A stretch of DNA of 37,174 nt from Oscillospiraceae bacterium (lineage in GTDB: Bacteria > Bacillota > Clostridia > Oscillospirales > CAG-272). The stretch covers positions 1-37,174 of the forward strand of contig SVQL01000006.1 of assembly GCA_015065365.1 (NCBI GenBank), in the 5' to 3' direction. The notes beneath the pieces are model-generated. The model made no database searches and was not told the DNA's origin. It worked only from the letters and a program-made list of their open reading frames with translations. Shown in pieces: positions 1 to 37,174 of this stretch. Both the position numbers and the translations under genes were made by a program. Position 1 is the first letter of the stretch. Every line of letters begins with the position of its first letter.

Positions 1-70
1 CATCTGTGCGAGCATATTCTCAATAAAAATTCCGTATCCCACGGTGGGATCATTGATCAGCACGTGCAGT
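1..70 (-). pseudogene. 3'-terminal remnant of a SpoIVB-like (S55 peptidase) gene, truncated at its 5' side
   Basis: Reverse complement of 1-69 reads LHVLINDPTVGYGIFIENMLAQM, matching the C-terminus HVLINDPTTGYGIFIENMLNAAQM of the full gene at 4191-5327. Homology stops near position 70, where an in-frame stop and 1-nt shift occur. Confidence 0.7.
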
Positions 71-248
71 TACCATATTCCGCTTCGCTCCATGGCAAGC
101 TTGCTTTGCAAGCATTGCGCGCCGACGAGCGGAGTGCATCGCACCAAGCGGTAACGCTTGCACCGCAAAGGAGTATAATGGGCTACCGCTCAGGAATGTG
201 GTGGGTAAAGGACAACAGTTTTTAACTAAAAATTCATATTTCTTTGCA

Positions 249-1502
249 TTACCAATTTTTATCTTCGTAAGGCGTGTCTTCAACACCATTAGATTGAAGC
301 TTTGCAACCATACGGTCAAGCTTGCCTTTCCAAAGCTTTTTAAACCAATTTGTGTTGCCAAACCACTTTACAAGAGTAGGGCTGATTGCATAGTATGTAC
401 GAATGAACAATCTTCCGTACCAAGTAGATCCGAGCGTGTCATCACGATAACGACGAAGCGTCCATACCTGCGGACAATCGTAAGAGCCGTATACACAAGT
501 TGCAATGTAGCAGCCAGCATTTTTCTTTACGGTTGGACGATTAGGAATAACATAACTAGGATTAATTTCTTTGATTTTTTCGTGATATCCCATCATCTCG
601 TCAATAAGTTTCTGCCTAAATTCAGTCGTTAAAGTAAATTCTCTTGAATAACCACCGTTTCTATATGTGTAGGAACAGGAATCTACCACATTTTGTATAA
701 TCAAAATTAAGTTTTTATATCGTCCAACATCTGATTGCTTATCATCATCACACAAATCTATTGCCGCTTTAAGTATCATTATACATGACGCACAGCGTTC
801 TGTAAATGTTTCCCAAATGTGTTTTGATGGATGCTCCGAGTGTTGGTAATCTTTGGTGATGACATTTTCCCATGCAGAGCAAACAGCGTCATTCATCAAA
901 GAAGCTACTTTTTTGTAAAATTCAGTAGAAGCGACACCACATTTTTTTAACAGCAGCAATAAATACTGCGCTGTCATTTTTATATTATCTAAAATATCAG
1001 ACGAATTTTCTCTAGAAGGATACTCGGCAAAATTATTACAACATAGTTTTATTAAAGCAGTTGATAATGCTGATATCTCAATAACTGCTTCTGTTTTGAT
1101 TTCTTTAAGCTTATCCGCGGGGGCATTGTCAATTGCTTTGGTAAAACAATTAACACTTTCTTCTATTCGAATTTTTCGCAAAGTTGATTGCCAACCGGCT
1201 GCTTTTCCTTTTAAAAACCAAGCTCTATAATATGTTGGATCTATCTCAATTATCTTGTTGCAGTATATTTCCGCTTCTTTCTTGTTCCCGGCATCATACG
1301 CATTTTCAGCCATAGTATAATAGTTATCGATTTTAGAGGAATCATCCACTCTGACGGTTCCCGTGACCTCCACTGTCCCCTCAATCATCATTTTCTTGGC
1401 TTCTTCAACAGAATATTTTGTTCCGCACGGTTGGCATACAAAAAATCCGTCCTGCTTTACAAGGTCTGTGCTTCCACACATTTCACAAGTTAATTGTTTC
1501 AT
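249..1502 (-). CDS. Zinc-ribbon (TFIIB-like) N-terminal, TPR-containing protein with CFI-box-type C-terminus
   Basis: 417-aa ORF: CxxC...CxxC zinc ribbon (CEMCGSTDLVKQDGFFVCQPCGTKYS), TPR-like helices, C-terminal CYIATCVYGSYDCPQVWTLRRYRD...RTYYAISPTLVKWFG motif. Confidence 0.8.
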   Translation of the reverse strand: MKQLTCEMCGSTDLVKQDGFFVCQPCGTKYSVEEAKKMMIEGTVEVTGTVRVDDSSKIDNYYTMAENAYDAGNKKEAEIYCNKIIEIDPTYYRAWFLKGKAAGWQSTLRKIRIEESVNCFTKAIDNAPADKLKEIKTEAVIEISALSTALIKLCCNNFAEYPSRENSSDILDNIKMTAQYLLLLLKKCGVASTEFYKKVASLMNDAVCSAWENVITKDYQHSEHPSKHIWETFTERCASCIMILKAAIDLCDDDKQSDVGRYKNLILIIQNVVDSCSYTYRNGGYSREFTLTTEFRQKLIDEMMGYHEKIKEINPSYVIPNRPTVKKNAGCYIATCVYGSYDCPQVWTLRRYRDDTLGSTWYGRLFIRTYYAISPTLVKWFGNTNWFKKLWKGKLDRMVAKLQSNGVEDTPYEDKNW

Positions 1503-1516
1503 GGTTTCCTCCGTAT

Positions 1517-1714
1517 TTATAATCTTTTTTGTCCTTTAACCGTAATTAAATATCTTATCTCACCTGTATCCGAAGGCGTTGTTTCAATAATACATCCACC
1601 ATCAAGAGCTTTTTGTATTAGAACGGGTGTAATTCCTTGTATCTTTAACAATCTTTTTCTCGTGACGGGAACTCCAAACGAAAAGTTAATTAACAATTTA
1701 TACAATTCATCCAT
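1517..1714 (-). CDS. Small hypothetical protein, translationally coupled to the upstream gene
   Basis: 65-aa ORF starting within the overlap ATGGATGA with the preceding ORF; same strand as the operon. Confidence 0.5.
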   Translation of the reverse strand: MDELYKLLINFSFGVPVTRKRLLKIQGITPVLIQKALDGGCIIETTPSDTGEIRYLITVKGQKRL

Positions 1715-1919
1715 TTTTTACGTCCCCCTCTTCATAAAAATCACATTTTGCCGCAGAACTGCACTTGTCCTTCCAAACAGGAGATTGTTCATTTGTGCAA
1801 TATCGGTTAGGTGCTTTTCCTACTGCAAAAATACAACGAGAAGGATGCCTACGCTTACCATCAGATTTTAACGTTACCAGGTGTGCAGGACATCCCTGCA
1901 TATCTCTTACTCTTGCCAT
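1707..1919 (-). CDS. Small Cys-containing hypothetical protein
   Basis: 70-aa ORF with five Cys, between co-directional genes; overlaps the next ORF by 8 nt. Confidence 0.5.
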   Translation of the reverse strand: MARVRDMQGCPAHLVTLKSDGKRRHPSRCIFAVGKAPNRYCTNEQSPVWKDKCSSAAKCDFYEEGDVKNG

Positions 1920-1926
1920 AAAAACC

Positions 1927-2595
1927 TCATTTCAAAATTTTGCACTTTTTATTTCGCTCAGTAAGTAATGTATTAATCTCTACAACAAGTGTCTTCTTAT
2001 CCACCGCCGTTTTCATTTCCTCAACCTTGGCTGTGATTCTTGATTCCAAGTCACCCAGCTTTTCGTGGCTCATCGGGTCGCTAAAACGGACTTGTTCGGC
2101 AAGCTTTTTGAGTGCCGCTTTGGTTTCAGCGTCTGTTTCAGTTTCAACAAGAATTTCAATATCGGTTTGCAGGAATTGGATAAATACACGCTTTACCTTG
2201 ATTTTTTCCTCTACACGGTTGATTTCCTTTGCGCCCGCCTGACCTGCAATAACACACAGGGCAGAGATATCAAGGATAATTACGCATATCACAACTGCCA
2301 ACCATGCGGGAAGCGTCGGGAAGATCATAAAGACCGCAAAGGCAATCAGTTGAATGATCAGATAAGTTATTCCAACGTGAACAACGGGAATGCCAAGGAA
2401 TTTGCTTTTCAACGTATCCTTTTTACCAAAGGCAATCTTCCACAATGGAATTTGTACTGCAAAGGCTACAACCGCGAAAACGTATGCCGCAAAGAACGTG
2501 GCAGTTTTTTCGGTAGGGATTACAAATGCAATGACGTTAAATAAAACAAATACAATACCAAGGGCAAGATAAGACTTTAAATTATTCTTTTTCAT
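1927..2595 (-). CDS. Membrane protein with N-terminal TM helices and C-terminal coiled coil
   Basis: 222-aa ORF with about four hydrophobic segments then a Lys/Glu-rich helical tail; 3 nt from the SPFH gene. Confidence 0.75.
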   Translation of the reverse strand: MKKNNLKSYLALGIVFVLFNVIAFVIPTEKTATFFAAYVFAVVAFAVQIPLWKIAFGKKDTLKSKFLGIPVVHVGITYLIIQLIAFAVFMIFPTLPAWLAVVICVIILDISALCVIAGQAGAKEINRVEEKIKVKRVFIQFLQTDIEILVETETDAETKAALKKLAEQVRFSDPMSHEKLGDLESRITAKVEEMKTAVDKKTLVVEINTLLTERNKKCKILK

Positions 2596-2598
2596 TGC

Positions 2599-3786
2599 TT
2601 ATCCCCCTCTCTTTGTACCGCATTTGGGGCAGAACTTACCGGGGCGCTCAAATTGATAGCCGCAATTTCTGCAAACATTATCGGGAATAGCTACCTTTGT
2701 TCCGCACTCGTCGCAAAATGCCGCGCCAGGTGTAAGCTTTGCACCGCAATTTTCACAGAAAGTAGATGGACAATCGGGGACGCCTGTCCCTACAGGTTGC
2801 GTATCTGTTCCGTTAAACGCCGTATTGACCGCGCCGCCGACCATATTGGCAATGCCACCCCCAACACCAGCCATCATACCGAGACCAATTCCCATATTTG
2901 TGAACTGTCCCGCACCTTCGTTTTTAGCAGCGTCTTGCGCAACGTCGAATCCGCGCTCTTGCTGATAGGTATATCCTTCTTGTGCTCGTTTGGTAGCCTG
3001 TGCCTGAGAGTCGATAACAACCTTTTGAGCTTCTGTTTGTGCGTGAATGATATCAGTCTGCTGTTGTAACTTGGCTTCGGCAATATCCGCGTACTGACGG
3101 AAGTGTAACTCCTTAAAGCGTTCGTATTGAGGATCTCCGTCGGGTTTTACAATAGTAGTAACGTAGAAACGACTGAGATTGATGCCGTATTCAAGGAAAT
3201 CATCGATCAGTTTTTCGTGTATATCATTTGAAAAGACTTCCAACTGCTCGTCAATTTCAAAAATGTTGATGGCGTTCTGTCGCATTGTCTGCGCCATATA
3301 GGTCTTGACCTTGGTCATCAGTACCGCGCGGAAATACGTAACAAGACTTTGACGGTCAAGATAGTTTTCCGTACCGACAAGCTTGATGAGAAGCTTTCGG
3401 GAATCCTCAACGCTGAGTGTCATTTCTCCCGATGCGCCAATGGAGATCGGAAACTTATAGGTTGGTTCTACGTACTGAACCTTAGAGTCTGTACCCCATC
3501 GGATTGCCATCTGTTCGGTTTTGTTTATAAAATAAACCTCACAATGGAACGGTGTCTGTCCACCCGTAGGAATATTGATTATTCTACGTAGCAGCGGAAT
3601 GTTCTGCGTTTCAAGCGTGTGTCGTCCGGCACCGAACAAGTCGAGTGCTTGACCATTGGCAAAGAACACCGCTTCTTGCGATTCGTGGACAATCAGTTGC
3701 GAAGTCGTATTAAAATCTTCGCACGGATGCTTCCATATAAAGGTGCTATTGTCGCCTTCATATTTAATAATATCGGCTATTGCCAT
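2599..3786 (-). CDS. SPFH-domain protein with C-terminal double zinc ribbon (YdjI-like, 'virion core protein'-like)
   Basis: 395 aa; N-terminal MAIADIIKYEGDNSTFIWKHPCEDFNTTSQLIVHESQEAVFFANGQALDLFGAGRHTL typical of the YdjI SPFH family; C-terminal CENCGAKL..CDECG..CRNCGYQF..CPKCGTK. Confidence 0.9.
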   Translation of the reverse strand: MAIADIIKYEGDNSTFIWKHPCEDFNTTSQLIVHESQEAVFFANGQALDLFGAGRHTLETQNIPLLRRIINIPTGGQTPFHCEVYFINKTEQMAIRWGTDSKVQYVEPTYKFPISIGASGEMTLSVEDSRKLLIKLVGTENYLDRQSLVTYFRAVLMTKVKTYMAQTMRQNAINIFEIDEQLEVFSNDIHEKLIDDFLEYGINLSRFYVTTIVKPDGDPQYERFKELHFRQYADIAEAKLQQQTDIIHAQTEAQKVVIDSQAQATKRAQEGYTYQQERGFDVAQDAAKNEGAGQFTNMGIGLGMMAGVGGGIANMVGGAVNTAFNGTDTQPVGTGVPDCPSTFCENCGAKLTPGAAFCDECGTKVAIPDNVCRNCGYQFERPGKFCPKCGTKRGG

Positions 3787-3820
3787 AGCGTTCTCCTTTT
3801 CAAAACATATATAGGCTATT

Positions 3821-3874
3821 TATAGCTCATATTGTATCATATATAGCCCATCTTGTCAAGCGTTTTGGGCTATA
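3821..3874. promoter_or_regulatory. Candidate XRE operator cluster: three copies of TATAGC(T/C)CA in the divergent intergenic region, overlapping a minus-strand promoter
   Basis: TATAGCTCA 3821-3829, TATAGCCCA 3842-3850, inverted TGGGCTATA 3866-3874. Minus-strand TTGACA (3859-3854) - 17 nt - TACAAT (3836-3831). Confidence 0.6.
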
Positions 3875-3906
3875 ATTAGTCTAAAAATCACGAAGGAGGG
3901 TATAAT

Positions 3907-4149
3907 ATGGATATGTATACGGCTGTGAAAAACAGAATTTTGCAATTGCTTGGTGAAAAGAGAATGTCAATACACCGCCTTGCGATGGAATCGGCTGTCG
4001 CGCCATCGTCTATAAAAAATATACTCTATGGAAAAAGTCAAAATCCCGGAATCGTTACATTAAAGATGCTTTGCGACGGATTTGGGATAACGATCGTTGA
4101 ATTTTTTGACACTGAAGAATTCAGAAATTTAGAACAGGAAATTCAATAA
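3907..4149 (+). CDS. XRE-family helix-turn-helix transcriptional regulator
   Basis: 80-aa ORF, MSIHRLAMESAVAPSSIKNILYGKSQNPGIVTLKMLCDGFGITIVEFF; RBS GGAGGG upstream. Confidence 0.9.
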   Translation: MDMYTAVKNRILQLLGEKRMSIHRLAMESAVAPSSIKNILYGKSQNPGIVTLKMLCDGFGITIVEFFDTEEFRNLEQEIQ

Positions 4150-4150
4150 A

Positions 4151-4188
4151 ACAAGGCAATCTCATCAACTTGGATGAGATTGCCTTGT
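4151..4188. terminator. Bidirectional intrinsic terminator between the XRE gene and spoIVB
   Basis: 16-bp perfect stem ACAAGGCAATCTCATC / GATGAGATTGCCTTGT between convergent genes. Confidence 0.85.
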
Positions 4189-4190
4189 TA

Positions 4191-5327
4191 TTATCCTACC
4201 TTTGCCATCGGCATTTGCGCAGCGTTCAGCATATTCTCAATGAAAATACCGTACCCCGTGGTGGGATCATTTATCAAAACGTGTGTTACCGCTCCTACAA
4301 GCTTGCCGTTTTGGATGATGGGGCTGCCGCTCATTCCCTGCACTATTCCGCCGCTCTTGTCAATAAGATTTTTGTCCGTCACCTTTACGGTAAAGCACTT
4401 ATTTGACGTAGAGCCCGTCTTTATATCCGAAATTTCTATTTCGTATTTTTGAGGTGTTGTTCCCTCAAGAGTTGACAAAATATACGCCTTTCCGTTTTGA
4501 AGCTCGTTTTTCGTTCCGATAATCAATTTTTGCGTACAGCCCTCGGGTAATGTCGCAAATGCTCCAAACACGCCCCATTCGGTATTTTTAAGAAGCGTTC
4601 CCGTCTTGGGCGCGCTGAAATATCCCCTGACCTCACCGGGGGAGCCCGAAAGTCCTCTTACGACTCCGCTGATAGTAACACCCACAACAGAACCTCGTTG
4701 CATTGGTATCAGCTTGCCCGTGGACGCATCGCATATGCCGTGTCCGAGTCCGCCGAACGACATGGTTTCGGGCACAACGTAAGTCACAGTTCCTATTCCC
4801 GCGCCGCTATCCTTGACGTACATACCCGTCTTATACCTTCCGTCCTCGGCACATCTTACCGGTGTAAGCTCTGTATCCTTGGTTTTTCCGTCGCGCGAAT
4901 ACGTCACTGTAATACTCTTGCCCGCGTTCTTCTCGGCTATATCAGTAAGACAGGTAGCATCGGTAACAGCTTCACCGTTGATTTTTACGATTACGTCACC
5001 GGGAACTATTCCCGCATCTTTAGCAGGACATTTTTTAGCGCCGTCGGTCTTTATATCGCAAAGCTCTGTCACCACAACGCCATCGGTCATAAACTTAACG
5101 CCAAAGGGCATACCGCCGACGTAAAGCGCAAGTCCCGCGTAATCGTTCCCCGGCTTTGCCGCAAGAAGCGAATCTGACGAACCGCCGCCGAGTATCGGAT
5201 AGGAGTTTGAAAATCCACCGACGTATACAGAGTCAGCCCGTACGTCCGATGCGCTTGACAAAAGTCCGCCGAACACCGAAAAAGCAAGGAGCAACGCTAA
5301 CGCGCATTTCAATACTTTTTTTGCCAT
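4191..5327 (-). CDS. spoIVB: SpoIVB-like peptidase (PDZ + S55 domain)
   Basis: 378 aa; signal peptide, PDZ (GIVPGDVIVKINGEAV), GHGICDASTGKLIPM and GMSGSPIIQNGKLVGAVTHVLINDPTTGYGIFIENML. Confidence 0.9.
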   Translation of the reverse strand: MAKKVLKCALALLLAFSVFGGLLSSASDVRADSVYVGGFSNSYPILGGGSSDSLLAAKPGNDYAGLALYVGGMPFGVKFMTDGVVVTELCDIKTDGAKKCPAKDAGIVPGDVIVKINGEAVTDATCLTDIAEKNAGKSITVTYSRDGKTKDTELTPVRCAEDGRYKTGMYVKDSGAGIGTVTYVVPETMSFGGLGHGICDASTGKLIPMQRGSVVGVTISGVVRGLSGSPGEVRGYFSAPKTGTLLKNTEWGVFGAFATLPEGCTQKLIIGTKNELQNGKAYILSTLEGTTPQKYEIEISDIKTGSTSNKCFTVKVTDKNLIDKSGGIVQGMSGSPIIQNGKLVGAVTHVLINDPTTGYGIFIENMLNAAQMPMAKVG

Positions 5328-5522
5328 AATTTTCCCTTTCTCATTTTATTTTGCGGTTTTTTCCGCTTTATTATGTTGCGTTGTCCTGCTCTTTAAAATA
5401 CGATGTAATATTGCGATTATAAACCATATTTTCACCGCTTGGGAAAATATTTTTTAACTCGTATACTGAAATATCCTTTGTTCTTGTCAACCGTAAATTT
5501 TTTCTTTTTTCACGCCTGCTTA

Positions 5523-5551
5523 TTGACATTTTTTTCATAAAGTGATATAAT
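5523..5551 (+). promoter_or_regulatory. Consensus sigma-A promoter of the marR-ABC operon
   Basis: TTGACA 5523-5528, 17-nt spacer, TATAAT 5546-5551. Confidence 0.8.
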
Positions 5552-5570
5552 TAGTTAGTTTTCTAACTAA
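5551..5570. promoter_or_regulatory. MarR-type palindromic operator
   Basis: TTAGTTAG TTTT CTAACTAA, perfect 8-bp arms directly downstream of the -10 element. Confidence 0.7.
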
Positions 5571-5592
5571 TTATTTTTTGGAGATAAAAAGC

Positions 5593-6069
5593 ATGAAAAA
5601 ACACGTTTGCAGACCGCCCGAAAGAGCGGAGCTCAGCGATAATCCCGTAAAGCTTTGCAATGAAATTGCAAGGATATTCCGCGCGAGAATGAGAGAAAGC
5701 TGTGACATCGACGGCGTTCTCTCCCAGCCCGGCGCACGCCTTGTTCTCTCGCTTCTGGCGATCGAGGACGGTCTTAGCCAGCGCTCTCTTGCCGAGCGCA
5801 CGCACCTGCGCGCGCCCACGGTAAGTGTTATAATAAAGAAAATGCTTGATGAGGGCTACGTCACGCTTAAGGGCGACGAGGCGGATATGCGCGTAAACCG
5901 CATATATCTTACCGAGCTCGGTCGCATAACAGACAAGAAAACTATCGAGCGCATTAAGGAAACCGACGCGATAGCGCTTCGCGGTGTGAGCGACGAGGAA
6001 TGGCAGACACTCATGCTCCTGCTTGGCAAAATTCGGTCGAATCTGCTTGAGGAAAAGGAGGAAAGCTAA
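5593..6069 (+). CDS. MarR-family transcriptional regulator
   Basis: 158 aa from ATG 5593 (the ORF track opens at TTG 5578); winged-helix MarR pattern SQRSLAERTHLRAPTVSVIIKKMLDEGYV. Confidence 0.9.
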   Translation: MKKHVCRPPERAELSDNPVKLCNEIARIFRARMRESCDIDGVLSQPGARLVLSLLAIEDGLSQRSLAERTHLRAPTVSVIIKKMLDEGYVTLKGDEADMRVNRIYLTELGRITDKKTIERIKETDAIALRGVSDEEWQTLMLLLGKIRSNLLEEKEES

Positions 6070-6072
6070 ACC

Positions 6073-7881
6073 GTGCGCAGAATTTTTAAATATTTAAAAA
6101 AGTACTCTCTTTTAGCAATTATTTCTCCCCTTTTGATGATAGGAGAGGTAACGGCAGACCTTTGCCTTCCCCGTCTTATGACGGTCATCGTTGACTGCGG
6201 TATAGGAGCCGGCGGCGACGTTTCCTCGTCCGCGCTCGGTCGTACCGTCATGCGCATACTCTACGGCGAGGGACAGTACACCTCTATGCAGGTCATTATA
6301 ACCTTCGGCGTGCTCATGCTGCTCATCGTTCTCGTCGGCGGATTTTTCGGTGTGCTTTGCGCGTACACCGCCGCAAAGGCATCGCAGGGCGTGGGTGACG
6401 ATATAAGACGCGATGCTTACGCGAAGGTCATGTCACTCTCGATTGAGCAAACAGACAAGTTTACCACCGGCTCGCTTGTCACTCGTATGACAAACGACAT
6501 CAGCATGATAATAGAATTCGTTGAAATGTTTTTGCGTATGCTCGTGCGTTCACCAATGTTCTTTATCGGCGGTCTTATTATGTTACTCTCGCTTGATTTG
6601 AGCTTTGGAACGGTGCTTCTTTGCGCCTTCCCCGTAATGGTGATAATGCTTGCTCTCGTTCTCGGCCGCGCTGTCCCTATGTTCAGCGCTATACAGAAAA
6701 AGCTTGACCGTCTTAACTGCGTAGTTCAGGAAAACGTAACGGGAGCCAGAGTTATCAAGGCTTACGTCAAGGAGGACTACGAGGGAGAACGCTTCGAGGC
6801 GGCAAACTCCGATCTGCGCGATACCAATATTAAGGTAGGTCGCATAATGGCGGTTATGAACCCCGTGCTTACCGTCGTAATGAATGCGGCTATTATCGCC
6901 GTTATCTACATAGGCGGCTGGCAGATACAAAACGTCGGAGGTACGGGAATGACCGCAGGTACGATAATGGCGGCTATTACCTACATCACGCAGGTCATCA
7001 TGTCCATTATGATGGTAACTATGATGTTCCAATCAATCTCCCGCGCTATGGCATCCGTCAAGCGCGTAAACGAAATTCTTGACACAAAGCCCGTTATTAC
7101 CTCGGGCACTCTTACCGATGCGTCAGGTGACATTGCCGTAAGCATGAAGGGCGTTGGCTTCAGATATCCCGACGCTACGGGCCGCCCCGTGCTACACGAT
7201 ATAAACATTGAGGTCAAGAAGGGCGAAACCTTTGCCATAATCGGTGCTACGGGCTCAGGAAAGACCTCGCTTGTAAACCTTATTCCCCGCTTTTACGATG
7301 CGACTGAGGGCGAGGTAATGGTAGACGGAAAGCCTATTGCGGAATACGACCTTAATGCCCTTCGCCAAAAGATCGCATTCGTTATGCAAAAGAGCGAGCT
7401 GTTTTCGGGAACTATCGCCGAAAACCTGCGTTGGGGCAAGGAGGACGCGACGGACGAGGAGATACAGACCGCGGCGCGCATCGCGCAGGCAGAGTCATTC
7501 GTTTTGAGCTTCAACGACGGATACGACGCGTATATTGCCGAAAAGGGCGCGTCCCTCTCCGGTGGACAGAAGCAGCGTATGTCTATCGCGCGTGCGCTTA
7601 CCCGCCGCCCCGAAATACTCATACTTGACGATGCGACATCGGCGCTCGACCTCTCGACGGAGGGCAAGCTTCGCGCGGCTCTTAAGGAAGAGCTTACCGA
7701 AACGACGGTAATTATGATAGCACAGCGCATAGCAAGCGTAAAAGATGCGGACAGAATTGCCGTAATTGAAAACGGAACTATCAAGGATTGCGGCTCGCAC
7801 GACACGCTTATGCGTACGAGCGAGACCTACCGCGATATCTATAATTCACAAATGAAAAACGGAGGTAGCATAAATGAATAA
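6073..7881 (+). CDS. ABC transporter, fused permease/ATPase (heterodimeric exporter subunit 1)
   Basis: GTG start; Walker A GATGSGKTS, signature LSGGQKQRMSIARAL, Walker B ILILDDATSALD. Confidence 0.95.
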   Translation: MRRIFKYLKKYSLLAIISPLLMIGEVTADLCLPRLMTVIVDCGIGAGGDVSSSALGRTVMRILYGEGQYTSMQVIITFGVLMLLIVLVGGFFGVLCAYTAAKASQGVGDDIRRDAYAKVMSLSIEQTDKFTTGSLVTRMTNDISMIIEFVEMFLRMLVRSPMFFIGGLIMLLSLDLSFGTVLLCAFPVMVIMLALVLGRAVPMFSAIQKKLDRLNCVVQENVTGARVIKAYVKEDYEGERFEAANSDLRDTNIKVGRIMAVMNPVLTVVMNAAIIAVIYIGGWQIQNVGGTGMTAGTIMAAITYITQVIMSIMMVTMMFQSISRAMASVKRVNEILDTKPVITSGTLTDASGDIAVSMKGVGFRYPDATGRPVLHDINIEVKKGETFAIIGATGSGKTSLVNLIPRFYDATEGEVMVDGKPIAEYDLNALRQKIAFVMQKSELFSGTIAENLRWGKEDATDEEIQTAARIAQAESFVLSFNDGYDAYIAEKGASLSGGQKQRMSIARALTRRPEILILDDATSALDLSTEGKLRAALKEELTETTVIMIAQRIASVKDADRIAVIENGTIKDCGSHDTLMRTSETYRDIYNSQMKNGGSINE

Positions 7882-9757
7882 CGGACAAAAGCCGTCTGCC
7901 GGCATGCCACCTCTGAGACCTACGGTGGGCCCCGGTGCGCCGCAGGGCGGCGGCCCATTGGGAAACAGAATGAACAAGCAAAAGCCAAAAAACGCGACAA
8001 AAACGCTCAAGCGTCTGCTCGGGTACATAGGCAAGAGCAAGCTTCTCGTCATAACTCTTATAGCTATTATGGTTATAGTCACCGTTACCGACCTTGCAGG
8101 CCCTGCTATGCAGGGAGCGGCAATAGACACAATTAAAATAACGGACGGTGCTCTCAGCGTTGATATGCATGCTCTTATGATATATCTTACTATAATGGCG
8201 GGACTGTTCGTCATAAGCGCATCAATGAGCCTTTTCCAAGGCTTTATCGCGACAAAGCTTTCGCAAAATACCGTTTACATGCTCCGCCGCGATCTCTTTA
8301 AGAAAATATCAAGGCTTCCAATAAAATTCACCGACACCCACAAGCACGGCGATATCATGTCAAGAATGACTAACGACGTCGAAAACGTTTCAAACGCAGT
8401 ATCTCAGTCGATAGCATCTCTAATTTCAAGTGTTCTGACGCTCGTCGGCGCGTTTGCGATGATGCTTTACTACGGCTGGGTAATGGCACTTATTGCCTGT
8501 GTAACCGTGCCGCTGACTATCTTAGTTTCCACGACTCTTGCGAAGTTTATGAAAAAATATTTCGTTCGCCGCCAAAAGCTCCTCGGAAGCCTTAACGGTC
8601 AGGTCGAGGAAATGGTAACCTCGTATAAGACCGTCGTTGCCTACGGCAAGGAGAAAAAAGCGATAGACGAGTTTTCGAATACAAGCAAAAAGCTGAAAAA
8701 ATGCAGTATAAGCGCGCGTGTTTGGGGATCTGTAATGGGCCCATGCATGAATTTCCTTGGAAATTTGCAGTACGTGCTGATTGCCGCCTTCGGCGGATTT
8801 TTCGTGCTCAATCCCGTGAGCTTTATGCGTTCTCTCACCATCGGTAACATTCAGTCAATGCTTCAATACTGCAAAAAATTTACCCGTCCCATAAACGAGA
8901 TCGCTAACCAATACGCAAACATACTGACGGCTCTTGCGGGTGCGGAGAGAATTTTTGAAATTATGGACAGCGCAGACGAGGTTGACGAGGGCACAGCAGA
9001 GGTAAGCATTTCCGAAATGAGAGGAAATATAGAGTTTGAGGGCTTGGACTTCTCTTATATTGAGGGAGAAAATGTACTCAAAAACTTTAACCTTTCCGTA
9101 AAATCGGGACAGAAGATAGCCATTGTAGGTGCAACAGGCTCGGGTAAGACGACCATAGTAAATCTCCTTACGAGATTTTATGAGCTTAACGGCGGAAAAA
9201 TAACCGTTGACGGAACTGACATAACCGAAATTCCCAAGGAAACGCTTCGTCACTCAATAGCGATCGTTCTTCAGGACACGGTGCTTTTCTCCGACACGAT
9301 ACGCGCTAACATCAAATACGGTCGAGAGGGCGCTACGGACGAGGAAATGAAGCGTGCCGCCTCTCTTGCCAAGGCTGACGTGTTTATAGAGCGACTGCCC
9401 GATGGCTACGACACGGTGCTAGCCGAGTCGGGAAGCAACCTCTCACAGGGGCAGCGACAGCTTCTCTCTATCGCTCGCGCGGTGCTCGCAGATCCCAAGA
9501 TACTTATTCTTGACGAGGCGACCTCAAGCGTTGACACAAGGACGGAGATGCATATTCAGCAGGCGATGGTCGCTCTTATGAAGAACCGCACCTCTCTGAT
9601 AATCGCACACCGCCTCTCCACCATTCGCGATGCCGACGTTATAGTGGTAATAAAGGACGGTCAGGTCGCAGAGTCTGGCAATCACGACGAGCTTCTCTCG
9701 CTTGACGGCGAATACGCAAAGCTTTACAGCAGTCAGTTTGCGGGGGTTGCTACGTGA
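7874..9757 (+). CDS. ABC transporter, fused permease/ATPase (heterodimeric exporter subunit 2)
   Basis: GATGSGKTT, LSQGQRQLLSIARAV, ILILDEATSSVD; overlaps the preceding ABC gene. Confidence 0.95.
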   Translation: MNNGQKPSAGMPPLRPTVGPGAPQGGGPLGNRMNKQKPKNATKTLKRLLGYIGKSKLLVITLIAIMVIVTVTDLAGPAMQGAAIDTIKITDGALSVDMHALMIYLTIMAGLFVISASMSLFQGFIATKLSQNTVYMLRRDLFKKISRLPIKFTDTHKHGDIMSRMTNDVENVSNAVSQSIASLISSVLTLVGAFAMMLYYGWVMALIACVTVPLTILVSTTLAKFMKKYFVRRQKLLGSLNGQVEEMVTSYKTVVAYGKEKKAIDEFSNTSKKLKKCSISARVWGSVMGPCMNFLGNLQYVLIAAFGGFFVLNPVSFMRSLTIGNIQSMLQYCKKFTRPINEIANQYANILTALAGAERIFEIMDSADEVDEGTAEVSISEMRGNIEFEGLDFSYIEGENVLKNFNLSVKSGQKIAIVGATGSGKTTIVNLLTRFYELNGGKITVDGTDITEIPKETLRHSIAIVLQDTVLFSDTIRANIKYGREGATDEEMKRAASLAKADVFIERLPDGYDTVLAESGSNLSQGQRQLLSIARAVLADPKILILDEATSSVDTRTEMHIQQAMVALMKNRTSLIIAHRLSTIRDADVIVVIKDGQVAESGNHDELLSLDGEYAKLYSSQFAGVAT

Positions 9758-10512
9758 CGGATTTTGATAAAGAGCTTTTCTCGCGCTTATGCGAAGAAGA
9801 CAGAATAATGCGCCCTTACGACGGCGAGAGCATCGGTACGTATAACGAAAAGCGTATTCACAGAATTCTCAAGCGCCTCGTTTGCGACGACGCAAATTGC
9901 TATGAGAAAAAGGTCGGAAGATACGTAGCGGACGTGCTCTCGGAAGGGCAGGTGACGGAAATACAGACCTCGTCATTCCGCCCACTCGGGAAAAAGATAG
10001 AATTTTACCTGACTCAAACGGATTTTTGTGTCACGGTGCTGCGCCCCGTAATATGTGAAAAAACCGTCATACGGGCAGATAAGGAAACGGGCGAGATTAT
10101 AAGCAGAAAACGCTCGCCAAAGCGCGGAAAGGACACAGACGTGCTATGTGACTTATATTATCTTGCCCAATTTTTAGAAAATCCGCGCTTTAAAATAAAG
10201 CTTTTGCATATAACGGCAGAGGAATACCGTTTTTCGGAGCGCGTGCGCTACCGCAAGTCGGGCGCGTTTGACAACGACCTGCGTCCCGTCGCGCTCGTAG
10301 GGGTTACGGAGTTCTCATCTATCTACGACGTAAGAAAAATACTGCCCGCAGAGCTTGCGGAAAACGAGTTTACAGCGGCAGAGTTTTCAAAAATCACAAG
10401 ACTTCAAGGCAGGCGACTTTCAACTGCTCTTTCTCTGCTTGTGCGACTCGGTATTCTCTCGCGAGAAAAGGACGGACGGCAGTATATTTATTCCGTCGTC
10501 GAAGATCTGTAA
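9754..10512 (+). CDS. Uncharacterised protein, possible PD-(D/E)XK-like fold with C-terminal helix-turn-helix-like region
   Basis: 252 aa; GTG start overlaps the ABC stop (GTGA). YVADVLSEGQVTEIQTSSF resembles D-x(n)-E-x-Q; C-terminal LQGRRLSTALSLLVRLGILSREKDGRQYIYSV resembles a winged helix. Confidence 0.6.
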   Translation: MTDFDKELFSRLCEEDRIMRPYDGESIGTYNEKRIHRILKRLVCDDANCYEKKVGRYVADVLSEGQVTEIQTSSFRPLGKKIEFYLTQTDFCVTVLRPVICEKTVIRADKETGEIISRKRSPKRGKDTDVLCDLYYLAQFLENPRFKIKLLHITAEEYRFSERVRYRKSGAFDNDLRPVALVGVTEFSSIYDVRKILPAELAENEFTAAEFSKITRLQGRRLSTALSLLVRLGILSREKDGRQYIYSVVEDL

Positions 10513-10551
10513 CTTAATTTACCAAAACGTCTAAAAAAAGAAAGAAATCTA

Positions 10552-10580
10552 TTTACAGAACGGCAAAATTATGCTATACT
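10552..10580 (+). promoter_or_regulatory. Promoter of the fhs operon
   Basis: TTTACA 10552-10557, 17-nt spacer, TATACT 10575-10580. Confidence 0.65.
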
Positions 10581-10621
10581 AATAGTTAATAAACACAATA
10601 AATAAAAAGGAGCTTGCTACC

Positions 10622-12295
10622 ATGAAAACCGATATTCAAATTGCAAAGGAAGCAACCATGCTTCCCATTACGAAAATTGCCGAAAAATTCGGGATCACCG
10701 ACGATGAGCTTGAGCTCTACGGCAAATATAAGGCAAAGATCAACGATGCTTTTCTTAAAAGGACCGAAAGCCGTCCTAACGGCAAGCTCGTTCTCGTAAC
10801 AGCAATAAATCCTACCCCCGCAGGTGAAGGAAAGACCACGACCTCGGTAGGCCTTGGCATGGCTATGAACAAGCTCGGCAAGAATACCGTAATCGCGCTT
10901 CGAGAGCCCTCTCTCGGTCCCGTTTTCGGAGTTAAGGGCGGCGCGGCAGGCGGCGGTTACGCGCAGGTCGTTCCCATGGAGGACATCAATCTCCACTTTA
11001 CTGGCGACTTCCACGCTATCACCGCGGCAAACAATCTTCTTTCCGCAATGATCGACAATCATCTTCAGCAGGGCAACGAGCTTGGTATCGACCAGAGAAG
11101 AATAGTTTTTGCCCGCGTTACCGACACCAACGACCGCGCTCTGCGCAACGTGACCGTAGGTCTTGGCACTCGCGTTGACGGTATTCCGCGCCAGGATCAC
11201 TTTATGATCACCGTTGCCAGCGAAATTATGGCAATTCTCTGCCTTGCGGAGTCACTCGACGACCTCAAGACAAGACTCGGCAACATTCTTGTAGCGTATA
11301 AGTACGACGGCTCTCCCGTATTCTGCCGAGACCTGTGTGCACAGGGCGCAATGGCGGCTCTCTTGAAGGACGCTATCAAGCCTAACCTCGTTCAGACACT
11401 TGAAAACACCCCCGCGATAATTCACGGCGGTCCTTTTGCAAATATCGCACACGGCTGTAACTCCGTAAGAGCTACGAAGCTTGCGCTCAAGCTCGGTGAG
11501 TATACTATAACCGAGGCAGGCTTTGGCGCAGACCTCGGTGCTGAAAAGTTCCTTGATATCAAGTGCCGCAAGGCTGGACTCACTCCCGACGCGGTAGTCC
11601 TCGTTGCTACCGTCCGCGCGCTCAAGTACAACGGCGGAGTCGCAAAGCCCGACCTCGCTGCTGAAAATCTTGAAGCTCTCAGGAAGGGTGCTGTCAATCT
11701 TGAGGCTCACATAGACAACCTTCGCAAGTTCGGCTTACCCGTTGTAGTTGCCATCAACCGCTTTGGAACGGACACGGACGCAGAGCTTGACTATATCCGA
11801 AAGATCTGCACCGAAAAGGGCGCAGACTTTGCTCTCTCCGAGGTATTTGCAAAGGGCGGAGACGGCGGAATCGAGCTTGCCAAGAAGGTTATTGAGGCAT
11901 GCGAAAAGCCTAAGAGCTTCACTCTTATGTACGACTCGAACGACTCCATAAAGGACAAGATAAAGGCAATAGCTACCAAGATATACGGAGCTGCCGACGT
12001 TAAATACGATGCAGCAGCCGCAAAGACCATCGCAGAGATAGAGGCGCTCGATCCCAAGTATTCGACCTTCCCCGTCTGCATGGCAAAAACGCAGTATTCT
12101 CTCTCCGACGATCCCGCAAAGCTCGGCCGTCCCGAGGGATTTACGCTTACAGTCCGCGAGGTCAAGCTCTCGGCGGGCGCTGAATTTATAGTCGTTCTCA
12201 CGGGCGCTATCATGACCATGCCCGGACTTCCCAAGAAGCCCGCAGCGGTCAGCATTGACGTCGATAACGACGGAAATATCACGGGACTGTTCTGA
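10622..12295 (+). CDS. fhs: Formate--tetrahydrofolate ligase
   Basis: 557 aa; [50 protein letters not shown]. Confidence 0.98.
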
Positions 12296-12296
12296 T

Positions 12297-12758
12297 ATGA
12301 TATTTCCGCTTTCCATTAAATCTCGCTCATATACCGATACGGAGAACGTCGGTGCAGAGCTTGCTCGCGCGATGCTTGAGGACGGCTCACTCCCCCGCTT
12401 CGTGGCGCTTTACGGCGACCTCGGTGTGGGAAAAACCGCTTTTACAAGGGGATTTACGAGCATTATCGCGCCAAGCGCGAGAGTTAAATCTCCCACCTTC
12501 GCTCTCGTAAATCAATACAAGGGCGACACCATTTCGGTATTTCATTTCGATATGTACCGAATCGGAAGTGAGGACGAGCTTTATTCGATAGGATTTTTCG
12601 ACTACACGGAAACAAATAATATCTGCATTACCGAGTGGAGCGAAAATATCGAATACGCGCTTCCGCCCTCGTTCGTCCGCGTCGAAATAAGCAAGGACGA
12701 CCCAAACGATACCGACAGCCGCCGTATCGACGTACAGCTCGTAACGGTAGCGCCGTAA
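12297..12758 (+). CDS. tsaE: tRNA threonylcarbamoyladenosine biosynthesis ATPase TsaE
   Basis: P-loop GDLGVGKTAFTRGF, SPTFALVNQY, FHFDMYRI; start at ATG 12297 rather than 12255. Confidence 0.92.
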   Translation: MIFPLSIKSRSYTDTENVGAELARAMLEDGSLPRFVALYGDLGVGKTAFTRGFTSIIAPSARVKSPTFALVNQYKGDTISVFHFDMYRIGSEDELYSIGFFDYTETNNICITEWSENIEYALPPSFVRVEISKDDPNDTDSRRIDVQLVTVAP

Positions 12759-12774
12759 CAGAACGGAGAATTTA

Positions 12775-13476
12775 ATGAAAATTCTGGCTTTTGACACATC
12801 TGCAACCGTCGCCTCCGTCGCGCTCTGCGAGAACACGGGGCTACTTGCGGAATACACCGTAAATAACGGAAATACCCACAGCGAAACGCTTCTGCCTATG
12901 ATAGAAGCCCTGTTGGCTCAATTTTCGCTGTCCGTGTCCGACATAGACCTTTTTGCCGTTTCCTCGGGGCCCGGCTCCTTTACGGGAGTACGCATAGGCG
13001 CAGCAACCCTAAAGGGACTCGCGTTCGGCTCGGACAAGCCCTGCGTGGGAGTATCAACTCTCCGCGCAATCGCAGAAAGCCTTTCGGTTTGCAAGGGACT
13101 CATTTGCCCCGTTATGAACGCGCGCCGCGCGCAGGTATACACCGCGCTTTTTCGCTCCGACGGACAAACACTTGAGCGCCTTATGCCCGATAGCGCCATG
13201 TCTATCTCGGAGCTTGACGAAAAGCTTGCGGCGTTCGGTGAGCCTGTCTATTTTTCGGGCGACGGCTACGGCGTTACTATCCCCGCACTTTCTCTTACAG
13301 AGGCTCTTCCCGTTCCCGACAGACTCAGGCATCAGTCTGCATATTCAGTTGCGTGCGTAGCATACGCAGAGCATCTTAAAGGCAAGAGCACAGACGACTC
13401 ATCATTCAAAGTAAATTATTTGCGCCTCTCTCAGGCAGAGCGCGAGTTAATGAATAAAAACAAAGAGGAGAACTAA
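12775..13476 (+). CDS. tsaB: tRNA threonylcarbamoyladenosine biosynthesis protein TsaB
   Basis: MKILAFDTSATVASVAL, SSGPGSFTGVRIGAATLKGLA, PVMNARRAQVY. Confidence 0.95.
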   Translation: MKILAFDTSATVASVALCENTGLLAEYTVNNGNTHSETLLPMIEALLAQFSLSVSDIDLFAVSSGPGSFTGVRIGAATLKGLAFGSDKPCVGVSTLRAIAESLSVCKGLICPVMNARRAQVYTALFRSDGQTLERLMPDSAMSISELDEKLAAFGEPVYFSGDGYGVTIPALSLTEALPVPDRLRHQSAYSVACVAYAEHLKGKSTDDSSFKVNYLRLSQAERELMNKNKEEN

Positions 13477-13478
13477 AA

Positions 13479-13925
13479 ATGAAAATAGCAATTGGTTGCG
13501 ATCACGCAGGATTTGGAATTAAGAATGCAGTAAAAGCACACGTTGAGTCTAAGGGCTACGAGGTAGTTGACGTCGGAACTTACTCCGCAGACAGCTGCCA
13601 CTATCCCGTTTACGCTTCCGCTCTCTGCGAAAAAATACTTGGCGGCGAGTGTGAGCTTGGAATACTTATCTGTGGCACGGGAATCGGCATGTCCATGGCA
13701 GCAAATAAGCATAAAGGAATTCGTGCAGCTTGCTGCTCGGACGTATTTTCCGCAAGACTTACACGCGAGCATAACGACGCAAACGTGCTCTGCTTCGGCG
13801 AGCGAGTAGTAGGAATCGGTACGGCGCTTGACCTCGTAGACGCATTCCTCGGCGCAGAGTATCTCAACAACGGCAACCACGTCACCCGTGTTGCAATGCT
13901 CTCTGACATAGAAAGCAAAAACTGA
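13479..13925 (+). CDS. rpiB: Ribose-5-phosphate isomerase B
   Basis: MKIAIGCDHAGFGIKN, LICGTGIGMSMAANKHKGIRAA. Confidence 0.96.
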   Translation: MKIAIGCDHAGFGIKNAVKAHVESKGYEVVDVGTYSADSCHYPVYASALCEKILGGECELGILICGTGIGMSMAANKHKGIRAACCSDVFSARLTREHNDANVLCFGERVVGIGTALDLVDAFLGAEYLNNGNHVTRVAMLSDIESKN

Positions 13926-13958
13926 TTTTTAAAAGAATCCGAAAGGAGGTAAGCGCAA

Positions 13959-14747
13959 ATGTGTATAAATAAAATAACAGGCGTATTGCGTGCTATTTCC
14001 GGCTCGGAGCACCCCAAGGCGTTTACTTCGGCAATAATAGTTGCCGCGGGACTGTCGGAGCGCTTCGGCGGAACGCTCACAAAGCAGATGACCTTGCTTT
14101 GCGGTACTCCTGTGCTTATTCACACGCTTACGGCTTACCAACAAGCGGAAACTATACATGAAATAATCGTAGTAGCAAGACCCGACGAGATCGAAGCGTG
14201 GAAAACCCTATGCTCGCGCCACGGTATCACAAAGCTTACTAAAATAGTTGAAGGCGGAGCTACGCGCCAGGAATCCGTGCTTTGCGGCTTTGAGGCGATA
14301 AGCTCGCGCGCAAAATTCGTCGCGATTGCCGACGGCGCTCGCTGTCTGACTACTCCCGAGCAAATAAACTCGGTTTGCCGCGCGGCTTACAGATACGATG
14401 CCGCAACTGCGGCTCACCGCTCCACGGATACCGTGAAAATTGCGGACAGAAAGGGATTTATCGACACTACCGCTGACAGAAATACCGTATGGCTTGCACA
14501 AACTCCGCAGGTATTCAAGACAAATCTTTACCGCGCCGCGGCTTATACAGCTCTCAAAAAGGGATATACGGCAACGGACGACAACTCCTTAATAGAAGCA
14601 GTCAGCGGAGCTGTACGACTTGTGGAATGCGGAGCACAGAATATAAAGATTACCACGCAGGAGGATATGGCGGTAGCCGCAGGTATCCTTACCGCAAGAG
14701 CCCGCGAGGCTAAGCAGAACGACAAGAAGGGAGACTCAAAGAAATGA
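13959..14747 (+). CDS. ispD: 2-C-methyl-D-erythritol 4-phosphate cytidylyltransferase
   Basis: [57 protein letters not shown]. Confidence 0.95.
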
Positions 14748-15220
14748 TAAGAATAGGACACGGATACGACGTTCACCGACTTGGCGAAGAACGACGTCTT
14801 ATTATCGGCGGCGTTGAAATACCTTATGAAATGGGACTGATCGGGCACTCCGACGCAGACGTTTTGCTTCATGCCGTTTGTGACGCGCTCCTTGGCGCGG
14901 CGGCTATGGGAGATATAGGCAAGCTTTTCCCCGACACCGACGCAAAATACGAGGGAGCGGACAGCCTTATATTGCTCAGAAAGGTTGTAACTCGGCTTAA
15001 CACGTCAGGCTACCGCGTAGTAAACGTCGACTCTACGGTAATCGCGCAGGCGCCGAAGCTTGCTCCCTATATTCAAAAAATGCGCTCAAATATCGCGCGT
15101 ACGCTTGACGTAAAGCTTGATGCCGTCAGCGTTAAGGCAACCACCGAAGAGGGGCTTGGATTTTCGGGCGAGGGCTTGGGAATTGCCGCACACGCAGTTT
15201 GCCTTATAGAAAAAATATAA
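14744..15220 (+). CDS. ispF: 2-C-methyl-D-erythritol 2,4-cyclodiphosphate synthase
   Basis: [59 protein letters not shown]. Confidence 0.97.
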
Positions 15221-15226
15221 AAAGGC

Positions 15227-15258
15227 GGCGCGCCGCAATACTCACTTGCAGGCGCGCC
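15227..15258. other. GC-rich hairpin between ispF and rpe
   Basis: GGCGCGCCGCAA-TACTCAC-TTGC(A)GGCGCGCC: 12-bp stem with one bulge, A-rich flanks. Confidence 0.7.
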
Positions 15259-15416
15259 AAAAGAAAAATATACGCTCGGGACGGATGAGCCGTTTCACGT
15301 CTTGAAGATTTCCTTTCCATTCCGTACCTCGCGTATTAAATTTCCTAATTTTATAGTATGCCTCGGCGCAGTCTTTTGCGCCCTAAATTTCATTTAAATC
15401 AAAAGGACGGTTAATT

Positions 15417-16076
15417 ATGACTATTATCTCTCCCTCGGTTCTTGCCGCAGATTTTTCCAAGCTTGGCGAAGAAGTAAACAAGGTGCACAAGGCAGGCGCA
15501 CAGTACATTCACCTTGACGTTATGGACGGAATTTTCGTTCCTAATATCAGCTTCGGTCCCTCCGTAATTGCATCGCTCAGAAAGGTATCCGACATCTTTT
15601 TTGACGTACACCTTATGATAACTCATCCCGAAAGATACATAAAGGATTACGTTGATGCGGGAGCTGACCTCATCACTATACATTATGAGAGCACCTTTGA
15701 CGTAAAGGGCACTGTCGCTCTTATAAAATCCTACGGTAAAAAGGCTGCCGTTTCTATAAAGCCCGCAACCTCTCCCGAGGTTATCTTCCCCTTGCTCCGC
15801 GAGCTTGATATGGTACTCGTAATGACGGTTGAGCCCGGCTTTGGCGGTCAGAAGATGATGCCCGATATGCTAAAAAAGGTTCGCGCTATCCGCGAGTATG
15901 CAAAGGAGAACGGCATAGACGTTGACATTCAGGTCGACGGCGGTATAACACCCGACAACGTAGCCTCCGCCTTTGAGGCAGGAGCTAACGTAATAGTTGC
16001 AGGCTCTGCCGTATTCAAGGCAGAAAACCCCGAAAAGGTCATCTCCGACATGATTGCAACGGGTAATAGCATATAA
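15417..16076 (+). CDS. rpe: Ribulose-phosphate 3-epimerase
   Basis: ISPSVLAADFSKLGEEV, HLDVMDGIFVPNISFGP, MTVEPGFGGQKMMPDM, VDGGITPDN. Confidence 0.97.
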   Translation: MTIISPSVLAADFSKLGEEVNKVHKAGAQYIHLDVMDGIFVPNISFGPSVIASLRKVSDIFFDVHLMITHPERYIKDYVDAGADLITIHYESTFDVKGTVALIKSYGKKAAVSIKPATSPEVIFPLLRELDMVLVMTVEPGFGGQKMMPDMLKKVRAIREYAKENGIDVDIQVDGGITPDNVASAFEAGANVIVAGSAVFKAENPEKVISDMIATGNSI

Positions 16077-16126
16077 TGCGCTCATATAAAATATGACGTT
16101 TAAATTTCAATAATCCTATAACAAGC

Positions 16127-16172
16127 AAAAAAAGAGAGAGCTTCGGTCAAGCCGAAACTCTCTCTCTTTTTC
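16127..16172. terminator. Bidirectional intrinsic terminator between rpe and the GH2 gene
   Basis: AAAAAAGAGAGAGCTTCGG...CCGAAACTCTCTCTCTTTTT hairpin between convergent genes. Confidence 0.9.
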
Positions 16173-16184
16173 GTTGGCGGAAAG

Positions 16185-17933
16185 TTACTTCTCGATAGCC
16201 GCCTTTTTGCCGAAAATTCTCTCGTATCTTTCGGGCGGGAATTTAAACTCGCGCTGATAAGTGAGAAGTCCGTTTTGCTCCTGCTCTACGTCGGTAAGCT
16301 GCGTGTAGCAGAACGCAAATATCTTTTCATTTTGAAGAAGCACGTCCGTAAGTCCCTCAAGACGTTCAAAAAATTCGTCCTCGCCGGCAACACTCTTTCC
16401 GTAGCCCCACGCGGTATCGTCCTTTTTCATTACCCACGCAATTCCGCCGTATTCGCTGACGAATACGGGAAGCTCGGTCTTGTATTTCTGTCGCTTGGGC
16501 GTCCATCTGTAAATCTGATCCTTAATAAGACCGTTATCCATTTCCGCGAAAACCTCACGGAATTTTTGGGGATCCTGCTCATAATCGTGAATATCGTGTG
16601 CGTCCGTTCGCTCTGTCGGATAAGAGCCGCTATCGGTAATCACGGGACGAGTCTTGTCAATAGCCTTGGTAACGTCGTAAACGGTATCAAGGAAATGATT
16701 ACACTGCCGTCTGCCGTTAAGATCCCACGTCTCGTTGAACGGGCACCAGCCAATAACGGAGGGATGCGAGAAGTCGCGCTCGATCTCCTCAAGCCACTCG
16801 GGAAGGAAATTATATATATTTCCCTCAAGCGTTGTATCAAGTCCCCAGTTGCCCGTTTCCTCCCATACCATATATCCGAGTCTGTCGGCGTGGTACAAAA
16901 ATCTCGGCTCAAACACCTTTTGGTGCAATCTCGCTCCGTTAAAGCCGCATTTCATGGAAGCTTCAATGTCAAAGATAAGAGCCTCGTCCGTGGGTGCCGT
17001 ATATATTCCGTCGGGATAAAAGCCCTGATCGAGCACGAAGCGACCGAAAACCGTCTTTCCGTTGAGCGTAAATCCCTTCTCCTTGGTGAGCGATACCTCT
17101 CGCAAGCCGAAATATCCCTTCATACTATCGGTTTTGCCGTCTTGAGTCAAGGAAAATTCAAGGTCGTAAAGCCGTCCGTTGCCGCACTCCCAAAGGTGTT
17201 TTTCGGCAAGAGAAATTTCGAGAAAGGTAGAATTGGAGCTTACCGTCGCATCTGCCTCGCCCATAAGCCTACCCTCGTAAAACGCCTTTACGTTAAGAGC
17301 CGCTCCTATTGATGCGTTACTCGTCAGCACCTCAAGTCCGAGCGAGGGAGCAGATATGTTGGGATACGCCTTATACGACGTAACGTGAGCCGCCTCTACC
17401 GCCTCAAGCCATACCGTCTGCCAGATACCCGTAGTACGGGTATAATAGCAGCCGTACGAGCCAAGGCGCGCGGATTGCTTTCCCGCTACCTGTCGCTCCG
17501 ATGCTATGTCGTCAACGGCACAAACGGTTATATAGTTGCCGTTTTCCTTCAGCTTGTCCGTTATGTCAAACTGAAAAGAAGTATATCCGCCGCGATGAGT
17601 GCCGACCTTCAAGCCGTTTACATACACTGTCGTTTCATAGTCGCAAGCATCAATATGCAGTATTATTCTCTTGCCGGACCACGTAGCAGGAATCTCGATA
17701 TCGCGTCTGTACCAAACCGAATTCATAAAATCGGTGTTGCCAATGCCCGAAAGCACGCTTTCGGGGCAAAACGGCACGGTGATCTTTGAATCCAAGGATT
17801 CTCTTTCAAAGTATTTCTTATAAACGCCAACCCTTGCGTTGTCGATCTCGAAATCCCAAGTACCGTTAAGGCAGAGCCAATCCGCTCTCATTCTGTCAGG
17901 TCTCGGATGCTTATCTTTTGGTATGCTTTTCAT
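16185..17933 (-). CDS. Glycoside hydrolase family 2 protein
   Basis: 582 aa; RADWLCLNGTWDFEIDN, VWYRRDIEIP, GFNGARLHQKVFEPRFLYHADRLGYMVWEE, WCPFNETWD, VSEYGG. Confidence 0.92.
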   Translation of the reverse strand: MKSIPKDKHPRPDRMRADWLCLNGTWDFEIDNARVGVYKKYFERESLDSKITVPFCPESVLSGIGNTDFMNSVWYRRDIEIPATWSGKRIILHIDACDYETTVYVNGLKVGTHRGGYTSFQFDITDKLKENGNYITVCAVDDIASERQVAGKQSARLGSYGCYYTRTTGIWQTVWLEAVEAAHVTSYKAYPNISAPSLGLEVLTSNASIGAALNVKAFYEGRLMGEADATVSSNSTFLEISLAEKHLWECGNGRLYDLEFSLTQDGKTDSMKGYFGLREVSLTKEKGFTLNGKTVFGRFVLDQGFYPDGIYTAPTDEALIFDIEASMKCGFNGARLHQKVFEPRFLYHADRLGYMVWEETGNWGLDTTLEGNIYNFLPEWLEEIERDFSHPSVIGWCPFNETWDLNGRRQCNHFLDTVYDVTKAIDKTRPVITDSGSYPTERTDAHDIHDYEQDPQKFREVFAEMDNGLIKDQIYRWTPKRQKYKTELPVFVSEYGGIAWVMKKDDTAWGYGKSVAGEDEFFERLEGLTDVLLQNEKIFAFCYTQLTDVEQEQNGLLTYQREFKFPPERYERIFGKKAAIEK

Positions 17934-17942
17934 TTTTCCCTC

Positions 17943-20900
17943 TCAATTTATTGCGAATTTAACCGTCACGATCTCAAAATTAGAGGTGGGACCGGTTACT
18001 TTTCCGTCTTTTATAGAAAACTCTTTAATCTCATTCTCCATAAGGTCACAGAGATATGCCTTGGTATATGTACTGGGAACGGTCAGGGTTACGTTCGACT
18101 TGCAATCGTAAGCATCATAGTATCTTACTATAAGGCCGTTGTCATTCTCCGCTTTCTTTACGGCAGTAATGACCGCATTAGGCTTATCTACCGACACAAA
18201 GGAATAGCTTTCTGCAAGGTCGCCGTTGTTTGCGGTGACTTTTCTTTCGTAAAGCGGCTGATTGAGGACGTAGCTTTCCTCTATTACGCCACCACGGCGG
18301 AAGTCGTCAAGGTGGGGCATAAGCGAATAGGTAAAGCTCTGCTCTCCTTGGTCTGCCTCGGGATACGGGTCGGTTGCGCATTTTACAAGAGTAATGCTCA
18401 ACTTGCTTCCCTCAACAGCGTGACCGTACTTTCCGTCGTTGAGCATTGCAACTCCGTAGCCGTTCTCGGACACGTCAACCCACTTGTGGGCGTAGGTCTC
18501 AAACTTCGCCTTATCCCAGCTTGTGTTCTCGTGTGTGGGGCGTGTAACGTGACCGTACTGCACGTCAAAGGTTGCGTTCATTGTGTGTACGTCCAAGGGG
18601 AAATATGCCTTAAGCACCTGATGATGCTCGTGCCAATCAAGATCGGTCTCAAAGTCGATACGGCTGCTCTCGGAATAGAGCCACAACGTCTGCTTTATGG
18701 TCGAGTGCATATAAGTGCGCTCAATTACAAAGCCTGCTCTCGTTCCGTCGGTGATAGGAGTAACGGTTGCTTTTTCGTTTAGCTCGTAAGCCTTTAGCTT
18801 ATAGTAGTCCTCAAGCTCCCAAGCGTCGTACTTCGTGGGATAGTCCTCAAAGGCAACAAGAACGTTACCCTTATCGGTGAGAACCTCTCTCTGAACTCTC
18901 TTGTCGTAAAGTCTTACTATCTGTCCTTGCTCGTTGAGGGTAAGTATATAGTATTCATTTTCTGCGGTAAGACCGTCAAGCTTTACTTTGCTTGTTGCTG
19001 TTATGTTCTTAACAACTGTCCAACCGAACGAGGGTACAGTTTCTTTTGTTTCGGTATATCCGTTCTGAGTTACTACTGCTTTTCTCTCAAAGCCCGTGGG
19101 GTTGTAGACAAGCACACCGCCGTCTGTGTTTATGCGATTGGCTATTGTATTCAGCTTTTGGTCAATTACACTGTTTCCGTACTCCGCTATTTCTGCATAG
19201 TCTTTATCAGTTCCGTCATAGACCTCTTGTATTGACGAACCCGGGAGAATGTCGTGGAATTGGTTATGGAGAACCTTTCGCCAATTCTTTGTAAGTCCGT
19301 CGCTGTCGTAGCTGCCGCCAAGAGTTAGGTCGGTTGCGGAAAGTGCTTCTGCATTACCAAGTAAAAACTCGGAGTATCTATTATTTTTCTTTACCTTTGC
19401 AATAGAGGTATAAGTTCCTCTGTGGAATTCAAGATAAAGCTCTCCTACCCACTTCGGCGTTCTGTCTGTTCTCTTGCAGGTAGCGTCAAATTCTCCCTTT
19501 ACGGTTTCAAGGTAAGGAATAAGGGTGTTGGTCTTGGTTACGGGAAGTGTTGGTATTCCTCTTGCGGTCCTTCTCTGTGTTTCAAGCATAGCCTTGGTAG
19601 GTCCGCCGCCACCGTCTCCGTGACCGAAGGTCATAAATATGCTGTTCGTATATTCCTTTTGCTGGAATCTGTCCCAAGTACCCTTTACGGTCGAAGCATC
19701 GAGAATACCGTTATAGGTGGTCCTGTTCTTGCCGCCCTTACCGGGGATACCACCAAAGTTCTGTGCGGTGATGAACGAGGTGAATATCTCCGTTCCGTCG
19801 ATACCCTCCCAATAGAAGGCGTCCATAGGCATGGTATTTGTATCGTTCCAGCTTATCTTTGAGGTTATAAAGTAGTCAACTCCGCTCTTTCTGAGTATCT
19901 GCGGAAGTGCCGCGCTGTATCCGAAAACGTCGGGAAGGAACAGAGCTTTGCTTTCTACTCCAAACTCATCGCGGAAGAATTTCTTGCCGAACATTACCTG
20001 GCGGACAAGGCTCTCACCGCTCGTAAGGTTGCAGTCAGGCTCTACGTACATAGCTCCCTCAGGCTCCCATCTGCCCTCCTTTACAAGCTCCTTCAGCTCC
20101 TCATACTTTTCGGGTGCTTCTTCCTTTAAGTATTCGTAAAGGTTAGGCTGAGACAGCATAAACTTATACTCGGGATATCTGTCCATTAAGGACTTTGCCG
20201 TGGAGAAGCTGCGCTGTATCTTCTCTCTCGTTTGCGCTCTTGCCCATTTCCACTCAACGTCGATATGCGTATGACCGATGCAGTGTACCACGGGCTTGCC
20301 CTCGGGTGTGCAGAGCTTCTGATAAAACTCCTTTTCCATAAAGTCGATAGCATTTCTTACGGAAGCGTTAAAGCTCTCGCTGTACGGCTCGCGGAAGTCC
20401 ACGAGACGAACGGCGTCCGCAAGCACGGACATCATACGCGCGTAATCCGTATCCCCCTCGTCGAGCATCTGAGCCGCATCGTAGGGTACTTTTATATCGT
20501 AATAGAGATGTTCTATATCTTTATTTACGGAATACACAGCCATTTTGCACTGTATAGCTCCGCCCTTGGGGTAAGTTCCCGTATGGAAATAGTTATGTAA
20601 GGTATACTCAGTATCCGCGTCAAGGAAGGCCTCGGTGTGGTTTGTATCAAAGCCCTGAACCATCTTGCCGTTGAGATAGAGCAAGCCTTGGGGATTTGTT
20701 GCGTCCCAGCCGCCTTCTCTACCCGTAACCGCACGAAGAATAAGATATTCGTTCTCTGTTACGGCAGGCGTGCGGAAGGAAGCTCTTATCCAGAAATGAG
20801 CGTCATACGCCTTAAAAGGAATATCCGCGTCGTAAGCTCTCCAGCCCTCTACGGGCGGCTCGTTCCCCGTCTTGTAGCCGCTGTCGCATATCTCAAGCCC

Positions 20901-20978
20901 CGATATATCCCCGAGCTTGCGGTAGATAAGCTCCGACGAGGTATTTAAAAATGACAGTACGCATTTATTTAAGTTCAT
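17943..20978 (-). CDS. Glycoside hydrolase family 38 alpha-mannosidase
   Basis: 1011 aa; CIGHTHIDVEWKWARAQTREKIQRSF, EGAMYVEPDCNLTSGESLVRQ, LFLPDVFGYSAALPQILRKSGVDYFITSKISWND. Confidence 0.95.
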   Translation of the reverse strand: MNLNKCVLSFLNTSSELIYRKLGDISGLEICDSGYKTGNEPPVEGWRAYDADIPFKAYDAHFWIRASFRTPAVTENEYLILRAVTGREGGWDATNPQGLLYLNGKMVQGFDTNHTEAFLDADTEYTLHNYFHTGTYPKGGAIQCKMAVYSVNKDIEHLYYDIKVPYDAAQMLDEGDTDYARMMSVLADAVRLVDFREPYSESFNASVRNAIDFMEKEFYQKLCTPEGKPVVHCIGHTHIDVEWKWARAQTREKIQRSFSTAKSLMDRYPEYKFMLSQPNLYEYLKEEAPEKYEELKELVKEGRWEPEGAMYVEPDCNLTSGESLVRQVMFGKKFFRDEFGVESKALFLPDVFGYSAALPQILRKSGVDYFITSKISWNDTNTMPMDAFYWEGIDGTEIFTSFITAQNFGGIPGKGGKNRTTYNGILDASTVKGTWDRFQQKEYTNSIFMTFGHGDGGGGPTKAMLETQRRTARGIPTLPVTKTNTLIPYLETVKGEFDATCKRTDRTPKWVGELYLEFHRGTYTSIAKVKKNNRYSEFLLGNAEALSATDLTLGGSYDSDGLTKNWRKVLHNQFHDILPGSSIQEVYDGTDKDYAEIAEYGNSVIDQKLNTIANRINTDGGVLVYNPTGFERKAVVTQNGYTETKETVPSFGWTVVKNITATSKVKLDGLTAENEYYILTLNEQGQIVRLYDKRVQREVLTDKGNVLVAFEDYPTKYDAWELEDYYKLKAYELNEKATVTPITDGTRAGFVIERTYMHSTIKQTLWLYSESSRIDFETDLDWHEHHQVLKAYFPLDVHTMNATFDVQYGHVTRPTHENTSWDKAKFETYAHKWVDVSENGYGVAMLNDGKYGHAVEGSKLSITLVKCATDPYPEADQGEQSFTYSLMPHLDDFRRGGVIEESYVLNQPLYERKVTANNGDLAESYSFVSVDKPNAVITAVKKAENDNGLIVRYYDAYDCKSNVTLTVPSTYTKAYLCDLMENEIKEFSIKDGKVTGPTSNFEIVTVKFAIN

Positions 20979-21017
20979 AGCATCCTCCTAAGTAACAATC
21001 ATGGCAATACTTAGTAT

Positions 21018-21046
21018 ATTATACAACGCCTGCGTGAATTTGTCAA
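21018..21046 (-). promoter_or_regulatory. Promoter of the GH38-GH2 operon
   Basis: Minus strand TTGACA (21046-21041), 17-nt spacer, TATAAT (21023-21018). Confidence 0.8.
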
Positions 21047-21167
21047 TATTTTCGTCTCACGAGTGCCAAATACTTTCCATAAATCCAAAGAAAAAGCAGC
21101 ACCCCGAGGTTTCAAATTCCGTATAATATCTATTTTAGGCAAAAATATACAAATCATAAGTAACCCA

Positions 21168-21197
21168 TTGACTTTTATAGGTCATTTGTGATATAAT
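21168..21197 (+). promoter_or_regulatory. Promoter of the uracil permease/upp operon
   Basis: TTGACT 21168-21173, 18-nt spacer, TATAAT 21192-21197. Confidence 0.75.
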
Positions 21198-21255
21198 TGT
21201 GTTTGGTGGAAGATTGTGTCGAAAAATAAAAAACTTCCAAGAAGGAGAATGAAAA

Positions 21256-22644
21256 ATGACAAAAAATCTCGTCTACGACATTAAAGACAAGCCCCGTTTT
21301 GACCGACTGCTGATTTTCGCATTTCAGCAGCTTTTGGCTATCATAGCCGCGACTATTGCCGTGCCCGCAATGGTAAACAGCGCAACAGGCGCAGGAATGT
21401 CAGCCTCCGCTGCTATGTTTGGAGCAGGAATCGGAACACTCGTTTATCAGCTCTTTACAAGATTCAAAAGCCCTGTATTTCTCGGCTCATCGTTTGCTTT
21501 TATAAGATCAATGATCGCAGCCTTTGCAGGCGGTGTATCAATGAGCCTTGGTTATCTTGGACTTATAATAGGTGCCGCTTTTGCCGGTATCGTATACGCA
21601 ATTCTCGCGCTTATAGTTAAGCTCGCCGGAGTAGGCTGGATAAATAAGCTGATGCCTGCCGCAGTTATCGGCCCAACGGTCGCGCTCATCGGTCTTTCGC
21701 TTTCAGGCTCTGCCGTAAGTGGAATCTTTTCATACGCCGCTGCAAAAACCCCCGACGGCGAATTCATTATGACGGCAAACGTCTGGTGCGCCTTTGCTTG
21801 CGCTATCCTCACGCTTTTGGTAGTCGTTCTTTGCTCGACCTACGGTAAAAAAATGACAAGGCTCATTCCCTTCATCATTGGCGTGCTTGCAGGCTATGCT
21901 CTTGCATTGATTCTGACGGTTATCGGACACACCGCAGGCATAGACGCAATGAAGGTTATTGATTTCACTCCCTTTACAAATCTCGTATCAAACGGTGTAA
22001 ATCTCGGCACATTCCTTTCCGTTCCCGAGCTTACGTTCCTCAAGGCTCTTGGTGGCATAAGCGATTTCAAATGGAGCTATCTGGCAACCATCGCAGTAGC
22101 TTACGTTCCCGTTGCCTTCGTCGTTTTTGCAGAGCATATCGCAGACCACAAGAATCTTTCCTCTATAATCGGTGAGGATCTTCTTGAAAAGCCCGGACTT
22201 CACCGTACCCTTCTCGGCGACGGAATCGGTTCGGTAGCAGGCGCTATATTCGGCGGTTGCCCCAACACAACGTACGGCGAGTCCGTAGGCTGTGTCGCTA
22301 TTACGCGCAACGCTTCCGTAATTACTATAACCACAACCGCGGTAATTGCAATTCTCGTGTCCTTCATTTCGCCCTTCGTAGCCTTCCTTGACTCCATTCC
22401 CGAATGTGTAATGGGAGGCGTTTGCGTAACACTTTACGGATTTATCGCCGTTTCGGGCTTGAAGATGATACAGAAGGTCGACCTAGAGGATAATGCAAAT
22501 TTATTTACCATATCCGCCATTCTCATTCCCGGTATCGGCGGTATGGCTATGAAAATCGGTCAGGTATATATTACTCCCATAGCCTGCGCTTTGATCCTCG
22601 GCATAATCGTAAATACGCTTTTGACTAAAATCAAGAAAAAATAA
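21256..22644 (+). CDS. uraA: Uracil/xanthine permease (NCS2 family)
   Basis: 462 aa polytopic; FAFQQLLAIIAATIAVPAMV, FAEHIADHKNLSSIIGEDLLEKPGLHRTLLGDGIGSVAGAIFGGCPNTTYGESVG; next to upp. Confidence 0.93.
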   Translation: MTKNLVYDIKDKPRFDRLLIFAFQQLLAIIAATIAVPAMVNSATGAGMSASAAMFGAGIGTLVYQLFTRFKSPVFLGSSFAFIRSMIAAFAGGVSMSLGYLGLIIGAAFAGIVYAILALIVKLAGVGWINKLMPAAVIGPTVALIGLSLSGSAVSGIFSYAAAKTPDGEFIMTANVWCAFACAILTLLVVVLCSTYGKKMTRLIPFIIGVLAGYALALILTVIGHTAGIDAMKVIDFTPFTNLVSNGVNLGTFLSVPELTFLKALGGISDFKWSYLATIAVAYVPVAFVVFAEHIADHKNLSSIIGEDLLEKPGLHRTLLGDGIGSVAGAIFGGCPNTTYGESVGCVAITRNASVITITTTAVIAILVSFISPFVAFLDSIPECVMGGVCVTLYGFIAVSGLKMIQKVDLEDNANLFTISAILIPGIGGMAMKIGQVYITPIACALILGIIVNTLLTKIKKK

Positions 22645-22659
22645 GAGGTACAACCAACC

Positions 22660-23301
22660 ATGAAAGACTACAAAAACGTTATTGTTTTTGATCATCCGCT
22701 TATACGCCACAAAATCGCAATTCTCCGCGACGAACGAACAAGCATGAAGGAATTTCGAGAGCTCGTCGAGGAAATTACCACGCTTATGACCTACGAAAGC
22801 CTAAAGGACGGCGTTTCTACTACCGAAATTGAGGTAAAAACCCCCCTTGAGGTATGCAAGCAGAGAGTCGTTACGGACAACTCCATCGTTATCGTTCCGA
22901 TTCTCCGCGCGGGACTTGGCATGGTAAACGGCGTGCACGTGCTGTTCCCCTCCGCAAAGGTCGGACATATCGGCATGTACAGAAACGAGGAAACGTTAAA
23001 GCCCGAGACGTATTATTGCAAGCTGCCTAACGATATAGAGCATAAGCTTGTGGTTATAGTAGACCCCATGCTTGCAACGGGCGGCAGCGCTTGCGACGCT
23101 ATACAGCTTTTGAAGGATAAGGGCTGCAAGCACATAAAGCTTATGTCGATCATCGGTGCTCCCGAAGGAATTACCAAGGTTGCCGAGGAGCATCCCGACG
23201 TAAACGTATACGTTTCAACAGTAGACAGATGCCTCAACGAGCACGGATATATTCTTCCCGGGCTTGGAGATGCAGGAGATAGACTCTTCGGAACAAAATA
23301 A
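22660..23301 (+). CDS. upp: Uracil phosphoribosyltransferase
   Basis: [66 protein letters not shown]. Confidence 0.97.
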
Positions 23302-23315
23302 ACTTTCTTAATACA

Positions 23316-23365
23316 AACGCCGCTTTTGCTGTCATTCAGACAGTAAAAGCGGCGTTGTTATTTTT
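23316..23365 (+). terminator. Intrinsic terminator after upp
   Basis: AACGCCGCTTTTGCTGTC-ATTCA-GACAGTAAAAGCGGCGTT followed by a T-rich tract. Confidence 0.9.
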
Positions 23366-23386
23366 TATTCCTTTTTTTGGTCTGCG

Positions 23387-23608
23387 TTAGTCGCGTTCGC
23401 CTATCTCGCGGAATTTCTCTCTCGTGCGGAACAAAAGCGATACGCACCAAATTCCCGCAAGACCGACCACGGTGTATATTATTCGGCTGATCAGCGAATC
23501 CGCACCGCCGCCTATCCAAGCGACGAGATCAAATCCGAACAAACCGATGCTACCCCAGTTAAGTGCGCCGATTATAGTCGTTACAAGCGCTATCTTATCC
23601 ATGATCAT
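23387..23608 (-). CDS. DUF378 family small membrane protein
   Basis: 73 aa; IGALNWGSIGLFGFDLVAWIGGGADSLISRIIYTVVGLAGIW is the DUF378 pattern. Confidence 0.9.
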   Translation of the reverse strand: MIMDKIALVTTIIGALNWGSIGLFGFDLVAWIGGGADSLISRIIYTVVGLAGIWCVSLLFRTREKFREIGERD

Positions 23609-23710
23609 AAAGCATTAGCCTCCTTTTCGGCGGATTTTCCGTCCATAAATAGTTTTGGCAAATGCGCTATGAATATGAGTGTAAGATTTGGGTAAAACAC
23701 GGCTTTTTTG

Positions 23711-24181
23711 TTATTTTGACCGAATTTTTACAACAAGTTTGCGAACGTCCTCGGGAGATCCGTCTGCTTTTATGCCGGGGGCATGAGGCTCACCCGTAAA
23801 AATAATAGCAAGCTCGCCTGCAACGAGTCTTACGGAATCGTAATCCTTGTTCATTGAATAAAGTTCACAGTCGGGAGTATATTCCTTGCAAAGAGAAAGC
23901 TTTGAAGCGCGGTCAAATCTTATTATTTCCTCACCGGAAATAACCATCTGAACGTCGATATATTCTCTGTGAGCTTCGAACTTGGCGTCAAACGGCGACT
24001 TCGCCTTATACGACTGAATCATATAATAAACGTCGTCGTCAACGTCATACCGTCCGTCCTCGGGAGTATTGCGTAAAACGGCTTGGGCAATGTCAAAAGC
24101 CTTTGCAAGATTTGCGTTTGTTTTTTCATACAATGCGTTTTCGGGCGCGCCGAGATAAGTAATAATCATATTCTCCTCCAA
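23711..24181 (-). CDS. YhcH/YjgK/YiaL family protein
   Basis: 156 aa; PEDGRYDVDDDVYYMIQSYKAKSPFDAKFEAHREYIDVQMVISGEEII and FTGEPHAPGI pattern. Confidence 0.9.
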   Translation of the reverse strand: MEENMIITYLGAPENALYEKTNANLAKAFDIAQAVLRNTPEDGRYDVDDDVYYMIQSYKAKSPFDAKFEAHREYIDVQMVISGEEIIRFDRASKLSLCKEYTPDCELYSMNKDYDSVRLVAGELAIIFTGEPHAPGIKADGSPEDVRKLVVKIRSK

Positions 24182-24315
24182 ATAAGTGCATCATTGTCGT
24201 TAATATATATTAACCGATTTTTATGATTTCGTCAATAGCTTAACGAAAATTTCAAGGCTTTAAACTTATTGTATGCGATTTTTTACCGAAAATAAATATT
24301 TTTTCGAAAAAACTA

Positions 24316-24344
24316 TTGATTTTTTTTTAGACTTATGGTATAAT
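24316..24344 (+). promoter_or_regulatory. Promoter of tRNA-Ser
   Basis: TTGATT 24316-24321, 17-nt spacer, TATAAT 24339-24344, 13 nt before the tRNA 5' end. Confidence 0.8.
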
Positions 24345-24357
24345 GGTCGGGTCGAAT

Positions 24358-24449
24358 GGAGAGATGGCTGAGCTGGTCTAAGGCGCACGATTGGAAATCG
24401 TGTGAACGCTAATACCGTTCCGAGGGTTCGAATCCCTCTCTCTCCGCCA
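24358..24449 (+). tRNA. tRNA-Ser (anticodon GGA), CCA encoded
   Basis: GGAGAGA acceptor pairs with TCTCTCC, long variable arm, anticodon stem-loop CGATTGGAAATCG, T-arm GAGGGTTCGAATCCCTC, 3' GCCA. Confidence 0.96.
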
Positions 24450-24488
24450 AAAGAAGAAACCACCCAATCGGGTGGTTTCTTCTTTTTC
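24449..24488 (+). terminator. Intrinsic terminator abutting the tRNA-Ser 3' end
   Basis: 17-bp perfect stem AAAAGAAGAAACCACCC-AATC-GGGTGGTTTCTTCTTTT plus T tract. Confidence 0.85.
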
Positions 24489-24812
24489 GAACGGCGGAGA
24501 GAGAGGGATTCGAACGCAGTGAGCAAAACAACCTGAATGGTTGTTTTGTGAACGGTGACCGAAGATTTTTGCGAAACATTACCTAAAATCAAATCAAAAA
24601 TGTTGAGCAAAAATCAAGAACGAATCCCGCGCAAAACAAGAACCACCCAATCGGGTGGTTCTTTCTTTTTCCAAACGGCGGAGAGGGAGGGATTCGAACG
24701 CAGTGAGCAAAACAACCTAAATGGTTGTTTTGTGAACGGTGACCGAAGATTTTTGCGAAACATTACCTAAAATCAAATCAAAAATGTTGAGCAAAAATCA
24801 AGAACGAATCCC
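24460..24812. repeat. Two tandem units of about 183 bp (terminator hairpin + antisense tRNA-Ser tail + CAAAACAACC hairpin + AT-rich tail)
   Basis: Copy 1 about 24460-24628, copy 2 about 24643-24812, nearly identical; both contain CGGCGGAGAG(A/G)GAGGGATTCGAACGCAGTGAGCAAAACAACC and end in AAATGTTGAGCAAAAATCAAGAACGAATCCC. Confidence 0.9.
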
Positions 24813-24833
24813 TTTTCATTCCCCCCAAGGTAT

Positions 24834-24907
24834 TGTAGGGGCGCATTCCATATGCGCCCGAAAACATCGCACAGACAAAACGGGCGGATATGGAATCCGC
24901 CCCTACA
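24834..24907. repeat. Two-hairpin palindromic repeat (MITE/REP-like)
   Basis: TGTAGGGGCGCATTCCATATGCGCCCG...CGGGCGGATATGGAATCCGCCCCTACA, near-perfect terminal inverted repeats. Confidence 0.85.
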
Positions 24908-24913
24908 TCACAA

Positions 24914-24948
24914 AAGGACAGAGATTTTTCGTCTCTGTCCTTTTTCAC
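24914..24948. terminator. Terminator-like hairpin within the repeat cluster
   Basis: AAAGGACAGAGA-TTTTTCG-TCTCTGTCCTTTTT. Confidence 0.75.
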
Positions 24949-25007
24949 ACACCTTGCCTGCAAGGTATAGTATGTTACACCTTTCAGGTGAACTGTCGAG
25001 CGGTAAG

Positions 25008-25136
25008 GAGCCTCCCTTGTGTAAAGGGAGGTGGCTTGCGAAGCAAGACGGAAGGATTGTAAAAGCAAAAATTTCATCGTAAAACAATCCCTCAGCCGCC
25101 TTCGGCGTCAGCTCCCTTTACACAAGGGAGCCTTGG
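25008..25136. repeat. Palindromic repeat element with CCTCCCTTGTGTAAAGGGAG ends
   Basis: Left GGAGCCTCCCTTGTGTAAAGGGAGGTGGC; right GTCAGCTCCCTTTACACAAGGGAGCC; inner GGATTGT/ACAATCC pair. Confidence 0.85.
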
Positions 25137-25207
25137 TTTGTGTGTCTCGAATGTCCGTCAATTTTCCTGACAAGCACTGACTTCATTAAAGACACAAAAA
25201 ATGATAT

Positions 25208-25258
25208 TTTGTCAAATTATCAAGCTTTATTGACAAATTGAGTAAAATATGGTATAAT
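25208..25258 (+). promoter_or_regulatory. Consensus promoter with an inverted repeat overlapping the -35 element
   Basis: TTGACA 25230-25235, 17-nt spacer, TATAAT 25253-25258; TTTGTCAA (25208-25215) / TTGACAAA (25230-25237). Confidence 0.8.
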
Positions 25259-25263
25259 GTTCA

Positions 25264-25420
25264 TGCTACACAAATTGCATATTTTTAACCGTTGAAGGGA
25301 AAATACTTTGGTAAAAAGTGTTTTCTCTCTTTCCTCATACCTTCAACGGTCGAGCATTTGTGTAGCAACAATGAGAGGGATGCATTTTTTCGGTGCGTAG
25401 CTTCGGTTGCGCACCTTTTT
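25264..25420 (+). ncRNA. Structured 5' leader or small RNA ending in an intrinsic terminator with UUCG tetraloop
   Basis: Nested stems: TGCTACACAAA/TTTGTGTAGCA (25264-25274/25357-25367), ACCGTTGAAGG/CCTTCAACGGT (25288-25298/25340-25350), GAAAATAC/GTGTTTTC (25299-25306/25318-25325); terminator GGTGCGTAGC-TTCG-GTTGCGCACC-TTTTT at 25392-25420. Confidence 0.75.
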
Positions 25421-25440
25421 ATATGATGAGGTGGGAATAT

Positions 25441-25617
25441 ATGAACAATGATGATATATCAAGAGAGATAATAGATATTACCGGCGTAGAACTTACACCC
25501 GGAAAGCCTGACGTTTGTCTTGGCAACGGAGAGCAAGGCTTTGAATGCTGTTGCGACGAATGCGACTACTTTTTGCGTTGTTTCCCCGAATTTGATACAA
25601 CAAGCAAAAAGAATTAA
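25441..25617 (+). CDS. Small Cys-rich protein (58 aa), candidate metal-binding
   Basis: MNNDDISREIIDITGVELTPGKPDVCLGNGEQGFECCCDECDYFLRCFPEFDTTSKKN; RBS GAGGTGG upstream of ATG 25441, downstream of the leader terminator. Confidence 0.65.
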   Translation: MNNDDISREIIDITGVELTPGKPDVCLGNGEQGFECCCDECDYFLRCFPEFDTTSKKN

Positions 25618-25719
25618 CAAAAATTCCACGCACCCTACTATGACAAAAGCAATGCAAAGGCACTTTTGACATTAACATATCAAAAGCCCATTTGTTTAAC
25701 TTCCGGAAAGTAGAAAAAA

Positions 25720-25747
25720 GCCTCCCTTGTGTAAAGGGAGCCTTGGT
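25720..25747. repeat. Solo hairpin copy of the CCTCCCTTGTGTAAAGGGAG repeat
   Basis: GCCTCCCTTGTGTAAAGGGAGCCTTGGTTT, same core as 25008-25136. Confidence 0.8.
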
Positions 25748-25849
25748 TTTAGTCCCGCTCGAGCGGGTTTACGTAACAAGTGTATGGCTGGCTGTCCAAT
25801 AAAAAGCGCACTTGTGCGCAGCCAGTAGTATTAGGGCTATGCCCGAAAC

Positions 25850-25886
25850 TGAAATATCCCCCCGTTTTACAGGGGGATATTTATTT
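25850..25886. terminator. Terminator-like hairpin in the repeat cluster
   Basis: AAATATCCCCCCGTTTTACAGGGGGATATTTATTTTT. Confidence 0.75.
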
Positions 25887-25935
25887 TTCGAACGACGGAG
25901 AGAGATTCGAACGGTGACCGAAGATTTTTGCCAAA
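25883..25935. repeat. Third, shortened copy of the antisense tRNA-Ser tail repeat
   Basis: TTTTTCGAACGACGGAGAGAGATTCGAACGGTGACCGAAGATTTTTGCCAAAC matches the 24488-24574 unit minus the 38-bp hairpin segment. Confidence 0.8.
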
Positions 25936-25962
25936 CCGCCTCATAGCAACGCCTTAATGCAT

Positions 25963-27048
25963 TTATTTTATCTTATTCTTCTTCGTATTATAAACGACGA
26001 GTCGAATAAATTTTCTTATAAGCTTTCGGGTTTCGGGATCAAAGGTATTCCATGCCTTAATGAGACGAGCCTTATCGTTACTGAAATCTGTCAGCGTTCT
26101 TCCGTTGGCGGAAAGCACCGCGTAAATAGAATCAAGGGTGCGCTTCCTTTCGTCAGGTGGCATTTCCTGAATCCACTTTTTCAAGGTTTTGGATACTATC
26201 TTGCATTCATCCGTAACACCCTCCAGATGTATAAAGCTACCTCCAACTATTCGCCAAGAAAGCGCATCGTGCTGTAAAAGCCCCGTTTGTGTGCTTTGTA
26301 TTACGTCATACCCTTCCTCATGCTCCTGAAGCATTCCTACAAAGGATGATTGCGGAACAAAAATCTTCATTTTGGGACGCATTTCCTTATATTCGTCAGA
26401 CGAAACGAATTCGCGGCTGAAGCCTGGGCCGTCATTACTGTATACGGTAGCGATACGCGCCCGCGTCTCTGCCGAGCATTTTACCGATGCCCATACGGCA
26501 AGGTTTCCACCCTTGCTATGACCTCCGACGTAAAGCCTTCTATCAGGGAAGGCGCTTGCAATACTCTCCAGATATTTTACAGCCTCGCGCTGCGCAGGAA
26601 TATTTCCGATCAAGCTCATGTTAAAGCTTTCCTTCCAGCCCACAAGCGTATCGTCAGTACCGCGAAACGCAACGAATGCCTCGTCCTCCCCGATAAGAAA
26701 GGTAACTGCGCTGAACTGCTTTTGCTCGTTCATTGAAATCTTGTTGACGTACGCCGTCATGTACAAGCCTCTGAATCGCTCGGATCTTGCCGCTTTTGTC
26801 ATAAGAGTTATAAATTCGGGAGAAAACAAAACCCCCAGCGTCTGCGTCGGATTTTTTTTTCTCGCTTGCATATACCGCTTCGCGGCAAGCAAAAAGGACA
26901 CGGGCTTCGCCTTGGGCGAGACGTGAACCATTTGCTTAAAATCAAGATACGATAGCATTGAAAAAATAAGATTGTCAACCTCTCCTATCGGCACCTGAGA
27001 GAAGGAGAGATCCCCTCTCCATTCAATATAATCGAATACCGTGCCCAT
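25963..27048 (-). CDS. DUF2974 (Mbeg1-like) alpha/beta-hydrolase/lipase-like protein
   Basis: 361 aa; FVAFRGTDDTLVGWKESFNMS, lipase nucleophile elbow VGGHSKGGNLAVWAS. Confidence 0.85.
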   Translation of the reverse strand: MGTVFDYIEWRGDLSFSQVPIGEVDNLIFSMLSYLDFKQMVHVSPKAKPVSFLLAAKRYMQARKKNPTQTLGVLFSPEFITLMTKAARSERFRGLYMTAYVNKISMNEQKQFSAVTFLIGEDEAFVAFRGTDDTLVGWKESFNMSLIGNIPAQREAVKYLESIASAFPDRRLYVGGHSKGGNLAVWASVKCSAETRARIATVYSNDGPGFSREFVSSDEYKEMRPKMKIFVPQSSFVGMLQEHEEGYDVIQSTQTGLLQHDALSWRIVGGSFIHLEGVTDECKIVSKTLKKWIQEMPPDERKRTLDSIYAVLSANGRTLTDFSNDKARLIKAWNTFDPETRKLIRKFIRLVVYNTKKNKIK

Positions 27049-27060
27049 TCCGCAGCCTCC

Positions 27061-27237
27061 TTAAATTTGCTTATGAACGCTTTTATATTCGTCGTAAAAA
27101 CGGTAGTACGGACAGCCCTTGGTTCTGCCACCGAGAAAATTTGACATTTCATCCTGATCAAGGCAAGCGTTGCAGATATATTCCTCGTACTCCTCGTCGT
27201 AATCGTAAAATTCGCAGCTTTCACATTTGCTTTCCAT
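27061..27237 (-). CDS. 58-aa Cys-rich protein, DUF6472-like
   Basis: Reverse complement reads MESKCESCEFYDYDEEYEEYICNACLDQDEMSNFLGGRTKGCPYYRFYDEYKSVHKQI*; below the ORF-track length cut-off; between two co-directional genes. Confidence 0.8.
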   Translation of the reverse strand: MESKCESCEFYDYDEEYEEYICNACLDQDEMSNFLGGRTKGCPYYRFYDEYKSVHKQI

Positions 27238-27250
27238 AACTATTATTCCC

Positions 27251-27715
27251 TCAACTCATGTATTTAAGCCTGTCAAGGCAATTTTGTAAAATTATCTGCG
27301 CCGATAACGTGTCAATAACCTGCTTTCTCTTTTTTCCGTGAGTCCCCGTTTCGTTCAGATACCTCGATGCCGTCATGGTAGTCATTCTCTCGTCGAACAT
27401 AGCAACCGCCACTCCGTCAAGACGCTCCTTGAGCAAGGCCGCGAATTTCGTGCATCTCTGCGCGCGTGAGCCGTGGCTTCCGTCCATATTTACGGGCATA
27501 CCCACGACGACTCCGACAGCCCCCTGCTCTTTAACTGCCTGCGCAACGGCATCCGCAGTCTTTTCAATACCGCCGGGAGATATGTAGCCAATACCGGAAG
27601 CAATAAGCCTTGATGCATCGGAGACAGCAAGCCCCGTACGCACGTCGCCAAAATCAACGCCCATTATCTTTCCCTGCGTGTCTTTTATTGCGCGAATATC
27701 GTCAACCTCAAACAT
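27251..27715 (-). CDS. ruvX: Putative pre-16S rRNA nuclease / Holliday junction resolvase-like (YqgF/RuvX)
   Basis: MGVDFGDVRTGLAVSD, VVVGMPVNMDGSHGSRAQ, FDERMTTMTASRYL; start probably at ATG 27715. Confidence 0.92.
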   Translation of the reverse strand: MFEVDDIRAIKDTQGKIMGVDFGDVRTGLAVSDASRLIASGIGYISPGGIEKTADAVAQAVKEQGAVGVVVGMPVNMDGSHGSRAQRCTKFAALLKERLDGVAVAMFDERMTTMTASRYLNETGTHGKKRKQVIDTLSAQIILQNCLDRLKYMS

Positions 27716-28904
27716 TTTTCTCTCCATTTAATTTATCCAATATTTTTTCCGCCAGCGCAACGAGCGTACTCTCGTCGTTAAGCTCCGGCTTTTCTATTAC
27801 CGCCTCAAGTAAAAGCTCCAATGCCTTTCCTATCTGCTTTCCGCGCGCCCCAAGGCCTGCGAGCACCTTCCCGTTTATCGCAAGCTCGCGCACCGTGCAA
27901 GGCGTATTTTGCTGTCTTACAGTCAGCAGCTCCGCGCCCGCGCTCGAAACTCTAAGCTTTTCCGAAAGTCTTGCCGCATACGGCGCGTAAATTCCCGTGC
28001 GCGATATCAGCTTTCTGGCGTCCTCTGCCGAACGAACCGACACCTGCGCGCCAACCGCTACCGCAAGCGCTCCCTTCGTTTGCTTTGAGGAGCATCGCAA
28101 GCCGCCGAGTATATCCGTCGCCGTTTCGAAGTCGGCGCGACACAACAGCGCTCCGAGTCTTGGTACGTCCTGTGCTTGCATATCTGCAACAACGTCTATC
28201 AGCTCCTCGGTTATTTCATAATCGCCAAGCACGTATTTTATTACGTCCGTCCTGACCATAAGCATAAGTGCATTTTTAGCATACGGCGAGGTAATAAGCC
28301 TTATAAACTCACTTCCAATTCTCTCCCTCGCAATATTTTTGAGCCCTTCGGCGCAGGCTATCGCGCCCTCAAGTGTATTCACTTCTATCTCAAAGCCAAG
28401 CTGAGCAGCAAAGCGAAAAGCGCGCATTATACGCAACGCGTCCTCGCTAAAGCGTTCTTGCGGATCTCCTACCGCGCGGATTATTCTTCGCTTTACGTCG
28501 TCAGAGCCGCCGAACGGATCAACAAGACCGCGTCTCTCACTGTAAGCCATAGCGTTTACCGTAAAATCCCTGCGCGCGAGGTCTTCCTCTATACGGTCGG
28601 TAAAGCTCACACTGCTCGGATGCCTTGAATCGGTATACTCACCGTCTACTCTGAAGGTTGTGACCTCAACCGGCTCGCCGTCGGATATTACCGTAACCGT
28701 TCCGTGCTTGATACCCGTTTCGATCACCCTCATATCAGAAAAAAGTGCGAGAGTTTTCTCGGGGAGCGCCGAGGTCGTTACGTCGTAATCGTGAGGAGCA
28801 ATACCAAGCAGCACGTCGCGCAGACTTCCGCCCACGATATACGCGCTCTCGCCACTCGCTTCAAGTCGGTCAATTATAGCTCTTACGTTTTCAGGATAGG
28901 TCAT
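27708..28904 (-). CDS. cca: CCA tRNA nucleotidyltransferase
   Basis: 398 aa; YIVGGSLRDVLLGIAPHDYDVTTSALPEK, RRDFTVNAMAY, DPQERFSEDALRIMRAFRFAAQLGF. Confidence 0.95.
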   Translation of the reverse strand: MTYPENVRAIIDRLEASGESAYIVGGSLRDVLLGIAPHDYDVTTSALPEKTLALFSDMRVIETGIKHGTVTVISDGEPVEVTTFRVDGEYTDSRHPSSVSFTDRIEEDLARRDFTVNAMAYSERRGLVDPFGGSDDVKRRIIRAVGDPQERFSEDALRIMRAFRFAAQLGFEIEVNTLEGAIACAEGLKNIARERIGSEFIRLITSPYAKNALMLMVRTDVIKYVLGDYEITEELIDVVADMQAQDVPRLGALLCRADFETATDILGGLRCSSKQTKGALAVAVGAQVSVRSAEDARKLISRTGIYAPYAARLSEKLRVSSAGAELLTVRQQNTPCTVRELAINGKVLAGLGARGKQIGKALELLLEAVIEKPELNDESTLVALAEKILDKLNGEKNV

Positions 28905-28987
28905 CTTGCTCCCCCTTTCGCCAATTTACATCTCTTTTTTGCGGTTTTCTTTTGCTTCCTTTTCTTTCTTCCCAGAAGAAAAGTAAG

Positions 28988-30400
28988 TTATATTTCTTCT
29001 ACCTTAATCAGGCTGGTTTTTCCCGATTGTCCCGAGGTATCACCGCCCGTAATTACGATACGGTCACCGCGAGAGAGAGAAAGCGTCTGCTTTGATATAT
29101 TCTTCGCCATATAAAAGAGAACGTCGGTTGATGAAAACTGCTCGCAGAGCGCGGGAATAACTCCCCAGGAAAGAGCAAGCCTTCTCCAAGTGTTTTCATT
29201 AGTGGTAAGTCCTATTATCGGAACGGACGGACGGAAACGCGAAACAAGTCTTGCGGTCATTCCCGAGAGTGAGCAGGCAACCACTGCCTTTGCCTCAAGG
29301 TCCATTGCCATAACGCAGGACGAGTGTGAAATCGCGTCAACGGAGTTCTTTATCTTGAACTCCGAGCTGTAAAATCTTTTTTCGTAATCAATATTGTTCT
29401 CTGTGGTCTCGGCTATCTTTGCCATGGTCTGTACCGCGAGTATAGGATACTTACCCGCCGCCGTCTCTCCCGAAAGCATTATCGCGCTCGTTCCGTCGTA
29501 AACCGCATTCGCAACGTCGGAAATTTCCGCTCTCGTGGGACGCGGATTGTATATCATAGACTCAAGCATTTCGGTTGCCGTAATAACTCGCTTTCCGAGA
29601 AGTCTACACTTTGTTATAAGCTTTTTCTGCATTGCGGGAAGCATCTCAAAGGGCACCTCAACGCCCATGTCACCGCGCGCGATCATGATACCGTCGCAAT
29701 TGGCGCAGATCTGCTCGATATTGTCAAAGCCCGACTGATTTTCAATTTTTGCGATAAGCTCTATATCTTGCGCGTTGATTTCCTTTAAATATTCCTGAAC
29801 GTCGATCATATCCTGCCGGCAGGAAACAAAGGAGCAGGCTATATAGTCAACACCGTTTTCAACGCCAAACGCAATATCCGCCTTGTCCTGCTCGGAGAGA
29901 TACTTCTGCTTCATTACCTTTCCCGGGAAGCTCATGCTCTTTCTGTCGGACAGAACTCCGCCGCAAAGGACCTTACATACTATATCGCAATCCTTTATTT
30001 GTTCAACGCGAAACGATAATAATCCGTTGTTGAGAAGAATAATATCGCCAACGGACAGCTCATTCGCAAGCCCCTCGTAGCTAACCGAAACACAGGTCTC
30101 GTCTCCAACTACGTCCTTGGTGGTAAAAACAAAGGTATTTCCCTCACAAAGTGATATTTTGCCGTGTTCAAACGTCTTGATACGGTACTCCGGTCCCTTA
30201 GTATCAAGCATTATCGCAATCGGTAAATTCAAATCGCTGCGAACCTTTTTTACAAGATCGATCCGTCTTTTATGTTCCTCGTACGTGCTGTGCGAAAAAT
30301 TCATTCTCGCAACGTTCATTCCCGCGCGGCAAAGCCCGACTATAATTTCCTCGCTCTCGCTTGCAGGACCAATCGTACATACTATCTTAGTTTTGCGCAT
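28988..30400 (-). CDS. pyk: Pyruvate kinase
   Basis: 470 aa; RKTKIVCTIGPASES, AGMNVARMNFSHSTYEEH, MLDTKGPEYR, IMIARGDMGVEVPFE, MLSGETAAGKYP. Confidence 0.97.
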   Translation of the reverse strand: MRKTKIVCTIGPASESEEIIVGLCRAGMNVARMNFSHSTYEEHKRRIDLVKKVRSDLNLPIAIMLDTKGPEYRIKTFEHGKISLCEGNTFVFTTKDVVGDETCVSVSYEGLANELSVGDIILLNNGLLSFRVEQIKDCDIVCKVLCGGVLSDRKSMSFPGKVMKQKYLSEQDKADIAFGVENGVDYIACSFVSCRQDMIDVQEYLKEINAQDIELIAKIENQSGFDNIEQICANCDGIMIARGDMGVEVPFEMLPAMQKKLITKCRLLGKRVITATEMLESMIYNPRPTRAEISDVANAVYDGTSAIMLSGETAAGKYPILAVQTMAKIAETTENNIDYEKRFYSSEFKIKNSVDAISHSSCVMAMDLEAKAVVACSLSGMTARLVSRFRPSVPIIGLTTNENTWRRLALSWGVIPALCEQFSSTDVLFYMAKNISKQTLSLSRGDRIVITGGDTSGQSGKTSLIKVEEI

Positions 30401-30510
30401 TTTATAGTCCTCCGTAGACCAATAAACTCAATATACAAATTATATCACTTTTTCAACCAAAATACAACACTTTAATAATTTTTTTCTACAAAAAACAGGT
30501 GTACAAAAAA

Positions 30511-30559
30511 GATCGCCATATAACCCTCTCTGCAAAGCCGATAGGTCTATATGGCGATC
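30511..30559. terminator. Intrinsic terminator of the GT8 gene (bidirectional hairpin)
   Basis: GATCGCCATATA...TATATGGCGATC with A/T-rich flanks. Confidence 0.85.
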
Positions 30560-30564
30560 ATTAT

Positions 30565-31587
30565 TTATTTTTCAGCTTCGTCCTTAAGTAGCTGTGCGTT
30601 TTGCTTGCGGAAGGAGCGTAGCGTAATGGCGGCGAATATTTTAAGGAACAACCCCTTTGGCAGCAAGCGGTACATCCACTTTTCAACCGTAAAAATCATG
30701 CCGCGTCCTGCCGGCTTCTTCTCGTAATCCTTCCAAGGCGAGTTACTCATGTATCTGTCGAATATCTCCGTGTCGGGGTGCAGATTTCCCTCATGCCACG
30801 GGAAATCACCGAGAAAGCGGTACGCATGGAGTATCTTTGGATTGCGTCTTGCATTTTCAAGCTCATCTGTGGAATAATATTCCCTATGACGATACGCCGA
30901 AAAATATGCCTTGTCCGAAAACGAGCGATGCGACGGCTGAAAATTATATTCGGGCGGAAGAATATATTTGGTATCCTTAAGAACTATATTCAAAAGATCC
31001 TGATCGGGATTACAGTATCTTGAGCGAACGTTTTTTGCGTAGTCAAAAAGTGCGCTCGTAACATTCTGCTCCTTCCACCTGTCAACGTCTATCAACAGCA
31101 TACCGGAATTAAAATAATCATCTTCCGTGTCAAAGCCGATCAACATCTTGTACTCATCTGTAAGCGAATCTCTCACAACCCCGACTGCTTTTCCGTTCAT
31201 ATCGATATCGAAAAGCTCGGCAAGCGAGGAGACCACCAAGGTATCGCAGTCAACGTATAAAAGCCTTTTAACGTCACTGCTAATAAAGGTATCAAAAAAC
31301 AATCGGCAGTTAGCTGTATACGAGCCGCGGTACGTCGGTATGCCAAGCTGCTTTATCTGCTCTATTATAGGAGCTGCGTCCACGATTATTATTTCTCTGC
31401 CATATTTCTCCGCTTGATCAATAAAGCGCTTTTTATTTTCCTCTGAAACGCTGTCCTCAACGAGATACACACAAATGTGCTCAAGCTCTCGGTTGTTTTC
31501 AAACAAAGAATTCATAGATATACCCGCATACGGGGCATAGTTTTCATCACACGTATAAAGCGCGTACAGTATTTTGCTACTCATCAA
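30565..31587 (-). CDS. Glycosyltransferase family 8 protein
   Basis: 340 aa; YTCDENYAPYAGISMNSLFENN, RLLYVDCDTLVVSSLAELFDID, YFNSGMLLIDVDRW, NPDQDLLNI. Confidence 0.92.
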   Translation of the reverse strand: MMSSKILYALYTCDENYAPYAGISMNSLFENNRELEHICVYLVEDSVSEENKKRFIDQAEKYGREIIIVDAAPIIEQIKQLGIPTYRGSYTANCRLFFDTFISSDVKRLLYVDCDTLVVSSLAELFDIDMNGKAVGVVRDSLTDEYKMLIGFDTEDDYFNSGMLLIDVDRWKEQNVTSALFDYAKNVRSRYCNPDQDLLNIVLKDTKYILPPEYNFQPSHRSFSDKAYFSAYRHREYYSTDELENARRNPKILHAYRFLGDFPWHEGNLHPDTEIFDRYMSNSPWKDYEKKPAGRGMIFTVEKWMYRLLPKGLFLKIFAAITLRSFRKQNAQLLKDEAEK

Positions 31588-31745
31588 ATACCCACCTAAA
31601 ATAAAATATAGGAATTTATTTGCATCAAATTATAGAACATTGCCTATAAGTATATCACATTATTGCCCTTTTGTCAAGTCTTGTCAGTTGCACATCAAAA
31701 GGTCTGATTTTGAAAAACAAACCATTACTTTTTTATGAATAATTA

Positions 31746-31774
31746 TTGACTTTTAGTTAAAAATGTGATACAAT
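31746..31774 (+). promoter_or_regulatory. Promoter of the glycan (glf) operon
   Basis: TTGACT 31746-31751, 17-nt spacer, TACAAT 31769-31774. Confidence 0.7.
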
Positions 31775-31867
31775 TTATATGAGTTTATATTTATATTTGC
31801 AAATTGACTTAATAAAATAACGCATGTGTATCAAAAGTTTTATTCTTAACTGTCAGGTGGTGATCGC

Positions 31868-33559
31868 TTGAAAATAACATATAACAAACTAAAAAAGGTA
31901 GCATTTGCCGCATTGGCGCTTCCGTCTATCATTTTTGTATTGGGCTTTTTGAGGTGGTATATCGGTATTCCGATTGCACTTTTAATAACAACTGCATATA
32001 TATTCGCTCTGCGTAATACCAAGACAGAAATGGCATCTGACAAAGAAGAAAAAAGCATCACTGTTCCCATCTGGTCTATCTTGGCAATATTTGGGATATC
32101 TATCGCATGGTGCTATTTCGGTGGCCTAGGCAATCTCTGGTATCAGAGCGACGACTGGTCTGCGCGAAACGCAATTTTTCGTGATTTGATCTCCCACGAT
32201 TGGCCTGTAATATACGCGTCAAAGAACTCGGCTCTTGTTTATTATATCGGCTTTTGGTTGCCCCCGGCACTCATAGGAAAGGGAGTTTTCTCCGTCTTTG
32301 GAAATCTTAATGCTGCATTTTTCGTCGGGAATATTTTTTTATGGCTTTGGTCGGCATTTTGTATCGTAATTGCTTTTCTTCTAACGGCATTATTCATAAA
32401 TGCAAACAATAAGAAAAGGCTTTTTATTGCTATGTCTGTATTTGTACTTTTCAGCGGACTTGACATAGTCGGCTCACTGTATAATCTTTTAGTTAAGGAT
32501 ATAGGCATAGGAAATCACATAGAATGGTGGTCAACCTATTATCAGTTCAGCTCTATGACTACCATGCTGTTCTGGGTTTTCAACCAATCAATTATGACGT
32601 GGCTCACCGTTGCATGCTTTATAAACGAAAAAACAACCAGAAACTATGCATTTCTCGTTGTTCTCTGTGCCGCAGGAGGGCCAATTCCCTGCGTCGGTAT
32701 CGCGGTATACATGGTTGGATTCGCACTCTGTAAGCTTTATAAGGCAATCCGCGCAAAAGAAGCAAAGCGCTTTTGGTTAGACGTGTTCACGCCTCAGAAT
32801 TTAATTCCGACGCTTACGGTTTTCCCCGTATATTTCTTATACTACAAAACAAATCTCGCCGTTAACGTCGGAAAAGAAATTCAAACCGTAAGACAAGCAG
32901 TAGACGTAAGGGCTGTCGTAGTTTTGGCAATTACCCTGTGCGCCGTAGCTGCGATGACCTTTATTTGCAAAAAGCAGAAAAAGACTTGGGGCGAATGGCT
33001 GTCGTTAGCCATAATAAACGCAATTTTCCTAGTTGCGGTTATTTGCGAGCCGTCTATACGTATAAACTACGTCTTTGCAATTTTGCTTGAAGGCATTATC
33101 TTTCTTATTCCGTTGTGGCACGCGTACAAACGCTCGCCTATTTTCCACACAACGCTGTTTCTTATTATGCTTTCGCCGACTATTCGCATCGGCACAGCCG
33201 GCGACTTTTGTATGAGAGCGTCAATTCCCGCTATATTCGTACTCATGGCATTGTGCTTACAGTATCTGTTCAATAATTCCGCAAAAATATTTACGCGTGT
33301 CAATAAAAACCGCTCAATGCTGATTACCAAAATATCTTGTTGGGCGCTTGTTATATGTATCAGCATAGGAGCTGTTACCCCGTTTATTGAATTCAAACGA
33401 GGCTTTGGCGAAGTCATAAGCAACAAAAGCATCGTTTTAGTAAATGACTCGACATACACCTTCGATCAAATATTCTACGGTAACCGAAAAAATCTGGATC
33501 GAAACTTTATTGCCGAAAACTATAATGAAACTTTCTTCTTCCGCTATTTGGCAAAATAG
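31868..33559 (+). CDS. Polytopic membrane protein, putative glycan-assembly component
   Basis: 563 aa, many TM segments; TTG start with RBS AGGTGGTG; co-directional with GT2 and glf. Confidence 0.75.
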   Translation: MKITYNKLKKVAFAALALPSIIFVLGFLRWYIGIPIALLITTAYIFALRNTKTEMASDKEEKSITVPIWSILAIFGISIAWCYFGGLGNLWYQSDDWSARNAIFRDLISHDWPVIYASKNSALVYYIGFWLPPALIGKGVFSVFGNLNAAFFVGNIFLWLWSAFCIVIAFLLTALFINANNKKRLFIAMSVFVLFSGLDIVGSLYNLLVKDIGIGNHIEWWSTYYQFSSMTTMLFWVFNQSIMTWLTVACFINEKTTRNYAFLVVLCAAGGPIPCVGIAVYMVGFALCKLYKAIRAKEAKRFWLDVFTPQNLIPTLTVFPVYFLYYKTNLAVNVGKEIQTVRQAVDVRAVVVLAITLCAVAAMTFICKKQKKTWGEWLSLAIINAIFLVAVICEPSIRINYVFAILLEGIIFLIPLWHAYKRSPIFHTTLFLIMLSPTIRIGTAGDFCMRASIPAIFVLMALCLQYLFNNSAKIFTRVNKNRSMLITKISCWALVICISIGAVTPFIEFKRGFGEVISNKSIVLVNDSTYTFDQIFYGNRKNLDRNFIAENYNETFFFRYLAK

Positions 33560-33569
33560 GAGGTAACGC

Positions 33570-34487
33570 ATGGATATTTGTGTCCTGTTGGTAACATTTA
33601 ACAGAAAAGCCGATCTTGAAAAAACGCTATCACTTTATGAAAGTCAATCATACAAGCCAAGGGCAATTATAGTAGTCGACAATCACAGCACGGACGGCAC
33701 GGGCGAGATGCTCGCAGAGTGGTCCCGCCACGAAAGCGATATTAAGCACATAGTAGTTTCCATGTCCGAAAACGTAGGCGGAAGCGGCGGATTTTACGCA
33801 GGTATGGAGCATGCGCTCGGACTCGACTATGAGTGGATATTCGTATCCGACGACGACGCTATGCCTCGCAATGATACTCTTGAAATAATATCACGCTTTG
33901 CTGATAAGCATCCCGAGCTTGTCGCACAGTGCTCCGCCTTGTGCGGCGCGGTGGATGCGGGCGGCCATTATGCGACAGGTCACAGAGCAAGAATAAATAA
34001 AAAAAGCATTATCGGTATGCTTGACAAGCCTGTATCTCCCGAAGAATACGAAAAAGAATTTTTCGAGGTGGACTTTTTCTCGTATATCGGTACGTGCATA
34101 CGAAAGTCCGCACTTGAAAAGGCAGGCTTGCCGCGCAAGGAATTTTTCATTTACAGCGATGATTTTGAACACGCCTTACGTGTCGGAAAGCAAGGAAAAA
34201 TGCTTTGTATTCCCTCTGCTGTGCTTTGCCATGCCGACAACAACCCTTATTCCAAGGAAGCAAGCTGGCGCGACTATTACGCCACGAGAAACGTGCTGAT
34301 AATGTACCGAGAGCATTTCGGCTCATTCGCCGCTTTTCGCAGAGGCTGCATGAGAAGATTTACTGCCTTGCGTTCGATAAATTCTTTGAAAATGAAGGTC
34401 ATAAGCACAGCAATAAAGGATGCTAAGAAGGGCGTTACGGGGCTTCACCCGATATATCGCCCGGGTTGGAATCCAACAAAAAAATAA
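33570..34487 (+). CDS. Glycosyltransferase family 2, galactofuranosyl/rhamnosyltransferase-like
   Basis: 305 aa; LLVTFNRKADLEKTLSLYESQ, IIVVDNHSTDGT, NVGGSGGFYAGMEHAL, WIFVSDDDAMPRNDTLE. Confidence 0.9.
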   Translation: MDICVLLVTFNRKADLEKTLSLYESQSYKPRAIIVVDNHSTDGTGEMLAEWSRHESDIKHIVVSMSENVGGSGGFYAGMEHALGLDYEWIFVSDDDAMPRNDTLEIISRFADKHPELVAQCSALCGAVDAGGHYATGHRARINKKSIIGMLDKPVSPEEYEKEFFEVDFFSYIGTCIRKSALEKAGLPRKEFFIYSDDFEHALRVGKQGKMLCIPSAVLCHADNNPYSKEASWRDYYATRNVLIMYREHFGSFAAFRRGCMRRFTALRSINSLKMKVISTAIKDAKKGVTGLHPIYRPGWNPTKK

Positions 34488-34500
34488 CGGAGAGAATAAA

Positions 34501-35601
34501 ATGTACGATTATCTTATCGTCGGCGCAGGTCTTTACGGCGCAACCTTTGCTCAAATAATGACTGAGAGAGGCAAAAAATGCCTTGTTATAGACAAGCGCG
34601 ACCATATCGCCGGAAATATTTATACCAAAAAAGTTGAAGACATTGACGTTCACGTCTACGGCGCGCATATTTTCCACACGTCAAACGAGGACGTATGGAA
34701 TTACGTTAACCGTTTCGCTAAATTCAACAGATATACAAACGCCCCCGTTGCCAACTATAAGGGAGAGATATATAATCTCCCCTTCAACATGAACACCTTT
34801 AACAAAATGTGGGGTGTAATAACGCCTGCCGAGGCAATGGCAAAAATAGACGAGCAAAAGGCGGCGCGCAAGGTTGACGAGCCGAAAAATCTTGAGGAGC
34901 AAGCCATAAATCTTATCGGAACGGATATCTACGAAAAGCTTGTAAAGTGCTACACAGAAAAGCAGTGGGGCAGACCTTGTACCGAGCTGCCGCCCTTTAT
35001 AATCAAACGCCTTCCCGTCCGCTTTACGTACGACAACAACTATTTTAATGACCTTTATCAAGGAATACCCGTCGACGGATACACCTCTATGATAGAGCGT
35101 ATGCTTGACGGTGTTGAGGTAAGACTCGGAGTTGATTATCTCCAAAACAAAGCAGAGCTTTCAAGGCTTGCAAAAACAGTAGTTTATACCGGAACCGTTG
35201 ACTCGTACTTTGAGCATTGCTACGGAAATCTCGAATACAGAAACGTAAGCTTTGAGACCGAGATTCTTGACGTGGAGAATTATCAGGGCAACGCCGTAGT
35301 CAACTACACCGATAGCGAAACTCCCTATACCCGCATTATTGAGCACAAGCATTTCACCTTTGGCACACAGCCGAAAACCATCATAAGCAGAGAATATTCT
35401 GTGGAGTGGAAACCCGGCGATGAGCCTTATTACCCCGTAAATAACGAGAAAAACGGCGAGCTTTACGAAAAATACCGCAAGCTTGCAGAAAAAGAAGAAA
35501 ACGTTATTTTCGGTGGCCGTCTCGGCGAGTACCGTTATTACGACATGGACAAGGTAATACTTGCGGCATTTGAACAGATACAAAAGCTTAAACAACCGTA
35601 A
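34501..35601 (+). CDS. glf: UDP-galactopyranose mutase
   Basis: 366 aa from ATG 34501 (track opens at 34420); YDYLIVGAGLYGATFAQIMTERGKKCLVIDKRDHIAGNIYT, YGAHIFHTSNEDVWNYV, EKQWGRPCTELP. Confidence 0.96.
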   Translation: MYDYLIVGAGLYGATFAQIMTERGKKCLVIDKRDHIAGNIYTKKVEDIDVHVYGAHIFHTSNEDVWNYVNRFAKFNRYTNAPVANYKGEIYNLPFNMNTFNKMWGVITPAEAMAKIDEQKAARKVDEPKNLEEQAINLIGTDIYEKLVKCYTEKQWGRPCTELPPFIIKRLPVRFTYDNNYFNDLYQGIPVDGYTSMIERMLDGVEVRLGVDYLQNKAELSRLAKTVVYTGTVDSYFEHCYGNLEYRNVSFETEILDVENYQGNAVVNYTDSETPYTRIIEHKHFTFGTQPKTIISREYSVEWKPGDEPYYPVNNEKNGELYEKYRKLAEKEENVIFGGRLGEYRYYDMDKVILAAFEQIQKLKQP

Positions 35602-35632
35602 AGAGGCTGAGTCATTTAGATGCAGAAATCGT

Positions 35633-35678
35633 GATTTGCTTCTCGCCGACGTACAAAGGTACGGCAGAGAAGCAAATC
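35633..35678. other. Strong hairpin downstream of glf, no T tract
   Basis: GATTTGCTTCTC/GAGAAGCAAATC 12-bp perfect arms with inner GTAC-AAAG-GTAC stem. Confidence 0.75.
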
Positions 35679-35734
35679 GCGCCTTTAAAACACACATAAA
35701 AATGGAATTTGAGAGATTTTCTCGAAAATTCCTA

Positions 35735-35790
35735 CAAAAAAGCAGCTTTCTACTATGTTTTGACATAGAAAAAACTGCTTTTTTGTTTTT
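35735..35790 (+). terminator. Intrinsic terminator after glf
   Basis: AAAAAAGCAGCTTTCTACTATG...CATAGAAAAAACTGCTTTTTTGTTTTT. Confidence 0.8.
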
Positions 35791-35916
35791 ATTGTGAAAC
35801 GAAAACCACCAGCAGTGTGAAATGGTAAAATAAAGGTAGACACATAGAAAACCACTATGTATCTACCTTTTTATTATGGTATAATAAAAGAAAACAAAAG
35901 AAAAAGGAGAAATAAA

Positions 35917-36282
35917 ATGAAAAAAGGACAAAAGAAGCGAATATGGACGAAAGAAGAAAAGTTAAAAATAATAAAGAGATATTCAGAAGAGCATTTATCT
36001 GCAAGAGAACTCGGTAAGATATATAATGCGGATCATAGCATGATCTGTAGATGGATCCGAGAGTACGCGGTTAAAGGTGAAGTTGCCTTTGAGGAAGTAA
36101 AAAGAAGCGGAAACAAATATGCAGCGTTACACACAAGCAAAAACATATCCGAAGCTGAACGGTTAAAGTTAGAAATAGCCAAACTGCGAGTAGAAAACGA
36201 AAGATTAAAAAAAGGGTACGTAGTGAAAGGAGTTGGTGCAAACAAGGAGTTCGTTACCATAAAAGATGTGAATACGAAATAA
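35917..36282 (+). CDS. IS3-family transposase OrfA (HTH)
   Basis: WTKEEKLKIIKRYSEEHLSARELGKIYNADHSMICRWIREY; leucine-zipper-like ERLKLEIAKLRVENERLKKG; start at ATG 35917. Confidence 0.9.
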   Translation: MKKGQKKRIWTKEEKLKIIKRYSEEHLSARELGKIYNADHSMICRWIREYAVKGEVAFEEVKRSGNKYAALHTSKNISEAERLKLEIAKLRVENERLKKGYVVKGVGANKEFVTIKDVNTK

Positions 36283-36329
36283 TATATCTCTTAAAAGATA
36301 ATTACAGTGTAAAATATCTTTGCGAGATT

Positions 36330-37133
36330 ATGTCGGTTAATAGATCGGGATATTACAAATGGTTAGCTCGTAAGGATAAGCCAAACCGCTATGAACAGGA
36401 TAGAATATTGCTAACAAAACTGCTGGCGGAACAACACCAAAAGCATAAGTCCAAAGGGTATCATTATCTTGCAAATATTGTAAGAAAAAATACCGGTTGG
36501 TTATTTTCAGATAATCTTGCACACAAATGTTGTAAATTTGCCGGAATACGTTCGAAAACCAAACGAGGATATAGGGCAAGTAAAGGAGAGGAAAGCGTAA
36601 AATTTCCAAACAAGGTAAAAGGTAAATGGATGGCAACAAGACCTCTTGAAATTGTAGTATCAGATATGACGTGTATATTCCATCGAGGCGTTCGATGGGA
36701 GTGGACGTATATATTAGATACATACAACAATGAAATTATAGCAAGCTCGGTAACAAAAAACCAAAACAGTAACATTCCATATTATCAATGTCTTAAACAA
36801 CTTTTAGAAAGAGTAAAGGAGCAACCGCACCCAGTCATTTTGCACACCGACCAAGGTAGCGTTTACTCCTCAACAGGCTTTTATTTAGCCCATAAAGATT
36901 ATACCATAATTGAGCGCTCTATGTCAAGAGTAGGAACGCCAACAGATAATCCAATTATTGAATCTATCAACGGTTGGATAAAAGAAGAATTGAAACACGA
37001 CTTTGATTTGAAAAGTATCAAGTCATTTCCAGAGTTCATTGACAATTATGTATACTATTTTAACAACGAACGACTTTCTTCTAAATTGAACTACAAAACC
37101 CCTGTTCAATTTAGAATCGAACAGGGGTTTTAA
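36330..37133 (+). CDS. IS3-family transposase OrfB (DDE integrase catalytic domain)
   Basis: VVSDMTCIF, LHTDQGSVYSS, DNPIIESINGWIKEEL DDE motif; frame is -1 relative to OrfA and stays open upstream of the ATG. Confidence 0.93.
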   Translation: MSVNRSGYYKWLARKDKPNRYEQDRILLTKLLAEQHQKHKSKGYHYLANIVRKNTGWLFSDNLAHKCCKFAGIRSKTKRGYRASKGEESVKFPNKVKGKWMATRPLEIVVSDMTCIFHRGVRWEWTYILDTYNNEIIASSVTKNQNSNIPYYQCLKQLLERVKEQPHPVILHTDQGSVYSSTGFYLAHKDYTIIERSMSRVGTPTDNPIIESINGWIKEELKHDFDLKSIKSFPEFIDNYVYYFNNERLSSKLNYKTPVQFRIEQGF

Positions 37134-37174
37134 TAATTTGTGGTTTTTGTGTCTACTTTCTATTGACAACTTCA

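Follow-up and report, generated by a model that had tools for sequence, protein, structure and literature searches.

A putative transcription-attenuating leader RNA upstream of a small cysteine-rich protein gene and of many unrelated genes in Clostridia

The leader that precedes a 58-aa cysteine-rich ORF in the 37,174-nt stretch of Oscillospiraceae DNA analysed here (the window) is very probably a cis-acting transcription attenuator, and it appears to represent a widespread, hitherto undescribed class. That it would work like a riboswitch is well supported by the sequence comparisons. The original prediction of an undescribed transcription-attenuating leader is thereby strengthened, with no Rfam match, covarying stems, and conservation of both the terminator and the ORF. 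Scans of the leaders with Rfam 15 matched no known ncRNA family, giving nothing at the gathering threshold and only chance-level matches under permissive settings.

The consensus promoter TTGACA-17-TATAAT, the 8-bp inverted repeat on its −35 element, the UUCG terminator with its T5 run, the GAGGTGG ribosome binding site and the 58-aa ORF, all part of the original prediction, are present where it placed them (Table 1). Sequence resembling the inverted repeat lies upstream of many class-A copies of the leader, though not all, and the repeat over the −35 element is a possible operator. Plus-strand promoter-like sites are kept 5′ of the leaders of cysteine-rich ORFs (mean of 1.3 mismatches), and in relatives the terminator is kept between the leader RNA and the start codon.

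Table 1. Features of the leader and its gene (window coordinates)
Feature	Position	Strand	Partner or remark
Inverted repeat TTTGTCAA (25208–25215) / TTGACAAA (25230–25237)	25208–25237	+	Overlaps −35
Sigma-A promoter TTGACA-17-TATAAT	25230–25258	+	−35 25230–25235, −10 25253–25258; perfect consensus
Putative attenuator leader RNA, ~157 nt, class A	25264–25420	+	Covariance models: R2 168.7 bits, R1 59.5 bits
P1 5′ arm	25264–25275	+	Partner 25356–25367; 12 bp; two-sided changes in 7/7 core pairs
P2 5′ arm	25289–25298	+	Partner 25340–25349; 10 bp
P5 5′ arm	25297–25309	+	Partner S; swap test z −14.0
Conserved loop UUUGGUAAAA	25307–25316	+	
Switch strand S	25313–25329	+	Partner P5 5′ arm or antiS; pseudoknot swap z −14.5
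P2 3′ arm	25340–25349	+	Partner 25289–25298; 10 bp
P1 3′ arm	25356–25367	+	Partner 25264–25275; 12 bp; same covariation basis
antiS	25373–25390	+	Predicted partner S (pseudoknot, OFF) or terminator 5′ arm (antiterminator, ON)
Terminator 5′ arm and loop	25391–25409	+	Predicted partner of antiS in antiterminator; swap z −15.1
Intrinsic terminator, UUCG loop and T5	25392–25420	+	Hairpin 25392–25415, T5 25416–25420; −17.7 kcal/mol
Ribosome binding site GAGGTGG	25428–25434	+	
58-aa cysteine-rich protein ORF	25441–25617	+	256 relatives; median dN/dS 0.19

Dispersed intergenic repeats (CTCCCTTGTGTAAAGGGAG; GCGCACTTGTGCGCAGCCAGTAGTATTAGGGCTATGCCC) occupy positions 25010–25135, 25720–25745 and 25785–25890 of the window. 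They are found around further cassette copies as well (L007, L099), and in L007/L077 such a repeat sits between leader and ORF. Repeated intergenic modules resembling tRNA 3′-end fragments (GGATTCGAACGGTGACCGAAGATTTTTGC...) are found at 24555–24800 and 25895–25940, and a tRNA-Ser gene (24358–24449) lies near modules of this kind. Long ORFs in the repeat region (24266–24610 on the minus strand, and neighbours) are probably spurious, because they overlap repeats on both strands.

The region 25240–25440 is predicted to fold at −66.5 kcal/mol (z = −5.7, 0/200 shuffles). Of the three nested stems originally proposed, P1 and P2 stand, with 12 and 10 bp, but the third, described as 8 bp with one G–U pair, is really the stem P5 of ~11–14 bp with several G–U pairs. 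The expected covariation was found: in P1, across 99 relatives, 7/7 core pairs have changed on both sides and 99.7% of the cells are paired, which as comparative evidence is decisive for the stem. P1 and the pseudoknot (PK) together scored 0.281 for covariation, compared to 0.149 when shuffled and at most 0.123 when slid. The conserved unpaired positions are the AUA after P1, GGUAAAA and CAAU, making up a small core with several architectures; at least three architectures occur in the hypervariable sensor domain.

By eye and with RNAalifold, the strand S is complementary both to its 5′ neighbour, giving P5, and to antiS, giving the pseudoknot, while antiS is also complementary to the 5′ arm and loop of the terminator. 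To assess these pairings we used a register-free swap test, which compares the duplex energy of cognate strands with that of strands exchanged between leaders. For 74 leaders of relatives, the z-scores were −10.3 (PK), −8.6 (antiterminator) and −10.1 (P5); for 93 class-wide leaders they were −14.4, −16.1 and −13.0, with −29.5 for P1; and for 79 non-redundant leaders they were −14.5, −15.1 and −14.0 (0/5000). Reversed-sequence controls, which keep the relatedness of the leaders, gave z of only −1.6 to −4.7 in the non-redundant set, with −4.4 for the antiterminator control. In the window itself, the S:antiS duplex reaches −15.9 kcal/mol, a value equalled by 1/2000 shuffles, and the antiterminator hairpin −11.4 kcal/mol. 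Counting antiterminator columns in the fixed register of the window gave a result not above shuffles, because registers shift between leaders, and support for the antiterminator therefore rests on the register-free test. Within A1, the window's own subclass, the antiterminator z is −0.4, the variation there being too low for the swap test. Terminator and antiterminator are mutually exclusive, and both are conserved, the antiterminator by the swap test. The antiterminator of the original prediction, in which GCTAC of the 5′ P1 strand pairs with GTAGC in the terminator arm, was rejected: it is a string match in the window sequence alone and is not conserved (z = −0.1 in the 93 class-wide leaders).

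We propose that transcription from the strong sigma-A promoter yields a leader that P1 closes. Within it, S, behind the GGUAAAA loop, would pair with antiS (the pseudoknot) or else with its 5′ neighbour (P5), and antiS, directly 5′ of the terminator, could alternatively pair with the terminator 5′ arm and loop. Formation of S:antiS would leave the terminator free and the gene OFF; with S held in P5, antiS would be available for the antiterminator and the gene would be ON. A signal acting on the variable P1–P2–P5 domain, whether a small molecule, an ion or a protein, may set the availability of S, and would more likely turn genes ON, by keeping S in the hairpin. Small-molecule binding by the leader is possible, although a hypervariable sensor is unusual for a small-molecule aptamer. 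In stepwise folding of the window leader, P5 forms first, the antiterminator next and the terminator last. Because P5 is strong in class A but weak in class B, copies may differ in their default state. The gene controlled in the window would be that of the small cysteine-rich protein.

The position of the leader relative to genes bears on whether the RNA acts in cis. For 117 of the 138 copies a start codon with a plausible ribosome binding site was found, the median distance 3′ of the leader being 24 nt, and the leader lies directly 5′ of 71 of the 73 relatives of the cysteine-rich ORF having enough upstream sequence. If the terminated 157-nt RNA were itself the product, a trans-acting sRNA with an incidental downstream gene, as the original prediction allowed, then the strong promoter, the compact stable fold and the efficient-looking terminator would all be accounted for, as would the unrelated downstream genes and the host copy L164, which has no obvious gene close behind it. 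However, an sRNA does not need a cognate-specific pairing between antiS and the terminator arm. Given that specificity and the short distance from the terminator to the start codons, we consider this reading unlikely.

The genes behind the leader are diverse. Among 101 downstream proteins, there were 12 BspA-type LRR_5, 5 MazE/AbrB, 4 Cu-amine-oxidase N-domain, 2 SLH and 2 AMP-binding proteins, together with SLOG, GDSL, M23 and LiaF types and many proteins without any family; no common metabolic pathway was seen among the 101. The genes that would be controlled elsewhere are many and unrelated, mostly encoding surface proteins, lipoproteins included, or very small proteins. Two uncharacterised small-protein types recur behind the leader in different genera: a YKxLYFxLFxxVADVIEE family (L185, L188, L190, L203, L215, L217) and a MNIKxELLKxYI-like family (L202, L222, L224, L228, L245, L252). 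The reading first envisaged, of a riboswitch that senses metal or redox state and serves the cysteine-rich protein, would agree with the clustered, conserved cysteines and with the presence, in distant genera too, of homologues of the ORF behind the leader (L212, L213, L247, L256, L259). Such a cassette is nevertheless improbable and finds no support, because the leader is common to many unrelated genes; most of its other targets are LRR, SLH, AbrB and SLOG proteins and lipoproteins, with no metal theme. A metal signal common to the entire class is nevertheless conceivable.

Purifying selection acts on the 58-aa ORF, which is conserved. Over 2740 pairs the median dN/dS is 0.19, and conservation of the cysteines is 99–100%, which together indicate a real protein. 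Its conserved core reads LTPGxPxxCLGNGExGFECCCDECDYxLxCFPEFD. Homologues at 45–80% identity were found in 19 of 98 relatives, with at most four copies each, and 256 relatives came from a scan of named genomes; the 80 kept among them are from Clostridia or Oscillospiraceae MAGs, mainly of herbivore guts; a broader family with two additional cysteine pairs occurs in other Clostridia. The ORF had no match in Pfam, NCBIfam, PHROGs or PADLOC, a PDB profile search with the protein gave at best one marginal and implausible match, and the AlphaFold model was uninformative (mean pLDDT 45). The cassette has no conserved neighbours except common genes. Relatives of the protein without the leader are found on a Monoglobus plasmid (no R2 match) and in G083; leaderless relatives at L031:5569-6390 and L019:1-880 stand in divergent orientation to a small HTH (XRE-type) gene. 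In L014, L018, L046, L066, L072, L074 and L075 the cysteine-rich domain is extended at its C-terminal end by a basic domain (PPPSKRHKIRMNRLFRERVGGSFLPFPEVD...), which in L171 is a stand-alone gene behind a tandem leader; the fused protein had no Pfam match.

Two further readings of the leader were weighed. U-turn (YUNR) loops are a feature of antisense targets, and the UUGG loop resembles them, as would suit an attenuator controlled by an antisense RNA of the pT181/pIP501 type. However, minus-strand promoter matches are no better than shuffled (3.6 versus 3.4 mismatches), and an antisense promoter on that strand was rejected; SD plus ATG occurs in only 5/99 leaders, and a conserved leader-peptide ORF, as for a ribosome-mediated attenuator, was rejected on that count, so that control of either kind is highly improbable. 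A toxin–antitoxin pair of type III layout, with the cysteine-rich protein as toxin and the leader as RNA antitoxin, is scarcely credible: the promoter–RNA–terminator–ORF order, the patchy multi-copy spread and the tandem copies (L087) would suit it, but the same RNA precedes many unrelated genes, the protein has relatives without the leader (Monoglobus plasmid, G083) and no PADLOC or Pfam match, and no RNase of the ToxN/CptN/TenpN type was found behind the RNA with PADLOC, or with Pfam on the protein. Nor are tandem repeats, of which type III antitoxin RNAs are made, evident in the leader sequence.

To describe the spread of the attenuator leader, we used two covariance models, R1 built from class B and R2 from class A. 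With both, the leader RNA was detected in 42 of 59 relatives, exceeding the number that carry the ORF. The genome of the window has about nine copies, four before the cysteine-rich ORF (two of them cut by contig ends) and four before unrelated genes. Among 283 good genomes of the class, 58 had an R2 match, in 40 of 182 genera; these figures are a lower bound because R2 models class A only and the filters were strict. In a phylum-wide sample of about 295 good genomes, R2 had no match apart from G000, and this sample therefore also serves as a false-positive control. Since the same leader stands before unrelated genes in many genomes, its behaviour is that of a transferable regulatory unit. It is also present on two human-faecal phage scaffolds, ahead of genes for a lipoprotein and a zinc-ribbon membrane protein; plasmid searches with the leader DNA found nothing. 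Measured from the ORF, homology among class-A cassettes often begins near −278 and ends around +156 to +310. Mobile-element ends were considered and not adopted, as these edges fall within mosaic-like intergenic repeats, where clear terminal repeats were not seen by eye. Tandem leaders are common (L087, also G010, G001 and G019). In L087 (5077-5978), four leaders follow one another at intervals of ~250 bp and a degenerate ORF start is seen between copies, an array best read as repeated duplication of the cassette.

As to the signal, c-di-GMP is unlikely, because the host genome, with about nine leaders, has no GGDEF domain (none at E 1e-10). The c-di-GMP riboswitch models in Rfam did not match the leader, and about 22 of 61 leader-bearing genomes of the class are not listed with GGDEF (roughly a third, the samples differing by a few genomes). 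The wider proposal, which we hold to be evenly balanced, is that of a riboswitch-like attenuator class specific to Clostridia, present in about one-fifth of sampled genomes with up to about ten or more copies, and combining one three-way switch with several sensor architectures; it would coordinate surface and accessory genes, following a signal that RNA is not yet known to read. If so, a large proportion of gut Clostridia carry an unrecognised RNA class over surface proteins (BspA-type LRR, SLH, lipoproteins) and many small uncharacterised proteins, which would offer a way into gene control in gut bacteria that are mostly uncultured, as well as a target for ligand hunting. A variable sensor on a conserved switch would also be a test of how RNA sensors diversify, and the alignments and covariance models make the class testable at once.

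No description of the leader motif was found in the searchable literature, a scope that leaves out supplements and most subscription papers; large published candidate lists (e.g. PMC8040213) may hold unnamed pieces of the family. Like T-box leaders, the leader points to transcription antitermination in Firmicutes with many targets per genome, but it had no T-box match in the Rfam scans and its targets are not amino-acid genes. The locus shares with ToxIN (type III) the order of promoter, structured RNA, terminator and a gene reached by read-through; unlike ToxIN, it has no ToxN-like protein, and its RNA is common to unrelated genes. Fluoride and ZTP riboswitches have pseudoknot-controlled expression platforms, and there, as proposed here, a pseudoknot helps decide terminator formation; in contrast to them, the leader lacks an Rfam match even at permissive thresholds, its sensor is hypervariable and its downstream genes have no common pathway. 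In the part of the literature accessible to us, the published candidate closest by theme, and conceivably the same motif, is the SLH motif, a transcription-terminating orphan riboswitch candidate with 80 examples in Synergistaceae, Clostridia and Negativicutes, about 60% of which precede SLH genes (Stav et al. 2019, PMC6429828). In Clostridia it too lies 5′ of genes for S-layer and surface proteins, as well as of genes of unknown function. Here, SLH was found in 2/101 downstream proteins and the family is much larger, so that, as far as the accessible part of that report goes, the two are set apart by gene association rather than by structure.
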